From a virus: 64,000 nucleotides of DNA. Location of the stretch: positions 1 through 64,000 of IMG/VR virus record IMGVR_UViG_3300006037_000006. One strand, written 5' to 3'. Shown piece after piece: positions 1 through 64,000 of this stretch (positions are counted from its first letter, which is position 1; each line of letters opens with the position of its first letter). Under the pieces are notes generated by a model. That model had not been told where the DNA came from, did not search any database, and worked only from the letters and a program-made list of their open reading frames with translations. Position numbers and translations under genes: made by a program.

Positions 1-183
1 CCACCTCAATACAAATATCAATGCATCATTCTCAGATTTAAATCGTAATATTCTGGTTCTTTCAAACGGACCTGTCCAAGTAATAGACACCAATGAATTA
101 GATTCAACTTTTGTTAATTGTTCTTTTATTTTGATCCATCTGTCTGCGCTCAATGATACTGAGTAGTCTTCCAGTAATTTCAT
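1..183 (-). CDS. LRW-motif small protein, member 1 (3' end cut by window)
   Basis: ATG at 183 gives 61 codons that stay open to the window edge. The protein ends in ENDALIFVLRW, the same C-terminal signature as the genes that follow, so only one or two codons and the stop are missing. Its ATG overlaps the stop of the preceding gene as ATGA, and GAGGTGG sits just upstream as ribosome binding site. Function unknown. Confidence 0.8.
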   Translation of the reverse strand, partial: MKLLEDYSVSLSADRWIKIKEQLTKVESNSLVSITWTGPFERTRILRFKSENDALIFVLRW

Positions 184-392
184 GCCCACCTCAATACAAA
201 CACCACATACATTTTTGGATCATGCCACTTGACATTTAGTTTGTGATTTTTATTCTTACTTTTACCTATAGTTGCTTTATAGAATAATAATTTATCTTCA
301 ATGACTTCATCTGGTCCATGTGCATCAACAAAGTTATCAAAGTAAGATTTATTGTCGCCGTAGCGCCATCTGTTATATTGTCTTTTGATCAT
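180..392 (-). CDS. LRW-motif small protein, member 2
   Basis: 70 aa starting MIKRQYNRW. An upstream in-frame start exists, but the codons before this ATG merely read the conserved GAGGTGG region of the previous gene in another frame, so the ATG directly after GAGGTGGGC is preferred. C-terminus is MYVVFVLRWA. It is less Trp-rich than its siblings but keeps the ending. Overlaps the next gene by ATGA. Function unknown. Confidence 0.8.
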   Translation of the reverse strand: MIKRQYNRWRYGDNKSYFDNFVDAHGPDEVIEDKLLFYKATIGKSKNKNHKLNVKWHDPKMYVVFVLRWA

Positions 393-643
393 GCCCACCT
401 CAATATAAACCAAGTTCTGTGCTGTTCATTTTCAATTCTCCATAGACTATAATCACTATTGTCATCACTATTATATTTTTTACCAACCATATCTGCTTCA
501 ATGCCATTATCAAAGCACCATAGAAAAACTTCATTAGAAAAATCCGTAAACTTCCCAGTTAACCCTGCTTCTGATCTTAACACAATGTCAGTGTTTTCTG
601 GTTCAGCACCTACCCACTCTGTACTAGTAAATTTAATAGTCAT
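389..643 (-). CDS. LRW-motif small protein, member 3
   Basis: 84 aa from MTIKFTSTEW, ending RTWFILRWA. GAGGTGG lies about 11 nt before the ATG because the spacer between this gene and the one before is slightly longer than in the rest of the array. A 'WCFDNG' segment 50 residues before the end matches the W[CL]xxxxG block in members 5, 10 and 11. Unknown function; second half looks like the shared domain. Confidence 0.8.
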   Translation of the reverse strand: MTIKFTSTEWVGAEPENTDIVLRSEAGLTGKFTDFSNEVFLWCFDNGIEADMVGKKYNSDDNSDYSLWRIENEQHRTWFILRWA

Positions 644-648
644 GTTAC

Positions 649-900
649 TTATGCCCACCTCAGCACAAACCAAGCATACATTTTTTCATCAACTAACTTA
701 AATCCTACCAATTCACCATTGTTAGTATAATGACAGCGAACACCGCTGTCCCGCTCCAACCACTGTAACTCTAACTCTAGATATTTCTTGCTGGTGGTAG
801 TAAGAATACTTTGTTTCCATTTTCCAACCATACCAACAAACTGAGTACGGATACGAAACTGTTCAGTTACAGTTATATTATTTGGAATTAATTTTCTCAC
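649..900 (-). CDS. LRW-motif small protein, member 4 (GTG start)
   Basis: 83 aa if it starts at the GTG placed exactly where its siblings have ATG, two bases after GAGGTGG. Sequence begins VRKLIPNN and ends EKMYAWFVLRWA. It is followed by TAA rather than an ATGA overlap. Central part carries a basic/aromatic stretch and a GFKLVDEK turn before the signature. Unknown function. Confidence 0.78.
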   Translation of the reverse strand: MRKLIPNNITVTEQFRIRTQFVGMVGKWKQSILTTTSKKYLELELQWLERDSGVRCHYTNNGELVGFKLVDEKMYAWFVLRWA

Positions 901-1241
901 GACCACCTCAACATGAACCAAGCATAATCTTTCTCATCACGGAAGTAAATCTTATCTTCATACTTGTGTTCCCAACGACTCCAAGCATCGGGATTACGAG
1001 GATGTGGACCAAACTGTTCCCTACACCAATGTACAACATCAGTATAATCTTTAATGTTGAACTCTGCCACATACCAGTTGGCACGGGTAAATTTATACTT
1101 TGATTGTGGAGTATAGGTATATTTCATTCTAAAGAGTCCCCCAACCGGGCCTGTCATAGGTTGCACGCCTGTAATAGCTTTTGCCAGTAGAATTGGCAAT
1201 TGCTTACGAATCATATTAATTGTGGAATTGCTTATTGTCAT
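897..1241 (-). CDS. LRW-motif small protein, member 5
   Basis: 114 aa. N-terminal ~60 residues are specific to this gene. The C-terminal half shows the clearest version of the shared domain: WCREQFGPHP, then aromatic residues, a strand-like KIYFRDEKD, then YAWFMLRWS. Its start overlaps the stop of member 6 in an ATGA; no strong ribosome binding site is visible, so translation is probably coupled. Unknown function. Confidence 0.8.
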   Translation of the reverse strand: MTISNSTINMIRKQLPILLAKAITGVQPMTGPVGGLFRMKYTYTPQSKYKFTRANWYVAEFNIKDYTDVVHWCREQFGPHPRNPDAWSRWEHKYEDKIYFRDEKDYAWFMLRWS

Positions 1242-1630
1242 GAATATTTCAATGTTATCATCATAGCATCTACCTCATTGTTAGTTGCTACAAACACTTG
1301 GTCTTCGTCGTGCCGCAAGTCATTCATATAAAATTTACCATCCCACTTATCTCTATAGCCACGGGCAAAGTAATACACGGAACAGTCATCTAACTTTCGG
1401 TTAGGCCACATATACTGTCTAAATTCTTTGTTGGGGTACCAACCAAACGGCTCAGAAAAATCAAATATATTCGTAGATACTGGCAGTATGTACTTGAAGT
1501 TCATAAACATATTTTCAATCGTACTAGCACGTTGAACAACAGTTTCATCATACCACTTACGATGATCACGTGTTTGTTTATCAACACCAGTACGCCAAGT
1601 CAAATACTTGTCTTTAATATATTCTATCAT
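1238..1630 (-). CDS. LRW-motif small protein, member 6 (variant LKYS ending)
   Basis: 130 aa starting MIEYIKDKY at the ATG two bases after GAGGTGG (a GTG six bases upstream is only the read-through of the ribosome binding site). The longest member of the family. It ends DAMMITLKYS, a divergent form of the signature, with tyrosine for tryptophan. The altered codons remove the GAGGTGG box for member 5. Unknown function. Confidence 0.78.
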   Translation of the reverse strand: MIEYIKDKYLTWRTGVDKQTRDHRKWYDETVVQRASTIENMFMNFKYILPVSTNIFDFSEPFGWYPNKEFRQYMWPNRKLDDCSVYYFARGYRDKWDGKFYMNDLRHDEDQVFVATNNEVDAMMITLKYS

Positions 1631-1836
1631 ACCCACCTCAATGAAAACATGGTAGCATCAGTGCCTTGCCGAAAATAAAATACAGTATGGTCCCATTGAT
1701 AAACCACATTCCAGCGATTCTTTAAAGGACCATAATGTTCGCCTAGCCAAGTTTCTATTTCTATCAACTTGGTCTGACTTTGATCTAGATCCAGTTCTAC
1801 CTTGCAAGGCCACAGTTCTTTCTTCAATACTCTCAT
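1627..1836 (-). CDS. LRW-motif small protein, member 7
   Basis: 69 aa, start MRVLKKELW two bases after AAGGTGG. Contains WLGEHYGP, then YQWDHTVFYFRQ, then DATMFSLRWV. This is nearly the minimal shared domain: a helix-like W-L-G block, a beta-like aromatic strand, and the terminal signature. Overlaps member 6 by ATGA. Unknown function. Confidence 0.8.
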   Translation of the reverse strand: MRVLKKELWPCKVELDLDQSQTKLIEIETWLGEHYGPLKNRWNVVYQWDHTVFYFRQGTDATMFSLRWV

Positions 1837-2090
1837 AGCCACCTTAACTTAAACCAAGCTGCATCTTCTTTCTTCTCAAACACGAATGTTCTACTGTGTT
1901 TCTTGTATTTGCCCTTGCAGTTTTCATCAATCCATGTTTCAATGTCAATACTTTGGTAACGGTCTCTGTAATGATCTAAGTCTACCATAAACCAGCCTGA
2001 TTGAACTAATAGGTTAGCTAAAATTTCCCAGTCAATTTCATCTGCCATGATCTTACCCGCCGTCGCCGCCAACTCATCTTCTAATGTCAT
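1833..2090 (-). CDS. LRW-motif small protein, member 8
   Basis: 85 aa from MTLEDELAA; another ATG 21 bases upstream is possible. Contains WIDENCKGKY, TFVFEKKED and ends AAWFKLRWL. The acidic-acidic pair before AWF (KKEDAAWF) is the most canonical in the array. The start codon overlaps the TGA of member 9. Unknown function. Confidence 0.78.
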   Translation of the reverse strand: MTLEDELAATAGKIMADEIDWEILANLLVQSGWFMVDLDHYRDRYQSIDIETWIDENCKGKYKKHSRTFVFEKKEDAAWFKLRWL

Positions 2091-2305
2091 AGGTACTTTA
2101 AACTGAACCATGTTGCCAGCCCCTCTTTGTAAAAAGTGAATAAGGTATGTCTCTGCTCGGTGATGTCCTGTGGATCATCGGATTCTTGATGATAGTAATT
2201 AAAATCAAAATCAATTCCCTGTACATACCCCTTCTCACGCAACTCTCTTACTATATCCATTGCTGCTATTGCATTCTTGTTTTTTATTCTTACAAGTGAA
2301 CTCAT
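2087..2305 (-). CDS. LRW-motif small protein, member 9 (variant LKYL ending)
   Basis: 72 aa from MSSLVRIKN, two bases after GAGGTGG. Ends LATWFSLKYL. Has an 'ELREKGYVQG' helix and a strand FTFYKEG before the signature. Like member 6 the ending has LKY in place of LRW. Unknown function. Confidence 0.78.
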   Translation of the reverse strand: MSSLVRIKNKNAIAAMDIVRELREKGYVQGIDFDFNYYHQESDDPQDITEQRHTLFTFYKEGLATWFSLKYL

Positions 2306-2535
2306 TCCCACCTCAACATAAACCAAGCTAAGTGTTTGGACTCTTTAAATACAAAGGTAGTGTTACCAAACATGCTGTGCATAATCCAAACTTTGCCACC
2401 CATACCTTCCCAAGTTTCGGGAGTACTATAAGTCCAACCACCATTCCCAACATTGTCTAGGCACCAGCGTTCCATCTCACCGTTGAGATGATAACGATCC
2501 TTGCCGAATGTTGTCCAGCTTGCTGTATTACTCAT
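2302..2535 (-). CDS. LRW-motif small protein, member 10
   Basis: 77 aa from MSNTASWTT. Contains WCLDNVGNGG, a Trp-rich middle, TFVFKESKH and the ending LAWFMLRWE. GAGGTGG precedes the start by two bases, and the last codons TTGAGGTGGGAATGA supply the binding site and start of member 9. Unknown function. Confidence 0.8.
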   Translation of the reverse strand: MSNTASWTTFGKDRYHLNGEMERWCLDNVGNGGWTYSTPETWEGMGGKVWIMHSMFGNTTFVFKESKHLAWFMLRWE

Positions 2536-2780
2536 GACCACCTCAATATAAACCAAGATAAGTCTGCTTCATTATGGAACCAAAATTTTCTATTGTTCAT
2601 ATACCAACGAGCACCGGGTGTCCACACACCATCATTCGGAGTTGGACCAAATTGCGTCAGACACCAAATTTCCATATCAAACCAACCTTGATTGTACCAA
2701 TAAGGATCCCAATTTGGGTTAGGATCAACTGTATAGTATCGTGACCCCGAGACTCTGCCTTCACTTAGTTTTAGCTCCAT
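2532..2780 (-). CDS. LRW-motif small protein, member 11
   Basis: 82 aa from MELKLSEGR. Contains MEIWCLTQFGPTP, KFWFHNEADL and SWFILRWS, aligning end to end with the second half of member 5. Strongly aromatic (many Trp/Tyr). The start lies inside the last codons of member 12 (overlap of 10 bases). Unknown function. Confidence 0.8.
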   Translation of the reverse strand: MELKLSEGRVSGSRYYTVDPNPNWDPYWYNQGWFDMEIWCLTQFGPTPNDGVWTPGARWYMNNRKFWFHNEADLSWFILRWS

Positions 2781-3130
2781 CGCAATATCAACATTGTGTA
2801 AAGTTTTTCGTGAATGTCAAATTGACAACCACTCCATCCGTGTGCTAATGCTTCATAATGCCACTCTTTAGGTTGATTACGCAACCATGTACTGATATCT
2901 CTATTGCAGTGTACAGTATACCAAGTTGCACCATCTACTTCTGCTTTGCCATTTACCGAGAAAATAGGTTGTTTCGTCATTGATCCATACATTTCATTAA
3001 GCATAGTCTTATAGAGCATACTCTTGCCGGTTTGACGACCAGCGGCAAAGACAACTAGTTCTCCTTGCTTAAATCCACCTGCTTGCAGTTTATCATATAG
3101 TGCGTGTTGATAAGGTAGCAGATCGTTCAT
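2771..3130 (-). CDS. P-loop / LRW-motif fusion protein, member 12
   Basis: 119 aa. The first ~40 residues contain a Walker A motif GRQTGKS (about residues 31-37) preceded by GELVVFAA, the usual beta-strand of RecA-type or terminase-type P-loop folds. There is no room for a full ATPase core: the remainder is the LRW-type domain (RNQPKEWHYEALAHG ... LYTMLILRWS). So it looks like a P-loop N-terminus grafted to the array domain. Possibly a remnant of a bigger NTPase or a nucleotide-binding member of the family. Function unknown. Confidence 0.75.
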   Translation of the reverse strand: MNDLLPYQHALYDKLQAGGFKQGELVVFAAGRQTGKSMLYKTMLNEMYGSMTKQPIFSVNGKAEVDGATWYTVHCNRDISTWLRNQPKEWHYEALAHGWSGCQFDIHEKLYTMLILRWS

Positions 3131-3420
3131 TTGTATAGCTCCAATAACATTTTGTATTTGCTATATGCTGTTTCCAACGCAGGGTATTTACTGCGCAGGC
3201 GTGCTTCTTCGCTTCTAACACGATAGTCAACTTCTGCATGGTGATCTGCTTCAACTAAATGCTCAAATTCTTGCCTGGATAGTTCAATATCTACTACACT
3301 TTTACGGTCATCGTAATAATTCATTGACCTGCTATAGGTTTCAAAGCTGCTACGACCATGTTGGTAATCTACCCTGGCTCCGTAGCGTTGTACAAATTCG
3401 TGAATCATTTTTTCGTTCAT
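3127..3420 (-). CDS. Small conserved-type phage protein, 'PALxxAYxxYKML' ending
   Basis: 97 aa from MNEKMIHEF, directly after GAGGTGG. It lacks the LRW signature and instead ends YPALETAYSKYKMLLELYK. The ending resembles that of the 25101-25511 protein (TPAVVQAYDQYKMLDAL). Charged and probably helical. It sits inside the LRW array and is translated with it. Function unknown. Confidence 0.72.
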   Translation of the reverse strand: MNEKMIHEFVQRYGARVDYQHGRSSFETYSRSMNYYDDRKSVVDIELSRQEFEHLVEADHHAEVDYRVRSEEARLRSKYPALETAYSKYKMLLELYK

Positions 3421-3638
3421 TACGACCACCTCAATATAAACCAAATGTAATTTTGTTCTGTTGTAAAATGTACTGCTAACGTAGTAGAATCATGTCTGAC
3501 ATAATAATCGTGTCCGGGCAATCCTAAATTGACTAGCAACCATTCAAACACCTCATGCTGTTGCACTCTAGTATAAGGAATCTCTGCTATATGCTTAATA
3601 TCCTCCCGCCCCCAATAACTCTTTGATTTGTTTAGCAA
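3420..3638 (-). CDS. LRW-motif small protein, member 14 (start uncertain)
   Basis: Up to 72 aa, ending NYIWFILRWS. The reading frame opens at a TTG inside the 3' end of the zinc-finger-like gene. A strong GGGAGGA box lies further in, followed by ATT/ATA codons but no ATG, so the true start is unclear and could be non-standard. WLLVNLGLPG matches the W[CL]xxxxG block. Stop and next start overlap as TAATG. Function unknown. Confidence 0.65.
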   Translation of the reverse strand: MLNKSKSYWGREDIKHIAEIPYTRVQQHEVFEWLLVNLGLPGHDYYVRHDSTTLAVHFTTEQNYIWFILRWS

Positions 3639-4317
3639 CTTCAGGATCTCGTTTAAATTTGATTGCCCACTGTTCCGGGTCTATGTACTCTATGATCATT
3701 TTAACATGGTCTGGATTTAAAGTATCTAGAAAATGGGTACCACTGTTGCTCTGATACAACATCCATGGACTTATCTTGCCCGTTGTTATGGCATAGCAGA
3801 TTTTGTTCACATTCCCAAATCGTAATATGTCGTGTGACTGAATGTTTGCTGCTTTGGCTAATACTATAGAATGCTCAATGCCACGATGTATCGCATCAAA
3901 CGGATCCTCTTTGCGAAGGTAATCCTGCAAGAAGGTAGTATAAACTGAATCACTATGCCAGTTGTCTAGCTTGATATTTTCTTTGAGTAACCAATCAACA
4001 AAGCGGCTTACATTGACTACATTGACTTCACCACAATAAGTACCAAACTTTACAAAGGCAGTGTAGTATGCAGACTTAATAAATTCTTCATAGGTCTTAT
4101 TCTTAGTTCGGTTCATGCTGTTCTTGGTATAGAACTGCAACCAACACTGAAAGCCTAGTCGGTTACCTTTGATATCTTTGTTCAGCCATCTTTGCTTCTG
4201 TTCACATAGATGACTGATTAATGTTCGTTCTCGCACAAATTCACGATGACAAAACTCACAGGTATGCTTTGGCTCAACTGTTGCCACTATCTTTTTCATA
4301 TTGTTTAATTTCAGCAT
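3595..4317 (-). CDS. Zinc-finger-like hypothetical protein
   Basis: 240 aa, or 234 aa if it starts at MKKIVATVE (ATG at 4299). Near the N-terminus CEFCHREF...HLC reads as a C2H2/C2HC-type zinc finger (Cys-x2-Cys, 12 residues, His). The rest is helical with several Trp and no recognised domain. Its 5' end overlaps the preceding clamp-loader-like gene by about 40 bases, implying coupling. A nucleic-acid-binding role is likely from the finger alone; the family is not recognised. Confidence 0.75.
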   Translation of the reverse strand: MLKLNNMKKIVATVEPKHTCEFCHREFVRERTLISHLCEQKQRWLNKDIKGNRLGFQCWLQFYTKNSMNRTKNKTYEEFIKSAYYTAFVKFGTYCGEVNVVNVSRFVDWLLKENIKLDNWHSDSVYTTFLQDYLRKEDPFDAIHRGIEHSIVLAKAANIQSHDILRFGNVNKICYAITTGKISPWMLYQSNSGTHFLDTLNPDHVKMIIEYIDPEQWAIKFKRDPEVAKQIKELLGAGGY

Positions 4318-4870
4318 CTGTTACTAGCTCCGATAATGTTTCAATATCTGTTTGTTTTAAGTTAGGATACTTGTTTGCCAAGTATACTTTCTTCTTGTGT
4401 GTAGTTACAAATGCTTCACTGATTTCTTTGATATCATCAGCACTTACCTTAGGATAGATTTTAGTAAAGTAGTCACGAATATCTTTTTCTTTAGGAGTTT
4501 CTTTAAGCTGTGTTACTTTACTAGACAGATGCGGTATCCACTGATGAAATTGTTTACCAATGCCTGGACTAGCTGCACATAACATCTGCCATTGTAGCTT
4601 AGGATGCTTGCTAACATATTCATTGAACAAGTGAATGTTTGCATGATAGTTCGTGCTCATCAAGTAATAGCCTTGAAGATCACCGCTAGCTTTGATGGCA
4701 CTCATCCAGTGCGTCATCATGTAGGGAACGAACTTACGTTGCTGTTCGTCAGTGAGTCGGTCAATGTAAGCATAGTCTTTCTTATCCAGTGCGGTTAGTG
4801 CATTGAACAAGTCAAAGTCCATGTTCTCAAATTTCTCATCAACGGGTGCTGCTGCTTTTCTAGTTGCCAT
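4274..4870 (-). CDS. Probable sliding-clamp loader small subunit (gp62-like)
   Basis: 198 aa. The N-terminal block MDFDLFNALTALDKKDY, then FVPYMMTHWMSA and a KLQWQMLCAAS segment, follow the pattern of T4-like gp62 proteins (FDFxNAI..KK, then a 'YxPFxxNRxLS' block, then LQxxxL). gp62 joins gp44 to load the gp45 clamp in T4. No ATPase motif is expected and none is present. Position in a replication block fits. Weak similarity judged by eye; gp44 and gp45 are not in the window. Confidence 0.5.
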   Translation of the reverse strand: MATRKAAAPVDEKFENMDFDLFNALTALDKKDYAYIDRLTDEQQRKFVPYMMTHWMSAIKASGDLQGYYLMSTNYHANIHLFNEYVSKHPKLQWQMLCAASPGIGKQFHQWIPHLSSKVTQLKETPKEKDIRDYFTKIYPKVSADDIKEISEAFVTTHKKKVYLANKYPNLKQTDIETLSELVTDAEIKQYEKDSGNS

Positions 4871-4872
4871 TT

Positions 4873-5373
4873 TTAAAACGCTTGTGCGTAATCAATAATT
4901 TCACAGTTACGACTAATCTCTTTAACAAAGTAGACACATCGGGGTTTTATATCGTCGTCGATTGGTACACATAAGAACTGTCCGTTCTTTAGTCTAGGAG
5001 CATACCAAGTTACATCGTGATAGATATCAACAATATCAATATCTAAAAAGCTAGGTTTGAATGCTGTCAGTGGATTGAATTCGAATGCTTTGAAACCTCT
5101 GTCATTAATACTAGTAAGTGGAAGTGTTTCTAAGTCACCCATATCAGGTTCACCAATCAGTATTTGCCAATCAACTGGCATCTTTACTGTCTTGTTACCG
5201 ATCTTCAATACGAGTGCCGGGCTGTTAAACGATTCTAAAAAGATTAGTGGGATATAATGATAGTCTACATTTTGGGGGTTGCTGTTATCTAAGATAGCAA
5301 AACGTAAATCATCTACTTCATCGGGTAGGGTCTCTAAGTTATAATAGGTGTTGTCGAGGGTTAATATACGCAT
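4873..5373 (-). CDS. Conserved T4-like hypothetical protein
   Basis: 166 aa. Contains YIPLIFLESFNSPALVL, a MPVDWQILIGEPDMGDLE block, NDRGFKAFEFNP and a C-terminal CVYFVKE strand. I associate this pattern with an unnamed family in large marine and freshwater T4-like phages, often near replication genes, but cannot name a function. Beta-rich, acidic. Three bases separate its stop from the next gene's start. Confidence 0.7.
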   Translation of the reverse strand: MRILTLDNTYYNLETLPDEVDDLRFAILDNSNPQNVDYHYIPLIFLESFNSPALVLKIGNKTVKMPVDWQILIGEPDMGDLETLPLTSINDRGFKAFEFNPLTAFKPSFLDIDIVDIYHDVTWYAPRLKNGQFLCVPIDDDIKPRCVYFVKEISRNCEIIDYAQAF

Positions 5374-5385
5374 GTTGTTATTGTA

Positions 5386-6864
5386 TCACTTATACTTAAT
5401 TTTTTCAACGTCAAACGGGTAGTTGGCATCACGATAGAATGTCTTCCGTTGGGTCAAATGTCGTTTAGCGAACTTACAACTACTAGTGATATCCCAGATA
5501 TTCACAAAGTCTTTGTCTTCTGCTTTACGTATGCCTCGTCCGATACTTTGAATAACTCGAACGAAACTCTTACCCGGTTCAATCAACACTACGTTGAAGA
5601 TACGCGGGATATTAATACCAACTGCGGCTACACCGTATGTTGCGATAATAATCTTGTTAGTTGCTGTAGCAATGTCATCGTAATGATCAGTCCTAGTAGT
5701 AGACTTAGTGCCACCCGACACGAACACTACGTCAGCTTCGGGTACACCTAATTCTTCTAACTTAAGATGTAGTATTTTACCAGCTTCAATCCTATCAACA
5801 AGGACCAATGTGTTACCTGTATCCTTAATCTTAAAGATACGTGAAGCAATACAATCCATACGCTGACTGTTCTCAACTAGGTACTTTAATTCAGTTTGAT
5901 AGTTAGGGAACTCAACTCCATCTTGTAGTTGTAGGATGTTAACATGGCAGTTACTCAACACACCTTGCTCTTGTAATGTACTAGCAGTTAGACTACCAAT
6001 CACTGGGCCTAAACTAACAGTCAACGACATTGATTCAAATCTAGCTTTAGGGATAGTACCAGTCAAGCCCCAACGTAATGGAATCTGACTCATTGCCCCA
6101 GTGAGCAATGTCTTCAATACTTCTGCTTTAGCTTGGTGAACCTCGTCAACGATAACACAAACTACGCCTTCTAAGAAGTCGCCAATGTCAACTTCTGCTT
6201 CTCCTGCTTTAGTGTTCTTAAGCATGTTACCTAGTGACTGCCAAGTGCAAATAGTATGCGTCTTGTTGTACTCTTTGCGGCCGCCGTAGTACACACCAAC
6301 ATCAAGCCCCAAGTTAATATAATCAGCTTCGGTTTGACCTACTAGACTAACGTTAGGCACGATAACAATACTACGACCATACTGCTCAATAGCAGAACTA
6401 AGTGCAGCAGTGATTAGTGTCTTGCCAGCACCCGTTGCAATTTCTTGCAGTGCTTGCGGATTCTTAAGATAGTTGTTGATAATCTCAATCTGATAGTCAC
6501 GCAGTACAATTGGTTGTCCCGCAATAGGATGATTCTTAGGCCATACTTTATGTTTGAATGTTTCCTCAGTAACCTCAGTAAACGCAAAGGTAGTTGTATA
6601 GTCCCGTGTGTCTTCTAACTCAATGTCGTAACCGACACGTTCAAGTACAGGAAGAATCTCGGGAAGCAAGTTGATATAACTTGACCCACCTAGACTAAAG
6701 TAGCTAGTCTTGCCGTTCCACCTACCGAGTCGGACACTTGGCAAATACCGTGCGCCGGGTACATCAAACTCAAATAGTTTCATTAGAGCCTTACGATCAG
6801 GTAGATCCAAGCCCTCTATCTTTACGTTTACTTCGTCTTTGACGATTATTTTACATTGTTTCAT
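5386..6864 (-). CDS. uvsW: UvsW-type superfamily 2 DNA helicase
   Basis: 492 aa, normal size for UvsW. N-terminal ~100 residues match the UvsW nucleic-acid-binding domain (VRLGRWNGKTSYF). Helicase motifs: Q-region VLRDYQIEII, Walker A ATGAGKT, DEVH box (VIVDEVHQA), motif III GLTGT, motif V/VI AAVGINIP and QSIGRGIRK. In T4 this ATP-dependent enzyme branch-migrates recombination intermediates and drives the switch from origin to recombination-dependent replication. The upstream neighbour overlaps by 4 bases. Confidence 0.93.
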   Translation of the reverse strand: MKQCKIIVKDEVNVKIEGLDLPDRKALMKLFEFDVPGARYLPSVRLGRWNGKTSYFSLGGSSYINLLPEILPVLERVGYDIELEDTRDYTTTFAFTEVTEETFKHKVWPKNHPIAGQPIVLRDYQIEIINNYLKNPQALQEIATGAGKTLITAALSSAIEQYGRSIVIVPNVSLVGQTEADYINLGLDVGVYYGGRKEYNKTHTICTWQSLGNMLKNTKAGEAEVDIGDFLEGVVCVIVDEVHQAKAEVLKTLLTGAMSQIPLRWGLTGTIPKARFESMSLTVSLGPVIGSLTASTLQEQGVLSNCHVNILQLQDGVEFPNYQTELKYLVENSQRMDCIASRIFKIKDTGNTLVLVDRIEAGKILHLKLEELGVPEADVVFVSGGTKSTTRTDHYDDIATATNKIIIATYGVAAVGINIPRIFNVVLIEPGKSFVRVIQSIGRGIRKAEDKDFVNIWDITSSCKFAKRHLTQRKTFYRDANYPFDVEKIKYK

Positions 6865-7937
6865 TTATACTCTATATAGATTTCGTTGCTGTTTACCAAT
6901 TGTACATTCTTGGCTATATGTTTAAGTGATCCGTGCGTATTGAACACTCCTATGTTAAGTTTTATGGGCATGTCATATGTCTTTAACTCAGTGTCAACTA
7001 CTTCACCGAGACCTGATTTAGTTTTTAATATCTTATGTTCGATTTTATTTGCTTTCAATAAATTAGCTAATTCCATAACATAAGTTTTGTTTGTACCAAA
7101 CCACTGGTTGAGTATCACGATATCTGCTTTGATATCTAACAGATGTTCTATGATCATAGATTGGTTAGACATTTCAATCTTGGGTTGATGGTCAATTGCA
7201 AATATCAGTTTCTTAAACACTTCGTCAGACCCGCCCAACTCATCATGTACTGCACTAATAAGTGCCGGCTCAATTCTGATTCCCATTCTGCTTAGTCTAG
7301 CTAATGTGTGATAATCAGTATCCAAAGGAATATTAGTAATCGCTTCCATCAGTGGACCATTTGCAGCAACTACGTACAGATTACCTTTTATTCGAGTTAG
7401 TGTTGGATTCCAGTATAGCATACCTTCGTATTCTGTCACAGTGTCTACTACTTGCTGTACTATAGGACAGTAATTTACTTTATCATAGTGAGCATTAACA
7501 ACTTCCAACACTTGCTTTAGTGTGTGCTCCGATGCTATAGTGGACCATAATTTATTGTCGCGGTCCCAGTTCATGTAATCATATTGCTTAAGTTCCTTTA
7601 CAAAATCCTTTTTGTAGGGACTATGAATAATGAGCGTGGTATCATCCATAACAGACACATGTGCCTCAGTATAGATAGGTGAACTTTCAATCGGTGGCAG
7701 TGACCACGAAAGGTTAACCATGTCAATGCTATTTATTTCTGCTTTAGCTAGTTGCCGATGATATCGCAGAATGATTTTATCTAACAGGGCTGCTTGATTA
7801 GTGGTAACAGATTTACCAGTAGTAATGTTAAGTTGCAATATATTGCTAACAAACTTTTTATCGTAAGTGCCCAAACTTATGTATTTTAGCAAGTAATCAA
7901 CTAATTGTTCTTTAGTGTTAGGCTTTTTTGTCATCAT
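6861..7937 (-). CDS. Hypothetical protein with HARP-like segment, partner of UvsW
   Basis: 358 aa. About residues 93-130 (VSVMDDTTLIIHSPYKKDFV followed by ...YDYMNWDRDNKLW) resemble the HARP motif of SMARCAL1-type annealing helicases: a strand, 'PYxKxxV', a short helix, then 'WDxxxKxW'. The rest is not recognised. The stop overlaps the UvsW start by 4 bases, so the two are co-translated. I infer a DNA-binding accessory of UvsW. A promoter -10 box ends 3 bases before this ATG, so the second ATG (7934) could be the real start on a leaderless mRNA. Confidence 0.65.
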   Translation of the reverse strand: MMTKKPNTKEQLVDYLLKYISLGTYDKKFVSNILQLNITTGKSVTTNQAALLDKIILRYHRQLAKAEINSIDMVNLSWSLPPIESSPIYTEAHVSVMDDTTLIIHSPYKKDFVKELKQYDYMNWDRDNKLWSTIASEHTLKQVLEVVNAHYDKVNYCPIVQQVVDTVTEYEGMLYWNPTLTRIKGNLYVVAANGPLMEAITNIPLDTDYHTLARLSRMGIRIEPALISAVHDELGGSDEVFKKLIFAIDHQPKIEMSNQSMIIEHLLDIKADIVILNQWFGTNKTYVMELANLLKANKIEHKILKTKSGLGEVVDTELKTYDMPIKLNIGVFNTHGSLKHIAKNVQLVNSNEIYIEYK

Positions 7938-7939
7938 TC

Positions 7940-7968
7940 ATTATATACTCTTGTGATAGATAATGCAA
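7940..7968 (-). promoter_or_regulatory. sigma70-like promoter (TTGCAT-17-TATAAT)
   Basis: -35 TTGCAT at 7968-7963, 17-base spacer, -10 TATAAT at 7945-7940. The expected start of transcription, 6-7 bases on, coincides with the second ATG of the HARP-like gene. Confidence 0.65.
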
Positions 7969-7980
7969 TAGATAGTGGCT

Positions 7981-8007
7981 AAAAAGGGGACCTAAGTCCC
8001 CTTTTTC
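7981..8007 (-). terminator. Rho-independent terminator (bidirectional)
   Basis: Perfect stem of AAAAAGGGGAC/GTCCCCTTTTT with a 4-base loop. A/T runs on both sides let it work in either direction. It separates the pilin-like gene from the UvsW operon. Confidence 0.85.
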
Positions 8008-8065
8008 TATTATCGAAACGGACTTATTGATATTGCCGTTACGCACACTGCAGGGGGTTAACCTT

Positions 8066-8305
8066 TTATTGACACTTCACGCCTTTGCCAAACTCATCCA
8101 TTACCTGACGAGTATGTCCCTGTTGACTAATGATAAATTTATAATTATCAATGCACCGCATTTCGGTCATGCCGTTGACGCCCCAACTGACGGTGTTATT
8201 ACTAGTTGATCCATTGACTGCACCTACTGCCATCATACCTAGAATAAGAACGATCACCACTACAATCATCATTTCAATGAGAGTGAAACCTTTTTGTTTA
8301 AACAT
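8066..8305 (-). CDS. Type IV prepilin-like protein
   Basis: 79 aa. Begins MFKQKG followed by FTLIEMMIVVVIVLILGMMA, an almost perfect class III (type IV pilin) signal: short basic leader, Gly at -1, Phe at +1, Glu at +5, then a hydrophobic helix. Two cysteines (MRCID and GVKCQ) bracket the last ~30 residues, like the D-region disulfide of pilins. Much shorter than a major pilin (~150 aa), closer to a minor or pseudo-pilin. The host prepilin peptidase would be needed to process it. Co-transcribed with the AAA ATPase gene immediately upstream. Confidence 0.85.
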   Translation of the reverse strand: MFKQKGFTLIEMMIVVVIVLILGMMAVGAVNGSTSNNTVSWGVNGMTEMRCIDNYKFIISQQGHTRQVMDEFGKGVKCQ

Positions 8306-8306
8306 A

Positions 8307-9341
8307 TTAAACTTTTTTCATGCAAGTTGCAGTAGCAAGATTGCGCCAGTTCGGGCTGATCTTAACCAAGTCAGCAATTTTCAATGCCATACGCAAACTA
8401 GTTTCACGCAGTTTGTCTTGATTGTCCCACATGAAGTCAAGGACCATTTGAGATTGAGTAGCGTCAAAATCGTAGTCAGCAAACAGACCACCATCAGCAT
8501 CACGATGCACTTGCTTGATACGCAACATTTTATCACGCTCGGTATCAATAGTCAGGTCCAGATAGTGACAACGAGATTGCAATGCTTCCAAGTGAGCTTT
8601 GATTTTGTTGCTGCGGCGATCTGCAAAATTCAAGTTAGTGATAAAAATCACTGAGCCGTTGAAGTTGAAAGTATTGGGCACTCCCTCGTCTTTCAGCAAA
8701 CGACTATCTTTGTTCCAAGAGATACGGCGAGTCTTGCCAGAATCGAGAGCACCTTTCAGCACGTTCAATGCGTCTTGATCTTCCCAAACATCACAGTCAT
8801 CAAACACTAACACGTTTTTAGAATCAGAATATTTGTACAGTGTAGCGAACAGACCAATACCCGACATTGCACCTTTAACAATCTCAAAGCGGGGACGCTT
8901 GCCTGAGATTTTATCAAACATAGATGCCTTTTCCATTTGCATTGTAACACCATGCGACTTGCCAACTCCCGGAGGACCTGACACAATCATTGCACGAATG
9001 TCGCCTGCAATACATGCTTTTGACATTTCATCAAGTACAGAGAAACGCATTGCAATACGGTCCATTGCTTCCAATTCAGTCTCAGACACTTCGGGTTCTA
9101 CTGCTTTAAAGCTAATTGCATCTACCAATTCAGGTGCTCCTTCGAGAAATTTAATTTTGTCAATGCCATCTACTTTCACTTTTACGTTCTCAATAGAAAC
9201 GTTGGGGAAGTGACCATTGTTTTTCACTGTTACGAAACCACCTTTTGCACCTGTCTGATAACCTTTGACAAGTGTGAAAGTCTTGTTGATCACAGGCATG
9301 TTGCGATACTCACCTTTTGTAATACGAATCGTAGCTGTCAT
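8307..9341 (-). CDS. AAA-family ATPase
   Basis: 344 aa. Walker A GPPGVGKSHG at about residue 122, Walker B VLVFDDCD, sensor-1-like SVIFITNLNF and an arginine-rich stretch after it. The first ~100 residues are beta-rich (KGGFVTVKNNG) and may form a binding domain. Not the clamp-loader gp44 (no matching motifs there). Conserved in large T4-like phages as an ATPase of unknown role, perhaps a DNA or protein remodeler. A strong promoter lies just upstream and AGGAACTAAAA precedes the ATG. Confidence 0.85.
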   Translation of the reverse strand: MTATIRITKGEYRNMPVINKTFTLVKGYQTGAKGGFVTVKNNGHFPNVSIENVKVKVDGIDKIKFLEGAPELVDAISFKAVEPEVSETELEAMDRIAMRFSVLDEMSKACIAGDIRAMIVSGPPGVGKSHGVTMQMEKASMFDKISGKRPRFEIVKGAMSGIGLFATLYKYSDSKNVLVFDDCDVWEDQDALNVLKGALDSGKTRRISWNKDSRLLKDEGVPNTFNFNGSVIFITNLNFADRRSNKIKAHLEALQSRCHYLDLTIDTERDKMLRIKQVHRDADGGLFADYDFDATQSQMVLDFMWDNQDKLRETSLRMALKIADLVKISPNWRNLATATCMKKV

Positions 9342-9374
9342 TTTTAGTTCCTATGTTTCAGTGTCAATACAAGT

Positions 9375-9403
9375 ATTGTATCACAATACCCATTTAATGT
9401 CAA
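9375..9403 (-). promoter_or_regulatory. sigma70-like promoter with conserved spacer box
   Basis: TTGACA, 17-base spacer starting TTAAATGGG, then TACAAT. Serves the AAA ATPase/pilin operon. Shares TTGACATTAAATGG with three other promoters in the window. Confidence 0.88.
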
Positions 9404-9404
9404 A

Positions 9405-9500
9405 TTATGGCTTCATCATAAAGATGAAGTAATAGAAGAAAGGACCGAACATAGTGAGAGCTATGATGGTAGCTTGAAGTAGTTCTTTAATGAAGTTCAT
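9405..9500 (-). CDS. 31-aa membrane microprotein
   Basis: MNFIKELLQATIIALTMFG then a second hydrophobic run FFYYFIFMM and MKP: one transmembrane helix of about 22 residues with a short charged N-terminus. It has its own strong promoter, whose -10 box ends 6 bases before the ATG, so its mRNA is probably leaderless. The TAA abuts the -35 box of the next promoter. Single short gene filling a 165-base gap. Function unknown; an envelope or regulatory micropeptide. Confidence 0.65.
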   Translation of the reverse strand: MNFIKELLQATIIALTMFGPFFYYFIFMMKP

Positions 9501-9506
9501 GTTAAG

Positions 9507-9535
9507 AGTATAACACAAACACCATTTAATGTCAA
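9507..9535 (-). promoter_or_regulatory. sigma70-like promoter with conserved spacer box
   Basis: TTGACA, 17-base spacer TTAAATGG..., TATACT. Drives the 31-aa membrane protein, start codon 6 bases after the -10. Confidence 0.88.
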
Positions 9536-9537
9536 AT

Positions 9538-10308
9538 TTAGGCTAATTTCCACTGGTTGATACTTGCGTATTCAAAATTATCCCGAGTCTTGAGATTGAA
9601 ATTTCCAGCTACACCAAGTGTAGTAGAACTTTCAAAGATACGATTCCACAAGTGTTCTAATGGGTTCTTAGTCTCAATCTGAATCATTGCGGCAGTGTCA
9701 GTCTCGGTATCTTGCATCCAATATTGGACATTGCTCATTCGCTTGTTCTTGAATACGATTCTCTTTAGTGGCTTTAGTATTCTACTATCCCGTAGTGCTT
9801 TAGTGGGAACTTTGTTCGAAACAACTTGTAGTCGAACCTCGTCCAGTTGAATGTCGTATTCATAAAATGAAGGCAAGTGATAGGCGAGACCTAACATGTT
9901 TTCACGAAATTTTAAACCATCACTGTGGACAAAAGAATTTAAGTCTTCACGGTATGCAGACATTCTATCACCCTTAAGTTTCCACATCAACACTCTTTTG
10001 CTATAGTGGTCACGAATTTCACTTGCACGTTGATGGTCATCATTTGATAGTTCTTGGTGCAAGTCTTTGTCCAGAAGACTACCTATTTTACCAGTAGATG
10101 TTCCCACTTCCCGCATTCGCTTCCACGCTACGCTTAATGCTAAAATATCAGATGGAGTTTCATAGATTTCGTACTTCTTAACAGCAGGGTGCATATTAGG
10201 ATGTGTAAAACTATGAGTACCATATGCGCCACCTATTGAGATGTTGCTGAGTGAGCTAAGGTTTAAGCTAGGATATGAATTAAAGATGGTAGACAAGGTA
10301 TTAGGCAT
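9538..10308 (-). CDS. Hypothetical protein
   Basis: 256 aa, no recognised motif. Mixed charge, with a Ser/Asn-rich N-terminus (SLNLSSLSNISIGGAYG), a helical middle (ALSVAWKRMRE) and a lysine-rich segment PLKRIVFKNKRM. It sits alone between two promoters in the recombination block. Its own promoter is TTGCTT-17-TATAAT, 21 bases upstream of the ATG. Confidence 0.7.
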   Translation of the reverse strand: MPNTLSTIFNSYPSLNLSSLSNISIGGAYGTHSFTHPNMHPAVKKYEIYETPSDILALSVAWKRMREVGTSTGKIGSLLDKDLHQELSNDDHQRASEIRDHYSKRVLMWKLKGDRMSAYREDLNSFVHSDGLKFRENMLGLAYHLPSFYEYDIQLDEVRLQVVSNKVPTKALRDSRILKPLKRIVFKNKRMSNVQYWMQDTETDTAAMIQIETKNPLEHLWNRIFESSTTLGVAGNFNLKTRDNFEYASINQWKLA

Positions 10309-10329
10309 ATGAAATAAAGTTGTTGATGA

Positions 10330-10358
10330 ATTATAGCACGGACCTGCTATATAAGCAA
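10330..10358 (-). promoter_or_regulatory. sigma70-like promoter
   Basis: TTGCTT, 17-base spacer, TATAAT, upstream of the 256-aa hypothetical protein. Confidence 0.75.
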
Positions 10359-10371
10359 GTCGAGATTTCCC

Positions 10372-10836
10372 TTAGCTAACCGATATGTCTTCCATACCAG
10401 CAGCACGTAAACGAACAATGTGACCAAGCATGAAGTTCTTTGAATCCAAACCCTTCATGGTTCCTAACCATTTGTTTCGTAATAGTGCAACTTCGTTGAT
10501 GATTGTTTCCATGTCAATAACTTCGTCTTCGCCCTCTACATACTTTTCAGCAGTACGGTCACTCAGTGCCCGATTGTACGCTTCTAAGTATTTTTGAAAG
10601 TGTTTACGCCGAATCTTACGTAGTTGTAGATTCAAGAATTGAAGCACCGCTTCAATCTCTTGTAGTTGATTGAAACGGTGTTCAGTAACACCGGGTAACG
10701 CAGAAATGTTTTTCTCTACGTTACCTTGAATCTTAACATCAGCTTTTGCAGAGGCTAACTCTGCATCATAGTACGCCAAGAAGTCAGGTATCTTTGACAA
10801 GTCTTGACTTACTCGGGTGTACCAATTACTTGACAT
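10372..10836 (-). CDS. UvsY-like recombination mediator candidate
   Basis: 154 aa, close to T4 UvsY (137 aa), and in the same place relative to UvsX. Helical, with basic segment LRKIRRKHFQKYLEAYNRAL and a C-terminal KGLDSKNFMLGHIVRLR, comparable to the 'LKSRxWxIK' end of UvsY proteins. In T4 UvsY loads UvsX on gp32-coated DNA. The match is by context and overall character, so the call is tentative. Confidence 0.5.
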   Translation of the reverse strand: MSSNWYTRVSQDLSKIPDFLAYYDAELASAKADVKIQGNVEKNISALPGVTEHRFNQLQEIEAVLQFLNLQLRKIRRKHFQKYLEAYNRALSDRTAEKYVEGEDEVIDMETIINEVALLRNKWLGTMKGLDSKNFMLGHIVRLRAAGMEDISVS

Positions 10837-11085
10837 TTAGTTCCATTCGTCTGTGTCGGAGTCTTCGTCGTATTCTTCGTATTCTTCTTCTTGGAAATGC
10901 TGTTCAGCATAACCCTTCAGAGCTTTAGTGATATCTTTGTCTTTGAATGATTCCTTGATTTCGTCAACCTCATAGTTGTTGTCCATCAAGAAATTGACTA
11001 GAGTATCAGCAGCATCAGCCCGATCATTCAGGTCAATATGTTCACGTAGTACTTCCCATACTTCTGTAATCAAATCTAACTTCAT
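10837..11085 (-). CDS. Small acidic protein beside UvsX
   Basis: 82 aa, strongly acidic C-terminus (EEEYEEYDEDSDTDEWN). Starts overlap the UvsX stop by 4 bases, and its own stop immediately precedes the UvsY-like start. Helical first half (VWEVLREHIDLNDRADAADT). The acidic tail recalls a DNA mimic or the protein-binding tail of single-strand binding proteins; function unknown. Confidence 0.75.
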   Translation of the reverse strand: MKLDLITEVWEVLREHIDLNDRADAADTLVNFLMDNNYEVDEIKESFKDKDITKALKGYAEQHFQEEEYEEYDEDSDTDEWN

Positions 11086-12158
11086 TCTGCTACCTCTTCT
11101 ACATCTGCCTCAGCAGTTGCAGCACTCACTTTACTCTTAGTAGCACCAGTATACTCTAGCATAACTTTATCCAAGCAACCGTCTTTGTTAGCTTCCCAAC
11201 CCTTACGGAATGCTTTGAGAATCTCACCGTGTTCGGTTACATACACTAAGCTATTGCCTTCTTTTTTCAATGCGCCTGATTTCTCAAGCATATCAGTTAG
11301 ACCACTGTAGGGGCTCATACCTGTTTCGTATGGAATCTTAACTTGAATACTTTCAAAAGGCTTAGCGTAACGAGTTTTCATAATCTTGCAAGCAGCACGA
11401 ATGCCGTTTACTTCTGCAACTTTGTTACCGTCTTCATCTTCTTTCAGTTTCAACTTCTTCATAGCGACTACGATAGAACTTGCGTACACAAAGCCTTGAC
11501 CACCAGAGATTTTGTCATCTGGATCAAACATATCTTGTGATGCATATGTGTGATTAGTTGCGACTAGACCAACATTGTGGCTACCAAACATGTTCACGCA
11601 ATTACGAACAAGACTTGTCAGTGCTTTAGGCTTACGACCCATGTCACCTTTCATGTTACCATCTTCAAACTGATTCACATCAGTTGGAGTCAATAGCATT
11701 CCAAGGCTGTCAATGATGAACAATACTTTAGGCTTGTCTGTTTCTGGCAAGACTTTGTATGACTTCATAAACTCACTGATAGTCTTTGCTACATCGTCAA
11801 TCATAGCCATGTTCAACTTAAGCAATTTGGTTTCACTTGTGTCTACACCCAAGTCATGCAACCATTTTTCATCAAGTGCATTTTCACTGTCAATTAAAAC
11901 AACGTAAATACCTTGCTGTTGCGCATGTCGGACCAAGTTGCCTGAGCAAATGAAAGACTTGCCCGAACCAGATTCTCCAGCGAATACAGTGACTTTGCCA
12001 AGAGGCACGCCTTTGTTAAAATCACCACTGATAAGATAATTAAGTCCATAATTCCCTGTACTGACCCAATCAGTTGGGTCGTTATATCCGATACTAAGTC
12101 CTTCAATAGACTTAGTAATTTCTTTTCTAAATTTTGAAACGTCAAAAGGTTTTGCCAT
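11082..12158 (-). CDS. uvsX: UvsX/RecA-like recombinase
   Basis: 358 aa from MAKPFDVSKF; a longer frame reading upstream of this ATG has no family character. Walker A GESGSGKSF, Walker B VLFIIDSLGMLLT, and a DNA-binding loop region around MFDPDDKISGGQG. The C-terminus is acidic. UvsX forms filaments on single-stranded DNA and carries out ATP-dependent strand exchange in T4-type replication and repair. Sits with UvsY-like, UvsW and gp32 genes. Confidence 0.95.
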   Translation of the reverse strand: MAKPFDVSKFRKEITKSIEGLSIGYNDPTDWVSTGNYGLNYLISGDFNKGVPLGKVTVFAGESGSGKSFICSGNLVRHAQQQGIYVVLIDSENALDEKWLHDLGVDTSETKLLKLNMAMIDDVAKTISEFMKSYKVLPETDKPKVLFIIDSLGMLLTPTDVNQFEDGNMKGDMGRKPKALTSLVRNCVNMFGSHNVGLVATNHTYASQDMFDPDDKISGGQGFVYASSIVVAMKKLKLKEDEDGNKVAEVNGIRAACKIMKTRYAKPFESIQVKIPYETGMSPYSGLTDMLEKSGALKKEGNSLVYVTEHGEILKAFRKGWEANKDGCLDKVMLEYTGATKSKVSAATAEADVEEVAE

Positions 12159-12171
12159 TACATTCTCTCTT

Positions 12172-12408
12172 TCATTTAATTGATGTGTTCCGTGTATTGT
12201 ATATACTAAACGGCTGCTTATCAAGCAGATCGGGACATTTTTCTGCCATTGCATCTAACTCCCAATCGTTAGGATAGTGACGTAATGCACCCCTTGCTCG
12301 GTCACGAACTATACTAGGGACTCTAGGTGTTTTACCAGGATCACATAGTTCTTCCAATAACTTTTTACCTTGCTTGATAGCACGGTATCTTTCGTCTGGC
12401 ATTGTCAT
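12172..12408 (-). CDS. BPSL0761-like small protein
   Basis: 78 aa. MTMPDERYRAI, ELCDPGKTPRVP and ALRHYPNDWEL match the pattern of the BPSL0761 family, small proteins I know mostly from Burkholderiales and relatives. Function unknown. AAGGAGAACAGT precedes the ATG. The presence of this family in a phage genome supports a beta-proteobacterial host. Confidence 0.75.
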   Translation of the reverse strand: MTMPDERYRAIKQGKKLLEELCDPGKTPRVPSIVRDRARGALRHYPNDWELDAMAEKCPDLLDKQPFSIYNTRNTSIK

Positions 12409-12424
12409 ACTGTTCTCCTTAAAG

Positions 12425-12446
12425 AGAGAACGGTTTCCCGTTCTCT
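12425..12446 (-). terminator. Terminator after gp32-like gene
   Basis: Stem AGAGAACGG/CCGTTCTCT with GAAA loop, followed by a short T-rich tail. Would insulate the gp32-like gene from the UvsX operon. Confidence 0.7.
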
Positions 12447-12453
12447 ACTATAA

Positions 12454-13470
12454 TTACGCAGGCTTGTTTTGACGAGCACGAATCATTGCAAGAATGTCTT
12501 GTGCTTTATCGCTGCTTGGAGCTGATTTTGGAATTTCAATTGGGTTACTGAAAGACTTTTCTGCTGCTGCTACATCATCTTCCCAAGGAGCAGATTCTGC
12601 TACAGGTGCTGATGCTGCTGCTGGTGCAGACGGTGCTGCTGGAGCTGCTGCTGAAGGTGCAGAGCCACCGGGCGCTTCTAGCCCATATGGACGATAGTAG
12701 TTGCCCCAACGTTGATTGTCAAACGGTTGACCATCAACACTTGCTTCAAACATTTCTTTCATCACACGCAGTTCAGCTTCACCCGGCTTCTTAGGCAAGA
12801 AGTCATTTAGATTGTGCAAGCCGAAACTTTCAATTGCTGCTGCTTCTGCGTCAGTCAATGCGGATTCTTTACGAGCCCATGTTGAAGTTGAGTAGTCAGC
12901 ATAACCACCTTTAGTAGTCTTCTTAACGTTAAAGTCAAGACCACGCATGTAGTCAGTTGGCAATTCTTCCATCTCTGGGTCCATCAAGCTAGACTTGATA
13001 ACAGTGAAGATTTGAGGAGAGATAACAAAACGACGAATTGGGTTCGCTGGTTGCTTGTCATCACCGATTGGGTTCTGACGAACAAAACCTTGAAACAAGT
13101 AAGAACGCTTCTTCCAATACTTGTTAGCCATTTCTTTCAGTGTCTCATCCTTGTACCAAGGGCGAACTTCTGCCAAGATAGGACATACTGAACCATCGTT
13201 GTACATTTCAACACAAGGAACCTGAACGATAACTTGCTTCATACCTGATTCACCTTTTACTCCGTTGAATGGGAGTTTGATGATTTGTTTTTCAACCCAG
13301 AAGAAGGTGTTGCTTGCATTACCATCAGGTAGGATACGTAGACTAGCTGTAGTGCCTTCATCCATATTCCAGTGGGGGTAAACTGAGTTGTCTGATTGTT
13401 GAGAAGAACCAGAATTTGATTTGTTTTCTTGCGCTGCAATACGAGCGCGGATTTCTGCTAAAGATGCCAT
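12454..13470 (-). CDS. 32: gp32-like single-stranded DNA binding protein
   Basis: 338 aa. N-terminal basic region, then an OB-fold-type core (WNMDEGTTASLRILPDG, FFWVEKQIIKLPF, WKKRSYLFQGFV), then an Ala/Pro-rich linker (~residues 272-300) and a C-terminal tail. This order matches T4 gp32, where the tail contacts UvsX, UvsY and replication proteins. Only two cysteines (VPCVEM and SVCPIL) lie where T4 has its His/Cys3 zinc site, so zinc binding may be weakened or absent. Own promoter and a stable leader hairpin upstream; AAGGAAATTT before the ATG. Confidence 0.9.
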   Translation of the reverse strand: MASLAEIRARIAAQENKSNSGSSQQSDNSVYPHWNMDEGTTASLRILPDGNASNTFFWVEKQIIKLPFNGVKGESGMKQVIVQVPCVEMYNDGSVCPILAEVRPWYKDETLKEMANKYWKKRSYLFQGFVRQNPIGDDKQPANPIRRFVISPQIFTVIKSSLMDPEMEELPTDYMRGLDFNVKKTTKGGYADYSTSTWARKESALTDAEAAAIESFGLHNLNDFLPKKPGEAELRVMKEMFEASVDGQPFDNQRWGNYYRPYGLEAPGGSAPSAAAPAAPSAPAAASAPVAESAPWEDDVAAAEKSFSNPIEIPKSAPSSDKAQDILAMIRARQNKPA

Positions 13471-13515
13471 AATAAATTTCCTTATTTCATTGACTTGGAG
13501 TCTGTTTTAATATTC

Positions 13516-13536
13516 GCTGCTTCACCATGAAGCAAC
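13516..13536 (-). promoter_or_regulatory. Hairpin in gp32-like mRNA leader
   Basis: Nine-base-pair stem (UUGCUUCA/UGAAGCA core, closed by G-U and G-C) with UGG loop, in the ~75-base leader. T4 gene 32 represses its own translation through a leader pseudoknot; this could be the analogue, but the second pseudoknot arm was not identified. Confidence 0.5.
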
Positions 13537-13549
13537 TAACATATGAGAT

Positions 13550-13577
13550 AGTATAACATACTTTTCTCTAATGTCAA
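13550..13577 (-). promoter_or_regulatory. sigma70-like promoter of gp32-like gene
   Basis: TTGACA, 16-base spacer starting TTAGAG, TATACT. Lacks the TTAAATGG box of the others. Confidence 0.75.
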
Positions 13578-13580
13578 GAG

Positions 13581-13587
13581 TATTTAT
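13581..13587 (-). promoter_or_regulatory. ATAAATA late-type box upstream of gp32
   Basis: ATAAATA immediately upstream of the sigma70 -35 box. Would give gp32 a second, late start. Low certainty since seven A/T bases occur often by chance here. Confidence 0.4.
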
Positions 13588-13599
13588 CACGGATGTGGG

Positions 13600-13626
13600 A
13601 AACCGCATAATTAAATGCGGTTTTTT
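13600..13626 (+). terminator. Terminator-like hairpin after 629-aa gene
   Basis: Stem AAACCGCAT/ATGCGGTTT with 6-base loop. Followed by TTTTTT on the plus strand and only TTTCCC on the minus strand, so the sequence reads best as a plus-direction terminator, but it is placed to end the minus-strand gene. Possibly bidirectional. Confidence 0.65.
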
Positions 13627-13632
13627 AACCCT

Positions 13633-15522
13633 TTATCTGCGATGATTCATTATCTGTTTTATACGATCTAATGGGTCACTGCTTTCGTTTGTACCAACTA
13701 AGCTACCTGGCTTAGCATAAGCATCTTTCGGGCTGAACTGTCCTGCTCTTTTTTGCCCTGAATCTAGGTCCTCTGCTACACCTTCCTTATCACCGGGGAC
13801 AATTATCCCGCGTCTTTTTAGTTCTGCTGCACCTCGCTGTGCTGCTGATTTACTACGTGGATCAGTTTGTCCATAATGACTATGTAGCGCATGTAATTGT
13901 TGTAGCTTTGCAGTTTTGATTTTAGACAAGTCAGATAATTCTTCTTCGGTGTCTTCTGCCACACCTTTTTGCGCAATCTTAGTAGTTGCCCTGGCAACAC
14001 CGCCGGCACGTTTTTCAGCACGTTTGTCTAACCATTCAGCTTCATCTTTCCATGCTGCACTTTGCTTGACATCACCGTGCTTCTTGCTATGGGCAGCTTG
14101 GTCTCTTGCGCCACCTGCGTCACGTTGGTCAGCGTGTACATCTTGGCCCGCTGATTTTGAGTAAGACTTCAGTGTACCTTTGCTTAGTTCATTAACTTGT
14201 TCTTCCGCTACATCCTTTTTGCCTTTGCTTAAAATGCTATGCATCTTTTTGGCAACTTCTTTATCAGATGGTCTTGCAGAACTCATAGCTTTGTTTAGAC
14301 TACTTACACCTTGCTTGACAACATCACCTGGCTTAGCCATTTTGCCGTAATGTTCTTTCTTGCCAGCATCAGGGTCACCACCATCACGGCTACCAGTATA
14401 ACCTTGTGAGTCCATTTCTTCTACTTCTTCTTTGCCCTTACTAAGAATGGCATGCATACGCTTTGCAACTTCTTTGTCAGATGGCTTGTTACTTTTAGTT
14501 GCTGCTTTTGGTGAGTCTCCGATGATATCGTCTGCCCATTCTTCTAATGCAATAGTCTCAGCCATTTCACTTGTTTCACTGATGTGCTTGCTTAACTTAC
14601 TTAATATTGGCATTACACTTTCAATGCGAGGGTCTAAACTGCTAGACATGAACATTTCGCTTAAGTCAACACTGTCTTCATCTTCCATCAATGATGGAGT
14701 ATAGCTTTCAAAGTAATTGTTGTAGCCACGCTTACCTGACATCTTGCCTAAACATTCACGTAGTTTCTGATAGTGATTGATGCCTTCAGTTACTAATTTT
14801 TGTGCTGATTCATTGAATTGATTATTACGAGTAGCACGAACAAATCCTGCCATCTTACCGTATTCTTCACATAAACCAGAGATATGATTCCAACGGTCAT
14901 CGTTAGCTTTTCCACCTTCTGCAATGTGTCTTGCGAACACACGTGCCAATCCAGGCTTGTCAGTTGGTGCTAGTGCTCTTTCACCAATTGAGTTTTCAAT
15001 AAAGATTTTGTCAATTTGACGGAATCGCTGTTCACCTTCTTCCATGTTACGCTTATGCTTGATAATCATCTTAGTTGTAGGGACAGTGTCGCTATAGCTG
15101 GCCTTCTTGCCCTGAGCATGATAACCTTCGTACATTGTTTCTTGCTTCTTTGTGTGTTCTCTTTTTGCCATATCGTTTTCCAAATTATCTAAATCTTCTA
15201 GTTTGAAACTAAGTTGTTTCATCATAGCGAATCTCTTTAGTGTTCTAACTAATTGTTCCCATGATTCGCTGTCGGCTGAACCGTTCTTGGGACTATTTGC
15301 TACTTTGTCGTCAAAATAAACAATAAGTTGATGTAATCCGTCAATTGATACATAGACTTTACCGTAACTTTCACCGTCTTTAACAAAGTCAATTTCAAAT
15401 ACTTCTGCTTCTTCAGGTACAGGAACTGCTTTACCATCACTGGATTTGCTGATAACAGAGCGGCCGCCCCTGCTAAGAATGTTTCTTAATTCTGCCCTTA
15501 GGCTTTCTTGTTTTTTTGACAT
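13633..15522 (-). CDS. Large hydrophilic protein beside terminase, possibly virion/prohead associated
   Basis: 629 aa, lysine/glutamate-rich. N-terminal ~130 residues look globular (YVSIDGLHQLIVYFDDKV). The C-terminal half contains two imperfect repeats, PSDKEVAKRMHAILSKGK (~375) and PSDKEVAKKMHSILSKGK (~455), and low-complexity A/K/G stretches with VAED linkers, ending DPLDRIKQIMNHR. No enzyme motif seen. Late-type box ATAAATA 4 bases before the ATG. A scaffold or internal head protein is one guess; not recognised. Confidence 0.7.
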   Translation of the reverse strand: MSKKQESLRAELRNILSRGGRSVISKSSDGKAVPVPEEAEVFEIDFVKDGESYGKVYVSIDGLHQLIVYFDDKVANSPKNGSADSESWEQLVRTLKRFAMMKQLSFKLEDLDNLENDMAKREHTKKQETMYEGYHAQGKKASYSDTVPTTKMIIKHKRNMEEGEQRFRQIDKIFIENSIGERALAPTDKPGLARVFARHIAEGGKANDDRWNHISGLCEEYGKMAGFVRATRNNQFNESAQKLVTEGINHYQKLRECLGKMSGKRGYNNYFESYTPSLMEDEDSVDLSEMFMSSSLDPRIESVMPILSKLSKHISETSEMAETIALEEWADDIIGDSPKAATKSNKPSDKEVAKRMHAILSKGKEEVEEMDSQGYTGSRDGGDPDAGKKEHYGKMAKPGDVVKQGVSSLNKAMSSARPSDKEVAKKMHSILSKGKKDVAEEQVNELSKGTLKSYSKSAGQDVHADQRDAGGARDQAAHSKKHGDVKQSAAWKDEAEWLDKRAEKRAGGVARATTKIAQKGVAEDTEEELSDLSKIKTAKLQQLHALHSHYGQTDPRSKSAAQRGAAELKRRGIIVPGDKEGVAEDLDSGQKRAGQFSPKDAYAKPGSLVGTNESSDPLDRIKQIMNHRR

Positions 15523-15526
15523 AGTG

Positions 15527-15533
15527 TATTTAT
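15527..15533 (-). promoter_or_regulatory. Late-type promoter box (ATAAATA)
   Basis: GATAAATACACT then ATG: box ends 4 bases before the start. No Shine-Dalgarno in the 20 bases before the ATG. Confidence 0.7.
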
Positions 15534-15544
15534 CTTAAATTATA

Positions 15545-17113
15545 TTAACCCAGTACCGCAAAGAAGGGTAATGGAGCTATGAATTCTTCATGGTCACGCA
15601 TATGACTGTCCAATCCGCTATGATATTCACTCAATTGTTGGATAACCCTGATTGCAAGTAAAGAGGCCATAACTAAATCGTCAGTTTCTCCTATCTTAGC
15701 AGCGTAGCTACCCGCATTAGCAATGAATGACTTTAACTCAGTAATCAAACTATGACTATGAATTGTCAGTTTCTTGTTTTCAACTAATGTTTTAAATTTA
15801 GCACAAGCTGCAAGTTTGCTCTTATTAGTTGTAGTGAACCCTTTGCGCTTTTTTCCGGGCTCACTAATGAAAATTCCCTGAATATTGCTTTCACCATACT
15901 CATTCAATGACACTAATGCAGCTTCACCAATGCTGTTGTTCTCTATTGAATAGTAGATGCTGTTTGGTTCACCGGTACAATCTGAAATGTACTTAGTAAT
16001 TTGTGCTAGTAACTTGATCTGACTAGGAATATCTGTCTTATTGTGCTTCCACTCACCAACTTGCGTAGTAGTGTTTGCTTCGAATATCTGAATTGCAGCA
16101 GGATCACTACCTGTACCCAATGATGGATCAAGACTGACGGCGTATACACTGCCTTTAGTAGGCCGCTTATACCAGCGAATCTGTCCAATACGGTGAATAG
16201 GCTCAATGCCTGCTAAATCAATAAGAGTACTTGGATTGATAAGTGTTTCATCAGCAATAATGAACTCACATCCAATTTCTCGCCTAAAACGATCTTCTCC
16301 CAATTGAGCTTGCATTTCTTTGGCCCACTGTTCATCCCGGCCGGGTTGCTCTGGCCAATATGCTCTATATGACTTGAATCCGTTAACGCCCAATTCAGTA
16401 GGATTGCCGTATTCGTCTTCACACTTATTAGCACCCTTCCAAATGAACGCAAATTGATCTTCGTCTGAGTTAGGTGTGCTAGTGATAATAGCTTTACCAC
16501 CGGTTGACAATGTAGGAGTGATAGCAGTCCAGAACTCTTTTGCAATTGAGGGACGCACGAATGCGAACTCATCTAAGTATAGAAGTGTGATAGACATACC
16601 ACGACCTGTATTTTCAGTAGTAGTTGCTGAAACAATACGTGATCCATTTTCAAAGTCTAATGAGCCTTTGTTGTATGTAGTTACCCCTGCTTTAATGTGA
16701 TCAGGACAGTTCTCGTATGCATAACGAATACGCTGCATAATTTCTTGAGCACCTGTGTACTTGTGTGCTGCAATTAATATCGTTGAGTCGGGTACGAACA
16801 TAGCGTACCAAAGCAAGTATCCTGCTGCTGACGTTGACTTACCTGACTGTCGTGGCATCAATGAGATTGAATAACGATACTTGTGATATGTTTCTATCAA
16901 TCGTCTTTGATAATCCCAAGGGTGATAGACCATGCTACCCTTAGTCGGGTGCTGAATCATAAAGAAGTTATCCATAAAATATAGATAACCCGTTTCAGGA
17001 TCACAACATTTAATGAAGTCGTTTAATTCTGTTTCGTTTCTGAATTGCGTCTTAATGTACGGGTTCTTGACCAACGTCGGGGCGTTACTAATAGGTGTAG
17101 GGGGTTTTGCCAT
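15545..17113 (-). CDS. terL: Large terminase subunit (gp17-type)
   Basis: 522 aa, shorter than T4 gp17 (610). ATPase half: Walker A in SLMPRQSGKST, Walker B LLYLDEFAFV, coupling motif IITSTPNS. Nuclease half: SLDPSLGTGSDPAA (first acidic residue of the RNase-H-like site), SIENNSIGEA, and a final acidic TDDLVMASLL. Packages DNA into proheads and cuts concatemers. No gp16-like small subunit is obvious next to it. Late box 4 bases before ATG, no ribosome binding site. Confidence 0.94.
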   Translation of the reverse strand: MAKPPTPISNAPTLVKNPYIKTQFRNETELNDFIKCCDPETGYLYFMDNFFMIQHPTKGSMVYHPWDYQRRLIETYHKYRYSISLMPRQSGKSTSAAGYLLWYAMFVPDSTILIAAHKYTGAQEIMQRIRYAYENCPDHIKAGVTTYNKGSLDFENGSRIVSATTTENTGRGMSITLLYLDEFAFVRPSIAKEFWTAITPTLSTGGKAIITSTPNSDEDQFAFIWKGANKCEDEYGNPTELGVNGFKSYRAYWPEQPGRDEQWAKEMQAQLGEDRFRREIGCEFIIADETLINPSTLIDLAGIEPIHRIGQIRWYKRPTKGSVYAVSLDPSLGTGSDPAAIQIFEANTTTQVGEWKHNKTDIPSQIKLLAQITKYISDCTGEPNSIYYSIENNSIGEAALVSLNEYGESNIQGIFISEPGKKRKGFTTTNKSKLAACAKFKTLVENKKLTIHSHSLITELKSFIANAGSYAAKIGETDDLVMASLLAIRVIQQLSEYHSGLDSHMRDHEEFIAPLPFFAVLG

Positions 17114-17117
17114 AACG

Positions 17118-17124
17118 TATTTAT
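17118..17124 (-). promoter_or_regulatory. Late-type promoter box of terL
   Basis: ATAAATA-CGTT-ATG. A transcript beginning after this box would start at or inside the first codons of terL. Confidence 0.72.
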
Positions 17125-17143
17125 TTGGATCTACTGACCCCGA

Positions 17144-17335
17144 TTACTTTGTCCAGGGTCGGCCGGTAGCGGGGGCGACTGTGCCAGGACTAGTATATTT
17201 GTTATATTGGCGATATCCGGGTGTACCTACTGCTTGGCGTTTAGTTTTAGCTAACGCAAGTTTGTCATTCTTACGCTTTAGTTTAGTAGCTGCTGCGTTA
17301 GCGCCTACTTCTGTTGATATTCCGTTAGCTGCCAT
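17144..17335 (-). CDS. Small basic protein upstream of terminase
   Basis: 63 aa, rich in Lys and Ala (NAAATKLKRKNDKLALAKTKRQ), ending YTSPGTVAPATGRPW. Resembles an unnamed small protein seen beside terminases in large T4-like phages. Basic and largely helical, so possibly nucleic-acid binding or a head-associated peptide. Function unknown. Confidence 0.65.
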   Translation of the reverse strand: MAANGISTEVGANAAATKLKRKNDKLALAKTKRQAVGTPGYRQYNKYTSPGTVAPATGRPWTK

Positions 17336-17336
17336 A

Positions 17337-17618
17337 TTATTTTCCTACTGGCTTTTCGCCGGTTAGATATGGTCTTGAAAACCATAGTTGAAACCATTCA
17401 TCAGTTCCGGGCTTGATATTGTGCTCTTTCATTAACCGAGCTTTTTCATTTCCGGTAATGCTGATATTACTTTCTTCCCCTATAACTTGCTGAGTTATTC
17501 CACTTAATTTCTTTAAATCTTCTAGGGTAGTGTCAGTGTTTTCCTGACGTGTAGGAACGGTCTTGAGTTTTGCAAGACCGTTCTGTATTTTAGCTTGTTT
17601 CCATACATCAAACGTCAT
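17337..17618 (-). CDS. Hypothetical protein upstream of terminase
   Basis: 93 aa. Contains ARLMKEHNIKPGTDEWFQLW followed by FSRPYLTGEKP. Helical first half (TTLEDLKKLSG). Adjacent to terL and late-controlled, so small terminase subunit (gp16) is conceivable by position, but it is shorter than T4 gp16 (164 aa) and no motif supports this. Late box 5 bases before ATG. Confidence 0.65.
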   Translation of the reverse strand: MTFDVWKQAKIQNGLAKLKTVPTRQENTDTTLEDLKKLSGITQQVIGEESNISITGNEKARLMKEHNIKPGTDEWFQLWFSRPYLTGEKPVGK

Positions 17619-17623
17619 GTATG

Positions 17624-17630
17624 TATTTAT
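17624..17630 (-). promoter_or_regulatory. Late-type promoter box
   Basis: GATAAATA-CATAC-ATG for the 93-aa protein; no ribosome binding site visible. Confidence 0.7.
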
Positions 17631-17635
17631 CTGAA

Positions 17636-18343
17636 TTACTTGATATCAAGTGGACATTGCTTATGTGTCATCATAACAAAGAATTTTTCTTTCATTGTAA
17701 TTCTTTCATCATCAGGTCCTGATTTAGCTGGATCTGCGGGCATCTGTACGTCAAAATCAATTGTATTGCATACTTCAACCGTAAACCCGGTGCGTTTTAA
17801 TAGTGCATCCCATTGCTGGATTCCTAACACACTATAGTGATTTAGATTGTATTCGTGCTTACGTTCAGTATCCGGAGCAGGAACTTCAACATACATTTTA
17901 CCCTTCAATTTTAATAATCGGTTGTATTCAGCTAACGTGATGATAGGGTACGGACTGTGTTCTAATGAATGTCTAGCCCAGATAAAGTCTACACTTTCGT
18001 CATAGTACCCGTCAACTTGAGGAATGAAGGACATATCATAGTTCTTCACAGTGTGCCCTTTATCAGTACAAATCTTAGTATCAACTGGACTTAGTGTAAC
18101 TCCGACACAATTAGTGTAACCACGTTCTTTCATTTCATCTAAAAAGTAGCCAGGGCCGCAACCCATATCTAATATCAATGCGTCTTTTGGTAGATTTAAC
18201 GGATCAATATATGTATTGACCATTTGAATAGTTAGTTGCTTGTGAAATGCTGCATCACCCTCGTCATAAAGGTGTGCAGTGTAAAGCCATTCGTTGTAAA
18301 ACTTTAGCTTGAGTAAATCTAGGGTATGGTTAATGTCGATCAT
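17636..18343 (-). CDS. Class I SAM-dependent methyltransferase
   Basis: 235 aa from MIDINHTLDL. Motif I ALILDMGCGPGYFLDEM binds S-adenosylmethionine. Post-motif residues ARHSLEHS match the 'HxLEH' seen in small-molecule methyltransferases (UbiE/SAM_11 type). Substrate unknown; the family often methylates sugars or lipids rather than DNA. It lies among late genes, so it might modify a virion glycan or a host metabolite. Confidence 0.8.
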   Translation of the reverse strand: MIDINHTLDLLKLKFYNEWLYTAHLYDEGDAAFHKQLTIQMVNTYIDPLNLPKDALILDMGCGPGYFLDEMKERGYTNCVGVTLSPVDTKICTDKGHTVKNYDMSFIPQVDGYYDESVDFIWARHSLEHSPYPIITLAEYNRLLKLKGKMYVEVPAPDTERKHEYNLNHYSVLGIQQWDALLKRTGFTVEVCNTIDFDVQMPADPAKSGPDDERITMKEKFFVMMTHKQCPLDIK

Positions 18344-18373
18344 AGTTTTACTTATCAGCAAAACTACGGTGAT

Positions 18374-18760
18374 TTATTTTTTCTTAGATTTCTTTTCGTA
18401 CCCACTGAACCCCATCATTGGGCTAGTTTTGTGAGTATCTTCGGGTTCCATACTACGCATATCACCGTTGTTTAAATCTTGATATTTTGCACCAACTGCT
18501 GCGTATGCATGTTTAAGCATATCTTGTTCTTCCTTAGTATAAGGATGAGTTGATTTAGATTTACCTATCCAACTTTTTGCATCAATGTCCGGTGGAGTTT
18601 TACCATCTGCGCCAGCAACAGCCATGCCCAAGCGGTATGAAGTGTAGTCTCCGCTTATATGTTCACCGTCGCCGTATGTGTTCAGACCCTTGGTAGCATT
18701 TTGTCTACGTTTCCCAACAGGGCCGGCTTTTACTTCAGTGATGAATTCGTTTGCTCTCAT
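18374..18760 (-). CDS. Virion-associated hypothetical ('MRANEFI' N-terminus)
   Basis: 128 aa. Begins MRANEFITEV, a start that recurs in many small proteins of large T4-like phages. Gly/Lys-rich and hydrophilic, with lysine tail (KKSKKK). Overlaps the preceding gene by 4 bases (ATGA). No enzymatic motif; function unknown. Confidence 0.68.
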   Translation of the reverse strand: MRANEFITEVKAGPVGKRRQNATKGLNTYGDGEHISGDYTSYRLGMAVAGADGKTPPDIDAKSWIGKSKSTHPYTKEEQDMLKHAYAAVGAKYQDLNNGDMRSMEPEDTHKTSPMMGFSGYEKKSKKK

Positions 18761-19599
18761 ACTTCTTTGTCCGATTGATAAGAAAATAAATGTATCATTG
18801 GAATATTAGGGATCGGAGACACCATTAGTCTGAGATTACCATACGCAATGTCAATATTATAACGAGTTACTGCATTGCCTATAAACACTGTACCGAATAC
18901 ATTGTGCTGGGCCCTGATTCCGTCATTGCGTTTGGTTACTGTGATTGTAGCTGTTTGACTATCATTCGTGTCAATCGCAGAGGATGATATTTGAAAGCGA
19001 ATAGTGCTAAAAGTACCTTGGGGCAATTCGTATATCACTTGATTAGCAGTGTTAGTCTGTGTTGTTACATTTGATGAGTTAATTGTAATACCACCATTAA
19101 GTCCGATACCACCATTGACTTCCATACTACCAGTACTAGTAACATTACCGATTGCAAATAAGTCACCGGTAGCGTAAATGTTACCTACTTGTAAGTCGGT
19201 TGCTACAAATCTATTAGAGTTTTGATAGAAACTTAATACATTAAAGTTTTCACTAACACCTACATTACCTATGTGCAATGAATCAAGTTTACTCAGCCAT
19301 ACATTAGCGACACGCTTTTCATCACTCCCGATTTCAACTACGTTAGTAGTGATAGGGATGATATTCGTATCAATATTAACTTGGTTAAGCTCTACATCTA
19401 TGGTTAAGTTAGCAATACCTCCGCTTAATCCTGCATTATTGAACTGTAATGCGCCGTTAGGTCCACCTTGATTTAGTAGCGGGATACTAGCAAAGTTGTT
19501 ATTGATCTTGTCAAATGCAACACGCAATGGATCTCCGGTGCCATCATTGGGTAATAGACCAATATCAATAACTTCTAGTATATGTAGGGTTGTCGCCAT
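18757..19599 (-). CDS. Tail-fibre/virion protein
   Basis: 280 aa. N-terminus contains LLPNDGTGDPLRVAFDKINN, a motif common at the virion-attached end of phage fibre proteins, followed by repetitive beta-rich G/N/T sequence (MEVNGGIGLNGGITINSSN). No chaperone or enzymatic domain seen. An ATAAATA box lies 21 bases upstream of the ATG. Confidence 0.78.
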   Translation of the reverse strand: MATTLHILEVIDIGLLPNDGTGDPLRVAFDKINNNFASIPLLNQGGPNGALQFNNAGLSGGIANLTIDVELNQVNIDTNIIPITTNVVEIGSDEKRVANVWLSKLDSLHIGNVGVSENFNVLSFYQNSNRFVATDLQVGNIYATGDLFAIGNVTSTGSMEVNGGIGLNGGITINSSNVTTQTNTANQVIYELPQGTFSTIRFQISSSAIDTNDSQTATITVTKRNDGIRAQHNVFGTVFIGNAVTRYNIDIAYGNLRLMVSPIPNIPMIHLFSYQSDKEV

Positions 19600-19620
19600 G
19601 TAAGTATTCCGATTATACTA

Positions 19621-19627
19621 TATTTAT
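19621..19627 (-). promoter_or_regulatory. Late-type promoter box (with short leader)
   Basis: CGATAAATATAG 21 bases before the ATG of the fibre gene; allows a normal short leader. Confidence 0.55.
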
Positions 19628-19643
19628 CGTTGGCAACACCGTT

Positions 19644-19672
19644 TTGATTTTGCTACAGACTAAATATATACA
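19644..19672 (+). promoter_or_regulatory. Plus-strand sigma70-like promoter
   Basis: TTGATT, 17-base spacer, TATACA, 16 bases before the nuclease ATG, with AAGGAG ribosome binding site in between. The only convincing plus-strand promoter. Confidence 0.75.
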
Positions 19673-19688
19673 TATATAAGGAGCATTT

Positions 19689-20501
19689 ATGCACAAATTT
19701 CTATTAGGATTGTTGTTAATCATTTCAGCATCCGCACACGCATGGGACCAACGTGCCCCTAATCCAGTACAAGCATGTGCTGTTCACAGTCCATATGGCT
19801 TTGCGCAAACTCAGCGTACAGCAATGCCAATCTGCCGTGAAGCATATCTAGTTGCATATGATGCACCAGTGAAGATTCCAGTTTATGTAGCATACACACT
19901 GCAACCCGCTAATGCATTGGGTTGCTTTCCCCGCACTAATGCTTTTGTAGCTGATAAATCAATTCAAGGTGGTGCAGTACCTGATGATTATGCTGGCACT
20001 GGTTACGACAAAGGACACGCTGCGCCGGACGGTGATCTATCATACACTCAGCAAGTCGAATACGAATCGTTTTTAATGACTAATATGTACCCACAACATG
20101 GCTCATTGAATCGTGGCATCTGGAAACTACTTGAGACTAGTGTTCGTGGATGGGCGGTTCAATTGAATCAACCGTTCACTATCTATGTTGGAGCATTGTA
20201 TGGTGCCGGAGATGAAACAATTGGTAAGGGTGTTATTGTGCCCCATGGATACTACAAGATTGTAATAAACAACTCTACCAAAGAAGTTGCAGGATGGGGA
20301 TTCCCGCACACCAAGCCCTATGTTAACTTGGGCAATGACTTAACTAAGTTTCGTGTATCAATTGCACAAATTGAAAAATCTGCCAACGTGAATTACGCTT
20401 ATCCTGTAGGTGTAACAGAGTTACAGCCAGGTGCTGAGTGGAAAGTAGACTTCGGTGCGCTTACTAAAGCTAAACGTGCTAAATGCGGTAAAGCTGATTA
20501 A
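19689..20501 (+). CDS. Secreted DNA/RNA non-specific endonuclease
   Basis: 270 aa. Signal peptide: HKFLLGLLLIISASAHA then WDQR. Contains YDKGHAAPDGDL, the catalytic D-[RK]-G-H block of the Serratia-nuclease (betabetaalpha-Me) family, and downstream MTNMYPQHGSLNRGIW with the metal-binding Asn. Cysteines suggest disulfides. It would act in the periplasm or outside, degrading nucleic acid. It is alone on the plus strand, with its own promoter and ribosome binding site, so its timing is independent of the surrounding late genes. Confidence 0.9.
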   Translation: MHKFLLGLLLIISASAHAWDQRAPNPVQACAVHSPYGFAQTQRTAMPICREAYLVAYDAPVKIPVYVAYTLQPANALGCFPRTNAFVADKSIQGGAVPDDYAGTGYDKGHAAPDGDLSYTQQVEYESFLMTNMYPQHGSLNRGIWKLLETSVRGWAVQLNQPFTIYVGALYGAGDETIGKGVIVPHGYYKIVINNSTKEVAGWGFPHTKPYVNLGNDLTKFRVSIAQIEKSANVNYAYPVGVTELQPGAEWKVDFGALTKAKRAKCGKAD

Positions 20502-20771
20502 CTACTTACCGGCGTTCTCAAATATGATTTTTTGAACGTTGTACCACTCAATCCAACCGTCCATCTTAACTGCACAGTCATAATATGTAGTATAGTTAAC
20601 GACAACGGTCTTGGTGATAGTACTTAGAGTAGTCGTTTCGCCCTCAATTGATTTCAGTTGGGGGCATTTTTCCATTATCTGTGGGGGAACATCAGGAAAT
20701 TTAGCAGAAATGGGCACTGGTGTGCTACATGCACTTAGCATTAGGGAGAGAATGATCAATATATGTTTCAT
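20502..20771 (-). CDS. Outer-membrane spanin-like lipoprotein (Rz1-like)
   Basis: 89 aa. Lipobox LMLSACS gives an N-terminal lipid-modified Cys at residue 15. Followed by a Pro-rich stretch (PVPISAKFPDVPP), as in Rz1 proteins. Overlaps the Rz-like gene by 4 bases. o-spanins join inner-membrane i-spanins to fuse membranes at lysis. Convergent with the nuclease gene: their 3' ends abut. Confidence 0.7.
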   Translation of the reverse strand: MKHILIILSLMLSACSTPVPISAKFPDVPPQIMEKCPQLKSIEGETTTLSTITKTVVVNYTTYYDCAVKMDGWIEWYNVQKIIFENAGK

Positions 20772-21211
20772 TTGATATCCTTTGTTCTTGGGTCAGACAC
20801 AGCATCATTGTGAGCTTTTATCACTACAGAAGGTATAGGGCAAGATGTGTCATACTTAGTAACCTCACGGTCAACATACTGCACGATATCATTTCCGCGA
20901 GTTCTAACTAACTCTAACTGTTTGACGACTTTAGTTACTATCTTTACATTTTCAACCGCAGACTGCGCTTCTGCTTTTGCCAACTTAGCTTCAACTTCTG
21001 CCACCTTAAGTCGCCATTCTTGTTCATTAGCAAGACCTCCCTCTAAATACACCCCGAGTGACAGAATCAACAAACTACAAATTTGAATGGGTAGCTTATA
21101 CATTCTAATGAGGGGGATAAACCCTAACACAAATCCTGCAATAGTGCCTAAGATGCCTGCTATTAGAATTAAGTGTAGCACAAAGTCGGGAAGTATTGAT
21201 AGTATGAACAT
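20768..21211 (-). CDS. Inner-membrane spanin-like protein (Rz-like)
   Basis: 147 aa. Two or three N-terminal hydrophobic segments (LHLILIAGILGTIAGFVLG and LPIQICSLLILSLGVYLE), then a coiled-coil (EVEAKLAKAEAQSAVENVK, KVVKQLELVRTRG) facing the periplasm. This layout with the overlapping lipoprotein gene suggests an i-spanin. More transmembrane segments than usual for Rz. Late box 5 bases before ATG. Confidence 0.65.
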   Translation of the reverse strand: MFILSILPDFVLHLILIAGILGTIAGFVLGFIPLIRMYKLPIQICSLLILSLGVYLEGGLANEQEWRLKVAEVEAKLAKAEAQSAVENVKIVTKVVKQLELVRTRGNDIVQYVDREVTKYDTSCPIPSVVIKAHNDAVSDPRTKDIK

Positions 21212-21216
21212 AGTAT

Positions 21217-21223
21217 TATTTAT
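21217..21223 (-). promoter_or_regulatory. Late-type promoter box of spanin genes
   Basis: TATAAATA-ATACT-ATG, the full T4 late consensus TATAAATA. Overlaps the end of the epimerase gene; no ribosome binding site. Confidence 0.72.
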
Positions 21224-22179
21224 ACATTGTTAAAGTAAGGATCGTCCACTAACCACTTGTAATAGTTATAAAATCCCTCATCTACATCTACTTTAGGATC
21301 AAATCCAAAGTCTTTTCTAGCTGCATCAATGTTTAATGCACCTCTGCTAGGAAAATCTGCGTCTTTGTCACGAACATTAATGATACCTTTACCCACAATC
21401 TTAACAGCTAGTTCGGCTGCATCTAGTAATGTACGACTGTGGCTCTTTGTGATGTTGTATGTCTTGTTTATTGTGTTCTCACTCAATGCTGCTGATACAA
21501 TACCATCTGCTGCATCGTCTACATATGTGAAGTCTAGTGTTTCACCTGCCCCATTAACGTTGAGAATACCCCCACGCAGTGCGGTGAGCATAAATTTTGC
21601 GATGACTCTATCTTCCACATCCAAGGGGCCATATACAGCACTAGGGCGAATGATAGTATGATTGAAGCAACCACGGCGGCTGTAGTCTCTGACAAGTTCT
21701 TCTCCTGCTAGTTTCATAATTCCATATTGTCCTTGAGGTTTACAGATTGCATCCTCAGTTACATCATCAGTAAAGTCGCCATAGACCATACTAGAGCTAA
21801 TATACAAAAACTTCTGTACACTGTGTTGCTTGCTTAACTCACATAGGTTAAGTAATCCTTCTACCATTGTCTTTGCACCTAGCATAGGGTTATTGTTTAC
21901 AACCTTCTGTCTAGGAAAACTAGCCATGTGAATCACTAGTTCAAACTGGTACTTTTCAAACAAATAATCCATAGTGTCTGATACAATGTCTGCACTGTAG
22001 ATATGAGTAGTAGTAATTTTCTTTTGCCTCTCACTCATTAAGTACATGATTTCGCTAGGAGGAATTATTCCATAGTTAGTCCTAGTGTCAACAATGACAA
22101 CTTCATGTCCTAACTTTTCTAAACGCTGGACAACATTGTGTCCTATGAGACCGAGTCCGCCTGTTACTAAAATATTCAT
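21220..22179 (-). CDS. NAD-dependent sugar epimerase/dehydratase
   Basis: 319 aa. N-terminal Rossmann GGLGLIGHNVV (GxxGxxG), SSSMVYGD, and catalytic Tyr-Lys in YGIMKLAGEEL (YxxxK), with IRPSAVYGP. Extended short-chain dehydrogenase, UDP-glucose 4-epimerase or related nucleotide-sugar enzyme. Works logically with the nucleotide-sugar dehydrogenase and glycosyltransferases of the 39-55 kb region. Overlaps its upstream neighbour by 4 bases. Confidence 0.88.
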   Translation of the reverse strand: MNILVTGGLGLIGHNVVQRLEKLGHEVVIVDTRTNYGIIPPSEIMYLMSERQKKITTTHIYSADIVSDTMDYLFEKYQFELVIHMASFPRQKVVNNNPMLGAKTMVEGLLNLCELSKQHSVQKFLYISSSMVYGDFTDDVTEDAICKPQGQYGIMKLAGEELVRDYSRRGCFNHTIIRPSAVYGPLDVEDRVIAKFMLTALRGGILNVNGAGETLDFTYVDDAADGIVSAALSENTINKTYNITKSHSRTLLDAAELAVKIVGKGIINVRDKDADFPSRGALNIDAARKDFGFDPKVDVDEGFYNYYKWLVDDPYFNNV

Positions 22180-22502
22180 TTAAATTTCAATTCAAAATAT
22201 GTTATTTGCTGTGGAGTAAGATACGCTCTGATTTGATATATGTATCCGTATGTATTATGATCTGTGTTACGATGCCAGCTAGCTGTTGGTGCAGAGTTTT
22301 CCATTATCCACTTGCCTGCTTCTGTTTGCTGCCAGTTATATATGGGTTCTGCTGCTAACAAATCAGGGTCATCACAGTCATTCATTTTAAACGTGTGTAC
22401 GACACGAGTAACCGTGACAATGTGTTCACCTGTATCAGATATTCTTAGTTGCCTTGAAGGCAACATATCTTCATACAGCCATGTTTGCTTTGATAGAGCC
22501 AT
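22176..22502 (-). CDS. Conserved phage hypothetical protein
   Basis: 108 aa. Contains IYNWQQTEAGKWIMENS, ASWHRNTDHNTYGYIYQIRA and ends TYFELKFK, a pattern I associate with an unnamed T4-like phage family. Its ATG lies within the end of thyA, overlapping 32 bases. Function unknown. Confidence 0.7.
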   Translation of the reverse strand: MALSKQTWLYEDMLPSRQLRISDTGEHIVTVTRVVHTFKMNDCDDPDLLAAEPIYNWQQTEAGKWIMENSAPTASWHRNTDHNTYGYIYQIRAYLTPQQITYFELKFK

Positions 22503-23346
22503 GGCTTTCGTATCCAGTTAATGCTATATCTTGCATTGTCATTTCAAAGATATTAGTCTTCAATGTATTCAGTGTAAGAGTGGGCGTTGCAAACGGTTCA
22601 CGTTGCAATTGTTCGTTGACTTGCTCAACGTGGTCTTGGTAGATATGAGTATCACCTGTACTGATAACAAGTTCACCAACTTTCAATCCACAGTGATGTG
22701 CAATCAAATGAGTGAGTAGCGCATAGCTAGCAATGTTAAAAGGTAGCCCAAGGAAAACATCCACACTACGCTGGTACATATGGCAAGAGAGTTCTTTATT
22801 TTTGTTGACATAAAATTGACTCATAACATGACAAGGTGGCAAAGCCATTTGGTCTAACTCGCCCACGTTCCAGGAACTTAGAATGTGCCTGCGCCCATTA
22901 GGATCTTGTTTCAATCCTTCTATGAGATTCTTCAATTGATCAATGTACACTGGTTCCGACTCACTAGAGCTTGTCCACTTGATAGTGTGTGGATTCCATT
23001 GTCGCCATTGTACCCCATATACTCGTCCAAGATCACCTTCAAACTTCGCTTTAGGCTTCCAATAAGGAGCTAATGCATTTGGTGTCCAGATAGTTACTCC
23101 ACCTTCACGAGTACCATGCGTAATCTCTGCTAGTCTACGCTCATCACTTGATCCTTCAATGAACCAAATTAGTTCACCTACACATGCTTTCCATGCTAAC
23201 TTTTTCGTTGTGACGGCTGGAAAGCCCCGACGCAAATCAAAGCGAAGGTGACGTCCAAACACACTAATAGTGCCAGTGCCAGTTCTATCATCTTTTGTTT
23301 CTCCGTTTTCTAAAATGTCTTTAAGTAAATCTAAGTATTGTTTCAT
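22471..23346 (-). CDS. thyA: Thymidylate synthase (ThyA type)
   Basis: 291 aa, start MKQYLDLLKD at the ATGA overlap with DHFR. Active-site Cys in MALPPCHVMSQF, phosphate-binding RRHILSSWN, dUMP/folate residues RSVDVFLGLPFNIASYA, and HIYQDHVEQ. Converts dUMP to dTMP using methylene-tetrahydrofolate, producing dihydrofolate for the adjacent DHFR. No intron. Supplies thymidine for phage DNA. Confidence 0.96.
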   Translation of the reverse strand: MKQYLDLLKDILENGETKDDRTGTGTISVFGRHLRFDLRRGFPAVTTKKLAWKACVGELIWFIEGSSDERRLAEITHGTREGGVTIWTPNALAPYWKPKAKFEGDLGRVYGVQWRQWNPHTIKWTSSSESEPVYIDQLKNLIEGLKQDPNGRRHILSSWNVGELDQMALPPCHVMSQFYVNKNKELSCHMYQRSVDVFLGLPFNIASYALLTHLIAHHCGLKVGELVISTGDTHIYQDHVEQVNEQLQREPFATPTLTLNTLKTNIFEMTMQDIALTGYESHGSIKANMAV

Positions 23347-23795
23347 CGTCTTTTCCAAATTTGATATGTATGATCTGGAAACTCTTCCAGTTCATTGCAA
23401 GTGAATTCTTTAGACAATTTTAACAGATCAATGAACGTATCGCAAGTGTATTCGGCGAAAGTTATTGTTAAATGTACTTCATCAATAAGATGCCAACTAC
23501 TGTTGATAAGTTGCGCACCGCCTATGAGCCATGCATCAGGGTATTCGCCATAAAACTGATGTGAGATACTATTAATAGTAGTAACATTTTCTAACTCACG
23601 AGTAGTTACGACTATATTAACTCTATTCGGTAGAGGTTTTTTCTCTAAGCTGTCCCAAGTATTTCTGCCCATAACAACAATTTTATCTGTAGTTAGTTTT
23701 TTGAATCTTGGCAAATCGCCCTGAATGTTACTCCAGGGCAATTTGTTTTTATAGCCTATTCCTCCATTAGGATCACACGCTACGATTAACTTCAT
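23343..23795 (-). CDS. Dihydrofolate reductase
   Basis: 150 aa. Contains IVACDPNGGIGYKNKLPW, MGRNTWDSLE, and LIGGAQL, all hallmark DHFR motifs, with the catalytic acid at residue ~27 (QGDLPRFK). Regenerates tetrahydrofolate consumed by ThyA. Overlaps thyA by 4 bases, so the pair is co-translated. Confidence 0.95.
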   Translation of the reverse strand: MKLIVACDPNGGIGYKNKLPWSNIQGDLPRFKKLTTDKIVVMGRNTWDSLEKKPLPNRVNIVVTTRELENVTTINSISHQFYGEYPDAWLIGGAQLINSSWHLIDEVHLTITFAEYTCDTFIDLLKLSKEFTCNELEEFPDHTYQIWKRR

Positions 23796-24088
23796 AGTTT
23801 ACCTAATAGTTTATCTGTTTCGGGTTGCACTGTTTCTGCAATGTTCTCAACGTTGAGGACAAATTCAAAACTAGTGATTAGTGGATCGAGTTCATTTAAC
23901 TTACGTGAAATAACTTCCTCCACCTCTTCCGGGTCCAATCCTTGCTTCATCAAAGCCTGAATATTAATAGTATGTTGTTTCTTCCCTGTCATCTTCACTA
24001 CGATTTTACGAATGAATTGAACAGGTACATTAACTTTATCAATATCCTCAAGAATGTGTTCCCATTTTTTGATGTACTCGGGAGTCAT
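23792..24088 (-). CDS. Conserved T4-like hypothetical protein
   Basis: 98 aa. Pattern KKWEHILEDIDKVNVPVQFI, KKQHTINIQALMKQGLDPEE, QPETDKLL; I associate it with an unnamed family of cyanophage-like genomes. Likely helical. Overlaps DHFR start by 4 bases. Function unknown. Confidence 0.72.
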   Translation of the reverse strand: MTPEYIKKWEHILEDIDKVNVPVQFIRKIVVKMTGKKQHTINIQALMKQGLDPEEVEEVISRKLNELDPLITSFEFVLNVENIAETVQPETDKLLGKL

Positions 24089-24095
24089 TCGTTAT

Positions 24096-24803
24096 TTACA
24101 CTAGTACTTTAACTTTAGCAGGGCGACCACGTTTCTTGGCTACAGGTGCAGCTAGCACATTGCTTGCGTTAGGTGAGGCATACATTGATGCTACCCCATC
24201 GAGTGAAGATGCCTCTGTTTGCAATCTAGCACTTTCAGCCAATAGACCTCTAGCTTCATCTTCCATCTTCCTAGCTTGATTACGTAGATTTTTAGCAATT
24301 AGTGTATCGGACAACAACCCATCTTCTGCCGTAGTGACTGGTGGAAGACTTGCTTCGGCAGCGCGGTCACGTGCTCTTTGGGCAACTTGGTTAGCATCTT
24401 GAATGCCACGGCTGCTATCAATTTCAGCTAAACGTTTAACTGCTGCTTCACCTTGTTCCATTTCATCTAGAATCTTATTCAAGTCACTAAGTTTAATCCT
24501 AGTATTAGAATTAGGTGTTACCACCACTGATTCTGTTTGTACTTTTTTCAACATGCCCTGTGCATGTAGTACTTGTAAAATGTACTTACCATCTTGTGTA
24601 TGGGTACGATTCAATGCATCTGCTAAGTTTTGGCTACTTTGACCAATATCACTCTCAATACATTTCATCATTGGATCGTGAATGTGACGATTCAATGTAT
24701 CCGTATAGCATACTAAACACATATGTGTTTCATTTGGTACCTCACGGAAAACAATTGCTACTTTCCGATCACCGATTTTCCCTACATGTCGTAAAAAACT
24801 CAT
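24096..24803 (-). CDS. Conserved phage protein with C-terminal AT-hook
   Basis: 235 aa. MSFLRHVGKIGDRKVAIVFR start, DALNRTHTQDGKYILQVLHA, then a long helix/coiled coil (~residues 110-200), then AKKRGRPAKVK: a textbook AT-hook (RGRP) that binds the minor groove of AT-rich DNA. Conserved in T4-like phages without a known function. AAGGAGATATAG ribosome binding site. Confidence 0.78.
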   Translation of the reverse strand: MSFLRHVGKIGDRKVAIVFREVPNETHMCLVCYTDTLNRHIHDPMMKCIESDIGQSSQNLADALNRTHTQDGKYILQVLHAQGMLKKVQTESVVVTPNSNTRIKLSDLNKILDEMEQGEAAVKRLAEIDSSRGIQDANQVAQRARDRAAEASLPPVTTAEDGLLSDTLIAKNLRNQARKMEDEARGLLAESARLQTEASSLDGVASMYASPNASNVLAAPVAKKRGRPAKVKVLV

Positions 24804-24855
24804 AACTATATCTCCTTAGTTTTAAATATTTAATGTTTTTTGACCGGCACAAAAT

Positions 24856-25104
24856 TTATTTTGTACCCGACCAGCGTAACTCATACAGCATTGCTTCTGC
24901 TGGATCTTCAAAGGAAATATCATGTGTGGTTAAAAACACAAAATCATCGTCTTCGTCTCTGTCCGATAATGAATATCTACCTTGTAATTTAGCCATTACC
25001 CAAAGTAGTGATTTATCCGACAAGGGAGTATTGCACTTTACAAAGTGAGGTGGAGAGGATGCTAGCTTGCGGGTAGCATACCAAGCCAGTACATTTACAT
25101 TCAT
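24856..25104 (-). CDS. Distant LRW-motif small protein
   Basis: 82 aa. Near the C-terminus: ISFEDPAEAMLYELRWSGTK, the same F-x-acidic-A-(aromatic)-x-LRW arrangement as the 1-3638 array, but with four residues after LRW. This is 20 kb away from the array and shows the motif is not just a by-product of the GAGGTGG overlap, since here no gene starts after it. Function unknown. Confidence 0.7.
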   Translation of the reverse strand: MNVNVLAWYATRKLASSPPHFVKCNTPLSDKSLLWVMAKLQGRYSLSDRDEDDDFVFLTTHDISFEDPAEAMLYELRWSGTK

Positions 25105-25511
25105 TTTGTCAACGCATCAAGCATTTTATATTGATCGTATGCCTGAACAACCGCAGGTGTAGAATTACGACTTTTAGGTGCTACTTCAACCCAAACATCA
25201 TTGCTCAATTCAGGATGTATAAATTGATTACCCAAATTTACAAAGTTCCTAGGCTGATGAATCTTGCCAGTAGTATACAATCGGTTAGCAAGTGCTTCCA
25301 CTTCTTCCCATGGCTTGACTGAAAGATCATAGTCAGTTGAATTACGTGAAGTGTAGTTACCTTCTTGGTAATACATTTTTACTACACCGATAAAACGCTC
25401 TGTATCGAATGTCATAGTACGAGTGATGATCAATAATACATCTTCCTCGGACACTTCACCTATAAGAATGCTACGCAAACATCTACCCAAACTTGTTCCA
25501 ATATACATCAT
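25101..25511 (-). CDS. Conserved phage hypothetical ('YIGTSLGRCLRSIL')
   Basis: 136 aa. Contains GTSLGRCLRSILIGEVSEED, a TRTM segment, GKIHQPRNF, and the C-terminus TPAVVQAYDQYKMLDALTK, which resembles the 3127-3420 protein. I associate it with an unnamed large-phage family. Overlaps both neighbours by 4 bases. Function unknown. Confidence 0.72.
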   Translation of the reverse strand: MMYIGTSLGRCLRSILIGEVSEEDVLLIITRTMTFDTERFIGVVKMYYQEGNYTSRNSTDYDLSVKPWEEVEALANRLYTTGKIHQPRNFVNLGNQFIHPELSNDVWVEVAPKSRNSTPAVVQAYDQYKMLDALTK

Positions 25512-25879
25512 GTAATCACCTGTGTTTTCTTTAATACTCTATCACTATACAATTCATGACCCACATTGCGAATAGCATCTACCATTACTTGTGGGTCACT
25601 AGCAAATGTTTCTTTAATATCTTCTTCTGTCAACTCTGAATCAAAGGTGTAGATTTCATAGTGGCGTTGACTATTGTATCTTGCTCTAAGTATCATACTA
25701 TCCAACGGAACACCTCTAGGTGCCGGGGACCGTTTTTCCTCTTTCAGGATACTCCAGATATTTTCCTTACCCCATTGTTCATGTTCATCTAGCACAGTAG
25801 ATACATTGACTAGACATTCAAGTCCAGTCATGTCCCACATTGCCAAATACCTAGTTAGTTTCTTTTTTGATGAGCGCAT
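25508..25879 (-). CDS. Conserved phage hypothetical ('RYLAMWDMTGLECL')
   Basis: 123 aa. RYLAMWDMTGLECLVNVS, VPLDSMILRARYNSQRHYEI and DPQVMVDAIRNVG are conserved-looking blocks shared with T4-like phage proteins. No known domain. Overlaps neighbours, so part of the same translational unit as 25101-25511 and 25851-26087. Confidence 0.72.
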   Translation of the reverse strand: MRSSKKKLTRYLAMWDMTGLECLVNVSTVLDEHEQWGKENIWSILKEEKRSPAPRGVPLDSMILRARYNSQRHYEIYTFDSELTEEDIKETFASDPQVMVDAIRNVGHELYSDRVLKKTQVIT

Positions 25880-26087
25880 AAATCATTTTCACTTTATCTA
25901 ACGCATCAGCTAATGATACATTTGTTTTCGCTGCACGGTGAATGTTTCCCCATAGTTGACTTTCTTTCATCTGGATATAGAGGTCAGAATGACGGGTACT
26001 CTCACTGTGTAGAGTACGTTCGCTCTCACCTGCTTTGCGAACATACACCGTTTCCCCTTTATCGGGGGATTCATAAATGTCAGTCAT
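25851..26087 (-). CDS. Small hypothetical protein
   Basis: 78 aa, charged. YESPDKGETVYVRKAGE at the start, then SLADALDKVKMIYALIKKE, a helix ending similar to the 'YKML' small proteins. Overlaps its downstream neighbour by 29 bases and its upstream neighbour by 8. Function unknown. Confidence 0.62.
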   Translation of the reverse strand: MTDIYESPDKGETVYVRKAGESERTLHSESTRHSDLYIQMKESQLWGNIHRAAKTNVSLADALDKVKMIYALIKKETN

Positions 26088-26211
26088 CGTGCTCCGATAA
26101 CGATTCCAATCCAGTTGCCAACAATTTTACAAAGAGATAGCCGATTCCAAGCAATACTGCAAAGATAAAAAGATAGCCTAAGCCACTCAGCAACATATAG
26201 ACCTGTTCCAT
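26080..26211 (-). CDS. 43-aa membrane microprotein
   Basis: MEQVYMLLSGLGYLFIFAVL then LGIGYLFVKLLATGLESLSEHDD: one long hydrophobic helix, acidic C-terminus. Start overlaps nothing but lies 9 bases after the VWA gene; its stop overlaps the next start. Fills an otherwise empty 130-base gap. Function unknown. Confidence 0.6.
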   Translation of the reverse strand: MEQVYMLLSGLGYLFIFAVLLGIGYLFVKLLATGLESLSEHDD

Positions 26212-26219
26212 ATCAATCC

Positions 26220-27515
26220 TTATTTTGTTTCATCATACAATGCGAACGTACCGAACGGGGGATGCGGATCAGGGTCACCATGAATGATCCAAGTCGTATC
26301 ACAGTAATCTTTGTCACCCCAACTACCACAGGGATACCCGTCAGTGAACACAATCAGTCGCTTGGGGTCAATTGCATTTTCTTTCAAGTATTCAAAGATA
26401 CAATCAAAGTCAGTGCCACCGCCGCCCATTGGCTCATAATTTTCAATCAGGTCCATGTTCTCGCTAGAGAAGTCTTGTGGGTTGTAAGTCTTAGTATCAA
26501 AGCAAAAGATATGGACCTTGTAACCATCGAATGATTGCATCATGCCACCAACTTCGCCCAAGAATGCTTGCGCTTGTTTGTTGCTGATAGAACCTGACAT
26601 GTCAAGTGTTACTACAACATCAATTTCTTCACCGGGGGTCATACCGGGCATGATAGCATCCATGTGCCAGCTTCTACGTGACGGACGTGCCCAGCTATAG
26701 TCTGTACGAATGCAACTAGTCAAGTTTGTTTGAATCAGTTCGCGCCAAGGCATGACTGGGTTAGTAGTGTCACGAATCAATCGTTCAACACCTTTAGGCA
26801 ATGTACCTGCTTCTGCACTTTGCGCGGCACTGATAATTGCTTGCTTCACTTCCTGACGAATGCGGTCCTTTTCTTCTTGCGACAATTGAGGGCGCTTGCC
26901 CCGACCAGGCTTCTTACCATCTTTACCATTACCTTCTTTGTCACCATCGCCATCGCCGTCACCATCTTCGCCGTCTTCGCCGTCCATGTGATCATCAAGC
27001 ATTTGATCAATGAGGTCCTCAATAGAGATTTTCTTGACGTTTTTCATCAAGTCATCATAGATTTGTTCTGCTGGTAGACCATCATACTTTTGTTCGTATA
27101 AGCAACCTACAGTAGTAATGAATTGACCAACTTTGTGACGTTTCAAGTCAGCGTTAACTGCATAGTCATCGGCAATGTTCCAGATTTGCGGGTCACGATT
27201 GTTTCTACGACCCATGTGATCATATACAACGTGCAAGACTTCATGCCCAACTAAGAATTCGACTTCTTTAGGCTTCAACATCATAATGAAGCGACTATTG
27301 TAATAGAATTTCTGACCATCAGTGGCAGCAGTGCCGCACCATTCATCAGCATTAATCAATTTCATGCGTGTTGCAAGATTACCAAAAAATGAATGACGCA
27401 ACAGCAAACCAATACGGGCTGTAACTAGACGCTCACGTGCTAGATTATCAACTTTCGAATCAGTTGGGCCGATCAGATTTTCGTACTTTTTGCTATGTGT
27501 ATTCTTTTTACTCAT
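26220..27515 (-). CDS. VWA-domain / putative metallopeptidase-like protein
   Basis: 431 aa. Residues ~80-100 GHEVLHVVYDH is a zinc-peptidase HExxH-type site. A low-complexity acidic linker of Asp/Glu/Gly (~180-200) follows. C-terminal von Willebrand A domain with MIDAS motif DMSGS (~residue 310), GGGTD and FTDGYP. This architecture (DUF2201-type) commonly partners a MoxR AAA ATPase, here the gene at 28012-29109. MoxR-VWA pairs act as chaperones or in assembly of metal-enzyme or envelope complexes in bacteria. Own sigma70-type promoter. Confidence 0.87.
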   Translation of the reverse strand: MSKKNTHSKKYENLIGPTDSKVDNLARERLVTARIGLLLRHSFFGNLATRMKLINADEWCGTAATDGQKFYYNSRFIMMLKPKEVEFLVGHEVLHVVYDHMGRRNNRDPQIWNIADDYAVNADLKRHKVGQFITTVGCLYEQKYDGLPAEQIYDDLMKNVKKISIEDLIDQMLDDHMDGEDGEDGDGDGDGDKEGNGKDGKKPGRGKRPQLSQEEKDRIRQEVKQAIISAAQSAEAGTLPKGVERLIRDTTNPVMPWRELIQTNLTSCIRTDYSWARPSRRSWHMDAIMPGMTPGEEIDVVVTLDMSGSISNKQAQAFLGEVGGMMQSFDGYKVHIFCFDTKTYNPQDFSSENMDLIENYEPMGGGGTDFDCIFEYLKENAIDPKRLIVFTDGYPCGSWGDKDYCDTTWIIHGDPDPHPPFGTFALYDETK

Positions 27516-27541
27516 TTCAGGTCTTTCTTAATGTATGCTAC

Positions 27542-27570
27542 ATTATAGCATCAAATCCATTTAATGTCAA
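27542..27570 (-). promoter_or_regulatory. sigma70-like promoter with conserved spacer box
   Basis: TTGACATTAAATGG then TATAAT, 17-base spacer. For the VWA/metallopeptidase gene. Confidence 0.9.
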
Positions 27571-27571
27571 C

Positions 27572-27799
27572 TTATTGAAGTTGTCGTGGTGTGTCATCCA
27601 CTGCATTCATGATGGCTTCAAAATCCTCGTCGGATAGGTCGTCAAGGTCCACGGCAGTACCTTTTTCTAGCATTTCACCGCTATCAAATGATGCTTGGAT
27701 CTCTGCCATCAGTTCATCCAATTCTTCCTGGGTGCCCTCAAACGAGTCAAAGCACCCAGGAGCAAAGACTAACTTTAGCTCTTTGGGTTCTTCACTCAT
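27572..27799 (-). CDS. Small acidic conserved phage protein
   Basis: 75 aa, Asp/Glu-rich. KLVFAPGCFDSFEGTQEELD is conserved-looking in this class of phage. Overlaps its upstream partner by 4 bases. Sits between MoxR and VWA genes, perhaps a regulator or adaptor of that system. Function unknown. Confidence 0.72.
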   Translation of the reverse strand: MSEEPKELKLVFAPGCFDSFEGTQEELDELMAEIQASFDSGEMLEKGTAVDLDDLSDEDFEAIMNAVDDTPRQLQ

Positions 27800-27957
27800 A
27801 GTCCGCGGTATCCTGCGTCAAATGCAATTCGAGCATATGGTGCGGCTGAATCAAGCATGTAGTATGCTTCGGCGTAAGACTTGGACACCCCGCGGGCGCG
27901 GGCACTTTGTCCAATTGCATAAAAATACTTTTTACCAGAGTTTCGTGTTTGTTTCAT
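27796..27957 (-). CDS. Small basic hypothetical protein
   Basis: 53 aa from MKQTRNSGKK, chosen over a longer in-frame start because AAGGAAACAAA lies just before this ATG. Contains ARGVSKSYAEAYYMLDS. Co-translated with the acidic protein that follows. Function unknown. Confidence 0.65.
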   Translation of the reverse strand: MKQTRNSGKKYFYAIGQSARARGVSKSYAEAYYMLDSAAPYARIAFDAGYRGL

Positions 27958-27973
27958 TTTGTTTCCTTGTAAT

Positions 27974-27998
27974 AAAAAGAGATGAGCATAAATGCTCA
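27974..27998 (-). terminator. Terminator after moxR
   Basis: Stem TGAGCAT/ATGCTCA followed by a run of T on the minus strand (TCTCTTTTT). Confidence 0.75.
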
Positions 27999-28011
27999 CC
28001 CCATAAAGCTA

Positions 28012-29109
28012 TCAGTTACCTGCGTCTACAATGTACTTGCCGTACTTTTTGTGAAACTCGTCAAAGTTCTTCAACTGAGTTGGCTCAATTGGCAACTCAT
28101 AAGTCTTCAATGCAATCTTAGCACCCATCACGACCAACTCAGTTTCAAAGTTGTTCATCATGTAGTCAAAGAAGTTTTGAGCCATTGCGTGGAACTCTTT
28201 GCTAGGTGTTTTCTTTTGCACTGCATCTTTCAACTCATAGCACATGCCAATTGTCAATGCATACATTGCAGAAATTTCTTTCACAGACAAGTCTTTAACT
28301 TTACCTGTGAGAATCTCAATTGGCTCGGGCATACGACCAGCAATCTTGCGGTGAGCCATAAACTTAACAGCAAGACCTTCGCCGACAGCGCCTGCAATCA
28401 AGTTGAATTGTGTATCAATATCGGTGTCGTCATCGGCAAGCAAGTCAGACACAAAACACCAGCTACGTGGGGTAGCAAACGCACGTGAACTAGACTTAGA
28501 ATCAAAGTCATAGATATCTTGTTTTGCGAACGACAAGTAACCCACAACGTCTTTGTGAATGCCTTTGTTCACAGCCCATGATTGCCAGCTAGTGAAGTCA
28601 GGACGCATTTCCAAGTGAATGAAACGATTAGCGAGGGGCATCGGCATACGATATGTAACACCTTTGTCAGAGTCACGATTGCCTGCTGCAACAATCACAA
28701 CGTTATCAGGCAAGAAGTACTTACCAACACGACGGTTGAGAATCAGTTGATAACCTGCAGCCTGTACTGCTGGGGGTGCCGAGTTCATTTCATCAAGAAA
28801 CAACACAACGATCGGGAACTTGCTTGCAAATTCTGCATCGGGCAAGTCGATTGGGGGAGCCCAATCCATTTTACCATTGTCTTTATTAAAGTATGGGATA
28901 CCGCGAATGTCAGTAGGTTCCATCTGAGCCATACGCAAGTCTACGACTGCACCACCTAGTTCTTCTGCAATCTCAGCGACAACTTCTGATTTGCCGATGC
29001 CGGGAGGACCCCAGAGAAAAACGGGACGTTTTGTTTTGAACGCTTTGAGAATAGACTTGCGGGTTTGAACGCTAGTGATTGTGTGATTGTCGCTGATAGC
29101 TGATGCCAT
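28012..29109 (-). CDS. MoxR-type AAA+ ATPase
   Basis: 365 aa. Walker A WGPPGIGKSEV (~residue 35), Walker B FLDEMNSAPP, sensor 1 VIVAAGNRDSD, arginine-finger region ANRFIHLEM. MoxR ATPases remodel partner complexes together with a VWA protein; here that partner is the gene 0.5 kb downstream. Two promoters in tandem upstream, one with the conserved TTAAATGG spacer. AAGGAAACAAA ribosome binding site. Confidence 0.92.
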   Translation of the reverse strand: MASAISDNHTITSVQTRKSILKAFKTKRPVFLWGPPGIGKSEVVAEIAEELGGAVVDLRMAQMEPTDIRGIPYFNKDNGKMDWAPPIDLPDAEFASKFPIVVLFLDEMNSAPPAVQAAGYQLILNRRVGKYFLPDNVVIVAAGNRDSDKGVTYRMPMPLANRFIHLEMRPDFTSWQSWAVNKGIHKDVVGYLSFAKQDIYDFDSKSSSRAFATPRSWCFVSDLLADDDTDIDTQFNLIAGAVGEGLAVKFMAHRKIAGRMPEPIEILTGKVKDLSVKEISAMYALTIGMCYELKDAVQKKTPSKEFHAMAQNFFDYMMNNFETELVVMGAKIALKTYELPIEPTQLKNFDEFHKKYGKYIVDAGN

Positions 29110-29155
29110 TTTGTTTCCTTAAAGATGAAAAGAATAATTAACTAACTGAGAACAC

Positions 29156-29184
29156 AGTATAACATCAAAACCATTTAATGTCAA
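29156..29184 (-). promoter_or_regulatory. sigma70-like promoter with conserved spacer box (proximal)
   Basis: TTGACATTAAATGG, 17-base spacer, TATACT, for the MoxR gene. Confidence 0.9.
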
Positions 29185-29244
29185 ATTTTGATTGATACTT
29201 CTGGGCAACTCGTTTTTGAGTGCTTTTTCGATTTCCAGACTGTA

Positions 29245-29273
29245 AGTATAACACAGAACGGATTTATTGTCAA
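29245..29273 (-). promoter_or_regulatory. sigma70-like promoter (distal, upstream of MoxR)
   Basis: TTGACAATAAATCC, 17-base spacer, TATACT. About 90 bases upstream of the proximal promoter; the stretch between them holds no ORF. Confidence 0.88.
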
Positions 29274-29280
29274 CCTTTGA

Positions 29281-29535
29281 CTACCTCATTAGCATAGCCA
29301 TTAGCATTAGCTTTTCTAGATGGTTGATAGCTTTGTTAATTTCAGCCGCTTTTTCCTCTGTCACTCGGGTAGATTTGGACCGTCTTGCATCTACTTCTAC
29401 TTTGCTCAACTCTGTTACCATCAGGTTGATATTCGTGAGCATTTTGTACAAGTCTGGATTGTATCCAGAACTAGACAACTGGCTAGATAAGTCAGCGTGA
29501 ACTTTTTGCCAATCAAGTGAGTTTTGTATTTCCAT
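29281..29535 (-). CDS. Small helical hypothetical protein
   Basis: 84 aa, almost entirely helical, Leu/Met-rich C-terminus (NHLEKLMLMAMLMR). Overlaps the previous gene by 23 bases. No recognised motif. Downstream of the DUF6492-like protein and probably coupled to it. Confidence 0.62.
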   Translation of the reverse strand: MEIQNSLDWQKVHADLSSQLSSSGYNPDLYKMLTNINLMVTELSKVEVDARRSKSTRVTEEKAAEINKAINHLEKLMLMAMLMR

Positions 29536-30358
29536 TTTTTCCCTTAATTAAGTTAGTAAGGTAATCCACATCAGTGAAGTCTAATCGGATGAAATTCTTG
29601 AATCCCACTACATCAATATTAGAGCGATTCGGTAATACATATGTTTTGTTTTTGATATTAGGAATATCAATATCAGTGATGTGAATTTGCTCTTGAACTT
29701 GAACAAGTATTTGAGAATGTACTGACATCCAATTACCCATCAGTTCATATTCACTGAACCCGATCGGTGCTCTATCATTTTTAAATTCTGCCATCAAGGT
29801 ATCCAACCAATTGGTATTCGATCTAGTTTCAATACACTGTTTAATCATTACCCAATCTTTTTTTGACAGTGGTGCAAAGTCTGTAATAAAACTATCAGTA
29901 GTTTGCCTAGTGACACCGGTGAGTTTATACACATACTGATCATATCGTTGGTCCAAAGTTCGTTGAGACAATATAAACCAATTAGGAATATGATTCATTA
30001 TATATCGATATGGCTTAATGGCAAAGGTGTCCGAATCTTGTATTAAGAAATGATCACTATCGGTATTATCTAACGCTAAGAATTTTAGCAATTGCTGTGC
30101 AATCCACCCACCATATTGATGAAGTGCTTTATCATCAATGTTAATATTTCGTAGGAATTCCAAGTCCTCCATTACAGTAAAGGTAGAGGTGTCGATTCCA
30201 TAACTGTTGTATAATGCTAATACATCAACACTTGGGTCAAGCAATCTAACATGCACAATTGTTCTATCCGGTTTTGGGATTAGATTGGCATCAAATTGAA
30301 GACTTATAGCGGAGTCTACTAATTTATAAGGGCCGACGAACAGTAATCTAGTTATCAT
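29513..30358 (-). CDS. Probable glycosyltransferase-like protein (DUF6492-type)
   Basis: 281 aa. Contains QYGGWIAQQLLKFLALDN and HFLIQDSDTFAIKP, giving a DxD-type acidic motif as in GT-A glycosyltransferases; the GW..QQxLK/DSD combination fits DUF6492. Strand-like LLFVGPYK at the start. Substrate unknown. A promoter -10 ends 8 bases before the ATG, so the mRNA would have at most a one- or two-base leader. Confidence 0.65.
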   Translation of the reverse strand: MITRLLFVGPYKLVDSAISLQFDANLIPKPDRTIVHVRLLDPSVDVLALYNSYGIDTSTFTVMEDLEFLRNINIDDKALHQYGGWIAQQLLKFLALDNTDSDHFLIQDSDTFAIKPYRYIMNHIPNWFILSQRTLDQRYDQYVYKLTGVTRQTTDSFITDFAPLSKKDWVMIKQCIETRSNTNWLDTLMAEFKNDRAPIGFSEYELMGNWMSVHSQILVQVQEQIHITDIDIPNIKNKTYVLPNRSNIDVVGFKNFIRLDFTDVDYLTNLIKGKNGNTKLT

Positions 30359-30366
30359 ATATCTAC

Positions 30367-30395
30367 ACTATAGCACACTATGGATTTGAAGTCAA
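30367..30395 (-). promoter_or_regulatory. sigma70-like promoter
   Basis: TTGACT, 17-base spacer, TATAGT, immediately after a terminator; serves the DUF6492-like gene. Confidence 0.8.
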
Positions 30396-30396
30396 G

Positions 30397-30418
30397 AAAA
30401 AGCCCCTTTCGGGGCTTT
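30397..30418 (-). terminator. Rho-independent terminator
   Basis: Stem AAAGCCCC/GGGGCTTT with GAAA loop, followed by TTTTTC. Ends the zinc-ribbon gene. Confidence 0.9.
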
Positions 30419-30419
30419 G

Positions 30420-31253
30420 TTATGCAAAGATTTCTAGTGCAGTTCCGCATTCTGTGCAGAATTTAGAATGTACTTTATTCTTCTTACCACAAGTTACGCA
30501 TTCAGGCTTGCGCTCAACTGTGACTGGCTTTAGCACAGGCTTGTTGTCAGGAGTTTCGCCCAACAACTTGATAACCATGCTGTGCTTTTCAATCTCCATT
30601 GTGCCCATTGTAACACTCTGGAACTTTTGCGTACTCTTGCTACCTGGCACAGTGATGCCAACATCGTTAGCAGGCATCCAATCCATAGTAGCTGCACCAT
30701 CATGTACTTCGCTAGTATTCATGATACCGTTATCGGCACAATACTTGTCTACTGAGGCACTTGCAGCCTGTGCCATAATTGCACCATTCTTACTAAAGTC
30801 CACACCGCGCATTGCACCGTTGACATTGTAGCTGGCAAGTGTAGTTGATCCGGATGCACTAATCCAAGAACTCTTGTTATTCCACTGAGGCGGAACATAT
30901 GGCTTTTCAAATTGAAACTCAATACGAATCAGTCCATCTTCCAACTTGACGCCACGCGGACCATCTTCAATTACAGCAGTACGTTCGATGAACTTGAAAC
31001 GATTGCCTTCTGTAAGATTGCCGTTCTTAATGTAACGCTCTAAGTCTACTTCACGTCCTGGATCAAGGACAAGTCCACCCTCAACAATATTGTCACCATC
31101 GATAAAGATGTTAACTACTGCTCTGGATGTGTGAAGATTTTTTAGCAAGAAGCTATATTCGCTCCCGAATGGGATATAGACGGTGTCTTTAAATTCGCGG
31201 AGAATTTTACCATTGGCTTTTAGGCTCGCCACGAGCTTGTTTGAGTACATCAT
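30420..31253 (-). CDS. Conserved phage protein with C-terminal zinc ribbon
   Basis: 277 aa. Beta-rich N-terminus with GREVDLERYI and a middle segment; final 25 residues CVTCGKKNKVHSKFCTECG form a Cys4 zinc ribbon. Starts MMYSNK (two adjacent ATGs). An unnamed family known from large phages, perhaps nucleic-acid or protein binding by its ribbon. Preceded by a promoter and a leader with two inverted repeats. Confidence 0.75.
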   Translation of the reverse strand: MMYSNKLVASLKANGKILREFKDTVYIPFGSEYSFLLKNLHTSRAVVNIFIDGDNIVEGGLVLDPGREVDLERYIKNGNLTEGNRFKFIERTAVIEDGPRGVKLEDGLIRIEFQFEKPYVPPQWNNKSSWISASGSTTLASYNVNGAMRGVDFSKNGAIMAQAASASVDKYCADNGIMNTSEVHDGAATMDWMPANDVGITVPGSKSTQKFQSVTMGTMEIEKHSMVIKLLGETPDNKPVLKPVTVERKPECVTCGKKNKVHSKFCTECGTALEIFA

Positions 31254-31269
31254 ATTTTTCTTTTACTGG

Positions 31270-31323
31270 TCACTGTCTAAGACCATATTTTTAAAGACAG
31301 TTGAATGCTACACCGTGTAGCAA
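31270..31323 (-). repeat. Two inverted repeats in the leader of the zinc-ribbon gene
   Basis: (1) TGCTACACCGTGTAGCA at 31307-31323, a perfect 8-bp palindrome around one base. (2) ACTGTCT ... AGACAGT (31270-31299), a 7-bp stem. Either hairpins in the mRNA or operator sites for a dimeric repressor. They lie between promoter and start codon. Confidence 0.6.
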
Positions 31324-31331
31324 TAGTATTT

Positions 31332-31359
31332 AGTATAACACAATACTATTATTCGTCAA
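31332..31359 (-). promoter_or_regulatory. sigma70-like promoter of zinc-ribbon gene
   Basis: TTGACG, 16-base spacer, TATACT. Overlaps the stop codon of the preceding gene. Confidence 0.78.
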
Positions 31360-31636
31360 TATCTTTTGGTAAACCATTGCTATGTCTATCAGGAGTCTGA
31401 TCTACATCTTGGAACAATCTTTGTTCTTGTATAGTCTTCTCACCCCAAAACTTGCGAGGGTTACCACACATTACGCAGTTAGGGTTACCGCAGGTTGTTG
31501 CGTGAACTTTTGCTAATCTATGTTCGGGTCCTGTAGGGAAGCCATGTGCTTTAGCAATATCAACTTGCTTCTTAACTGCGGCATCGTCTTTCAACATGCG
31601 CCTACTATGTTTGATTTTGTCTTGTTCAGTGCTCAT
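31349..31636 (-). CDS. Small zinc-binding-type protein
   Basis: 95 aa. CGNPNCVMCGNPRKFWGE gives a Cys-x4-Cys-x2-Cys cluster, seen in small bacterial and phage proteins. Basic N-terminus (KHSRRMLKDD). The promoter -10 ends 5 bases before the ATG, so its message would be leaderless or nearly so. Function unknown. Confidence 0.74.
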   Translation of the reverse strand: MSTEQDKIKHSRRMLKDDAAVKKQVDIAKAHGFPTGPEHRLAKVHATTCGNPNCVMCGNPRKFWGEKTIQEQRLFQDVDQTPDRHSNGLPKDIDE

Positions 31637-31641
31637 AATTA

Positions 31642-31670
31642 AGTATATATCTTTTCTGAGTAAAAGCCAA
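31642..31670 (-). promoter_or_regulatory. sigma70-like promoter with very short leader
   Basis: TTGGCT, 17-base spacer, TATACT-TAATT-ATG. Confidence 0.72.
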
Positions 31671-31673
31671 CAA

Positions 31674-31697
31674 AAAAGGGCAACTAGTTGCCCTTTT
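31674..31697 (-). terminator. Terminator of the porin gene
   Basis: Stem AAAAGGGCAAC/GTTGCCCTTTT with no real loop (TA), followed by TTTTTT. Strong; overlaps the -35 side of the next promoter. Confidence 0.92.
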
Positions 31698-31712
31698 TAG
31701 ATTTCTAATTGA

Positions 31713-32588
31713 TTAGAAATTCAGTTCCATACCGACACCAATTTTCTGAGTGTCAACTGCGGCGACTTCTTTAACATAACGAGCATGTAGCTTAGTGTTC
31801 TTGCTTAGAGCGTAAGTAGCACCTAGGTTATAAGCCTTAGTACCTTCTTTTTCACCATAGCTTGCAAGTGCAGTAACCGCACCCATAGCTTGATTGATAC
31901 CAATACTCTTACCAGTAGAATTTACACCAGCAATTGTATCATCGGAGTACATACTAAACAACGTAGTGTTTGAATATTTAAACTTAGCACCGTAGATGTT
32001 AGATGCACTTGTAGTACCGTTATCAAAACGAGCAATAGTAGCCGAAACTGGACCAGTTACATATTCAACGCTTGCGCCTTGACTATTAGTAGTACCTGCT
32101 ACTTCACTATTTGCATTTTGATAATTAACAGTCAATCCGTTGACTGGAGTAGCCGAAACGAACACTGCATTTTGAATGCGGGTACCTTGTGCGGCGTGAA
32201 TAACAGCGGTGCTAGAACCAAACACATTGCCCATAGCATCATAGTTGTCAAGAGTCTTGGCAACTGCGTGTTTGTCACGACCTGCTGCAATTGATCCAAG
32301 CGAATTGCTCAACCCAAAAGTTGCTGCACGGTCGCCCAATGTAGTTGCTGAGGGTGCGTCAACTGCAACAGTAGTCTCAATGAGAAAGTTTGCAGATAGA
32401 CCGTTGCCTAGCGCCTCTGTACCTTTGAAGCCCAAACGACTTGAATCATTGGTCAATGATGTGACTGCCGATGCAGTTCCAACTGTAGTGCTTTCTTCGT
32501 ACATGCGAACTTTACCATAAACAGTAACTTGCGCTTGCGCGATTCCCATAGCTGCTAGCATTGCGCCGGCGATTAAGATTTTCTTCAT
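31713..32588 (-). CDS. Outer-membrane porin (Porin_4 type)
   Basis: 291 aa. Signal peptide MKKILIAGAMLAAMGIAQAQ, then VTVYGKVRMYEES, as in porins of beta-proteobacteria (VTLYGxxDxG). Alternating beta strands throughout: SRLGFKGTEALGNGLSANFL, RDKHAVAKTLDNYD (partial L3-like loop), IYGAKFKYSNTTLF. Ends in VGMELNF, with terminal Phe for Bam recognition. Shorter than typical host porins (~330-380 aa), so loops are trimmed. Own strong promoter and terminator. Complete gene. Sits with other envelope genes. Confidence 0.9.
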   Translation of the reverse strand: MKKILIAGAMLAAMGIAQAQVTVYGKVRMYEESTTVGTASAVTSLTNDSSRLGFKGTEALGNGLSANFLIETTVAVDAPSATTLGDRAATFGLSNSLGSIAAGRDKHAVAKTLDNYDAMGNVFGSSTAVIHAAQGTRIQNAVFVSATPVNGLTVNYQNANSEVAGTTNSQGASVEYVTGPVSATIARFDNGTTSASNIYGAKFKYSNTTLFSMYSDDTIAGVNSTGKSIGINQAMGAVTALASYGEKEGTKAYNLGATYALSKNTKLHARYVKEVAAVDTQKIGVGMELNF

Positions 32589-32635
32589 ATTTAAATTTCC
32601 TTTAGTTAAGCGATCCCGTTACAGAATCTCTCTGC

Positions 32636-32664
32636 ATTATACATACAGAATAATATTTAAGCAA
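32636..32664 (-). promoter_or_regulatory. Strong sigma70-like promoter of porin gene
   Basis: TTGCTT, 17-base spacer, TATAAT. Leader of ~40 bases and AAAGGAAATT ribosome binding site. Confidence 0.88.
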
Positions 32665-32688
32665 GTTTTGCTTGCCCAGAAATTTTAA

Positions 32689-33375
32689 TCACTTGAACTT
32701 TATACGCCGTATGTACAGGTCGTAAGTGTGTGTCCTGTTTCCTACTAAACTTGACATAAAAGAGTATTGAGGAATAGTGTTAGCTGGCACAACGTACTCA
32801 GTCATATGTTCATATTCGTTTAGCGGCATACCTAATTCTGTGACTAGGTTCTCCATTGTTTGCTTTATTCTCATCCATGCACGGAGTCTATGCTTGGGCA
32901 TAACCCATGTAGCCTCGTGTATGCCATGCGATTTGTACAACTCAATTATACTATAAAAGATTTTTACACTATCTGCAACTGAAATTTCATGTTTTGGTGA
33001 ATTTAGCACCCAGTTAACTACCCATGTTGGCCAGTAATCTGATATCGATACTCCCATAACAGATGTTAGCTCTCCGTCGGCATTCATTATACCATATGTT
33101 ACTTTTTTAGGAATGCCGGGGGTAGGCTCAGATAAGTATCGTGAAAAATATATAGATCGTGCAACAAAATCTGCATTAGAGTCTTGTTGTAACGGGTAGT
33201 TCTTTTTTCGGTAGTCGAAGGTATTCACTTCGTTAGGTGAGTTAGGTGTTACTCGCAAGTCCGGATACCCCTTATCAGCTAATTCTTCTACACTGAGATG
33301 CTCGTATATGCTGTTCACTAGCTGCATGACTGCAGGTCGGTCATCCAACCCTAATCTCTTCGCCTCAGAAAGCAT
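32689..33375 (-). CDS. Hypothetical protein, acetyltransferase-like character
   Basis: 228 aa. Mixed alpha/beta, with ADGELTSVMGVSISDYWPTW followed by a helix, which resembles the beta4/motif area of GNAT folds, but the acetyl-CoA P-loop (R/Q-x-x-G-x-G/A) is not evident. Not recognised. Immediately upstream of the porin gene and downstream of the desaturase, with one base between. Confidence 0.55.
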   Translation of the reverse strand: MLSEAKRLGLDDRPAVMQLVNSIYEHLSVEELADKGYPDLRVTPNSPNEVNTFDYRKKNYPLQQDSNADFVARSIYFSRYLSEPTPGIPKKVTYGIMNADGELTSVMGVSISDYWPTWVVNWVLNSPKHEISVADSVKIFYSIIELYKSHGIHEATWVMPKHRLRAWMRIKQTMENLVTELGMPLNEYEHMTEYVVPANTIPQYSFMSSLVGNRTHTYDLYIRRIKFK

Positions 33376-33376
33376 G

Positions 33377-34120
33377 TTAGCTCCTTAATAATTTAACTAA
33401 CATGCCACCGGTGTCTAGTTGATACCACTTAGTCTTATAATAGGGCTCATTGCTTACTTCATGGTGTTGTTGGTGAATCCATTCACCTCCCATAGGAAAG
33501 ATGTACTCTAGCCACCAACGATTCTTTGCACCGATTGTCCCGTCAGCATTAACCATTCCACCATGAGCAAATTGTTTATGTAACCGATTACATAGATGGT
33601 TAGTGAAGATTGGTATAGCAAATGCAAACAAGAACCAGTTGAACCCGCATGCTAGTAAAAATAATCCCCATGCAGCACCCATTAGTAATGCATTATTGTT
33701 TATCCATACTAGTCTCTTATCACGAATTAGTTTCATAGAAGTTTTGATAAACTTAGTCTCTGGATTTGTAGTAGCATAGCCGTGTCCAAAGAAACCAGAT
33801 AGTCCCCTTAAATGAGGGTCATTAGGTTTATCACTATATGCATGATGACGTGAGTGCAACACCCGCCATTGAATAGGATTGGAATAAAAGTAAGTTGTAG
33901 TTATGACTGATAGCCAAAACATAACATTACCATTTGCTTCGTATGCATCATGGCAATAATAACGATGAATAACTGCACTGAAGATAGTTATCACTACTAC
34001 GTGGGTAGCAATAGCTAAAATCCACCACCAACCAGTTACTGGCAAAGTAAAGCCGAATAGTAATGCAGCAAAGCATACATAAAATATTGAAGTGTCAATG
34101 GGGACTGTATTTTTAAACAT
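33377..34120 (-). CDS. Membrane fatty acid desaturase (acyl-CoA/delta-9 type)
   Basis: 247 aa from MFKNTVPID; reading further upstream is a shadow of the preceding gene. Three histidine clusters that bind di-iron: HRYYCHDA, HSRHHAYSD and HQQHHEVS, with several hydrophobic membrane segments between. Matches the SCD/DesC-type class of the bacterial fatty acid desaturase superfamily, which inserts double bonds into acyl chains in the inner membrane. Phage use could raise membrane fluidity or modify lipids. Overlaps the gene before by 8 bases. Confidence 0.88.
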   Translation of the reverse strand: MFKNTVPIDTSIFYVCFAALLFGFTLPVTGWWWILAIATHVVVITIFSAVIHRYYCHDAYEANGNVMFWLSVITTTYFYSNPIQWRVLHSRHHAYSDKPNDPHLRGLSGFFGHGYATTNPETKFIKTSMKLIRDKRLVWINNNALLMGAAWGLFLLACGFNWFLFAFAIPIFTNHLCNRLHKQFAHGGMVNADGTIGAKNRWWLEYIFPMGGEWIHQQHHEVSNEPYYKTKWYQLDTGGMLVKLLRS

Positions 34121-34781
34121 GATTTTGTATTTTCTCGTAAACTTGATCCGCAGATAGTGTTTTAAAATCAACACCCAAGTTGACACGAAACTCAATGTTC
34201 TCTTTATAAGAATGCACCGAATGCCATTCATAGTGATTGAACAAAGTCCACACATTCTTTTTAAGCACGGTAGAAACAGCTTCTTCGCACTTGGTTATAT
34301 CCGGGATTCTATACTCAGGAATTAGATCAAACGGGGTAGTTTCTTTCCACCATTTAGTAATCTCATCTCCACCTTCAAGCAAGCAGAATAAACTTGCTTT
34401 TCTAAAATGACCTTTATGTGGATACAACATGCTTCCACCTGTACTTATTTGTACAATCGGAATCAGTTCATCCTTAGGTAGGAACGAAGGACATGCATCT
34501 TTAAATGCCTCATTCAATCGATCCGGTAAACTGTACTGTAAGAAACTAATTTGCGTTAGTGCATTAAATTTCTTAAGCATAGCAATGCGTCGAAACTTAA
34601 TCTCACGTGCGGCTTTAACGCCAATGTAAGATTCTATTTCACGGTAGGGAGTGTCATTGAGTATTCGGCGCCACTCTGGATTGCGCATGACTAATTCTTC
34701 AGGACGATTGTGACAGATGTCCAAGACTTCTGCTTGTATGTCGTCTGCAAACTTTAAATCTGTTTCTTTGAAGTATATCAT
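34113..34781 (-). CDS. 2-oxoglutarate/Fe(II) oxygenase-like protein
   Basis: 222 aa. YPHKGHFRKASLFCLLEGG and WTLFNHYEWHSVHSYKE ending IEFRVNLGVDF arrange His/His/Arg as in asparaginyl-hydroxylase-like double-stranded beta-helix enzymes (HxH...H..R). Tentative: metal ligands are guessed by position. Probably hydroxylates a protein or small molecule. Late-type ATAAATA box 5 bases before ATG, no ribosome binding site. Next to a desaturase, another oxygen-using iron enzyme. Confidence 0.55.
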   Translation of the reverse strand: MIYFKETDLKFADDIQAEVLDICHNRPEELVMRNPEWRRILNDTPYREIESYIGVKAAREIKFRRIAMLKKFNALTQISFLQYSLPDRLNEAFKDACPSFLPKDELIPIVQISTGGSMLYPHKGHFRKASLFCLLEGGDEITKWWKETTPFDLIPEYRIPDITKCEEAVSTVLKKNVWTLFNHYEWHSVHSYKENIEFRVNLGVDFKTLSADQVYEKIQNHV

Positions 34782-34786
34782 ATCTG

Positions 34787-34793
34787 TATTTAT
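34787..34793 (-). promoter_or_regulatory. Late-type promoter box (TATAAATA)
   Basis: TATAAATA-CAGAT-ATG for the oxygenase-like gene, directly after the tmRNA terminator. Confidence 0.72.
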
Positions 34794-34799
34794 ATGGGG

Positions 34800-34819
34800 A
34801 AAGGCTCCGAAGAGCCTTT
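34800..34819 (-). terminator. Terminator of the tmRNA gene
   Basis: Stem AAAGGCTC/GAGCCTTT with a stable TTCG tetraloop. Only CCCC follows, so it might also be an end-processing structure. Confidence 0.75.
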
Positions 34820-34833
34820 CTTTGTTATTTTCT

Positions 34834-35041
34834 GTTACGAGGTATAACTACCCTAGGCGTCATTTAAGCAGCCAATGCGTAAACTGAATCGTTTGCATTT
34901 ATGGTTTTTTGTGTCTACGACCAGGCTCCGTCTTTCTATGCTATGGGCATAGCGACTAAAGTTACCCTAATCCTACGGCTTCTACATTGCCGAGTTGTCC
35001 ATTTCTCTACTCTTGACCCAATCGATTACCGGAGCAGGCCC
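34834..35041 (-). ncRNA. tmRNA coding piece (5' half of tRNA-like domain plus tag)
   Basis: Starts GGGCCTG, followed by a D-loop-like GGTAATCGATTGGG (compare GGATTCGACGGG in E. coli). Mid-region contains hairpins, then AAAACCATAAAT before the resume codon GCA. The 3' border of the mature piece is estimated; it probably lies before the terminator. Confidence 0.8.
34864..34896 (-). other. tmRNA tag reading frame (ANDSVYALAA)
   Basis: GCA resume codon at 34896, then Asn-Asp-Ser-Val-Tyr-Ala-Leu-Ala-Ala and TAA. The AND...ALAA frame matches classical proteobacterial tags (ANDxxxALAA), whose ALAA end is read by ClpXP. Confidence 0.9.
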
Positions 35042-35042
35042 A

Positions 35043-35192
35043 TCATAAAGATTTTATTTCTTTCTTTGCTTCTTTCATACGTTCTTCCCATTTTAGGTTG
35101 AACAATACACAACAACCACATGACAAAAGTTTAAATTTTTTACCTTTAAGTTTTGCGTTGGCACCTGCTGTGCCATGATATATGCTTTTCAT
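35043..35192 (-). CDS. 49-aa protein encoded in the tmRNA intervening segment
   Basis: MKSIYHGTAGANAKLKGKKF followed by KLLSCGCCVLFNLKWEERM and KEAKKEIKSL. A strong AAGGAAG ribosome binding site ends 3 bases before the ATG and begins two bases after the CCA end of the tmRNA acceptor piece. The TGA stop is one base before the GGG that begins the coding piece. So the ORF fills the segment removed on maturation. Basic, with a CGCC cluster; resembles small phage proteins of the 'KxxKxLxCxCC' kind. Function unknown. A longer frame reading into the tRNA-like part is an artefact. Confidence 0.72.
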   Translation of the reverse strand: MKSIYHGTAGANAKLKGKKFKLLSCGCCVLFNLKWEERMKEAKKEIKSL

Positions 35193-35203
35193 AAACTTCC
35201 TTA

Positions 35204-35272
35204 TGGTGGACCTGGCGGGATTCGAACCCGCGTCTTGAATCCTTTTCAATCTACTTCATACAACAATAACTC
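35204..35272 (-). ncRNA. tmRNA acceptor piece (3' half of tRNA-like domain, CCA encoded)
   Basis: Contains TTGAA-AAGGA-TTCAA hairpin, GAC, the T-arm and CAGGTCC-A-CCA. A standard tRNA cannot be drawn: the bases that would be the 5' acceptor strand and anticodon arm are missing. A -10-like TATACT is at 35284-35279. Confidence 0.85.
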
Positions 35273-35286
35273 TTATTTAGTATAGT

Positions 35287-35874
35287 TTACTTGTTTGCTA
35301 AAGGATTGTCAATAGCTTTCTGTATCTTTTGGTCAATCTCTTTCTTCAATTGTTCCACTTCCTTGCCAATCTCTCTACGTGCCTGTGCCATTTCAGTACG
35401 CACTGCTGCTGCTTCTGCACGAGCTTTGTCTAGGTCTTCTCTAACACCCTTACGCATATCACGCATCTCACCTTCTGATTCACGTTGGGCTGTTTTAACA
35501 CTGCGTTCAACTTGTTCAGTAACTGTTTCGTTACGACGGATATCAGTCTTAAGATCATTCTTAATATCACGAGTGTAATCAGCAGTCTTACCAGATGTTT
35601 CTTCAATCACTGCTAGACGCTTATCAAATCCTGATAAGTCTGGTGCCGAGTATTCAGATATCTTCTTCTTCATACCTTGATAGTCTTTGTAAACTTCAAA
35701 TGCACCATACAGTCCACCCAACAAGGATGATACTAGTGTGAACGCAACCATTAGTTTAGCAGGAGTAAATTCATATCCTCCAATACTAATGACTGTATCC
35801 TTACTGGCATATTTTTTTGCTGCTGCTTCCATATCGTCAATCTTAGCATTAACGTCTTTAATTTCTTCTGTCAT
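35287..35874 (-). CDS. Membrane-anchored coiled-coil protein
   Basis: 195 aa. One hydrophobic segment (~residues 38-60, KLMVAFTLVSSLLGGLYGAF), then ~130 residues of charged coiled coil (KAQ/E/R-rich: SVKTAQRESEGEMRDMRKG, EVEQLKKEIDQKIQKA). Likely a type II or I membrane protein with a periplasmic or cytoplasmic coil. A pattern common in phages, unnamed. Translated with the 46-aa protein just upstream. Confidence 0.72.
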   Translation of the reverse strand: MTEEIKDVNAKIDDMEAAAKKYASKDTVISIGGYEFTPAKLMVAFTLVSSLLGGLYGAFEVYKDYQGMKKKISEYSAPDLSGFDKRLAVIEETSGKTADYTRDIKNDLKTDIRRNETVTEQVERSVKTAQRESEGEMRDMRKGVREDLDKARAEAAAVRTEMAQARREIGKEVEQLKKEIDQKIQKAIDNPLANK

Positions 35875-35875
35875 T

Positions 35876-36016
35876 TTATTCTTCCTTTTTTTCTATTTTT
35901 TCTATTTTTTCTATTTTTGGCGGATCTATTATAGTATCCACTTGTTTAGTGACCTTGCTGGCAGTCCAGCCTCCCAGGGCAATAAAGAATCCTAACGCAA
36001 ATGCCGATGCTCCCAT
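35876..36016 (-). CDS. 46-aa membrane microprotein with KIE repeat
   Basis: MGASAFALGFFIALGGWTAS then KVTKQVDTIIDPPKIEKIEK and IEKKEE. Transmembrane helix in the first half and a lysine/glutamate repeat (K-I-E three times) at the C-terminus. The repeat comes from a DNA tandem repeat of AAAAAATAG units at 35885-35918. Followed two bases later by the start of the coiled-coil protein. Confidence 0.62.
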   Translation of the reverse strand: MGASAFALGFFIALGGWTASKVTKQVDTIIDPPKIEKIEKIEKKEE

Positions 36017-36017
36017 T

Positions 36018-37793
36018 TTATTCTCCTATCTTAAATTGTTGATCCACCATCGCTCGGTGTAATCTATCGCTACCTAACTGTCGTAATGCGCGGGCATTGT
36101 CTACAGTAGTTTGATTGCTATATATGTCTTTTGGTGCATAAAATCCTGCATCCTTAATTACAAATGAATACAGTTCATATCCTTTTGGTTGTACTGCCAT
36201 TGCTGCAATACTAACTCCACCTGCTAGATCATTTTGCTGCACACTTTTGTTCACTGCATCAGTTTTCATTTCACTTTGGAATGATTCAATTGTTGGCTTG
36301 AATTCATTTACTTCATTCACTACATTGCCTCTAGTAGATATACTAGCAGACGCTACAACTGGAATTTCATTCTGTGCAGAACTTGACTGATTGTTATTAA
36401 ACAGGGTAGGACTCTTTGGCAATATCATAGGCAATCCTAAATTAACAACTGGTTGTGTTTCTTGTACAACGGGCGGAATGTACACCTGCAGTAACGATTG
36501 CGTCACTGGTTGATAAGATTGAAACATTGATAACTGCTGAGTGTTGCTCTGAGAATTAAGTTGTTTTGATTGCTGTGAAGATGCTTGTGGTGCTATCAAT
36601 CCGCCTAATTGCGAACTAGATTGAGAGTTAGCTGAACCACTAGTCTGCACACTAGACGCACTCATTGCATTTAGTGTGTCTACTGTTGCCATAGCTTGCT
36701 CTTGTGCTTTGCTAGAACTTATTGCTATTTGCTGATTAGCATTTTGAACTGCTTTAGTTTGCACGGCTTTATCGGCAGCTTGAATTTGTTTTACAGCATT
36801 CATAACGGTAACGCTAGGTCCAGCTTTGTTTGATTCTGATTTTACTGGATCAGTTGTAGTTGCAGTGACAGACGCAGTTGGTGTAGAAGATGCAGCAACT
36901 GATGCAACTACATCTCGTAGTGCTTGCGGTATATTATCGGGCGCAGCAATTTCACCAGTTGTTGATAACTGTACTCCACCTACACTAACTGCGGTAGTAG
37001 GAGCTGAACTTGAATCAACCGTTGCAATCGTAGTTCCTGATGCAATAGTATACACGACCGCAGCAGCAGGTGCTTTAACAACCGGTACAATCGGATCAGC
37101 TATCTTGACTCCATTAAAAGACACACCAAGGTTACCGACAGCTACATTATTTCCATTGTAATATTGATAGAATTGACCTTTACTTAGATCGCCAGTAAAG
37201 CCCATAGTAACTGTTGCATTACTTATCACAGACGCACCCCATCGCATATCAACTGCGCCCGCACTATCTAGTTTCACCTCAAAACTGCTTTTGTTATTGC
37301 CATTACCATACTGGCTAGTTCCGTACCACCCGTATGTAATAGAATCAGCAGAACTAAGGTAAAATGTATTTCTACCTGTTTGCCCAATCAAATCAGTCCA
37401 TAACGGCATGACTGCATAGTTATAACGACTGCTAGTATTATTGTTTAACACTTCGCCTGAGCAACAGAAATTTCCTGTAGTCCCCGGATCTTGGAAACTA
37501 ACAACTCCGTTACTGTGCATCCAAGATGTACCGAATGTCTTACCAAAATAAGAAAATTGAAATTGTAGTGGAACAGTGGTAGTTCCATCATCACCTAAGT
37601 TAACCTGTGTAGCAGAAGCATTATTATTAAGATATTGCAATGCCGGTGTACTAGCTCCGGTGGTGACGTTGACAGATAAACCGTTCCCAATTGGAACGGT
37701 GACTACATCTGCTTTAGAATAATTTGAAAACAGCAGCGCCAAGCAAAGCGCCCAAGCCGATTTTCTTAGCAGTGTCATCATCTTTTGCCTCAT
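36018..37793 (-). CDS. Secreted adhesin-like protein with nidogen-type domain
   Basis: 591 aa. Signal-like N-terminus (LLRKSAWALCLALLFSNYSKA; start could be any of three nearby ATGs). Residues ~30-230 read FGKTFGTSWMHSNGVVSFQD, NYAVMPLWTDL and KSSFEVKLDSAGAVDMRWG, resembling nidogen/NIDO-like domains in adhesins and phage surface proteins. The rest is Ser/Gln/Thr/Val-rich low complexity. Overlaps the preceding gene by 80 bases. Perhaps a secreted surface protein or virion decoration. Confidence 0.68.
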   Translation of the reverse strand: MRQKMMTLLRKSAWALCLALLFSNYSKADVVTVPIGNGLSVNVTTGASTPALQYLNNNASATQVNLGDDGTTTVPLQFQFSYFGKTFGTSWMHSNGVVSFQDPGTTGNFCCSGEVLNNNTSSRYNYAVMPLWTDLIGQTGRNTFYLSSADSITYGWYGTSQYGNGNNKSSFEVKLDSAGAVDMRWGASVISNATVTMGFTGDLSKGQFYQYYNGNNVAVGNLGVSFNGVKIADPIVPVVKAPAAAVVYTIASGTTIATVDSSSAPTTAVSVGGVQLSTTGEIAAPDNIPQALRDVVASVAASSTPTASVTATTTDPVKSESNKAGPSVTVMNAVKQIQAADKAVQTKAVQNANQQIAISSSKAQEQAMATVDTLNAMSASSVQTSGSANSQSSSQLGGLIAPQASSQQSKQLNSQSNTQQLSMFQSYQPVTQSLLQVYIPPVVQETQPVVNLGLPMILPKSPTLFNNNQSSSAQNEIPVVASASISTRGNVVNEVNEFKPTIESFQSEMKTDAVNKSVQQNDLAGGVSIAAMAVQPKGYELYSFVIKDAGFYAPKDIYSNQTTVDNARALRQLGSDRLHRAMVDQQFKIGE

Positions 37794-38841
37794 CTATTTT
37801 AGGTAACTTTTCTGGGTTAGCTTCCCATTGTGTTTTAGCTGCTTCACCAATTTTGCCTTCGTACGGGCAAGGGGTACCAGCCGCTAGCATAGCGTCAAAT
37901 ACTCTACGGTCTTGACACATAGTAGCAACTGCTGCTACCTTCATGCCCATGTCGTATAAGGTCTTAGATAATTTTAGTCGTTCGCAATTCATATCACGCA
38001 CTGTACCACCAGTTGAAACACCAAAGATTTGTGTTTGTACACTTCCACTTGTGCCTGTGGTGCATAGGTCAGCATTGCCACCACTCATCATTGCAGGCGC
38101 AACTGCTGTTGGCGGTGGCTGAATGATTTTTTGTGTAATAGTAGACTCGTTAATATTACGGTTGGTCATGTCGCCACTGTTGACATTGTTATTTGTCATG
38201 TTACCAGTGTTCACGTTATTATTCGTATTTGCGTTGGTCGTTGCAGCAGTAGTGGCCGTAACATTGTTATTGTTATTAGTCATTGTACCGCTGTTAATAT
38301 TGTTGTTAGTATTTGAAGTAGTAGCCGTTGACGAATTAACATTGTTATTAGTCATTGATCCACTATTAACATTATTGTTAGTGTATGTCATTGACCCGCT
38401 GTTAACGTTGTTGTTTGTGTTGACATTGGTACTAGCATTAACGTTGTTGCTATTACTAGTAGTTGTGCCAGTGTTAACGTTGTTATTGTTGTACGTCATA
38501 CTACCGCTATTAACATTGGTATTAACGTTGTTGTTATTACTAGTAGTTGTGCCAGTGTTAACATTGTTATTGTTGTACGTCATACTACCGCTATTAACGT
38601 TGTTATTGTTGTTAGTCATTGAACCTGTACTAACGTTATTATTGTTGTTAGTATTAGTACTAGTGCTACCAACTGTCGTTTGATTGATGTTGGTCACTGT
38701 ACCCGAGTTAACGTTGTTGGTGTTAACCGTGCTGGTACTAGTGCTATTAGTATCAACTAGGGTTTTTGAATCGTATGTTGTCTGAGCTTGGGTGGTTATT
38801 GCCATAGCCATGACGGCGCTGACAATGAGAATTCTTTTCAT
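37714..38841 (-). CDS. Secreted Asn-rich repeat protein
   Basis: 375 aa from MKRILIVSAVMAMAITTQAQ (signal peptide). Residues ~30-240 are about a dozen degenerate repeats of a ~13-aa N/V/S/G/T unit such as NNNNVNSGSMTYNNNNVNTG, resembling a beta-solenoid. The C-terminal ~130 residues are a distinct domain with four cysteines (CERLK, CQDRR, CPYEG) and a hydrophobic end. Likely exported; function unknown. The repeat DNA accounts for spurious plus-strand ORFs. Confidence 0.78.
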   Translation of the reverse strand: MKRILIVSAVMAMAITTQAQTTYDSKTLVDTNSTSTSTVNTNNVNSGTVTNINQTTVGSTSTNTNNNNNVSTGSMTNNNNNVNSGSMTYNNNNVNTGTTTSNNNNVNTNVNSGSMTYNNNNVNTGTTTSNSNNVNASTNVNTNNNVNSGSMTYTNNNVNSGSMTNNNVNSSTATTSNTNNNINSGTMTNNNNNVTATTAATTNANTNNNVNTGNMTNNNVNSGDMTNRNINESTITQKIIQPPPTAVAPAMMSGGNADLCTTGTSGSVQTQIFGVSTGGTVRDMNCERLKLSKTLYDMGMKVAAVATMCQDRRVFDAMLAAGTPCPYEGKIGEAAKTQWEANPEKLPKIDEAKDDDTAKKIGLGALLGAAVFKLF

Positions 38842-38868
38842 TTTTATTATCATCCTCTGTTGTACTAC

Positions 38869-38875
38869 TATTTAT
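38869..38875 (-). promoter_or_regulatory. Late-type promoter box
   Basis: GATAAATAG about 30 bases upstream of the repeat-protein start; a normal ribosome binding site (GAGGATGATAAT) lies between. Confidence 0.55.
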
Positions 38876-38910
38876 CTATAGTACTACAAATTTATCAGAT
38901 GATGATAATA

Positions 38911-41900
38911 TTATGGATATAGTTTATCGTAGTGGCAGCGCAGCCATGCCCAGTCATAACTAAGTCGTAGCTTTTCTAATTCGCCGTTAACAGATTCATA
39001 GTAGCGACAAGCATCTAGTGCTGCATCCATACTAACATTTCCAAAATCACCGTCACCTAAGTTTAACCATGAACTTAATCTGAACTTAGCTTCTAAGTCA
39101 TCGTTCTTTTCAGTATATGCCTTTAGTTTCAAAGTTTCACGGAAACTAGTACGCCATGTGTCCCACGCACTAGTATTATACATACCTATACCACTGTTTA
39201 GCTTGATAACTTCATGTTCCCCATCCATAGTAAAGTCTAAACCTTTAGCTATAGTGTTAAGCGTAATGTTCTTATTATTAGCAACTATAGCTTGATGTCC
39301 GTACTCTAAGTGGTTAACCGGGTTAGTTGCAGTAAATATATAGTGCTTGGGAATCTGTAGTCTGTCTGGTTGCCAATCAAAATCAAACTTAGCATTAACC
39401 TTAAGTTTAGCATTGACCAAGAAGTACCAAGGCGTATTGCTCGCGTTAGCTGCTGCATGTTGACTTGCCACGCGACCGTTTATACCATCTACTCTGATAA
39501 CTCTATTCGCTAAATCACCTGTCATAAACAAAAGGTGCTCGTAGTTTTCATCAGCATTAGCTTCGCCGTTACTAAAGAATACAATGTCAAGTGGGTTACT
39601 ATAAACTAGCTTGTCTACACGCTTGATATACGGGTAATCATAAAGTTCTTTCTTCACGTAGTTTTTAGCTTCTTTTGGTACAGTAATATATGTTCCGCCG
39701 GTACTATGAACAGTTATGTTCTTAGTTTCAGGAGTCCACAAACTCATGGGTTCATCGTTTGTTACTCTTATTTCTTTGTTGTCTGCCGAGAGAATCGTAG
39801 CATAAGGCCAATTAAAATCAAAATCAGTAATAGAGACATGAGTATCCTTTTCATTTATAAAAATAGGTGCGGGCAATCGTTTTGCCCGTTGATGCTGGTT
39901 GTAATTAATTTTCACATAGTCTTCAAGCACAACCATACCATCAATCAATGTTCGCAATTTGTTCACGTCAATTAAGAATGTGTCCCCGAACTTTTGCTTA
40001 TCGCTAGGGAACACGTGCAATTGATCCTTAGCGTAAGGGTCACACATATAAGTAAAGTCAAACTGAAAGTATTCACAGATGGTACTGACAACCCAAACAT
40101 AATGTTCCTTCTTAACTGGTAATGACTTTACTATTGTTTTCAGCGTGTCCAAATAGCTAGTATCGTACTTAACAATCAATCTTCCCTCATGGGTGATATC
40201 ACTGAGGTCTGTGTCAGACAGATTACTATGGTCGATGTAGACGATATCGTATAACACTTCAACTGCTTGTGCTCTCTTAGTCTTAACAAAGTTCAATATG
40301 TTCAAATGTTCAATGACCTTCACATACTTTGTAGATTCTTCAAACGTGTCCTTGTTCACTAGGTAAGTATTTCCCCAATGACTCCATTGAGTTCCAAACA
40401 CATGAACCATATCCATCTGCCACGGGCTAGGATAGAAGTCAAACATAAACCCACCGTATTCAAGTTCACTGTTTACTACCCAGAATAGTTTAGACTCACT
40501 CTTGTTGCAACAACGTTGGATAGTTTCTACCCAGCTATTTAAATAGCGAGTCTTTTGTAGTTGAGGATAACGTATTTTCAGTGCGTCATATCTATCACCG
40601 CCGTTACCCCGATCAATGTAGAACATGCTTAAATTAGTTTCAATAGCCACTGTTTGATCTACTACATAGTTTATTTCACGGTGACCTAGTTTGTACATAG
40701 GTCCGTTGATATAGTATGTCTGTGTATTCTTACTGAACTCATTACCAAACGTGTTGATATGGCGGAAGTTCTCGTTAGTGGGTCTCCAACTAAAATCAAA
40801 CTTATCATAAGTCAAGTCGGGGTTCAATACCCAGAAGACTTCATCTGGGTGTTCATTAATCAGTTCTTCTAGTGTCGTTTTAATAGAGTAACGATTGACA
40901 ATTCCCTCACGATTACTATCTTCATACTCCATCAACACTACTTCAGTCGCAGCTGGTTGAGTATATCTAGGGCCGTTGTTCACCCATTGATAAATTTGAG
41001 GTTGACTATGTGGATTGGGTCTCCAACTGAAATCAAATGTCTGTAAGTCTTCACTGTTGTTCACTGTCCACAATGACATATCAATCTTAGGTAGAGCAAC
41101 AGGATAATCCATGTACTTTTTGATAGTAGCCCCCGGTACAACATACTCAAGGGTAGGTTCTGTCTTACTATCATTCCATTTGTTACCAAACACATACACA
41201 AGAGGTGGCTCATGTAAATTAGGATCGGGTCTCCATCTAAAGTCAAAACTATTCTTGTCTACTGCTATTAACTCATTCCATCTATCCCATTCAGGTGCTA
41301 AGTCAGCAATGCCCATGTACTTCTTTTCAGTTGCTCCTGGGACGATATACTCAATTGTTGTTTTCTGTTCTGCTGAATGAAACTTGTTACCCCATACGTA
41401 AATATACGGAGGCTCATGTAAGTTAGGATCAGGTCTCCAGCTAAAGTCAAAAGTTGTTCTATCTACTAGTAGATGTTCAGTCCATCTATCCCATTCAGGT
41501 GCTAAGTCTACTGTACCCATGTACTTTACTTCTGTAGCTCCAGGAACTAGGTACTGTATAGTAGGCTTGACTTCTGCCGGGTCATATATGTTGCCCCATA
41601 CGTAAACGTAAGGTGGCTCATGTAAGTTAGGATCAGGTCTCCAACTCATATCAAACGTAGTTTTGTCTACTTTGATAAACTCGTTCCATCTATCCCATTC
41701 AGGCTCTAAGTCTACGATGCCCATATACTTCTTTTCAGTAGCGCCGGGGACTTTATATTCTACTGTTGGTTTAATTTCTGCTGCATCGTATTTGTTACCC
41801 CATACATAGATATAAGGAGGACTAGTTGGATCAGGTCTCCAAGTAAAATCAAACGTAGCTTTGTCTACTTTAATTGATTCAGTCCATCTATCCCATTGAG

Positions 41901-42405
41901 GAAAAACTTGTACATTGCCCATGTACTTTCTATCGGTTGCGGTTTTAACATGATACTCTAGCGTCGGTTCAACCTCAGCCGGTACATGCTTATTACCCCA
42001 AGTGTAGATGTAGGGCGACTCATTAGGGTCAGGTCTCCACAATACATCAATGCTTGACATATCAATCGGTGATAAGAACTTCCAAGATTGATTCTTTAGT
42101 TTGATTGGGGAAACGTCAGTACGATAGATAAATGTATCTACGTCTAGTTCAGTGCAAAGCCAAGTTCCACTATCTTTGTCAAACTCACTAGGCCACACAT
42201 TGTTGAAATCACTTGTCCATGCATCTTCGTCGGGCAAGAACTCAAAATCCCAATCCCAATCAAAATTTTGATAATCACTGCATTCAGTAATTACCCAGAA
42301 ATGCTCTGTAGTGGATAATGACCTAGCGTGTGCTAAGTCAGTTGCATGTTGCTCTCTCGGGTGTGCGTGTGGCTTGTTGCCGAAGTAAAATACATCTCTT
42401 AACAT
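38911..42405 (-). CDS. Giant repeat protein with glycosyltransferase-like C-terminus
   Basis: 1164 aa. At least five strong ~68-aa repeats (about residues 110-450), each with FDFxWRPDPNxxEPPYIYVW, then KPTxEYxVPGATEKKYMG, then PEWDRWxE. Five weaker copies continue (FDFSWRPT, FMFDFYPS, FDFTYMCDP, FDFDWQPD). The last ~200 residues contain DIVFFSNGEANADE, RVDGINGRVASQHAAANAS and AWDTWRTSFRETLKL, the same blocks as the 52321-53268 protein, so it is GT-A-like. Multi-copy architecture suggests a modular sugar-binding or transfer scaffold. Function unknown. Confidence 0.72.
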   Translation of the reverse strand: MLRDVFYFGNKPHAHPREQHATDLAHARSLSTTEHFWVITECSDYQNFDWDWDFEFLPDEDAWTSDFNNVWPSEFDKDSGTWLCTELDVDTFIYRTDVSPIKLKNQSWKFLSPIDMSSIDVLWRPDPNESPYIYTWGNKHVPAEVEPTLEYHVKTATDRKYMGNVQVFPQWDRWTESIKVDKATFDFTWRPDPTSPPYIYVWGNKYDAAEIKPTVEYKVPGATEKKYMGIVDLEPEWDRWNEFIKVDKTTFDMSWRPDPNLHEPPYVYVWGNIYDPAEVKPTIQYLVPGATEVKYMGTVDLAPEWDRWTEHLLVDRTTFDFSWRPDPNLHEPPYIYVWGNKFHSAEQKTTIEYIVPGATEKKYMGIADLAPEWDRWNELIAVDKNSFDFRWRPDPNLHEPPLVYVFGNKWNDSKTEPTLEYVVPGATIKKYMDYPVALPKIDMSLWTVNNSEDLQTFDFSWRPNPHSQPQIYQWVNNGPRYTQPAATEVVLMEYEDSNREGIVNRYSIKTTLEELINEHPDEVFWVLNPDLTYDKFDFSWRPTNENFRHINTFGNEFSKNTQTYYINGPMYKLGHREINYVVDQTVAIETNLSMFYIDRGNGGDRYDALKIRYPQLQKTRYLNSWVETIQRCCNKSESKLFWVVNSELEYGGFMFDFYPSPWQMDMVHVFGTQWSHWGNTYLVNKDTFEESTKYVKVIEHLNILNFVKTKRAQAVEVLYDIVYIDHSNLSDTDLSDITHEGRLIVKYDTSYLDTLKTIVKSLPVKKEHYVWVVSTICEYFQFDFTYMCDPYAKDQLHVFPSDKQKFGDTFLIDVNKLRTLIDGMVVLEDYVKINYNQHQRAKRLPAPIFINEKDTHVSITDFDFNWPYATILSADNKEIRVTNDEPMSLWTPETKNITVHSTGGTYITVPKEAKNYVKKELYDYPYIKRVDKLVYSNPLDIVFFSNGEANADENYEHLLFMTGDLANRVIRVDGINGRVASQHAAANASNTPWYFLVNAKLKVNAKFDFDWQPDRLQIPKHYIFTATNPVNHLEYGHQAIVANNKNITLNTIAKGLDFTMDGEHEVIKLNSGIGMYNTSAWDTWRTSFRETLKLKAYTEKNDDLEAKFRLSSWLNLGDGDFGNVSMDAALDACRYYESVNGELEKLRLSYDWAWLRCHYDKLYP

Positions 42406-42418
42406 GCATATACTTATG

Positions 42419-42595
42419 TCAGTATTTGCCCCATTGAATCTTTAGCCATAACCTCTCAATGAGATATTGAACTATCGCTAATACAATGTGAATTGCTACC
42501 GCTTCACCTAACCCTGTCCATAGTGCAGTGATTAGTAATGCAACTATTCTATATGAAATTGTCCTAGCAATAGTACGTGCATGAATTTCAGTCAC
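42419..42595 (-). CDS. DUF2061-type small membrane protein (GTG start)
   Basis: 58 aa. ARTISYRIVALLITALWTGL then GEAVAIHIVLAIVQYLIERL and LKIQWGKY: two transmembrane helices and a W-K-x-x-W-G end, the DUF2061 pattern. GTG overlaps the carbamoyltransferase stop (GTGA). Unknown function; the family sits in many bacterial genomes and, here, in a sugar cluster. Confidence 0.78.
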   Translation of the reverse strand: MTEIHARTIARTISYRIVALLITALWTGLGEAVAIHIVLAIVQYLIERLWLKIQWGKY

Positions 42596-44085
42596 GATAA
42601 AACCTTGACCCCATACAATTGTTCAAATCTGTCTGCATCTGCCCGATCATTAACCATTGGTTCACCCCTAACATTCAAGCTAGTGTTAAGCAGCATAGGG
42701 CATCCTGTCAAGACGAACCACTTTTCAAGGAGTTCTCTAATTCCGCTTCCATCTTTTGGGACAGTTTGGACACGACTAGTCCCATCATGATGCACGATAG
42801 CAGGAAATAAGTCAGGATGCCTACAAGTACTGATGACTTGCATATACCTACTATTATCCCAGCCATCAGGCATGCTGAAATAATTATCAGCATACTCTTC
42901 CAGAATGACCGGCGCAAATGGTCTGAATTTTTGTCTACGTTTGATTTCATTTACTTTATCCTTAATTTCACTACCTCTAGGGTCTGCAAGGAGACTTCTG
43001 TTTCCCAATGCTCTCGGGCCGAACTCTGCGCGACCTGATGCGACACCAACGATGCGGTCAGTAAGTAACACATCAAGTAAACTATTAACAGGATAGTTCC
43101 CAACAATGTCATGCCCAAGATAAGCATCATTCCAATTAACTTTATACTTGTACCCAAGACATGCTGCACCGAGACTAGAGCCTGCATCGCCCGGATTTGG
43201 CATGATCCAAATGTTATCATAGTAATTTCCTAGTAATCTATTAGCTAAACAGTTTAGTGCTACACCGCCACCATATACAAGATTCTTACTCTTGCCTAAC
43301 ATACGGGCCTTACTAATGACATGCTGGATCAAATGCTCTGTAACAATTTGTGTACTAGTAGCAATATCCATGTTGTTTGCACCCTCTAAGAAGTTGTCGG
43401 GTACTCCTATGTGCAAGTTTTTATCGAATCGTAACTCTCTTGCTGATGCAACAAGAGTGTCATAGATTTCACCCGAGTGACGTGACTGGCCATATGCTGC
43501 CATACCCATTAAAATATATTCTTCATCTAGTGGGCGTAGTCCCACTCTAGCAGTCATTGCACTATAGAATAGTCCTATACTGTCAGGATAAGTTTGTCCC
43601 CATACCTTTTTATATTCAGCACGTCCGGTGTCCTCATCATATGAAGCATCCCATATACTGATAGTGTCAAACTCTCCAATGGCATCAATGATAACAACAG
43701 TAGCGTCATCAAAGGGACTGGTTTGAAAGCCAGCAGCAGCATGACTTAAATGATGATTATGAGTATGAACAGTCTTGTTACCTAACTGATATTTAATAGT
43801 ACTTCTACCGATAACATTTTTGACTGATATGTTTGCAATGCAAGTGGGTTCTCCTGCACGTAGTTGACGTAAGTACTTGAGCCAAGGTCTTTCATAGTAA
43901 TGAACTTCATAGTCATCACTATCCATATATGATTTTGCATCAGTGATTAGAGGCAAACATAAGTGCGAGTCATGTTTAAAGTTACTGTACCGTTCACTAT
44001 GCCCTGCAAATATAATTTCCCCGTAACTATTCACGACACTGATGGCAGCATCATGGAACCCAGAGCTAATCCCTATGTAATTCAT
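42592..44085 (-). CDS. Carbamoyltransferase (NodU/CmcH family)
   Basis: 497 aa. N-terminal YIGISSGFHDAAISVV and the HHLSHAA metal motif with DDATVVIIDAIGEFDT; C-terminal YrdC-like half with GVALNCLANRLL and AEFGPRALGNRSLLADPR. The family transfers carbamoyl from carbamoyl phosphate to hydroxyl groups of sugars or antibiotics, in an ATP-dependent way. Known from other T4-like phages. Substrate here is likely a glycan or small molecule made by neighbouring genes. Followed by the DUF2061 protein with GTGA overlap. Confidence 0.93.
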   Translation of the reverse strand: MNYIGISSGFHDAAISVVNSYGEIIFAGHSERYSNFKHDSHLCLPLITDAKSYMDSDDYEVHYYERPWLKYLRQLRAGEPTCIANISVKNVIGRSTIKYQLGNKTVHTHNHHLSHAAAGFQTSPFDDATVVIIDAIGEFDTISIWDASYDEDTGRAEYKKVWGQTYPDSIGLFYSAMTARVGLRPLDEEYILMGMAAYGQSRHSGEIYDTLVASARELRFDKNLHIGVPDNFLEGANNMDIATSTQIVTEHLIQHVISKARMLGKSKNLVYGGGVALNCLANRLLGNYYDNIWIMPNPGDAGSSLGAACLGYKYKVNWNDAYLGHDIVGNYPVNSLLDVLLTDRIVGVASGRAEFGPRALGNRSLLADPRGSEIKDKVNEIKRRQKFRPFAPVILEEYADNYFSMPDGWDNSRYMQVISTCRHPDLFPAIVHHDGTSRVQTVPKDGSGIRELLEKWFVLTGCPMLLNTSLNVRGEPMVNDRADADRFEQLYGVKVLS

Positions 44086-44180
44086 TTGTAGATGAATGGA
44101 TCTTTTTTACGCATTTCTTTTAGGCGTTTTCGATACTTGTACTCACGCATGAGATTCTTGAAGAAGTTAATTACGAACAT
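44082..44180 (-). CDS. 32-aa basic microprotein
   Basis: MFVINFFKNLMREYKYRKRL then KEMRKKDPFIYK. The YRKRLKExRKxDPFIYK end resembles a short peptide frequently found in T4-like phages. AAGGAATTATCTAAAA lies before the ATG. It overlaps the TctC-like gene's stop and the carbamoyltransferase's start, so all three are translationally linked. Function unknown. Confidence 0.6.
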   Translation of the reverse strand: MFVINFFKNLMREYKYRKRLKEMRKKDPFIYK

Positions 44181-45075
44181 TTTTTAGATAATTCCTTAGA
44201 TTGAGTAGAGTCTGTTCAGCTTGCTTAACAGTCCCATTAGTAATAGTATGTATGCTCATTCGATCCTTAGCATAAGATTTAAATTGAGTTGAATTCATAG
44301 CAGAGTTAACCCGTGCGTTCAATATAGCGATTTCACTATCAGGAACATCACTCTTAACGTGCAACATGATTTTAGTCATTAGTGGGTCGATTTCAGTATA
44401 TTTATTGCGTAAATTTACCGACTCATTTCTAGAAGCTCCAGCCATAATATGTGCTATTTCTTTAGCCTTAGCAGTATCAATTAACTGATTCAGTGATCCA
44501 CCATCTACATACACATCAATCGCACCTTCTCTCAGTGCCGCAACCGCATCTGATGGTTTTCGAAAGACCACAACTTCGTAGTTGCTGTTAGTTTTATCTA
44601 GAATATAAGTAAATGCAGCAGCGGTGTTGGTTGTGGGGGCTCCGACTAGTATACTCTTACCCGTTCTTTTGCTATTGCTTATTAATTCTTCGACCGAGCC
44701 AGCGCCTGTAACAGGAGCTAGAATCAAGAACGTACTAGAGAACAAATTGATTACAGGTTTAAGGGTGTCAGTAGCAGGGCTGATAGTAGGATTTTTAAAT
44801 TGATTCAATCCACCCACACTAGTACCAGCACATAGAATGCTAGGCTCAGTTAACGTAATGAAATGCTTATGCGCAACCATATGGTCGGCACCTGCCATAT
44901 TAGTAATCACTGTATTTGTGTTATTCAGTTGATCATATATTTCAAATATCTTTCTGCAAGTAGTATCTACTATTGAGCCGGCGCCCAATGACACGATGAC
45001 ATTTATGTTTTTGGTATATTGATCTGCGTTGCAGTTAAATGACAGTATAGCTAAGATTAGTATTAGAATTTTCAT
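44167..45075 (-). CDS. TctC/Bug-family periplasmic solute receptor
   Basis: 302 aa. Signal peptide MKILILILAILSFNCNA. NVIVSLGAGSIVDTTCRKIF matches the start of Bug receptors (PxGAGSxxDxxxR), followed by NMAGADHMVAHKHF, then ILVGAPTTNTAAAFTY, a DAVAALREGAIDVYVDGG block and a terminal helix. These proteins feed carboxylates to tripartite tricarboxylate transporters and are abundant in beta-proteobacteria. No transporter membrane subunits (TctA/B) in the window, so it would use a host transporter or act as a decoy. Unusual phage cargo. Confidence 0.82.
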   Translation of the reverse strand: MKILILILAILSFNCNADQYTKNINVIVSLGAGSIVDTTCRKIFEIYDQLNNTNTVITNMAGADHMVAHKHFITLTEPSILCAGTSVGGLNQFKNPTISPATDTLKPVINLFSSTFLILAPVTGAGSVEELISNSKRTGKSILVGAPTTNTAAAFTYILDKTNSNYEVVVFRKPSDAVAALREGAIDVYVDGGSLNQLIDTAKAKEIAHIMAGASRNESVNLRNKYTEIDPLMTKIMLHVKSDVPDSEIAILNARVNSAMNSTQFKSYAKDRMSIHTITNGTVKQAEQTLLNLRNYLKNVRN

Positions 45076-46205
45076 AGTTTGTAAAATTTACTCGACAGTG
45101 ATTTATAGCCATGTCCTCTAGTATCTTTGTTATAGAACTTAGTATCAATATGGCTGCTGATATACTGTAATGCGTATTCATAGTTCTTAACTAGATTTTC
45201 GTCAGTCTCGCTAAAGAACCATTTGTTTAGAATCGGGCCTGCTGTTGGTACCGGTGGTTTATTAGTTTGAAACTTAGGAGCATACTTAGGATCATAAATT
45301 ATATGCTGCATCAATGCCCTAAATATACCCACTTCATGCTCGTGCGTCTTTGTGAATACACTTCTGTACAAATCATTAGCAATACAGGCTTTCTTAATCT
45401 CTTGTGCTTGCTTAACTACGATCTCGGGTAAATCAGGAGTCCAGTAAAAGAATTCAGTAGCTGAGTTAATAAACAAGTCACTCATTGTGCTATCCATAGG
45501 ATGCATATGATAAGCGGATTGATCTAAGAAGAACGAATAATAATCTATGCCATCAAAGTATACTAATGGTTTATCTATTCCTAATAATTGACAGCTAATC
45601 TTGCCTTTCTCTGCTACTTCTAATATTTCGTTTGTCTTATATTGAGCCATTGCTCTAGCAATTACTCCTAAGTTACTACTAGCGTTAGGTAGTAGTTTCT
45701 CAGTCCAATTGTCCTTAGCAAATAATTCAGTAGTTGAAGTTGACATATCTTGAATTGTGATTTTGATTCCATCTATCTTGCTGCCCAAACTCTTTAGGTA
45801 TGGTATCGTTTGATAATCAATCTCGGCCCAGTAATTACTCCAATCAGTATCATTTTCTTTAGTGCGCTTACGTTCTGGTTCTGGTACTTGAATTACAATA
45901 TGATCTAATTTTATATCGTTATCTAAGAAACTATGAAGGACGTTCATGCTATCTTGTCCTCCACTAAAGTGCAACACGATATAGTCATACTTGTCCCGTA
46001 ATTGTTGCGCTCTCATTCTATATAATTGCGGCAGGGGCACCTCGATTGGGATAGTCCAGTCGATAGTAGAATATACACTATCGTTGAACACCCATCTAAC
46101 TTCAAAGCTATTCTTAGTGGCGTAAGTTACGGCTTCGGTCTTATTGTAGAATTTCTTCCAACCTACTAAATAATAACCACGCTTGTCAAGGTCTAGTGTT
46201 ACCAT
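45072..46205 (-). CDS. PP-loop ATP-pyrophosphatase (N-type) protein
   Basis: 377 aa. HFSGGQDSMNVLHSFLD is a PP-loop (SGGxDS) that binds ATP in N-type pyrophosphatases such as asparagine synthetase, QueC and tRNA-modification enzymes. Preceded by a ~70-residue N-terminal region and followed by a domain with no recognised motif. Substrate activation by adenylation of an acid seems likely. Together with the radical SAM pair and carbamoyltransferase it suggests a biosynthetic pathway. Overlaps the dehydrogenase by 20 bases. Confidence 0.78.
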   Translation of the reverse strand: MVTLDLDKRGYYLVGWKKFYNKTEAVTYATKNSFEVRWVFNDSVYSTIDWTIPIEVPLPQLYRMRAQQLRDKYDYIVLHFSGGQDSMNVLHSFLDNDIKLDHIVIQVPEPERKRTKENDTDWSNYWAEIDYQTIPYLKSLGSKIDGIKITIQDMSTSTTELFAKDNWTEKLLPNASSNLGVIARAMAQYKTNEILEVAEKGKISCQLLGIDKPLVYFDGIDYYSFFLDQSAYHMHPMDSTMSDLFINSATEFFYWTPDLPEIVVKQAQEIKKACIANDLYRSVFTKTHEHEVGIFRALMQHIIYDPKYAPKFQTNKPPVPTAGPILNKWFFSETDENLVKNYEYALQYISSHIDTKFYNKDTRGHGYKSLSSKFYKL

Positions 46206-47409
46206 AATGAATTACTTTGATTTGGTTGTTGTCAGTTGTGTATCTACGCCATGGATCGACTACGGTGCTTCCAGAAACAATTTCACAATATAGCTTCTGT
46301 GCTTTTTCAACATCAGCATAATCATACGTTAATTCTGCGCAGTGTGCTAGCAATACCACTCCTTTGATATGGGTAGTGACAGTTTCTTCAGTCAATGGAT
46401 CAACATAAAATACCCCATGCCCCATTTCTTCTACATAATGTCCCACTAGTGTACTGTAGCTTCCATCCGTGTAAGAGACATTAGGCTTGTATGCTTTACC
46501 ATGTATGAAGATATGCATTCCGGTACTATTTGCCTCGTCAACTAAGCATTGTGCAAGATTCTTAGCTTGTATCTCACGTGCTTGCATGATAGAGCCGAAC
46601 AAGTCATAACCCAAGTCTAATTGTTCTGCCATGTAACGTAGTGCAATGTTATCACGTGGATGACAAGCTCCTGCATCGCCCATGCCTGCTGTCATGTACT
46701 TAGGTCCCATGATACGCATTGTACTGTCTGCTAATGCTTTGGTTACTACGTCTACGTTGATATTACCTTGCTTCACTGCAACGTCTTGGATCATGTTGAC
46801 CAATCCAATCTTAGCACTGATGAAAGTATTGTAGAACACTTTGATACATTCACACTCGTCCCATGTACCTACTACATAGCGAGGTTCGTTCTGCATCATA
46901 GTCTTATAGAAGTTGATTAGTAGTTGTGCATCACCCGTTTCACTACCATCTTCTGTACCGATCATAACCATCTCGGGGTTTACAAAGTCCCATGCTACAC
47001 TGCCCATTGCAATTAAGTATGGATTGTAGATAAAGCGAGTATTAGGAATCAAATTAACAAATTGATTGCGAGTAGTGCCAGGTAGTACGGTAGAGATAAG
47101 AACCAACAATTGATTCTTGTTCATATACTTGTTTGCTTCTACTAAGCATTCTTTTACAATGTCATAGTTAAAGTCCTTTGTAGCTAAGTGGGCACTAGGT
47201 GTAGAACCATCATACTCTTTACTGTGCGGGGTAGGTACTGCAATGAATACAATGTCTTTGTCTTTTACTGCTAATTCTATACTAAAAACGACATTCACAT
47301 TGTCACTGATCACCGGTTGTACATCATATCCGTCTACGACATGTTGCTTTGCCATAACTTCTGCGCAGGCCAGGCCTAGTTTTCCTATTCCAATAAATCC
47401 GATGTTCAT
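46186..47409 (-). CDS. UDP-glucose/GDP-mannose dehydrogenase family protein
   Basis: 407 aa. N-terminal IGFIGIGKLGLACAEVM Rossmann motif, VFIAVPTPHS, STVLPGTTRN, central ACHPRDNIALRYMA and NTFISAKIGLVNMI (typical of the dimer domain), then SYTDGSYSTLVGHYVEEMG. The usual catalytic Cys motif (GxGFGGxCxxKD) appears as MGDAGACHPRDN, so a Cys is kept. Oxidises a nucleotide sugar to a uronic acid. Size and domain order match the family. Confidence 0.88.
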   Translation of the reverse strand: MNIGFIGIGKLGLACAEVMAKQHVVDGYDVQPVISDNVNVVFSIELAVKDKDIVFIAVPTPHSKEYDGSTPSAHLATKDFNYDIVKECLVEANKYMNKNQLLVLISTVLPGTTRNQFVNLIPNTRFIYNPYLIAMGSVAWDFVNPEMVMIGTEDGSETGDAQLLINFYKTMMQNEPRYVVGTWDECECIKVFYNTFISAKIGLVNMIQDVAVKQGNINVDVVTKALADSTMRIMGPKYMTAGMGDAGACHPRDNIALRYMAEQLDLGYDLFGSIMQAREIQAKNLAQCLVDEANSTGMHIFIHGKAYKPNVSYTDGSYSTLVGHYVEEMGHGVFYVDPLTEETVTTHIKGVVLLAHCAELTYDYADVEKAQKLYCEIVSGSTVVDPWRRYTTDNNQIKVIHYGNTRP

Positions 47410-47460
47410 AAATATTTCCTCTTACTGTATTTAAAAGGATTACTCTCCCCCGAATTTAAT

Positions 47461-48228
47461 TTACAGTCTAGGTGGCCAGGGCGCTTGATAAACTAAGTCA
47501 TCCTGAGACTTGGCCTTCATTACCACATCGTCATGAAATTCCATAAAATCAATCGTTTTCTGAGACCAGGTAAGGTTCGGGAATACTTTATTAACAAAGT
47601 TAAAATGCGCCTTAGGTGCCGGATGATAGTCGTGAGTTTGACCGCCCGGAATATTATGTCTGATTGGGAGTGACCCCCATTTACTATCGCACCCGATCGT
47701 AAGTAGATCATTCTTTAACAAGTCAATGACAGGCTTGTATAGATCAAGGACATCTTGGTACTCGCCTTCTAATTTATTAGTGGTGTCACGTATCACTGCT
47801 TCTAATGGTTGCATTGACAACATATGATATGTTGCTTTAGTAGTTTGTAGTAAACAGTCTGACATTGAAATCAATGCCAAGTCTCTAATTAATTGTCCAC
47901 GGTTGTCTACATACTTCATCAGAAAGTCTTTGTCATAGAAATTTTGATAATAGATATTCCCATGACAATGCCATTGGTTTTCTACGTAACGATCCTCTCT
48001 AGTGATAGTACTCCACATAACCATAACTAGATCATCTTCGTTAAACTTATACCGCATATTAGATTCAGCTATTTGATTGCTAATAAAGATATTTCCTGCG
48101 CCGCTTTGAGCACAGTTAATATACGTAGGGATCTCTTGTCCTATCATATCAGCCCAAGTAGGCCATTGATAGCGAGTCATACTGCATCCAAATGCAAAGA
48201 ATCTTTTGTATTTTGTAAAATCAATCAT
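47461..48228 (-). CDS. SGNH/GDSL-like hydrolase-fold protein
   Basis: 255 aa from MIDFTKYKRF. FAFGCSMTRYQWPTWADMI is a block-I like (G-x-S), QSGAGNIFISNQI carries Gly/Asn of blocks II-III, and HDYHPAPKAHFNFV supplies the D-x-x-H of block V. Related proteins appear with glycan clusters in phage genomes, perhaps as esterases or acetyltransferases of sugars. The exact catalytic Ser is not certain. Confidence 0.68.
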   Translation of the reverse strand: MIDFTKYKRFFAFGCSMTRYQWPTWADMIGQEIPTYINCAQSGAGNIFISNQIAESNMRYKFNEDDLVMVMWSTITREDRYVENQWHCHGNIYYQNFYDKDFLMKYVDNRGQLIRDLALISMSDCLLQTTKATYHMLSMQPLEAVIRDTTNKLEGEYQDVLDLYKPVIDLLKNDLLTIGCDSKWGSLPIRHNIPGGQTHDYHPAPKAHFNFVNKVFPNLTWSQKTIDFMEFHDDVVMKAKSQDDLVYQAPWPPRL

Positions 48229-49510
48229 GTTGTATCCTGTCAATTATTTTAGGTTTCAAATCTTTTAACCAATCGGTGTTCAGTAAATGCTGATAGTTAT
48301 GTTGCAGTACCGATTCCATATGAGGATAGAGATGTTCCCACTCAGCCTTTGGTTTAATGCTCAACTGCAATAAGAGTTTGCAAATAGCTTCTAATCTAGC
48401 AGTAGGTTCTTCTATGTCATCGTAGCTTTCGTCCCACCAATTACTAAATGTCTTAAACCCCTGTGCTTTCAATTCACGGAGACTACCTTTTGCTCCTACT
48501 ATAATAAAAGGATGCAATGCTCTCATGGGTTTATATATCTTCTCACTAAAGAATATTGCCTGATCAGGGTATTCATAATAGAAGGTTTCAGTGATGACGC
48601 TAACCCATGTATTTAGATATACATCTACGTATAGATTCTGTGCTTTATTGACCTGAAACTGAATGGTGTCAAGGATCAATGGCAATTTCTGATTAGTCTT
48701 AATAACATTGGCATGCTCGAATGCAGGATGAGGGGCAAATTCATTGATAACTATATCATTTTTAAAATGATTGGGATAGAAATCATGGCTCACTTTGTTA
48801 TCGTCTACTAATCCATAGTAATTAAGCATGGCTACAAATGCAACTCTGTGCTCTCTAACTACTCTATTCAAGCAATTGAATAATTGCACCTCATTATCTC
48901 TTTTATGTTCTATATGCTTAATGAAGGGTATAGTGATCGGGCCTGGTAAAAAGAAATGATCCTGAGCGCAAGCTGATGCAAAGAAGTTAGCCTCAACTAT
49001 AATCATTTTAGAAGTAATATTATTATCACTGCACCATTTATCATATAACCGGCTCTCACTTAAATTGCAGGTTGTAATTACAAACTGTTCTGCTAGTAGA
49101 TCGTGTTCCATAAATGCTTTATGAAATGCCTCATAGTAATTAAACCATTTGTCAATTAATGGATTAGCTTCCATAGATTGATCGAAATGAACTAGTGCTG
49201 TGCGATTGCGTAATTTTTCTCGTAGGGCTTCGGGTAACTTGTCAATTACGGTGGCATGATTCTTGCCAGGCAAATAACTATCGGGTTTGAACCCAGTCCA
49301 CCAATCAGGACTTTGCCTAGTTCCTATCTGATGGAATATGAACCCTTCAATATTCTTATCCAATGCAGTTGATAGCGGCATAGATATAGGATCTTTAATA
49401 CGAAACTTAATCCAGTCGCTACCCAAGTGAAATCTATCCCCTCGGGTATTGTACGCAGATATCGTAGTGGCTACATCACTATCAGACGTGCATATAATTT
49501 TACTTGTCAT
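48221..49510 (-). CDS. Glycosyltransferase-like protein (GT10-like C-terminus)
   Basis: 429 aa. C-terminal block SEKIYKPMRALHPFIIVGAK, then RELKAQGFKTFSNWWDESYD, has the 'EKIxxPxxxxxPxIxxG' look of alpha-1,3-fucosyltransferases (GT10) and similar unnamed phage proteins. N-terminal half is unrelated to known domains. Overlaps the radical SAM gene by 11 bases and the hydrolase-like gene by 8. Sugar donor unknown. Confidence 0.6.
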   Translation of the reverse strand: MTSKIICTSDSDVATTISAYNTRGDRFHLGSDWIKFRIKDPISMPLSTALDKNIEGFIFHQIGTRQSPDWWTGFKPDSYLPGKNHATVIDKLPEALREKLRNRTALVHFDQSMEANPLIDKWFNYYEAFHKAFMEHDLLAEQFVITTCNLSESRLYDKWCSDNNITSKMIIVEANFFASACAQDHFFLPGPITIPFIKHIEHKRDNEVQLFNCLNRVVREHRVAFVAMLNYYGLVDDNKVSHDFYPNHFKNDIVINEFAPHPAFEHANVIKTNQKLPLILDTIQFQVNKAQNLYVDVYLNTWVSVITETFYYEYPDQAIFFSEKIYKPMRALHPFIIVGAKGSLRELKAQGFKTFSNWWDESYDDIEEPTARLEAICKLLLQLSIKPKAEWEHLYPHMESVLQHNYQHLLNTDWLKDLKPKIIDRIQHD

Positions 49511-50906
49511 AGTTAGTAATTGCTCCGTTCCCGATCAGTCTAATTGGAATTGTTTTATCTATCTCAATAGTTTTTAACCAATCAGTAAAGATATCAGGAA
49601 ATACATTGATATCTTTATTCCTACGTAAATCATATTGTTGGTAGAAACTCTTTAAATCATTATGTAAATATGATTTATCAGTTACAGCACGGCGGTGTGG
49701 AGTTTCAACTACTTCAATATAATCAATCAGTCGTTGAATCTGCGCATTCTCGCCCTCAGTTAAATGTACTCTATTGACAGTGAACCAATTTAATAGATTC
49801 GTTCTGCAATATTCTTTAATATGATCCGGCAATGCTATAGGGCTCATGAAACTAGGCCAGCGCAGGATATTTAAATCAACCATTGGTCTATTATGTCCAT
49901 ACTGTTTCTTTAGCAATATCATATCATCTAAAAAGTCAGTAATACTGAATAAGCATACGCTAGTAATGGTCATCATAATAGTTACACTACGAAACTTAGC
50001 ATTCTCCATGAAATATATCAAATTATCACGCCATACTTGATAGTCCATACCGTCACGGATGTATTCAGCTTGCTCACCGTACGCTTCATTACTAGTATAG
50101 AGGTCGAACTCTTTGATATTCGCTTCCTTAGTGAACATAACCAAGTCTTCTAGTAATGAACGCTTCATACCTAGGTTACTATTCGTAGCAAAGCGTAAGT
50201 GTTTCAAGTCTTGCGTCTTGATCTCCTCACATAATTTCCAAAAATGATGGCTCATTGTAGGCTCACCACCAGTAACTCGTAGTTCCTCTAAGTCTTTACT
50301 CAGTTCAGGCCACCATTTAAAGAATGCCTCAGTATAGGGGTTACCTTCGTTGAACTTGCCGTAGGGTTCTGTCCATGATCCATCATTTTGATAAGCACCT
50401 GCACCATCACTCTTGAGGCCTTGATAGATTCCATTGTCTTTAATGTCCTTAGCCCATGTTGTACTGTACCCTGCATTGCAATAACTACATCCAAAGTTAC
50501 ACGTGCGGTCGAAACTAATCTCTAGTGTCTTTAAGTTGACATTATCCTGTGGGTCAGCTTTGGCTATGCGAATGATATCAGCTTCTTTGTAGGGCTTACT
50601 CTTATACACTCTATCACTGATGTTCTCACGTCCTATATCTTCGATCTTCCAGCAGTATTCACACTCGCTTGGACGCTCACCTGCTAGCATTTTAGTGCGT
50701 TGCTCTTTCTTATGAGCAGTATTATGAATAGCCGATGGGTTATCCTTCAATTCCTCTACGTTAATAGGATGAGGGATAGGCAAGTGACAGCTATGGGTAT
50801 AGCCGTGACCTAGATGTATTGTAGCGTTGAGCCACTTCGCAGCACAGAAGCTGGGACTAACACTGTCTAATACTCGTTGACGCCACTGAAATAGTTCTTT
50901 ACTCAT
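49500..50906 (-). CDS. Radical SAM protein 2 (twitch-type)
   Basis: 468 aa. CNFGCSYC binds the 4Fe-4S cluster (Cys-x3-Cys-x2-Cys) at about residue 135. A conserved N-terminal region with SPSFCAAKWLNATIHLGHGY, THSCHLPIPHPI and a second Cys cluster CEYCWKIED, which belongs to the 'twitch' radical SAM type. GGEPT is the SAM-binding motif. Paralogue of the next gene. Likely modifies a peptide or small molecule; no precursor peptide identified. Confidence 0.88.
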   Translation of the reverse strand: MSKELFQWRQRVLDSVSPSFCAAKWLNATIHLGHGYTHSCHLPIPHPINVEELKDNPSAIHNTAHKKEQRTKMLAGERPSECEYCWKIEDIGRENISDRVYKSKPYKEADIIRIAKADPQDNVNLKTLEISFDRTCNFGCSYCNAGYSTTWAKDIKDNGIYQGLKSDGAGAYQNDGSWTEPYGKFNEGNPYTEAFFKWWPELSKDLEELRVTGGEPTMSHHFWKLCEEIKTQDLKHLRFATNSNLGMKRSLLEDLVMFTKEANIKEFDLYTSNEAYGEQAEYIRDGMDYQVWRDNLIYFMENAKFRSVTIMMTITSVCLFSITDFLDDMILLKKQYGHNRPMVDLNILRWPSFMSPIALPDHIKEYCRTNLLNWFTVNRVHLTEGENAQIQRLIDYIEVVETPHRRAVTDKSYLHNDLKSFYQQYDLRRNKDINVFPDIFTDWLKTIEIDKTIPIRLIGNGAITNYDK

Positions 50907-52321
50907 TTTAATTCTTTAGCCATTCTATAAAATTCTTCCATCTCAGGGAAAGTACCTAAGAAGTCTGTACCCCTGCGCTTGTCATGTTCATCTACAAATG
51001 ATACAAAGTCTTTGCGATTACGAATCAGTTCTAACTCAGGGATCTTTTCATCCCTGGCGACATAGTACAGTCGTTCCATTCTATTAATCTCGTGTTCGTA
51101 GAATCCATAACCACATGTAGGTGGCCACATCATGTGTTCTTTGTTGCGATACATAAACGTAACCTGATCTTGAATCTGAGGAAGATAGTCAGGAGTAAGA
51201 ATGAACATACTTTGATGCCAAGGCCAACGCAAGTAAGGTGTATCAAGTGATACCGGGTTGCGTCTGTCAGCACCTGTGTTGTATGTGTTGCGTAAGTCTA
51301 GAATATCTTGCATGAATGGAGTGAAACTTGTCACACTCAATGCATTGTAAGTAGCCATCACAGTTAACTTACTCTGTGGAATATCACGCAATACATAGTT
51401 GCAGTTGTCTAACCATTTGTTGTAGTCTAGTCCGTTACGGATGTACTCGGCTTTTTTACCATGTGCCTCAGCAGAGGTATATAGCTTAAACTCTTTGATA
51501 AGTCCTTCACCCTGAATACGTTTCATCTTCTCTACAAACTTCTTTAATAACTCGTCAGGTACGCACAAGTTACTGTTGATATTCAGTTCAAGTTCTGGGT
51601 TAGGATGCTCAATGATATAGTCAAGCACTTGAAACGTATCTTTAGCTAGTAATGGCTCTCCACCTGTGATTCTAAATGTCTTTAGACTAGTATACAGTTG
51701 TGGCCACCACTTCCAGAATGATTCAACATACGGGTTGTAGTCTTTGTTTCTGATAGGAATCTTCTTAGCTTGACTAATGTTGTCTAAGTTATTGAAGTTA
51801 GTGCTCGTAGGATATGCTCCATAGCGTTCAATTTCTTCCATCCACTTGCTGCTAACGTCAGGGCTGCAATAGCTGCACTTGAAATTACACGTGCTACTAA
51901 ATGCTACCTCTACATAACTAGGATCAACGTTGTCATCCCATTTCTTGCTAGCAATTTCTTCAATGAAGGGTGCTGCCCAAGGGTCTGCGCTCTTAGTGTA
52001 TCTGTCACTGAATACATCGTTGTCCTTGTTGCTATCTTCTACTCTCCAGCAGTAGTCACATTCACTTGGACGACTACCTTCAAGCATCATCTTGCGTTGT
52101 TCTTTTTTAAAGTTAGTGTTGTGCAATGCTGACGGATTAATTGCAATCTCATCCAACGGGACTACGTGAGTCTTTGGGTGATGGCAACTATGAGTATGAC
52201 CATTCTGCAAGTGAATCGTTACTTGCTTCCATTTAGCTGCACAGAAGCTATCACTGACTGCATCAACTTTTTGTTTAACATCTAAAAGATGCTTTTTATA
52301 ATTACCGTCTAAGTCTGACAT
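50903..52321 (-). CDS. Radical SAM protein 1 (twitch-type)
   Basis: 472 aa. CNFKCSYCSPDVSSKW at about residue 150, GGEPLL SAM-binding motif, N-terminal SFCAAKWKQVTIHLQNGHTH and CDYCWRVED. Shares the whole architecture with the downstream paralogue, so the pair arose by duplication. Overlap of 4 bases. Family members occur in T4-like phages and bacteria, with unknown substrates. Confidence 0.88.
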   Translation of the reverse strand: MSDLDGNYKKHLLDVKQKVDAVSDSFCAAKWKQVTIHLQNGHTHSCHHPKTHVVPLDEIAINPSALHNTNFKKEQRKMMLEGSRPSECDYCWRVEDSNKDNDVFSDRYTKSADPWAAPFIEEIASKKWDDNVDPSYVEVAFSSTCNFKCSYCSPDVSSKWMEEIERYGAYPTSTNFNNLDNISQAKKIPIRNKDYNPYVESFWKWWPQLYTSLKTFRITGGEPLLAKDTFQVLDYIIEHPNPELELNINSNLCVPDELLKKFVEKMKRIQGEGLIKEFKLYTSAEAHGKKAEYIRNGLDYNKWLDNCNYVLRDIPQSKLTVMATYNALSVTSFTPFMQDILDLRNTYNTGADRRNPVSLDTPYLRWPWHQSMFILTPDYLPQIQDQVTFMYRNKEHMMWPPTCGYGFYEHEINRMERLYYVARDEKIPELELIRNRKDFVSFVDEHDKRRGTDFLGTFPEMEEFYRMAKELK

Positions 52322-53268
52322 TACCAGCCCTCTATGTTTCTAATTACGTCCATCTCTCTAACGAGAGGACCCATGTTGTGTTTGTCAGTGTTATAGTGAC
52401 GTTTAAAGAATTTACTTTGTTCTGCATTTAGTGTACAGATAGGCAATCCTAATTTGTCACCCAATGCTCCACCAAAGAATTCACTAGAGAATCTTGGATC
52501 TCTATCTTTGTATTCGTCCCATAGTTTTGCAAAGTTGTCAAACCATTGAACTTCTTGTGGATTCCAATCAGTAAGCATAGTCATGTATGTTCCTAGTCTA
52601 GCACCATACATTGCCCAGTCACCATTCTCTGCATCCATGCCCACGTTGTGCCAGATCGTCAAGTTGTTCATGTTCCTATTCGCAACACTATCTTTAAACT
52701 GTTCAACTGAAGGCTTTGCTCCGTTGACTAGACACATCTTGACACCTTCACGAAACCCTGCACGCCATGCTTGAAAACTTGTCATGTTGGGATAGGTAGT
52801 AGAGTAGCAATCATGCATTGACCAATACAAGTTGTCGCTACTGTCTAAACAAAAGTCTACTGTGTTGTTGTCATTGCCGTCGCTAGCTTCATGGGTCTTC
52901 ATGTTCATTACATAAGATTTTGTCCATGAACTCATGCCACCGTTGCCATAACGTAATCCGTTAACGCTGTTGATAGCTTTCCAACGATACTGCGCTAGTT
53001 CATAGTTCTTGTCTTTGTCAGTGAAGTCTAACTGCATATTGAAGAAAGACTCATTGGGCATGTTGTCCCCGTCGATTAAGATAAATCGTTCAGTGTCGCT
53101 TGCCTCTGCAGCGGCTTTGTGTGCTGCATCACTACCCTTGACACCATCTACTCGTTGTGCCCAAGGCACCATGTTCTTAATCTTAACCCAGAATTCTTCC
53201 TTCTGCGGTTCATCATAGCTTAGGTAGATGCAATCTAAATCTGCTACATCAACTATATTTGTACTCAT
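52321..53268 (-). CDS. Glycosyltransferase-like protein
   Basis: 315 aa. DLDCIYLSYDEPQKEEFW, RVDGVKGSDAAHKAAAEAS, DTERFILIDGDNMP (DxD), then NGLRYGNGGMSSW and AWRAGFREGVK. The RVDG..AAH.AA, DGD and AWR..FRE blocks recur in the C-terminus of the giant 38911-42405 protein, so these are related GT-A-like proteins. Acceptor unknown. TAATG overlap with the following radical SAM gene. Confidence 0.72.
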   Translation of the reverse strand: MSTNIVDVADLDCIYLSYDEPQKEEFWVKIKNMVPWAQRVDGVKGSDAAHKAAAEASDTERFILIDGDNMPNESFFNMQLDFTDKDKNYELAQYRWKAINSVNGLRYGNGGMSSWTKSYVMNMKTHEASDGNDNNTVDFCLDSSDNLYWSMHDCYSTTYPNMTSFQAWRAGFREGVKMCLVNGAKPSVEQFKDSVANRNMNNLTIWHNVGMDAENGDWAMYGARLGTYMTMLTDWNPQEVQWFDNFAKLWDEYKDRDPRFSSEFFGGALGDKLGLPICTLNAEQSKFFKRHYNTDKHNMGPLVREMDVIRNIEGW

Positions 53269-53596
53269 ATCTTTTTAGGTCCCAATGTGTGATATTACCT
53301 TCGTAGTCATCCGATACTATTATCGAAACATCATCGCTTGCACACTTAGTTCCTGAATCAGACTTAGCTAGTAATGAAAGAAACACTTCAGGTACAAGTT
53401 TGACTAGCATGCCGTTCACTACAGTAAGATCAGGTCTGCATTCAGCAAACACTTGGGCATCAATTACAAGATAGTTACCCGGTAGCTTCTCACAGGTATA
53501 AGTTATTATACTACCTTTGTCATCATAATACAACCTAAACTCTACTGATTCGGGTGCTTTAACTTCCCAAAAGAGTTGTGATGTGTCATCGGTCAT
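53249..53596 (-). CDS. Conserved phage hypothetical protein
   Basis: 115 aa. VEFRLYYDDKGSIITYTCEK, PGNYLVIDAQVFAECRPDL are conserved-looking blocks seen in T4-like phages. No enzymatic motif. Overlaps both neighbours. Function unknown. Confidence 0.68.
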   Translation of the reverse strand: MTDDTSQLFWEVKAPESVEFRLYYDDKGSIITYTCEKLPGNYLVIDAQVFAECRPDLTVVNGMLVKLVPEVFLSLLAKSDSGTKCASDDVSIIVSDDYEGNITHWDLKRYEYKYS

Positions 53597-54318
53597 ACTA
53601 TTACCTCAACAAATTCTTTGACATAATAATGAAAGGGGTATCTTTGTACGATTGTGTTGACTTTCAGCACGTCAGCATGGAACTCAGTTACTAGTTCTTT
53701 AGTCCAATCTTCTGTTATCAATCCATTAATGTGTTGCTTCATATGCACCATGCTCATTTGAGTGAACGTGGGGAGCGTTGTCTGTTCTACGCCCATCAAG
53801 TGTGAAGCAATGGCGTATACCCAATCAGTAGACGCTGGTTCATTAATATCGCACTTTAAGATTTTCTTGTAGTCTTCCCAGTTTGTGAAGATGTCATTGA
53901 CTAAGTTAAAGAATTGTTGAGCAATACTTGATTTCTTAAAGTAAGTGATAGCATTGTAGATGTTGGGCAATTCATTGTCAGTGATGAATTGACGATAAGC
54001 CATCACGTCTGATACTTCTCCTTTGAAGTTTCGTATAGTCGTACACAACACCAAGTCTCTATCCTGCAACACATCCCACCAGTAGCTTATGTCAGTAGGG
54101 ATAAACATATCAGCTTCTAGTTTGATTGTATACTCGTAGGGGCTAGCATTGTATACCTGCCAATCGTTAGCAAAGCCGTCAAGTTTTAATGGTAACTCAG
54201 TAATGATAGTCACATTGGCGTCAGGCATCGCTTGCTTGATACTTTTAGATAATGCTTCTGCGCACTTTACGTAATCAGTTGTCTCAGTATTCTGAGCCAT
54301 TATCACGAACCCTCTCAT
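53593..54318 (-). CDS. Glycosyltransferase-like protein
   Basis: 241 aa. Pattern of the nucleotide-diphospho-sugar transferase fold (FVIMAQNTETTDYVKCAEAL, YTIKLEADMFIPTD with acidic E-x-D, then AITYFKKSSIAQQFF). Related in architecture to the next gene upstream. Acceptor and donor unknown. Start at ATG overlapping the previous stop (ATGA). Confidence 0.68.
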   Translation of the reverse strand: MRGFVIMAQNTETTDYVKCAEALSKSIKQAMPDANVTIITELPLKLDGFANDWQVYNASPYEYTIKLEADMFIPTDISYWWDVLQDRDLVLCTTIRNFKGEVSDVMAYRQFITDNELPNIYNAITYFKKSSIAQQFFNLVNDIFTNWEDYKKILKCDINEPASTDWVYAIASHLMGVEQTTLPTFTQMSMVHMKQHINGLITEDWTKELVTEFHADVLKVNTIVQRYPFHYYVKEFVEVIV

Positions 54319-55106
54319 ATCAACTCCATAAAGTTTTCTTTGTTCAACAGGTGAAAGTCAGTATCAGTTACAATGCTATACTCTTTTTTTATCTTACCTC
54401 GTTGCCAGTTATCATATATGACAGTATACATTGTATCTGAGTCTCGGTACACATGGGTGTTCTTTCCAACGTGTACTAAGTTCCACGGGATGTAATGACT
54501 ACTATCGTCAGTCTGTCCACACACGATTCGTAGTGCAATGGTTAGTGCAAAGTCATTTCTAAAGTTGCCCACGGTCATGTGGTACAATGTTGTGTAATGA
54601 CGATAGTTCTTTTGAATCATTTCCATGCATTCAAAAATCTGCTTAGTCTTTGCAGTCTTTTTAAAATAGATCACGGTAGCCCATAACGTAGGGTAAGACT
54701 GATCACTTATCATCTCTTGATAGTGATTTGGAATCATTAGAAAGCTAGTCCGATTGTGACACATGAAGTCATCGTATAATTCGAATGGTTTCAACAATGT
54801 ATTGCTGTTGATTAGATAATCTGTATCTAGTAGTAATGTTTCGTCATATGGACTTAGATTGTACGCTTGGTATCTACCTTTGTTTATCCATACTTCATTC
54901 TGTGCATTGAGATTAGTTCTGTCAGCTTCAACTATGACAACATTGTCAAACTCGTAATCATACTTTGACATGTCAGTAGACGCATCGGTTATAACAGTTA
55001 CCGGTAAATTTAAAAACTGATTCGCACGTTTAGCAGTAGCAATTGCCATTGCATAATAATCTACTTTGTCATTGTTAAATGCGAATAATAATACACCTTT
55101 GCTCAT
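54315..55106 (-). CDS. Glycosyltransferase-like protein
   Basis: 263 aa from MSKGVLLFAF. YYAMAIATAKRANQFLNLPV, LLLDTDYLINS (DxD) and LWATVIYFKKTAKTKQIFE fit GT-A-type transferases that act on glycans. Sister to the 53593-54318 protein. Adjacent to radical SAM and sugar genes. Confidence 0.7.
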   Translation of the reverse strand: MSKGVLLFAFNNDKVDYYAMAIATAKRANQFLNLPVTVITDASTDMSKYDYEFDNVVIVEADRTNLNAQNEVWINKGRYQAYNLSPYDETLLLDTDYLINSNTLLKPFELYDDFMCHNRTSFLMIPNHYQEMISDQSYPTLWATVIYFKKTAKTKQIFECMEMIQKNYRHYTTLYHMTVGNFRNDFALTIALRIVCGQTDDSSHYIPWNLVHVGKNTHVYRDSDTMYTVIYDNWQRGKIKKEYSIVTDTDFHLLNKENFMELI

Positions 55107-55408
55107 CGCTTCTTCTCTAGTGCTGCCCATTCAGTATGCCATTGATCCATAACATAGGTATAAGTTTTGTCTAGTTTGGTGAGTAACGCTGCCCTATTTA
55201 CTTTGACAGGATTAGAATATGTATCTAACAAGACTACATGATCCATGGTGCTGATGGTTAAGAACGAGATTAGTTCTACTGTAGCTACCCATAAACCACC
55301 CTGATCGGCGACGGACAACTTACTTTCGTATTTGTCTTTTAGATATGCTTTTGCTGAGTTGTGATTGAAGCGAGCTTTTGCTTCGGTGATAAGTTGTTTA
55401 GTATCCAT
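55103..55408 (-). CDS. Conserved phage hypothetical protein
   Basis: 101 aa from MDTKQLITEA. LSVADQGGLWVATVELISFL, VVLLDTYSNPVKVNRAALL and MDQWHTEWAALEKKR are conserved-looking. AGGAGTGTTC precedes the ATG. Possibly head-assembly related but not recognised. Confidence 0.7.
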   Translation of the reverse strand: MDTKQLITEAKARFNHNSAKAYLKDKYESKLSVADQGGLWVATVELISFLTISTMDHVVLLDTYSNPVKVNRAALLTKLDKTYTYVMDQWHTEWAALEKKR

Positions 55409-55454
55409 GAACACTCCTACGAGTATTTAGATGGATACTAACACATGCTTTATT

Positions 55455-56426
55455 TTACTGGCCAGTGACTGATCCAGCAATTGCCGGAGTTCCCCAAGTG
55501 TTTGTGATGTAAGTAGTTGACGGTGGCTTGACGGTTGCTGTTACCGCAGTACCAGCAGATGCTACCAATCCATTAGGTACTTCATCCCAAGTAGTAGTGA
55601 TTGTAATAATTGATCCATTATCACCGTTACTTCCTTGAGCGCCATTTGTTTTAACGTTTACTGACAAAAAGTTCTGACTGTATGTGCCGCCACCTGGGAT
55701 AGGATTAGTAAATGAGCCGCCAAACTGCTTGAACACTTCTTGGTTAGTAGTAGTTAGACCCCAGTAGCCAACGTTTGGTAATAAAGTAGTTACTGTTCCA
55801 GCTCCGCCGACTTTGGTTATACCATTATAATTAGTAGCAGCAATCGTAGCAGTGCCTGTATTAGGACTACTAACAACTATAGTACCACATGAAGTACCCA
55901 ATGCGTTGAATAATCCATTAATGCCGCTTCCAGTAGGATGAGCAAAGGTTAGCGCAATCTGACCGCCGGCATTAAAGAAATATCGTGCCGCATCCCCCGA
56001 CGCAAAAGTAACAGTTTGCGTAAATGTTATAGCATTGTACCAAGTGGTAGCATTGGTAACAGTACCTGTTATCGAAGAACCTTGTGCCGCTGCATTATTT
56101 TTACCAGCATACACGTTAGTAATGTTAACCGGTAACGCAGCATAATATACTACAGGACTACCTGTCGTAGGTGCAGTGATAGCAGTGATAGGGGTGCCCT
56201 GATGACTTGCAGTGTTAGCAACTGTAGAAATTATAGCAGCCCATTCAGTAGCAGTAACTTTTCCAGTAACAGTGATACTCGGTACTGCCGTTTGACCGTA
56301 CCCACCCTTACTATTGCCAACAGACCACACTGAATTGATATTAGTTGATGCAGTACTAGTTGTACTACCTTTAATATCATCATTGAAGTCTTTGGCTTCT
56401 ATTTTACCATATTTTGAATATGCCAT
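55455..56426 (-). CDS. Tail-fibre-like virion protein
   Basis: 323 aa. Begins MAYSKYGKIEAKDFNDDIKG, a start seen in structural proteins of T4-like phages; remainder is Gly/Thr/Ala/Ser-rich and beta-repetitive (ARYFFNAGGQIALTF, AATNYNGITKVGG). A virion fibre or baseplate component. Ten bases downstream of the next fibre-like gene's stop. Confidence 0.75.
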   Translation of the reverse strand: MAYSKYGKIEAKDFNDDIKGSTTSTASTNINSVWSVGNSKGGYGQTAVPSITVTGKVTATEWAAIISTVANTASHQGTPITAITAPTTGSPVVYYAALPVNITNVYAGKNNAAAQGSSITGTVTNATTWYNAITFTQTVTFASGDAARYFFNAGGQIALTFAHPTGSGINGLFNALGTSCGTIVVSSPNTGTATIAATNYNGITKVGGAGTVTTLLPNVGYWGLTTTNQEVFKQFGGSFTNPIPGGGTYSQNFLSVNVKTNGAQGSNGDNGSIITITTTWDEVPNGLVASAGTAVTATVKPPSTTYITNTWGTPAIAGSVTGQ

Positions 56427-56435
56427 TACGAATCC

Positions 56436-57653
56436 TTAGATAATAGTTACGACAGCTTCTACTTTGCCTACACCATCATCTAGTTTGTTTGCAAGTGCTC
56501 GTCCGATTGTATTGAAAGCAGTAATTTCGCCGGGCTGTGCAGCACGTGCCATTCCATTGCCTGCGCTTACAAGTCGTTCACCTTTTTTAACTGGGCCAGT
56601 TACTTTAACATTAACACGCCCACTCATAGCGATTGGTGGATGAGTTTTGTCATCCCCTGCAACACTGTTCATCATAAGAGCAGCAGTGTTACTTACTACA
56701 CCAAATACTGTGTCAGATAGATCAGCTACTACCGCAGTGACTTCTTTTTCACCACCTAGTTCAACTACTGTTCCCGGCTCGTATTCGGCATCGGCTGCGA
56801 AGCGTTCGGCCAAGTCAGCATAAGTTGCTTGCAAACGAGCACCGACACCTAATGTCCAGATACCATTGATTGCGCCGCCGCCTGAAATGCTACTAGTAGT
56901 GATACCAGCAGGGGCAATGTTACCAGTAAACTGAGCTACGCTATTTGCTCCAGTCAAATAGTCACTTACATTTGAGCTATTGAATGTACCTGATGGGTTA
57001 AAGTTTGCACCGTTTGCGTACATATACTTGTCACACTTAATACCGTGTGTGCTAGCTGAAGGGAATGCAATGTTACCTGCTGTAACACTGAATGAATTAC
57101 CACCAGTAGCATTATTACCCAATACAGTCCAACTACCAGTCAATGCACCTGAAGTAGTTTGACTACCGGTAGTGATTGTTTGAGTGTTTAAACTTGGAAT
57201 AGATGCGCTAGTGATAGTTGCTATCGCAGCGGATAGTGTATCTGATACTGTCGCTAAACGAACTGTAATAGTGTCTCCGACAATTGCGTCAGATGCAATA
57301 AAATTAGTTGCAGATACGTTACCAGTAACGACTACGTTTCCTAGAGTAGTATTACCACCTGAATTCGTGCTAGCTAGTGTTAGCCAGCTTGAAATAGTAG
57401 TAAGGCCGTCTGTGGGGCAGACGTTTAATGTCCCTGCGGTAGTGTTATACCACAACTGACCTTTTAAGGGGTTTGCTGGTGGAGTATCATACGCAAAATT
57501 CTCTGTCAATCTGACAAAGTTAGTGTTTAAAGTTTGTCCGTACCCTGCGTAATTTCTACCAGGTAATCCTAGTGAAGTGCTAGTGGTGTTAATGGTTCCA
57601 TCCTGAATTGTAGTCAGTGTCGTTCCATTACTTCTAATAATTGTATAAGCCAT
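56436..57653 (-). CDS. Tail-fibre protein with intramolecular-chaperone-like end
   Basis: 405 aa. N-terminus AYTIIRSNGTTLTTIQDG and GQLWYNTTAGTLNVCP (virion anchoring), beta-helical middle (LGNVVVTGNVSATNF), and C-terminal ADLAERFAADAEYEPGTVVE plus VFGVVSNTAALMMNS and MSGRVNVKVTGPVKKG, which look like the fibre head domain associated with peptidase G2/knob-type ends. Ribosome binding site GCGGAG; late box upstream. Confidence 0.78.
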   Translation of the reverse strand: MAYTIIRSNGTTLTTIQDGTINTTSTSLGLPGRNYAGYGQTLNTNFVRLTENFAYDTPPANPLKGQLWYNTTAGTLNVCPTDGLTTISSWLTLASTNSGGNTTLGNVVVTGNVSATNFIASDAIVGDTITVRLATVSDTLSAAIATITSASIPSLNTQTITTGSQTTSGALTGSWTVLGNNATGGNSFSVTAGNIAFPSASTHGIKCDKYMYANGANFNPSGTFNSSNVSDYLTGANSVAQFTGNIAPAGITTSSISGGGAINGIWTLGVGARLQATYADLAERFAADAEYEPGTVVELGGEKEVTAVVADLSDTVFGVVSNTAALMMNSVAGDDKTHPPIAMSGRVNVKVTGPVKKGERLVSAGNGMARAAQPGEITAFNTIGRALANKLDDGVGKVEAVVTII

Positions 57654-57677
57654 TCTATGTTGCTCCGCTTTATGTAA

Positions 57678-57684
57678 TATTTAT
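57678..57684 (-). promoter_or_regulatory. Late-type promoter box
   Basis: GATAAATATTAC upstream of the fibre gene, with a ~24-base leader containing GGAG. Confidence 0.62.
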
Positions 57685-57685
57685 C

Positions 57686-58306
57686 TTAAACTGTGATTAA
57701 GTTGGTTAGACTTTGTATTCTAACGGTATAATCTATCTGGATTTGTCTGTTCAAACTCTTTTGAACCGGGTGAAAAATGACATGAGTTAGTAATTTGGTC
57801 AGTTCATTGCCTGCCTCATCACTTCCATAGTCTGCTAATAATCCAATTTCGTCAAAAACAAATGCGGATTCTAGCTGAGTTCCATTGTCGAACGCTAACT
57901 GGCCTGGAGGCTCGCCGTAATCTAGTAATGCCTCGATAACAATATCAGTATAAACCTTGCCAGTAGTGTGACTTACTAGCATTTTATTGCGGGTAGGATC
58001 AGTGTTTAAAACGCTGGTATCGTCAACAATCTTTGTATAAGTTTGGTTATACAAGCTAGCATTTTGACCGATAGTATTAGTAGGTAAATATGTGATAACT
58101 CCGGTTTCGTCAACGCTTGCGCCGCCGTTACCAAAAGCCATTTTGATGATACTTCCGTATCCTCGACTGCTCAATGTATCTGCAATAGCTACACTGATGT
58201 TTTCATAGTGGATGGCGTTATGTCCATCATAGAACACTTCCCCGCTATTAGGGTCGTATACTTTCAGAAAACCCTCAATTTGAATTGGAATCGTTACTTT
58301 TGACAT
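57686..58306 (-). CDS. Virion structural protein
   Basis: 206 aa. SKVTIPIQIEGFLKVYDPNS, GYGSIIKMAFGNGGASVDET, then AFVFDEIGLLADYGSDEAGN and HPVQKSLNRQIQIDYTVRIQ. Beta-rich; family seen in T4-like phage virions, possibly baseplate or tail. No name. TAATG overlap with the small gene before. Confidence 0.72.
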   Translation of the reverse strand: MSKVTIPIQIEGFLKVYDPNSGEVFYDGHNAIHYENISVAIADTLSSRGYGSIIKMAFGNGGASVDETGVITYLPTNTIGQNASLYNQTYTKIVDDTSVLNTDPTRNKMLVSHTTGKVYTDIVIEALLDYGEPPGQLAFDNGTQLESAFVFDEIGLLADYGSDEAGNELTKLLTHVIFHPVQKSLNRQIQIDYTVRIQSLTNLITV

Positions 58307-58461
58307 TAATCGTCGCCTCGCATGTGTAATATAATCTCTTTTGTATTAGGATCAGTTATTTTCAGAACTGAGCTAAAAATAAACCCTCCCTGCTCGTCTG
58401 GAGTCGGACCAGGGGTAGTGTCTATAGTGTTTTCGTCTACATCAATGGGTTTATCGTTCAT
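58306..58461 (-). CDS. 51-aa virion-region microprotein
   Basis: MNDKPIDVDENTIDTTPGPT then PDEQGGFIFSSVLKITDPNT and KEIILHMRGDD. Acidic first half, beta-strand second. ATAAATA late box 4 bases before its ATG and a TAATG overlap with the next gene, so it belongs to the virion operon. Function unknown. Confidence 0.65.
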   Translation of the reverse strand: MNDKPIDVDENTIDTTPGPTPDEQGGFIFSSVLKITDPNTKEIILHMRGDD

Positions 58462-58465
58462 AATT

Positions 58466-58472
58466 TATTTAT
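58466..58472 (-). promoter_or_regulatory. Late-type promoter box
   Basis: GATAAATA-AATT-ATG; no ribosome binding site for the 51-aa gene. Confidence 0.68.
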
Positions 58473-58475
58473 CTT

Positions 58476-61400
58476 TTAATTTATACCTAATTCTAAGAAT
58501 TCTACAGGATACGAATTACTCAACTGGATAGGATCACCTCTGCTAGTATAGTTCTTAGTATTCCAACTCTTGAAGAAATATGAAGAATCTAGCGTCTTCG
58601 CAGCAGATATTCCATATACATAGCTGTAGGCCAAGTGGACAGATATAATACCAGTACCTTCTACCCCGCGTGTCAATCCTGACACCGTATTTGCTACATA
58701 ATCCACAGTAGTAAATCTGATTCGCTCACCGTGTAAGTTCAGCATCTTGGTAGTAGAATCTACTATTTTTGATACATCATTGAAATGTATTATATCTTGT
58801 GACATATACAGTGCTTCAGTTAACCAAGTTCTATTTTTAACACTCATGTTGCTGATAGTTCCAAAACCTTGCTTGCTGATGGTTATACCGTAAGCTGTTG
58901 CGTTTGGAGTACCGCCGGAAACCATAGAAGTTGCAATAACTATATCCCCAGTAGCTACTGGTGCTAGCACGTTTAGACGTGATGTACCATTATCATCTAC
59001 GATACTAACTTGATGTGAGTCAAGTCTTTTTCCATTAACAGTCACCCAAATTCTATTAGAATCTGTTGGTGTAAATGTGTAACTTGAGTTATCCAGTGCA
59101 ATAGTAATGATAGTTGGAGTTAGCGCAATCAATGAGCTTGTCTTACAAACAAATCCACCGCTGATGTACATGTTGACGTTATTACTCAAGATAGGATCAG
59201 TTAATGCAGCATCATTGAACAGAACATATTGGTAGTATGTAATTGCGTCTATCACATAAGGGGATCCAACTTGTACATAATATGCACGACCGTTCAGTTG
59301 ATCAGCCCCAATAATACCATTAACTTGCACGGTATCTGCATCAACTAACCCAAGATTAGTAGTCAGTACTAGAACCGCGCCTGCTTGAGTAGTGTCAATT
59401 GTATTGATTGCAGTTACCTCCATATTAGTTGATGAATCAGTAGTTAAGTACTGGCGCTGTGTATCATTAAACGTAGTGATAGCAACTATATTAGTTGCAA
59501 CTATATTAGTTGCAACCAATGCCGCAGTAACAGTCAACGTCTTGGCAGAAGTATTAATAGAATACTGAGAACTCAATAGACGTAGACCATTCAATTCTAC
59601 AATAGCATTAACATTGTTATTGCCACCTAACGAATTAGTTAAGGTGAACACATTACTGCTAGTATATACAAACACCTGTGTCTCTGGAATGCTATAACTA
59701 TATTCATTTGCGTTGTATTCAGACAATGCAGTACCTAAAATTGCAAATGATAGATAGTCTACTGATAAGTCATATGTAGTACTAAACAGAACTTTCATGT
59801 AGTTAGCTACCGTAACAATTTGATAATCAGTGTTGTTTACCAATTTTGTTCCGTTGCGATATATGATTGAAGCACTTAAGTTCTGTGCTTTTTCATTCAA
59901 TATTATTTGTGAGTGCCCGGTAGTAGTATCAATGGTCACCGGCATTAGTTGAGAATTGCTTCTTACTAACTGACGACCATTACCAACTTCGTATACTTCA
60001 ACTAATAATGACTTACCAGCAACTAGAGCAGTAGACAATGTAATCGTCTTAGTGATCCAGTTAAGAGCATACCCGTAATTTTCATAGATACGATTACCTA
60101 ACTTAGTAATACTGTCCACAATGAACACTGAAAGTTGTGCAGGATTTTCTACTAAATTATCAAAGCTAGCAGTAGTTCCAGTTGGTGTAACTATTTCAGA
60201 AACAATATTGAATCCAGTATTTCCATACAAGAATGATTGAGTGAACGTATCGTTATCCCAATATGATCCAGGACGAGTCGTAACCTTCATTGATAACGTG
60301 TCACTGATGATGCCTGGCACTAGTTCTTCAGGACCATACCCTGACAAGTACTCGCTACCCTTGATATCATATAATGCTTTATCAGTTGTGATGAAGGAAA
60401 TATCTTGCCAAGCACTTCCGTTCGTACTACGAATAATAACACCGTTATTACCAACCGCATAGAAGTACGTACCATCAAAAGTAATACCCGTCAAGTCGAA
60501 TGAGATCGGGCTTGCAATTACTCCCCATGAAATGCCATCAACTGATTTTAGAATTGTTCCAGCATCACCGACGATAACAAATATATTGTTACCGTATGAA
60601 CTGTCACGTAATGTAGCGGTTACTGTTCCACCGGAGACACTTGACATGATCCAGTTACGAGTATTAATGCTATTCCAAATTTCTCCGTTTGCGCCAGCGA
60701 CTACAATGATATCACTAGATGCGATAACAGTGTTCATTTGATTACCAGTGAATGATGGATTGAAAGTATTCCAAACTGAATCGACTTCAGTGATGATTCT
60801 TGCTCTATATTCTACCACCGGAGAAGATGTGCCGGCGCCTTCTACGACTTGATAGCCACCACCTACAGCAATATAACCAACAAAGTTGGTAGAATTTACA
60901 TAGCGCAAGTTTTTAATTTGGTTGTCTAATTCGCTACCAAAACTGAACACTATGTTCCAAGTAATACCGTCGTCACTTGAAACAATGTCTTTACCAATAG
61001 CAAAAAACTTATCGTTCGCATATGTCAATGAATACATTTCTTCACTAGGCACGGTTAATGCGAGTGAGTCGAATCCAGTATAACCATACGGCGTAAAGTC
61101 ATATGCTACGTTTGAACCTAATGTTGACCAATTAACTTTATCATCACTTAATAATACCGGTGTCGCAATTGTCGTAGTTGAAATTACATAGTAAATTCCA
61201 GAGTATACAATGTCAGTAACTCCCAAGTTTTGATCTGATAATTTAATGACGCGCCAGTTAGTTCCGTCATCACTGATTAATGCAACAGAGTGAGTGGCAG
61301 TTTCTCCTACAGCTACGTATGAAGTACCATCAAATATAATTGCTTTAATATCAGTGTCTCTAGGATAGAAGATTTGATCCTTCAATACAACATCTAGAGG

Positions 61401-64000
61401 TAATTCATCTCCGGGAGCAAAGCTGTTACCATAGTAAACTGCATTAGGGAATGTAGTACCAGTAAACAATTGACGTACATCTTTGGCCGGCATATCTACT
61501 GTAGGTTTATAGTAACCCATAGTTCTATCTAGTGCGTTTAGTAATCTGCTATCACTAGGAATTACTTCCCACTTAGCAAAGTCAAAATAATCATCACTGT
61601 TACTAATCAAGCAACGCCATACTCTATTGTCATAAGAGACAATAGCAGTTACGGTGTACTTATATCCGCCGCCTGATGACAATGGTTCCGGTATGAATGC
61701 AAAGTCAGTCACTGTATTAGTGAAAGTATAATCCGCAGACAATACAGGAATAGTCAACTTAGTATCAACAAACAATTTGATCTGCGTTGCACTCACTGGC
61801 ATGACATAGTATTGTTTGAATCCACCATTAGATACACCGGTGATAGACGCAATTTGAATCTGTCCAAAATCTCCGGCATATCGAATGTTAATGCTAGCGT
61901 CATTCGTTCCGGCGGTTCCACCTAGTAATGCACCAGATAACAATATTTGATCATCATCAATATACTTCCAACCATAGTTTAGAATCTTAATAAAGTATTG
62001 ATTAGTGATTGACACTGGATTGAATCTAGGACGATACACTTCAATCACCGCACCGCCGCCTGTATTCATATCAGTTGAGGCGACAGTTTGACTAGGAGTA
62101 ACAGTGTATGTACCTAAGCGACCGGTTCCGGTCACAAAGCCGGTGATAGTTGTCCCGGCACCTTTAAAGTATACTCCTCTACCATATACATGATCACCTA
62201 TACTTAATGTCGTACTAGACCCTACTATAGCAGTCACGGTCAATGTAGTACCAGAAATAGATCCAGTAAATGATGTACCAGTATCATCATATACATATGG
62301 TTCAAAATGACGATAGAAATACATTCTCAAACCCTTGATCTGGCCTGGTTTCAATGTACTTGGTTTATAGTTCAGAGTAACCACTACTGCGTCTTCTACT
62401 GTTTCCGTAGCCATGATTGGAAGCAATGCACCTTGAGCGCCTGCGCCGCTTTGAGAGTACGGAGTTCCCAATACTGTTACTGTTTTAATAGGGCCAGTTG
62501 CATATGAACCAATGATAGAGGTTACTGTAATAGTACAATCGTTTGTACCGGTAACTCCATCTAAATAGTAACCTTCTACCGTGATAGTATCACCCACTGT
62601 ATATCCGGCGCCCGACGCTTCGATAGTCACTGCATACATTTCTAACATTGTTTGATTATACACAGTAAACTTCACTCCAGCACCATAAGCACTGTTTTGA
62701 AAGTTCTTACCGTCATTGTATTCGAACGTAAACGGTATGCCGTAGCTCAACGATGTATCAGTACTAGCATCATTACCTAAACTGTTGAATGGACTAGGCC
62801 AGTATGTACCTGATTTCCATTCTTCAATCATGGTTTGATAGCTCGTTCTATCTAACCTCATAGTAGTATTGATAGATCGGATCAACGGACTAGTTGTAAC
62901 TGCAATCGCTCTAGGTACCATCTGCAACGTATATGACAATGCAGTAGTGATCTTCTTGAACACCACTTTATGTTCTCCGACCGTACTGTCTCTGTAATTG
63001 TAATGCAACGATACTACCGGTTTGTCATTAACCCCACTAGAACCACTGTTAAATCCTAGTACGGTAACGTAGTAGTAACCAGAAATAATAGCTTCATCAG
63101 AATTACCACCGGCAATGATCTTAATCAAATCACCAGTTACAATGTCAGTAGGATCTAGAACCAATAAGTTTGATTGGAAGTTAATATCACTCTCATTGAA
63201 CACAGTCTCAAATGCACTTTGGAATATAATTTCCGGAGCAACAGCATAACCTTCTCCTGGATCAATTACTTCGACTTCAATTACTTTATCGCCGCTCATT
63301 GCAGCTTTCAATACTGCTTCACGTGTTGGTGCAGGATACTTCGATGTATCGATGTATGCTTTAACTATCGGTGGGTCAATATATCCACGTCCGGTATCCA
63401 GTACGATAACGCTCGGTAAATCAGCATAAACACTAGTATCAGGAAGATGAGTAGTAACCTTAGTGTTACTCATTCCGCGACTTAATCCAGACAACTTACC
63501 ACGGTTTCTATCTACTTTAGAATAGGCAATCAATTCTCCACCAATCGTGATGATACCTGCAGCAGGCAATCCTCTAGCATTATCTACATATAGTGATTGG
63601 CTAATAGTATTAACGTACTTTACTAATCTCGCTACGACTTGATTTTTCTTAGCAATTAATTTTAGACCATAGTTACTGATCCAAGATTGATATTCAGCAT
63701 CACTAGACCAAATTGCGTCTGCACTATTATACTCTCCACCGGATAATGATGAACTATATGACAACTGCGGTGATACAAATCGTTTTAGTGTAGAATTATA
63801 TTTTGAAGGTAAGTCAAAGTCAGTAATGTTACCGTCGAATGTATCTATACCATCGTATTTGAAACTGAATTCTTTAAGGACTACGTGATATGGTTTAACT
63901 TCATTTAAGTAACCTTCAAGTAAATTAGTGTTATCACTTTGATACTTTTGGTACGGTAGCAAGCTACGAATGTTATAGCTAACATCTGCCAAGCTAGTTT
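58476..64000 (-). CDS. Giant virion/tail protein with beta-propeller repeats (5' end cut)
   Basis: At least 1838 aa; the frame is still open at the window end, and the first usable codon (TTG at 63992) is not the true start. Early part: [20 protein letters not shown], a pattern seen in long structural proteins of T4-like phages. Middle: beta-rich modules with [19 protein letters not shown]. Residues ~940-1210 hold BNR/Kelch-like repeats with 'S.DG..W' turns ([43 protein letters not shown]), a beta-propeller typical of sugar binding. C-terminal half is further beta-domain repeats. Likely long tail fibre or baseplate, receptor-binding. Confidence 0.78.

Follow-up and report, generated by a model that had tools for sequence, protein, structure and literature searches.

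A hypervariable array of small, coupled genes in an uncultured T4-like jumbo phage clade, with N-terminal modules related to capsid protein gp23 and probably to other core proteins

The first 3638 nucleotides of a 64,000-nucleotide window of viral DNA (positions 1 to 64,000 of IMG/VR record IMGVR_UViG_3300006037_000006) belong to a tandem, translationally coupled and hypervariable multigene island of an uncultured T4-like jumbo phage clade. Its proteins include two subgroups, K and N, whose N-termini can be swapped as modules. Taken whole, the island may consist of small binding proteins, core-peptide decoys among them, that act in phage-host conflict, an account to which we give somewhat less than an even chance.

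The array described in an earlier note on this DNA is confirmed: 14 consecutive, overlapping small ORFs lie on the minus strand in 1-3638, the first being cut by the contig end. That note counted about 14 paralogues with a shared C-terminus; 12 of the 14 do end in [F/L]xL[RK][WY] and m06 (ITLKYS) is a diverged thirteenth, while the ORF at 3127-3420 lacks the motif and is not a member. By position the members are m01 (1-183, truncated, ending FVLRW; HMM E=4e-4 when open-ended), m02 (180-392, VVFVLRWA, E=4e-5, with orthologues in L009, L044 and G046), m03 (389-643, TWFILRWA, E=4e-8), m04 (649-900, AWFVLRWA, E=1e-7), whose GTG start codon overlaps the stop of m05, and m05 itself (897-1241, K subgroup), which joins a gp23 capsid-arm module to the domain (domain HMM E=1e-17). 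After m06 (1238-1630, MMITLKYS) come m07 (1627-1836, MFSLRWV, E=4e-13), m08 (1833-2111, AWFKLRWL, E=4e-12), m09 (2087-2305, TWFSLKYL, E=0.002), a diverged variant in a distant subgroup, m10 (2302-2535, AWFMLRWE, E=2e-12), m11 (2532-2780, SWFILRWS, E=3e-11) and m12 (2771-3130, N subgroup), in which a P-loop fragment, GGFKQGELVVFAAGRQTGKSML, precedes a diverged domain ending LILRWS. The interspersed non-member at 3127-3420 ends YSKYKMLLELYK (LLELYK) and resembles at its C-terminus the ORF at 25101-25511. The array's first gene, m14 (3420-3638, WFILRWS, E=7e-13), overlaps a conserved upstream flanking gene (PHROG 11058; 3595-4317, minus strand) that serves as locus marker in relatives.

Similarity among these proteins extends well beyond the last eight residues, since m05 and m11 align over 63 amino acids (E=4e-10). 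Within this contig, an iterated profile HMM finds m02-m05, m07-m11 and m14 at E<0.01, with weak scores for m12 (E=0.2-0.3) and m06 (E=9); the domain HMM alone not being significant for these two, they were assigned via homology to clearer relatives, m06 through a phmmer match (E=9e-4) to L108 993-1400, itself a domain member (HMM E=6e-10). Run iteratively against related loci, which yield 9,934 ORFs in six-frame translation, the HMM gathers 334 members at E<0.01; with the loci set in one orientation, none of these comes from the minus strand, and reversed ORFs gave none. AlphaFold2 predicts a compact b-a-b-b-a topology in two distant subgroups, with the last helix ending FxLRW; among the models are m05, whose domain spans residues 57-114, and m09 (pLDDT 85), which has the same topology as the other modelled subgroup. 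The claim of one family with a shared compact alpha/beta domain is supported. Searches of Pfam, PHROGs and NCBIfam with the domain gave no recurrent match, and isolated weak Pfam or PHROG matches of members (E 0.005-0.05) were at chance level and were disregarded. A Foldseek search of PDB gave nothing significant (best E=1.3), and the matches among predicted structures are hypothetical proteins of uncultured phages. Two well conserved members had no match in cultured phages, and one arm fusion, used as query against GTDB, found no relative there. The domain belongs to no catalogued family.

The conserved C-terminus has a second use. The terminal Arg codon is AGG at 86 of 151 gene ends against 48 of 680 in gene bodies, in 126 of 180 cases a gene's end overlaps or directly adjoins the start of the following one, and the LRW codons double as a Shine-Dalgarno sequence for the next gene. 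Here a protein's C-terminus is moulded by the ribosome-binding site that its codons must supply to the gene that follows. As LRW codon usage is strongly skewed towards TTGAGGTGG, it might be supposed that the termini coincide by convergence and that the array is no family at all. This is barely credible given homology over 50-60 residues, a shared predicted fold and members in which the domain persists although the protein ends in LKY or LWK; the HMM search with its reversed-ORF and opposite-strand controls rules out chance or convergent termini.

In most relatives the array occupies the same site, flanked by two conserved genes: the PHROG-11058 gene on one side and a DEDD-exonuclease-like gene on the other. 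Its content varies greatly: 103 clusters, 37 of them singletons, occur across 47 loci, which shows the array to be hypervariable and bears out the accessory character proposed earlier, and one near-complete relative, G046 (364 kb), has two arrays where another, G045 (374 kb), has a single one of about 10 kb. The median dN/dS is 0.21, with values above 1 in 0 of 605 pairs. Hypervariability combined with such purifying selection indicates that the array is old and shuffled, and it changes as diverged paralogues are gained, lost and reordered by shuffling. The family had been thought recently amplified; this is ruled out because paralogues are only about 20-40% identical and arrays differ between relatives under purifying selection.

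That the N-termini differ was rightly noted before, and some prove to be fragments of phage core proteins. The clearest case is m05, whose residues from about 6 to 51 are related to T4 gp23 91-131 and match Pfam Gp23 (PF07068; E=1.5e-9, 38.2 bits, above the curated cut-off of 24.4) and PHROG 138 (E=3.5e-9). The Pfam model also finds 9 of 118 further array-region proteins (E down to 2.2e-12), further fusions scoring 23-47 bits; in L050 the arm aligns to T4 gp23 95-118 only. The gp23 of the phage's own lineage matches the arm (E=2e-11), and both G045 and G046 have such fusions together with an intact gp23 in the same genome. A test for a full-length HK97-type capsid protein failed, as the 90-140 aa proteins hold only PF07068 positions of about 2-58 (arm) or 166-225 (helix). 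The gp23 capsid protein has 400-520 aa; K and N members share with that of T4 an N-terminal module of about 25-45 residues, lack the rest and have an unrelated C-terminal domain. The sequences leave no doubt that the arm module and the major capsid protein are related, and the array proteins bearing this module are not capsid proteins. Arm comparisons give protein identities of 41-50% and nucleotide identities of 0.45-0.57. Because synonymous sites are near or beyond saturation while protein identity is kept, conservation at the DNA level, as of a homing or recombination site, is unlikely. Capture from a rival phage's gp23 is unsupported, as foreign gp23 and that of the own lineage lie at the same distance from the arms. 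The arm covers the Gol region of gp23, whose limits in T4 we take to be about 93-121. According to a review (PMC3014915), Gol in T4 is a 29-residue stretch within the first quarter of gp23; it binds EF-Tu, activates Lit and is better conserved than any other part of the protein.

The gp23 arm occurs on both K and N C-domains, as does the P-loop, and on the same C-domain the place of the arm is in other members taken by a gp41, NrdA or polymerase module. Module HMMs were searched against 827 core ORFs with shuffled controls. With a spine-helix module HMM the two best matches were gp23s (E=0.001 and 0.004), well ahead of the following one at 0.4, and in 0 of 100 shuffles were both gp23s the top two; the N-terminal module of m08, 'LEDELA..MADEIDWEIL', resembles this gp23 helix. 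The P-loop/NrdA module HMM retrieved gp41 (E=3.5e-4) and NrdA (E=4.6e-4), the best shuffle reaching 0.016, and m12 matches the gp41 helicases of relatives by phmmer (E=6e-4 to 3e-4). Against Pfam DnaB_C, m12 scores below cut-off (E=0.04, 13.8 bits against 27) over the P-loop segment only, and the NrdA barrel domain likewise gives 10-12 bits, below 23.9, over the SNLCxEI segment only. The P-loop module probably comes from gp41, the active-site module from NrdA and the spine helix from gp23; as another source, motif A of DNA polymerase is suggested. Matches to NrdA, the P-loop and polymerase span no more than 11-30 aa, and the likeness to gp41 and NrdA is confined to the immediate surroundings of the P-loop and of the SNLCxEI active site; such isolated motifs of 11-35 aa in small proteins would not be expected to have enzymatic activity. 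The NrdA segment might be connected with an intein: between Pfam positions 222 and 223 the nrdA of G001 has a gap of about 890 nt across which the frame stays open, but Pfam recognised no intein domain in the scanned part of that gene. YxPYIP is perhaps a third gp23 segment among the modules. Recognisable core modules are present in only about 1-4 genes per array, the N-termini of most members being unexplained. With only the best conserved source motifs still recognisable, the impression that the most conserved peptides are the ones used may be an ascertainment artefact.

As to function, the array would supply a stock of small proteins that bind partners in the conflict of the phage with its host or with other phages. 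Members of K and N would display replicas of the phage's most conserved peptides and so act as competing decoys or baits for the host factors that recognise the source proteins, in the case of the gp23 arm perhaps EF-Tu and Lit-type or capsid-sensing immunity, and the variable domain would give each decoy a second interaction. That the front ends, as signature peptides of the phage's own essential proteins, make up a constantly reshuffled decoy library against host sensors is a tentative idea that we hold with considerable doubt, and we are just as hesitant about the decoy peptides being capsid arm, helicase P-loop and the active sites of reductase and polymerase. A sensor of gp23 would meet the phage's own gp23 also, which speaks against decoys.

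Instead of supplying decoys, the array could be a nursery in which genes duplicate in tandem, recombine illegitimately at repeated gene junctions and so yield new small ORFs, the core fragments being by-products with no function in common. A 42-nt junction repeat family with seven copies, the many singletons and the interspersed unrelated genes, HNH nucleases included, are in keeping with this, but dN/dS is about 0.2 throughout, modules are limited to two C-domain groups and the gp23-arm/K fusion is kept in at least six distinct sequences whose synonymous sites are near or beyond saturation, so that we think it unlikely. Quite unlikely also is interference between phages, with the modules as dominant-negative or poisoning fragments that hinder co-infecting relatives. 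The sources (capsid, helicase, ribonucleotide reductase) are core T4-like proteins common to competitors, the truncated fragments are incapable of whole-enzyme function and hypervariability fits conflict; however, the arms are no closer to foreign than to own-lineage gp23, so self-poisoning would be expected, and catalytic motifs of 11-30 aa are improbable dominant negatives. A role in the virion or its assembly, in which a gp23 segment would allow a small protein to enter the prohead or to regulate it, and so be packaged and delivered, for which T4 internal proteins are the comparison, or tune capsid size, has a similarly poor chance. It would suit the commonest and strongest module being from gp23, with perhaps the spine helix and YxPYIP as well, and the presence of the arm fusion as a single gene at a conserved site in four contigs, but not the substitution of gp41, NrdA and polymerase modules for the arm on the same C-domain, nor a copy-number variation whose extremes are unlike structural genes.

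Large phages have hypervariable accessory or anti-defence clusters, likewise rows of very small genes that vary, are coupled and keep a fixed location; the array differs in that a single domain family accounts for most of its genes and that its members exchange core-protein modules. Array members matched no known defence or anti-defence proteins, PADLOC returning only HNH/homing endonuclease models, for one nearby protein. A literature search found no precedent for tandem genes mixing a virus's own core-protein fragments onto a common scaffold, and the array is an example of domain shuffling inside a phage operon. As the arm module covers the reported Lit-activator region, there is a link to Lit/Gol/EF-Tu exclusion and to capsid-sensing immunity (CapRel, TIR), which is a lead only. 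Were the fusions decoys, they would reveal which conserved phage peptides bacterial immunity reads and would serve as small, naturally evolved inhibitors of those sensors; because the Lit-activating Gol region recurs in the arms, the decoy idea is testable in E. coli. Outside the array, the ORF at 24856-25104 (minus strand) is, as the earlier note had proposed, a further member (HMM E=2-3e-4); it lies before a DHFR-ThyA block in conserved synteny, as a syntenic single copy in a 139-kb relative and with the same neighbours in G001. The minus-strand ORF at 22176-22502 is a possible further domain relative (HMM E=0.78), its G045 homologue (E=1.1e-3) sitting within the array of that genome.

The first 3638 nt of the window carry, as the earlier note described, a row of 14 short consecutive ORFs on the minus strand, mostly with overlaps of a few bases, the first of which runs past the end of the contig (92,319 bases, an IMG/VR virus, with the window its first 64 kb). 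The AWFxLRW-type terminus attributed to them holds, as [F/L]xL[RK][WY] plus 0-1 extra residues, for 12 of the 14; a thirteenth, m06 (1238-1630), ends in MMITLKYS, but the ORF at 3127-3420 (minus) lacks the motif. That they form one family is borne out beyond the last 8 residues: m05 (897-1241) and m11 (2532-2780) are similar over 63 aa (E=4e-10), pairwise matches span whole domains, and an HMM seeded with 11 members and iterated across all six-frame ORFs from the window contig plus 79 related loci gathers 334 members, with no opposite-strand and no reversed ORF among them. Within the window m12 (2771-3130; E=0.2) and m06 (E=9) fall below significance with the domain HMM and were assigned to the family via clearer relatives. 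The proposed outlier at 24856-25104 also belongs to it (E=2-3e-4); it is single-copy in a 139-kb relative, where its neighbors, an MSFLRHVGK protein, DHFR and ThyA, are kept. A second small-protein type with a common C-terminus (xAYxxYKMLxxL or similar) has one copy within the array (3127-3420) and two adjoining the single-copy domain gene (25101-25511 and 25851-26087), all minus.

By sequence comparison, N-termini of some array proteins are related to the T4-type major capsid protein, gp23. A stretch of m05 matches Pfam Gp23 above the Pfam cut-off (E=1.5e-9) and also PHROG 138, similar fusions occur in related uncultured phages (L107, L108, L127, L128, L050, L143, L146, G045, G046 and others), and among 118 more array-region proteins Gp23 is the Pfam match that recurs (9 of them, best E=2.2e-12). 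This arm module aligns with T4 gp23 91-131, the L050 type covering 95-118 only; the Gol region we take to lie at about 93-121. According to a review (PMC3014915), Gol, 29 residues in the first quarter of gp23, binds EF-Tu, activates the Lit protease and is better conserved than any other part of the protein. The near-complete G045 and G046 encode an intact gp23 (398-402 aa) besides their fusions, and arms match own-lineage gp23 with E down to 2e-11. Arm protein identity of 0.41-0.50 is kept despite synonymous sites near or beyond saturation, and so the arm would act as peptide, not as DNA.

The gp23 arm and a P-loop module each occur on both subgroups of the C-terminal domain, K (KYKFxRAxW...PDAWSRW) and N (W[IV]xxQ...EELLTWLTLRW), showing that modules swap. 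Outside the array, an arm/N fusion also occurs singly, flanked by an epimerase gene and an aminotransferase-like gene (G046 13507-13854, L149, L151, L152, L153); the window lacks it at the corresponding position. No family in Pfam, PHROG, NCBIfam or PADLOC covers the array domain, a search of 50,697 phage records with two conserved members gave no relative, nor did a pattern scan of GTDB genomes with an arm fusion, and no comparable system was found in searches of an open-access library.

The case for the other modules is weaker, though derivation from core proteins is probable. HMMs built from the modules were run, with column-shuffled controls, against a core set of 827 ORFs from G045 and G046. 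That of the ‘AKEID’ helix, present in m08 (1833-2111) and about 20 relatives, has the two gp23 proteins as its top hits (E=0.001 and 0.004, followed by 0.4), matching at VEAEIMAALAQEITAEIDQEIL; none of 100 shuffles had both gp23s as top two, though one equalled the best E-value. Pfam Gp23 positions 166-225 are matched in five contigs (E=2.6e-4 to 8.9e-4 per record). The P-loop plus [ST]NLCxEI module (L044, L133, L135, L141, L142 and G045; m12 has the P-loop only) finds, after an array relative, the replicative helicase gp41 (3.5e-4) and the ribonucleotide reductase NrdA (4.6e-4), the best of 60 shuffles reaching 0.016. One G046 member joins IYNSNLCKEIL to GAYYAPYIPTIM, where its own gp23 has AFYCPYIPLMSS, and another starts NFLDSDVNSMYPHVV, where its own DNA polymerase has GAVDINSLYPSTI; both matches are short and no more than suggestive. 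The apparent preference for signature motifs may be observation bias, with only strongly conserved source motifs still recognizable. The nrdA of relative G001 (L088 12968-15358) has its Pfam match split at positions 222/223 by about 890 nt in a single open frame, a candidate intein or other insertion.

With the upstream flanking gene (3595-4317, PHROG 11058) as query, 79 IMG/VR loci were retrieved. In cultured phages that gene is found mainly in jumbo myoviruses, e.g. Atu_ph07, Phosso, PA5oct, SCTP-2 and Munch, in whose annotated regions no comparable array was seen. In uncultured relatives the array lies between it and a DEDD-exonuclease-like gene and ranges from none to >20 genes; G046 (364 kb) has two, at 51-58 kb and 200-205 kb, while the single array of G045 (374 kb) spans about 10 kb. 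Grouping 414 ORFs from 47 loci gives 103 clusters, 37 of which are singletons, with changing order and other accessory genes interspersed. Array genes are under purifying selection: median dN/dS is 0.20 for 605 orthologous pairs and 0.21 for 473 domain-member pairs, none >1. The family is thus old and reshuffled and not, as previously suggested, recently amplified. Genes for methyltransferases and HNH-type endonucleases, situated at array loci or inside them (e.g. L022 5413-5814), are possibly involved in their mobility.

The analysis establishes the architecture, coupling, hypervariability and constraint of the array and its relation to gp23; for its role we infer conflict. Array proteins may interfere with other phages, may serve in the virion, or the array may be a non-adaptive gene nursery. 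We favor a role as decoys or baits that compete for host factors recognizing conserved phage proteins, since the strongest module falls on a peptide that hosts are known to read and the arrays resemble arms-race loci in their behavior.

The compact alpha/beta domain proposed for the family is supported by modeling: the m05 prediction, confident over residues 61-114 (block mean pLDDT ~89-96), runs strand-helix-strand-strand-helix with DEKDYAWFMLRW as final helix, and m09 (2087-2305), from a distant subgroup, is predicted to have the identical order. No solved structure matches the domain model (best E=1.3), and among predicted viral structures matches are solely to hypothetical proteins of uncultured phages. 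The LRW triplet is constrained at the DNA level too, its Arg being AGG in 86 of 151 cases versus 48 of 680 within gene bodies and its Leu usually TTG; in addition, 126 of 180 gene ends adjoin or overlap the start of the following gene. TTGAGGTGG, immediately 5′ of an overlapping ATGA, is therefore probably the ribosome-binding site of the next gene. The repeated junction, a 42-nt family with 7 copies in the window, may also seed recombination.

Elsewhere in the window, all on the minus strand, are a tmRNA (34773-35296, ARAGORN; tag ANDSVYALAA), tmRNA being annotated in Pelagibacter phage Mosig as well, a phage-borne Gram-negative porin gene (31713-32588; Porin_4 E=1.5e-26) and, close to replication genes, a gene for a 79-aa protein with a type IV pilin-like N-terminal methylation motif (8066-8305; N_methyl E=2.7e-9).

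Follow-up and report, generated by a model that had tools for sequence, protein, structure and literature searches.

A phage-specific porin clade with a shortened C-terminal half, and its linkage to pstS in many relatives of a T4-like carrier phage

That a phage can carry a porin gene is known from the temperate lambdoid phage PA-2 of E. coli, whose Lc/NmpC protein, an enterobacterial porin of the OmpC type, blocks adsorption. Porin folds also occur in uncultured Caudovirales phages, as in the two BFVD entries named 'OmpC outer membrane protein (porin)' (A0A6J5L4P1 and A0A6J5LP82), which resemble the porin described here in that respect and differ from it in being only 17–19% identical and belonging to other families or representing fragments. 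As regards phosphate, pstS is an auxiliary gene of phages, for example cyanophages (PMC10976474, PMC10987575), and the soil/public survey among these reports (PMC10987575) makes no mention of porins. In bacterial chromosomes, the phosphate-sparing lipid remodelling performed by PlcP-Agt is encoded by a metallophosphoesterase gene followed by a glycosyltransferase gene, with a Pho box nearby (PMC4796936). Additionally, the cultured Pelagibacter phage Mosig carries a putative gene for a phosphate ABC transporter (most likely pstS) next to a PlcP-like homologue resembling UDP-2,3-diacylglucosamine hydrolase, and no porin is annotated within 5 kb of this pair. Thus, the pairing of pstS with a PlcP-like gene has a precedent whereas the porin has none, and no phage-encoded porin beside pstS was found in the open-access literature searched.

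The gene analysed here shares with PA-2 Lc/NmpC its location on a phage, and differs from it in belonging to a Porin_4 clade of T4-like jumbo phages that is linked to pstS in relatives. It lies in a window of 64 kb (the whole stretch of DNA that was analysed), which is part of a 92,319-bp virus record. The initial annotation had proposed an outer-membrane porin of about 291 aa, and a frame intact from ATG to stop and encoding 291 amino acids was found exactly at 31713–32588 on the minus strand. Its product matched Pfam Porin_4 (PF13609; E = 1.5e-26, 94.4 bits against a cut-off of 27, residues 9–271) and no other Pfam family at E up to 1, neither Porin_1, the enterobacterial OmpC/OmpF type that includes Lc/NmpC, nor Porin_O_P, the profile of the phosphate-specific OprP/OprO, while similarity to the NCBIfam PorB model was weak and below its cut-off. 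By inspection, the N-terminus, MKKILIAGAMLAAMGIAQA followed by QVTVYG, reads as a Sec signal peptide occupying residues 1–19 (32532–32588, minus strand), with the first aligned strand beginning at residue 20, and the chain ends in GVGMELNF, so that both the signal peptide and the terminal Phe claimed earlier can be read in the sequence.

Expression signals surround the frame on the same strand. A ribosome-binding-site-like AAAGGA is found at 32598–32603, its AAGGA being retained in relatives, and a sigma70-like promoter occupies 32636–32664, with a similar TTGCTT-17-TAAAAT arrangement in the related contig L037. The promoter had been described as strong, which holds for its perfect –10 hexamer (TATAAT, 32636–32641) and not for its –35 hexamer, a weak TTGCTT (32659–32664) separated from it by 17 nt. 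It is overlapped by a T4-late-like CTTAAATA, with TAAATA at 32654–32659. Since TAAATA is commoner in the upstream gaps of the carrier phage than expected from shuffling (10 observed versus 3.7 expected), a late-type promoter is possible for the porin. Directly 3' of the gene, the expected intrinsic terminator was located at 31673–31698 (minus strand) as an 11-pair hairpin with a T tail. A hairpin-T terminator follows the porin gene in every relative checked, indicating that the stand-alone unit is conserved, and promoter-like sequence is found upstream there too. Therefore, the description of the locus as a phage-carried porin forming its own expression unit agrees with the T4-like record, the phage-only clade and the dedicated promoter and terminator.

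An AlphaFold2 model was built with 16 homologues (pLDDT 75.5, pTM 0.68), its low-confidence parts being the signal peptide and loop L3 (the latter below pLDDT 60). In this model, the whole mature chain aligns to 16-strand porins in Foldseek and VIA-align, and the predicted strands, in keeping with the beta-barrel noted earlier, form a 16-strand barrel with an inward L3 constriction loop. The closest structural matches of the predicted fold were BpsOmp38 (Z 27.7, rmsd 2.2 Å over 271 residues), the anion-selective Omp32 of Comamonas/Delftia acidovorans (Z 27.1) and Neisseria PorB (Z 26.4). The phage protein resembles these three, all general porins of the Porin_4 type, in its modelled fold (Z 26–28), its full-size L3, its pore arginines and its C-terminal Phe, and differs from them in sequence (21–23% identity), in having about 60 fewer residues with minimal L5–L8, and in being phage-encoded. 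As the solved porins matched comprise 308–343 residues, it is mainly loop residues of which the phage protein is short. The L3 segment (residues 106–139; 32172–32273, minus strand) is of equal length in 14 of 14 phage porins and nearly invariant. R51, R87 and R137, invariant in these 14, align with R38, R75 and R133 of Omp32, which we take to be its selectivity cluster. K106, H107 and H131 are likewise invariant in the phage porins, whereas bacterial porins rarely or never have them at the same columns. At position 111, the phage porins have K or R. An anion preference of the pore may be inferred from this core. Taken together, the gene probably specifies a functional 16-strand outer-membrane porin of the trimeric type, which would be expressed and inserted into the membrane.

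The part of the chain running from R137 to the end (strands 6–16, loops L4–L8; 31713–32177, minus strand) is shortened relative to bacterial relatives. By alignment segment length, it measures 153–160 residues in 14 of 14 phage porins versus 167–242 in 41 bacterial ones, with no overlap, the bacterial set being a sample rather than a census and consisting mostly of the best profile matches from 399 genomes of the order to which Noviherbaspirillum belongs. The bacterial median is 192, Omp32 has 198, and the bacterial frames among the matches listed start at 305 aa (median 376), apart from one fragment at a contig edge. The R51–R104 and L3 segments are full-size in the phage porins. Whole-segment counts are robust, whereas the smearing of gaps in the alignment makes separate counts of L6 and L7 unreliable. 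This shortening would fit superinfection exclusion or receptor masking, a role put forward in the initial annotation as receptor replacement, according to which a loop-poor porin would replace or dilute the long-loop porins of the host, so that other phages could not bind while solutes still entered. Every phage member is shorter in this half than all 41 bacterial relatives, L5–L8 are predicted by the model to be hairpins of only 2–5 residues, and Lc/NmpC of PA-2 provides a precedent. However, the clade shows strong linkage to pstS and not to tail-fibre or immunity genes, exclusion of the Lc type is known from temperate phages, whereas the families scanned in the fragment revealed no integrase, and the shortening may reflect the compactness of phage genes; phage PstS is hardly shortened (331 aa versus 346 positions in the NCBIfam model). 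On balance, exclusion is considered unlikely as the role of the protein.

The porin clade is present in more than 30 viral contigs. Two scans of viral contigs recovered 24 and 31 loci with 56–67% identity to the window porin, later members reaching down to 51%, whereas the nearest bacterial porins share 24–33% over long alignments. No match to the clade was found in 50,697 phage records; a tblastn search of INPHARED at E up to 0.01 yielded none with either the window porin or the divergent member L122, and a scan of genome contigs with the window porin, by a method that senses near-exact peptides only, yielded no relative. The comparison with host porins that the initial annotation had called for gave a maximum-likelihood tree, limited by the bacterial sample, in which every phage porin falls in one clade (support 100/100), whose stem measures 1.6 changes per site. 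Consequently, the porin is no recent host copy. Gene decay, also raised at the outset, was looked for and not encountered: 16 homologues are intact and all end in NF, with pairwise dN/dS among phage porins of 0.08–0.32. The single deep clade and the purifying selection argue for an old acquisition that has been kept by selection in phages. The same evidence weighs against regarding the locus as non-functional or misassembled host DNA, or as a lysis factor. Porins are host-type in origin, and nothing else was found for such a reading, which is opposed by the phage-only clade with its long stem, the intactness of the full-length members checked, the low dN/dS and the synteny across independent contigs; it is therefore held to be very improbable, and a decayed gene or host contamination as such was rejected, given the phage genes on both sides and the intact relatives.

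In many relatives, pstS is the next gene after the porin. The phage PstS is an NCBIfam equivalog match (432 bits against a cut-off of 339), so periplasmic phosphate capture is encoded by relatives in this clade as in the phage pstS systems already described. A scan of viral contigs with it retrieved 43 contigs, in 15 of which a clade porin lies 109–120 bp upstream, these 15 including near-copies and amounting to about five related sub-lineages (L009-like, L012-like, L125, L119 and L122–L124). In several contigs that reach far enough (L110, L119 and L122–L125), genes for a phosphoesterase resembling PlcP/LpxH and for a glycosyltransferase (GT2 or GT4) come after the porin–pstS pair, an order that, with a Pho box nearby, resembles PlcP-Agt and differs from it in being phage-borne and in that the PlcP is putative, its identity resting on this context (as in PMC4796936) and on LpxH-like similarity below the LpxH cut-offs. 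In another lineage (a 261-kb contig and its kin), porin, pstS and a plcP-like gene share one contig about 20 kb apart, and porin and pstS are non-adjacent on the same contig in L115, L117 and the lineage-B contigs. Neither pstS nor a PlcP-like gene was found in the window's own 92-kb record. The notion that every porin-bearing phage carries pstS was rejected, as G415 (230 kb) has a PlcP-like gene without pstS and G000 has neither. Two contigs, L130 and L131, were left out as bacterial-looking DNA in the virus collection; they resemble a bacterial chromosome, L130 having a TorF-like porin and P-II- and ammonium-transporter-like genes around pstS.

Upstream of pstS, Pho-box scores exceeded 9.2 (the 95% shuffle point) in 15 of 17 contigs, 11 of which also passed 12.8 (the 99% point), whereas no Pho box was found before the porin in 16 members (–1.2 to 6.5, window 2.3, versus 9.2). 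The matrix comprises seven E. coli boxes and absolute scores are rough, so that what counts is how the scores compare with those of shuffled sequence. The porin is thus not visibly phosphate-regulated, and its terminator separates it transcriptionally from pstS. A gene that forms a unit of its own in this way, flanked by a dedicated promoter and terminator and lacking a Pho box, would suit the general upkeep of outer-membrane permeability, in which the phage would supply a porin to keep all small solutes entering after host shut-off in a lengthy jumbo-phage infection, the phosphate linkage being incidental. Membership of a general-porin family and the 20 kb that separate the porin from pstS in some lineages would suit it too. 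However, direct adjacency to pstS recurs in about five sub-lineages, and unrelated barrel-like proteins substitute beside pstS in other phages, so that permeability upkeep is judged rather improbable, if slightly less so than exclusion. These substitutes, found beside pstS where the clade porin is missing, are signal-peptide proteins with a C-terminal Phe, namely 183-aa proteins in L121 (9348–9899) and L127 (9324–9875), which matched nothing, and 145–153-aa proteins in L134 (11071–11532), L135 (11495–11944) and L144 (4209–4646), with weak, sub-cut-off matches to the barrel families YfaZ and OMP_b-brl. Occupation of the porin slot by unrelated candidate barrels suggests that phage PstS recurrently has a partner in the outer membrane.

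The favoured reading, which we hold at about even confidence, is that the porin is an anion pore for phosphate supply in infected cells. The protein would be exported via the Sec/BAM route of the host into its outer membrane during infection, where, as a general anion-favouring pore, it would admit phosphate and similar small anions to the periplasm. There, phosphate would be bound by the host PstS or, in many relatives, by the phage PstS, while the PlcP-like phosphoesterase and glycosyltransferase of relatives would probably free phosphate from membrane phospholipids, and the phosphate so gained could serve the synthesis of a genome of 230–300 kb. The earlier suggestion of altered nutrient uptake thereby gains indirect support, in the direction of phosphate, from the pstS and PlcP-like linkage in relatives and from the conserved arginine cluster of anion porins, although general porins pass many solutes. 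What weighs most against this reading is that pstS and a PlcP-like gene were not found in the window's own record and that no Pho box precedes the porin. Phosphate supply, exclusion and permeability upkeep are not mutually exclusive. More doubtfully, jumbo phages of freshwater betaproteobacteria might carry a trans-envelope module composed of a loop-shaved anion porin, a Pho-box-controlled PstS and a PlcP/glycosyltransferase pair stripping membrane lipids of phosphate, with the porin slot fillable by unrelated barrels and the porin also hiding the cell from competing phages. The phage nutrient genes known so far act in the periplasm or cytoplasm, and a conserved pstS-linked phage porin would take uptake reprogramming to the outer membrane. 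It would also represent a testable case of a virus altering which receptors its host displays, and channel biophysics gains a general porin whose loops were trimmed in nature.

As for the carrier phage, the record encodes a T4-like terminase, a UvsX-like recombinase and a UvsW-type helicase, with baseplate-like genes recognised by inspection in the remainder. The nearest terminases, 84% identical, belong to viral contigs of 230 kb (G415) and of 264 and 303 kb (G402 and G426 between them), all of which carry a PlcP-like gene and two of which carry pstS, whereas no terminase of a cultured phage exceeds about 51% identity. Probably, two-thirds of the carrier genome is absent from the fragment. 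A permuted (two-piece) tmRNA of betaproteobacterial type, with the tag ANDSVYALAA, lies at 34795–35316 (minus strand), 2 kb upstream of the porin, making a betaproteobacterial host likely; the kind of hosts and the relatives would point to a freshwater phage. In L034, the porin immediately follows a tmRNA-like stretch with the tag ANDERFTLAA.

The flanks of the window, including a MoxR-like ATPase, a VWA-like protein, a run of small genes and the protein at 38911–42405, are common to L032, L033, L036 and partly L052, and the segment 35287–38853 is common to L037. The 38911–42405 frame (minus strand, as are those below) encodes a long protein with repeated 'FDFSWRPDP..PYIYVWGNK' units that reaches 2014 aa in relatives and, within the lineage of the window, is encoded close to the porin. 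Two secreted proteins without a Pfam match stand beside the porin in L037 as well, one of 591 aa with a signal peptide (36018–37793) and one strongly Asn-rich with NNNVNSG repeat units (37714–38853). A Nol-like carbamoyltransferase (42592–44085) and a UDP-glucose dehydrogenase-like gene (46186–47409) suggest sugar modification by the phage. Additionally, a DesA-like fatty-acid desaturase, below its cut-off and possibly a membrane-lipid gene, is encoded at 33377–34255.
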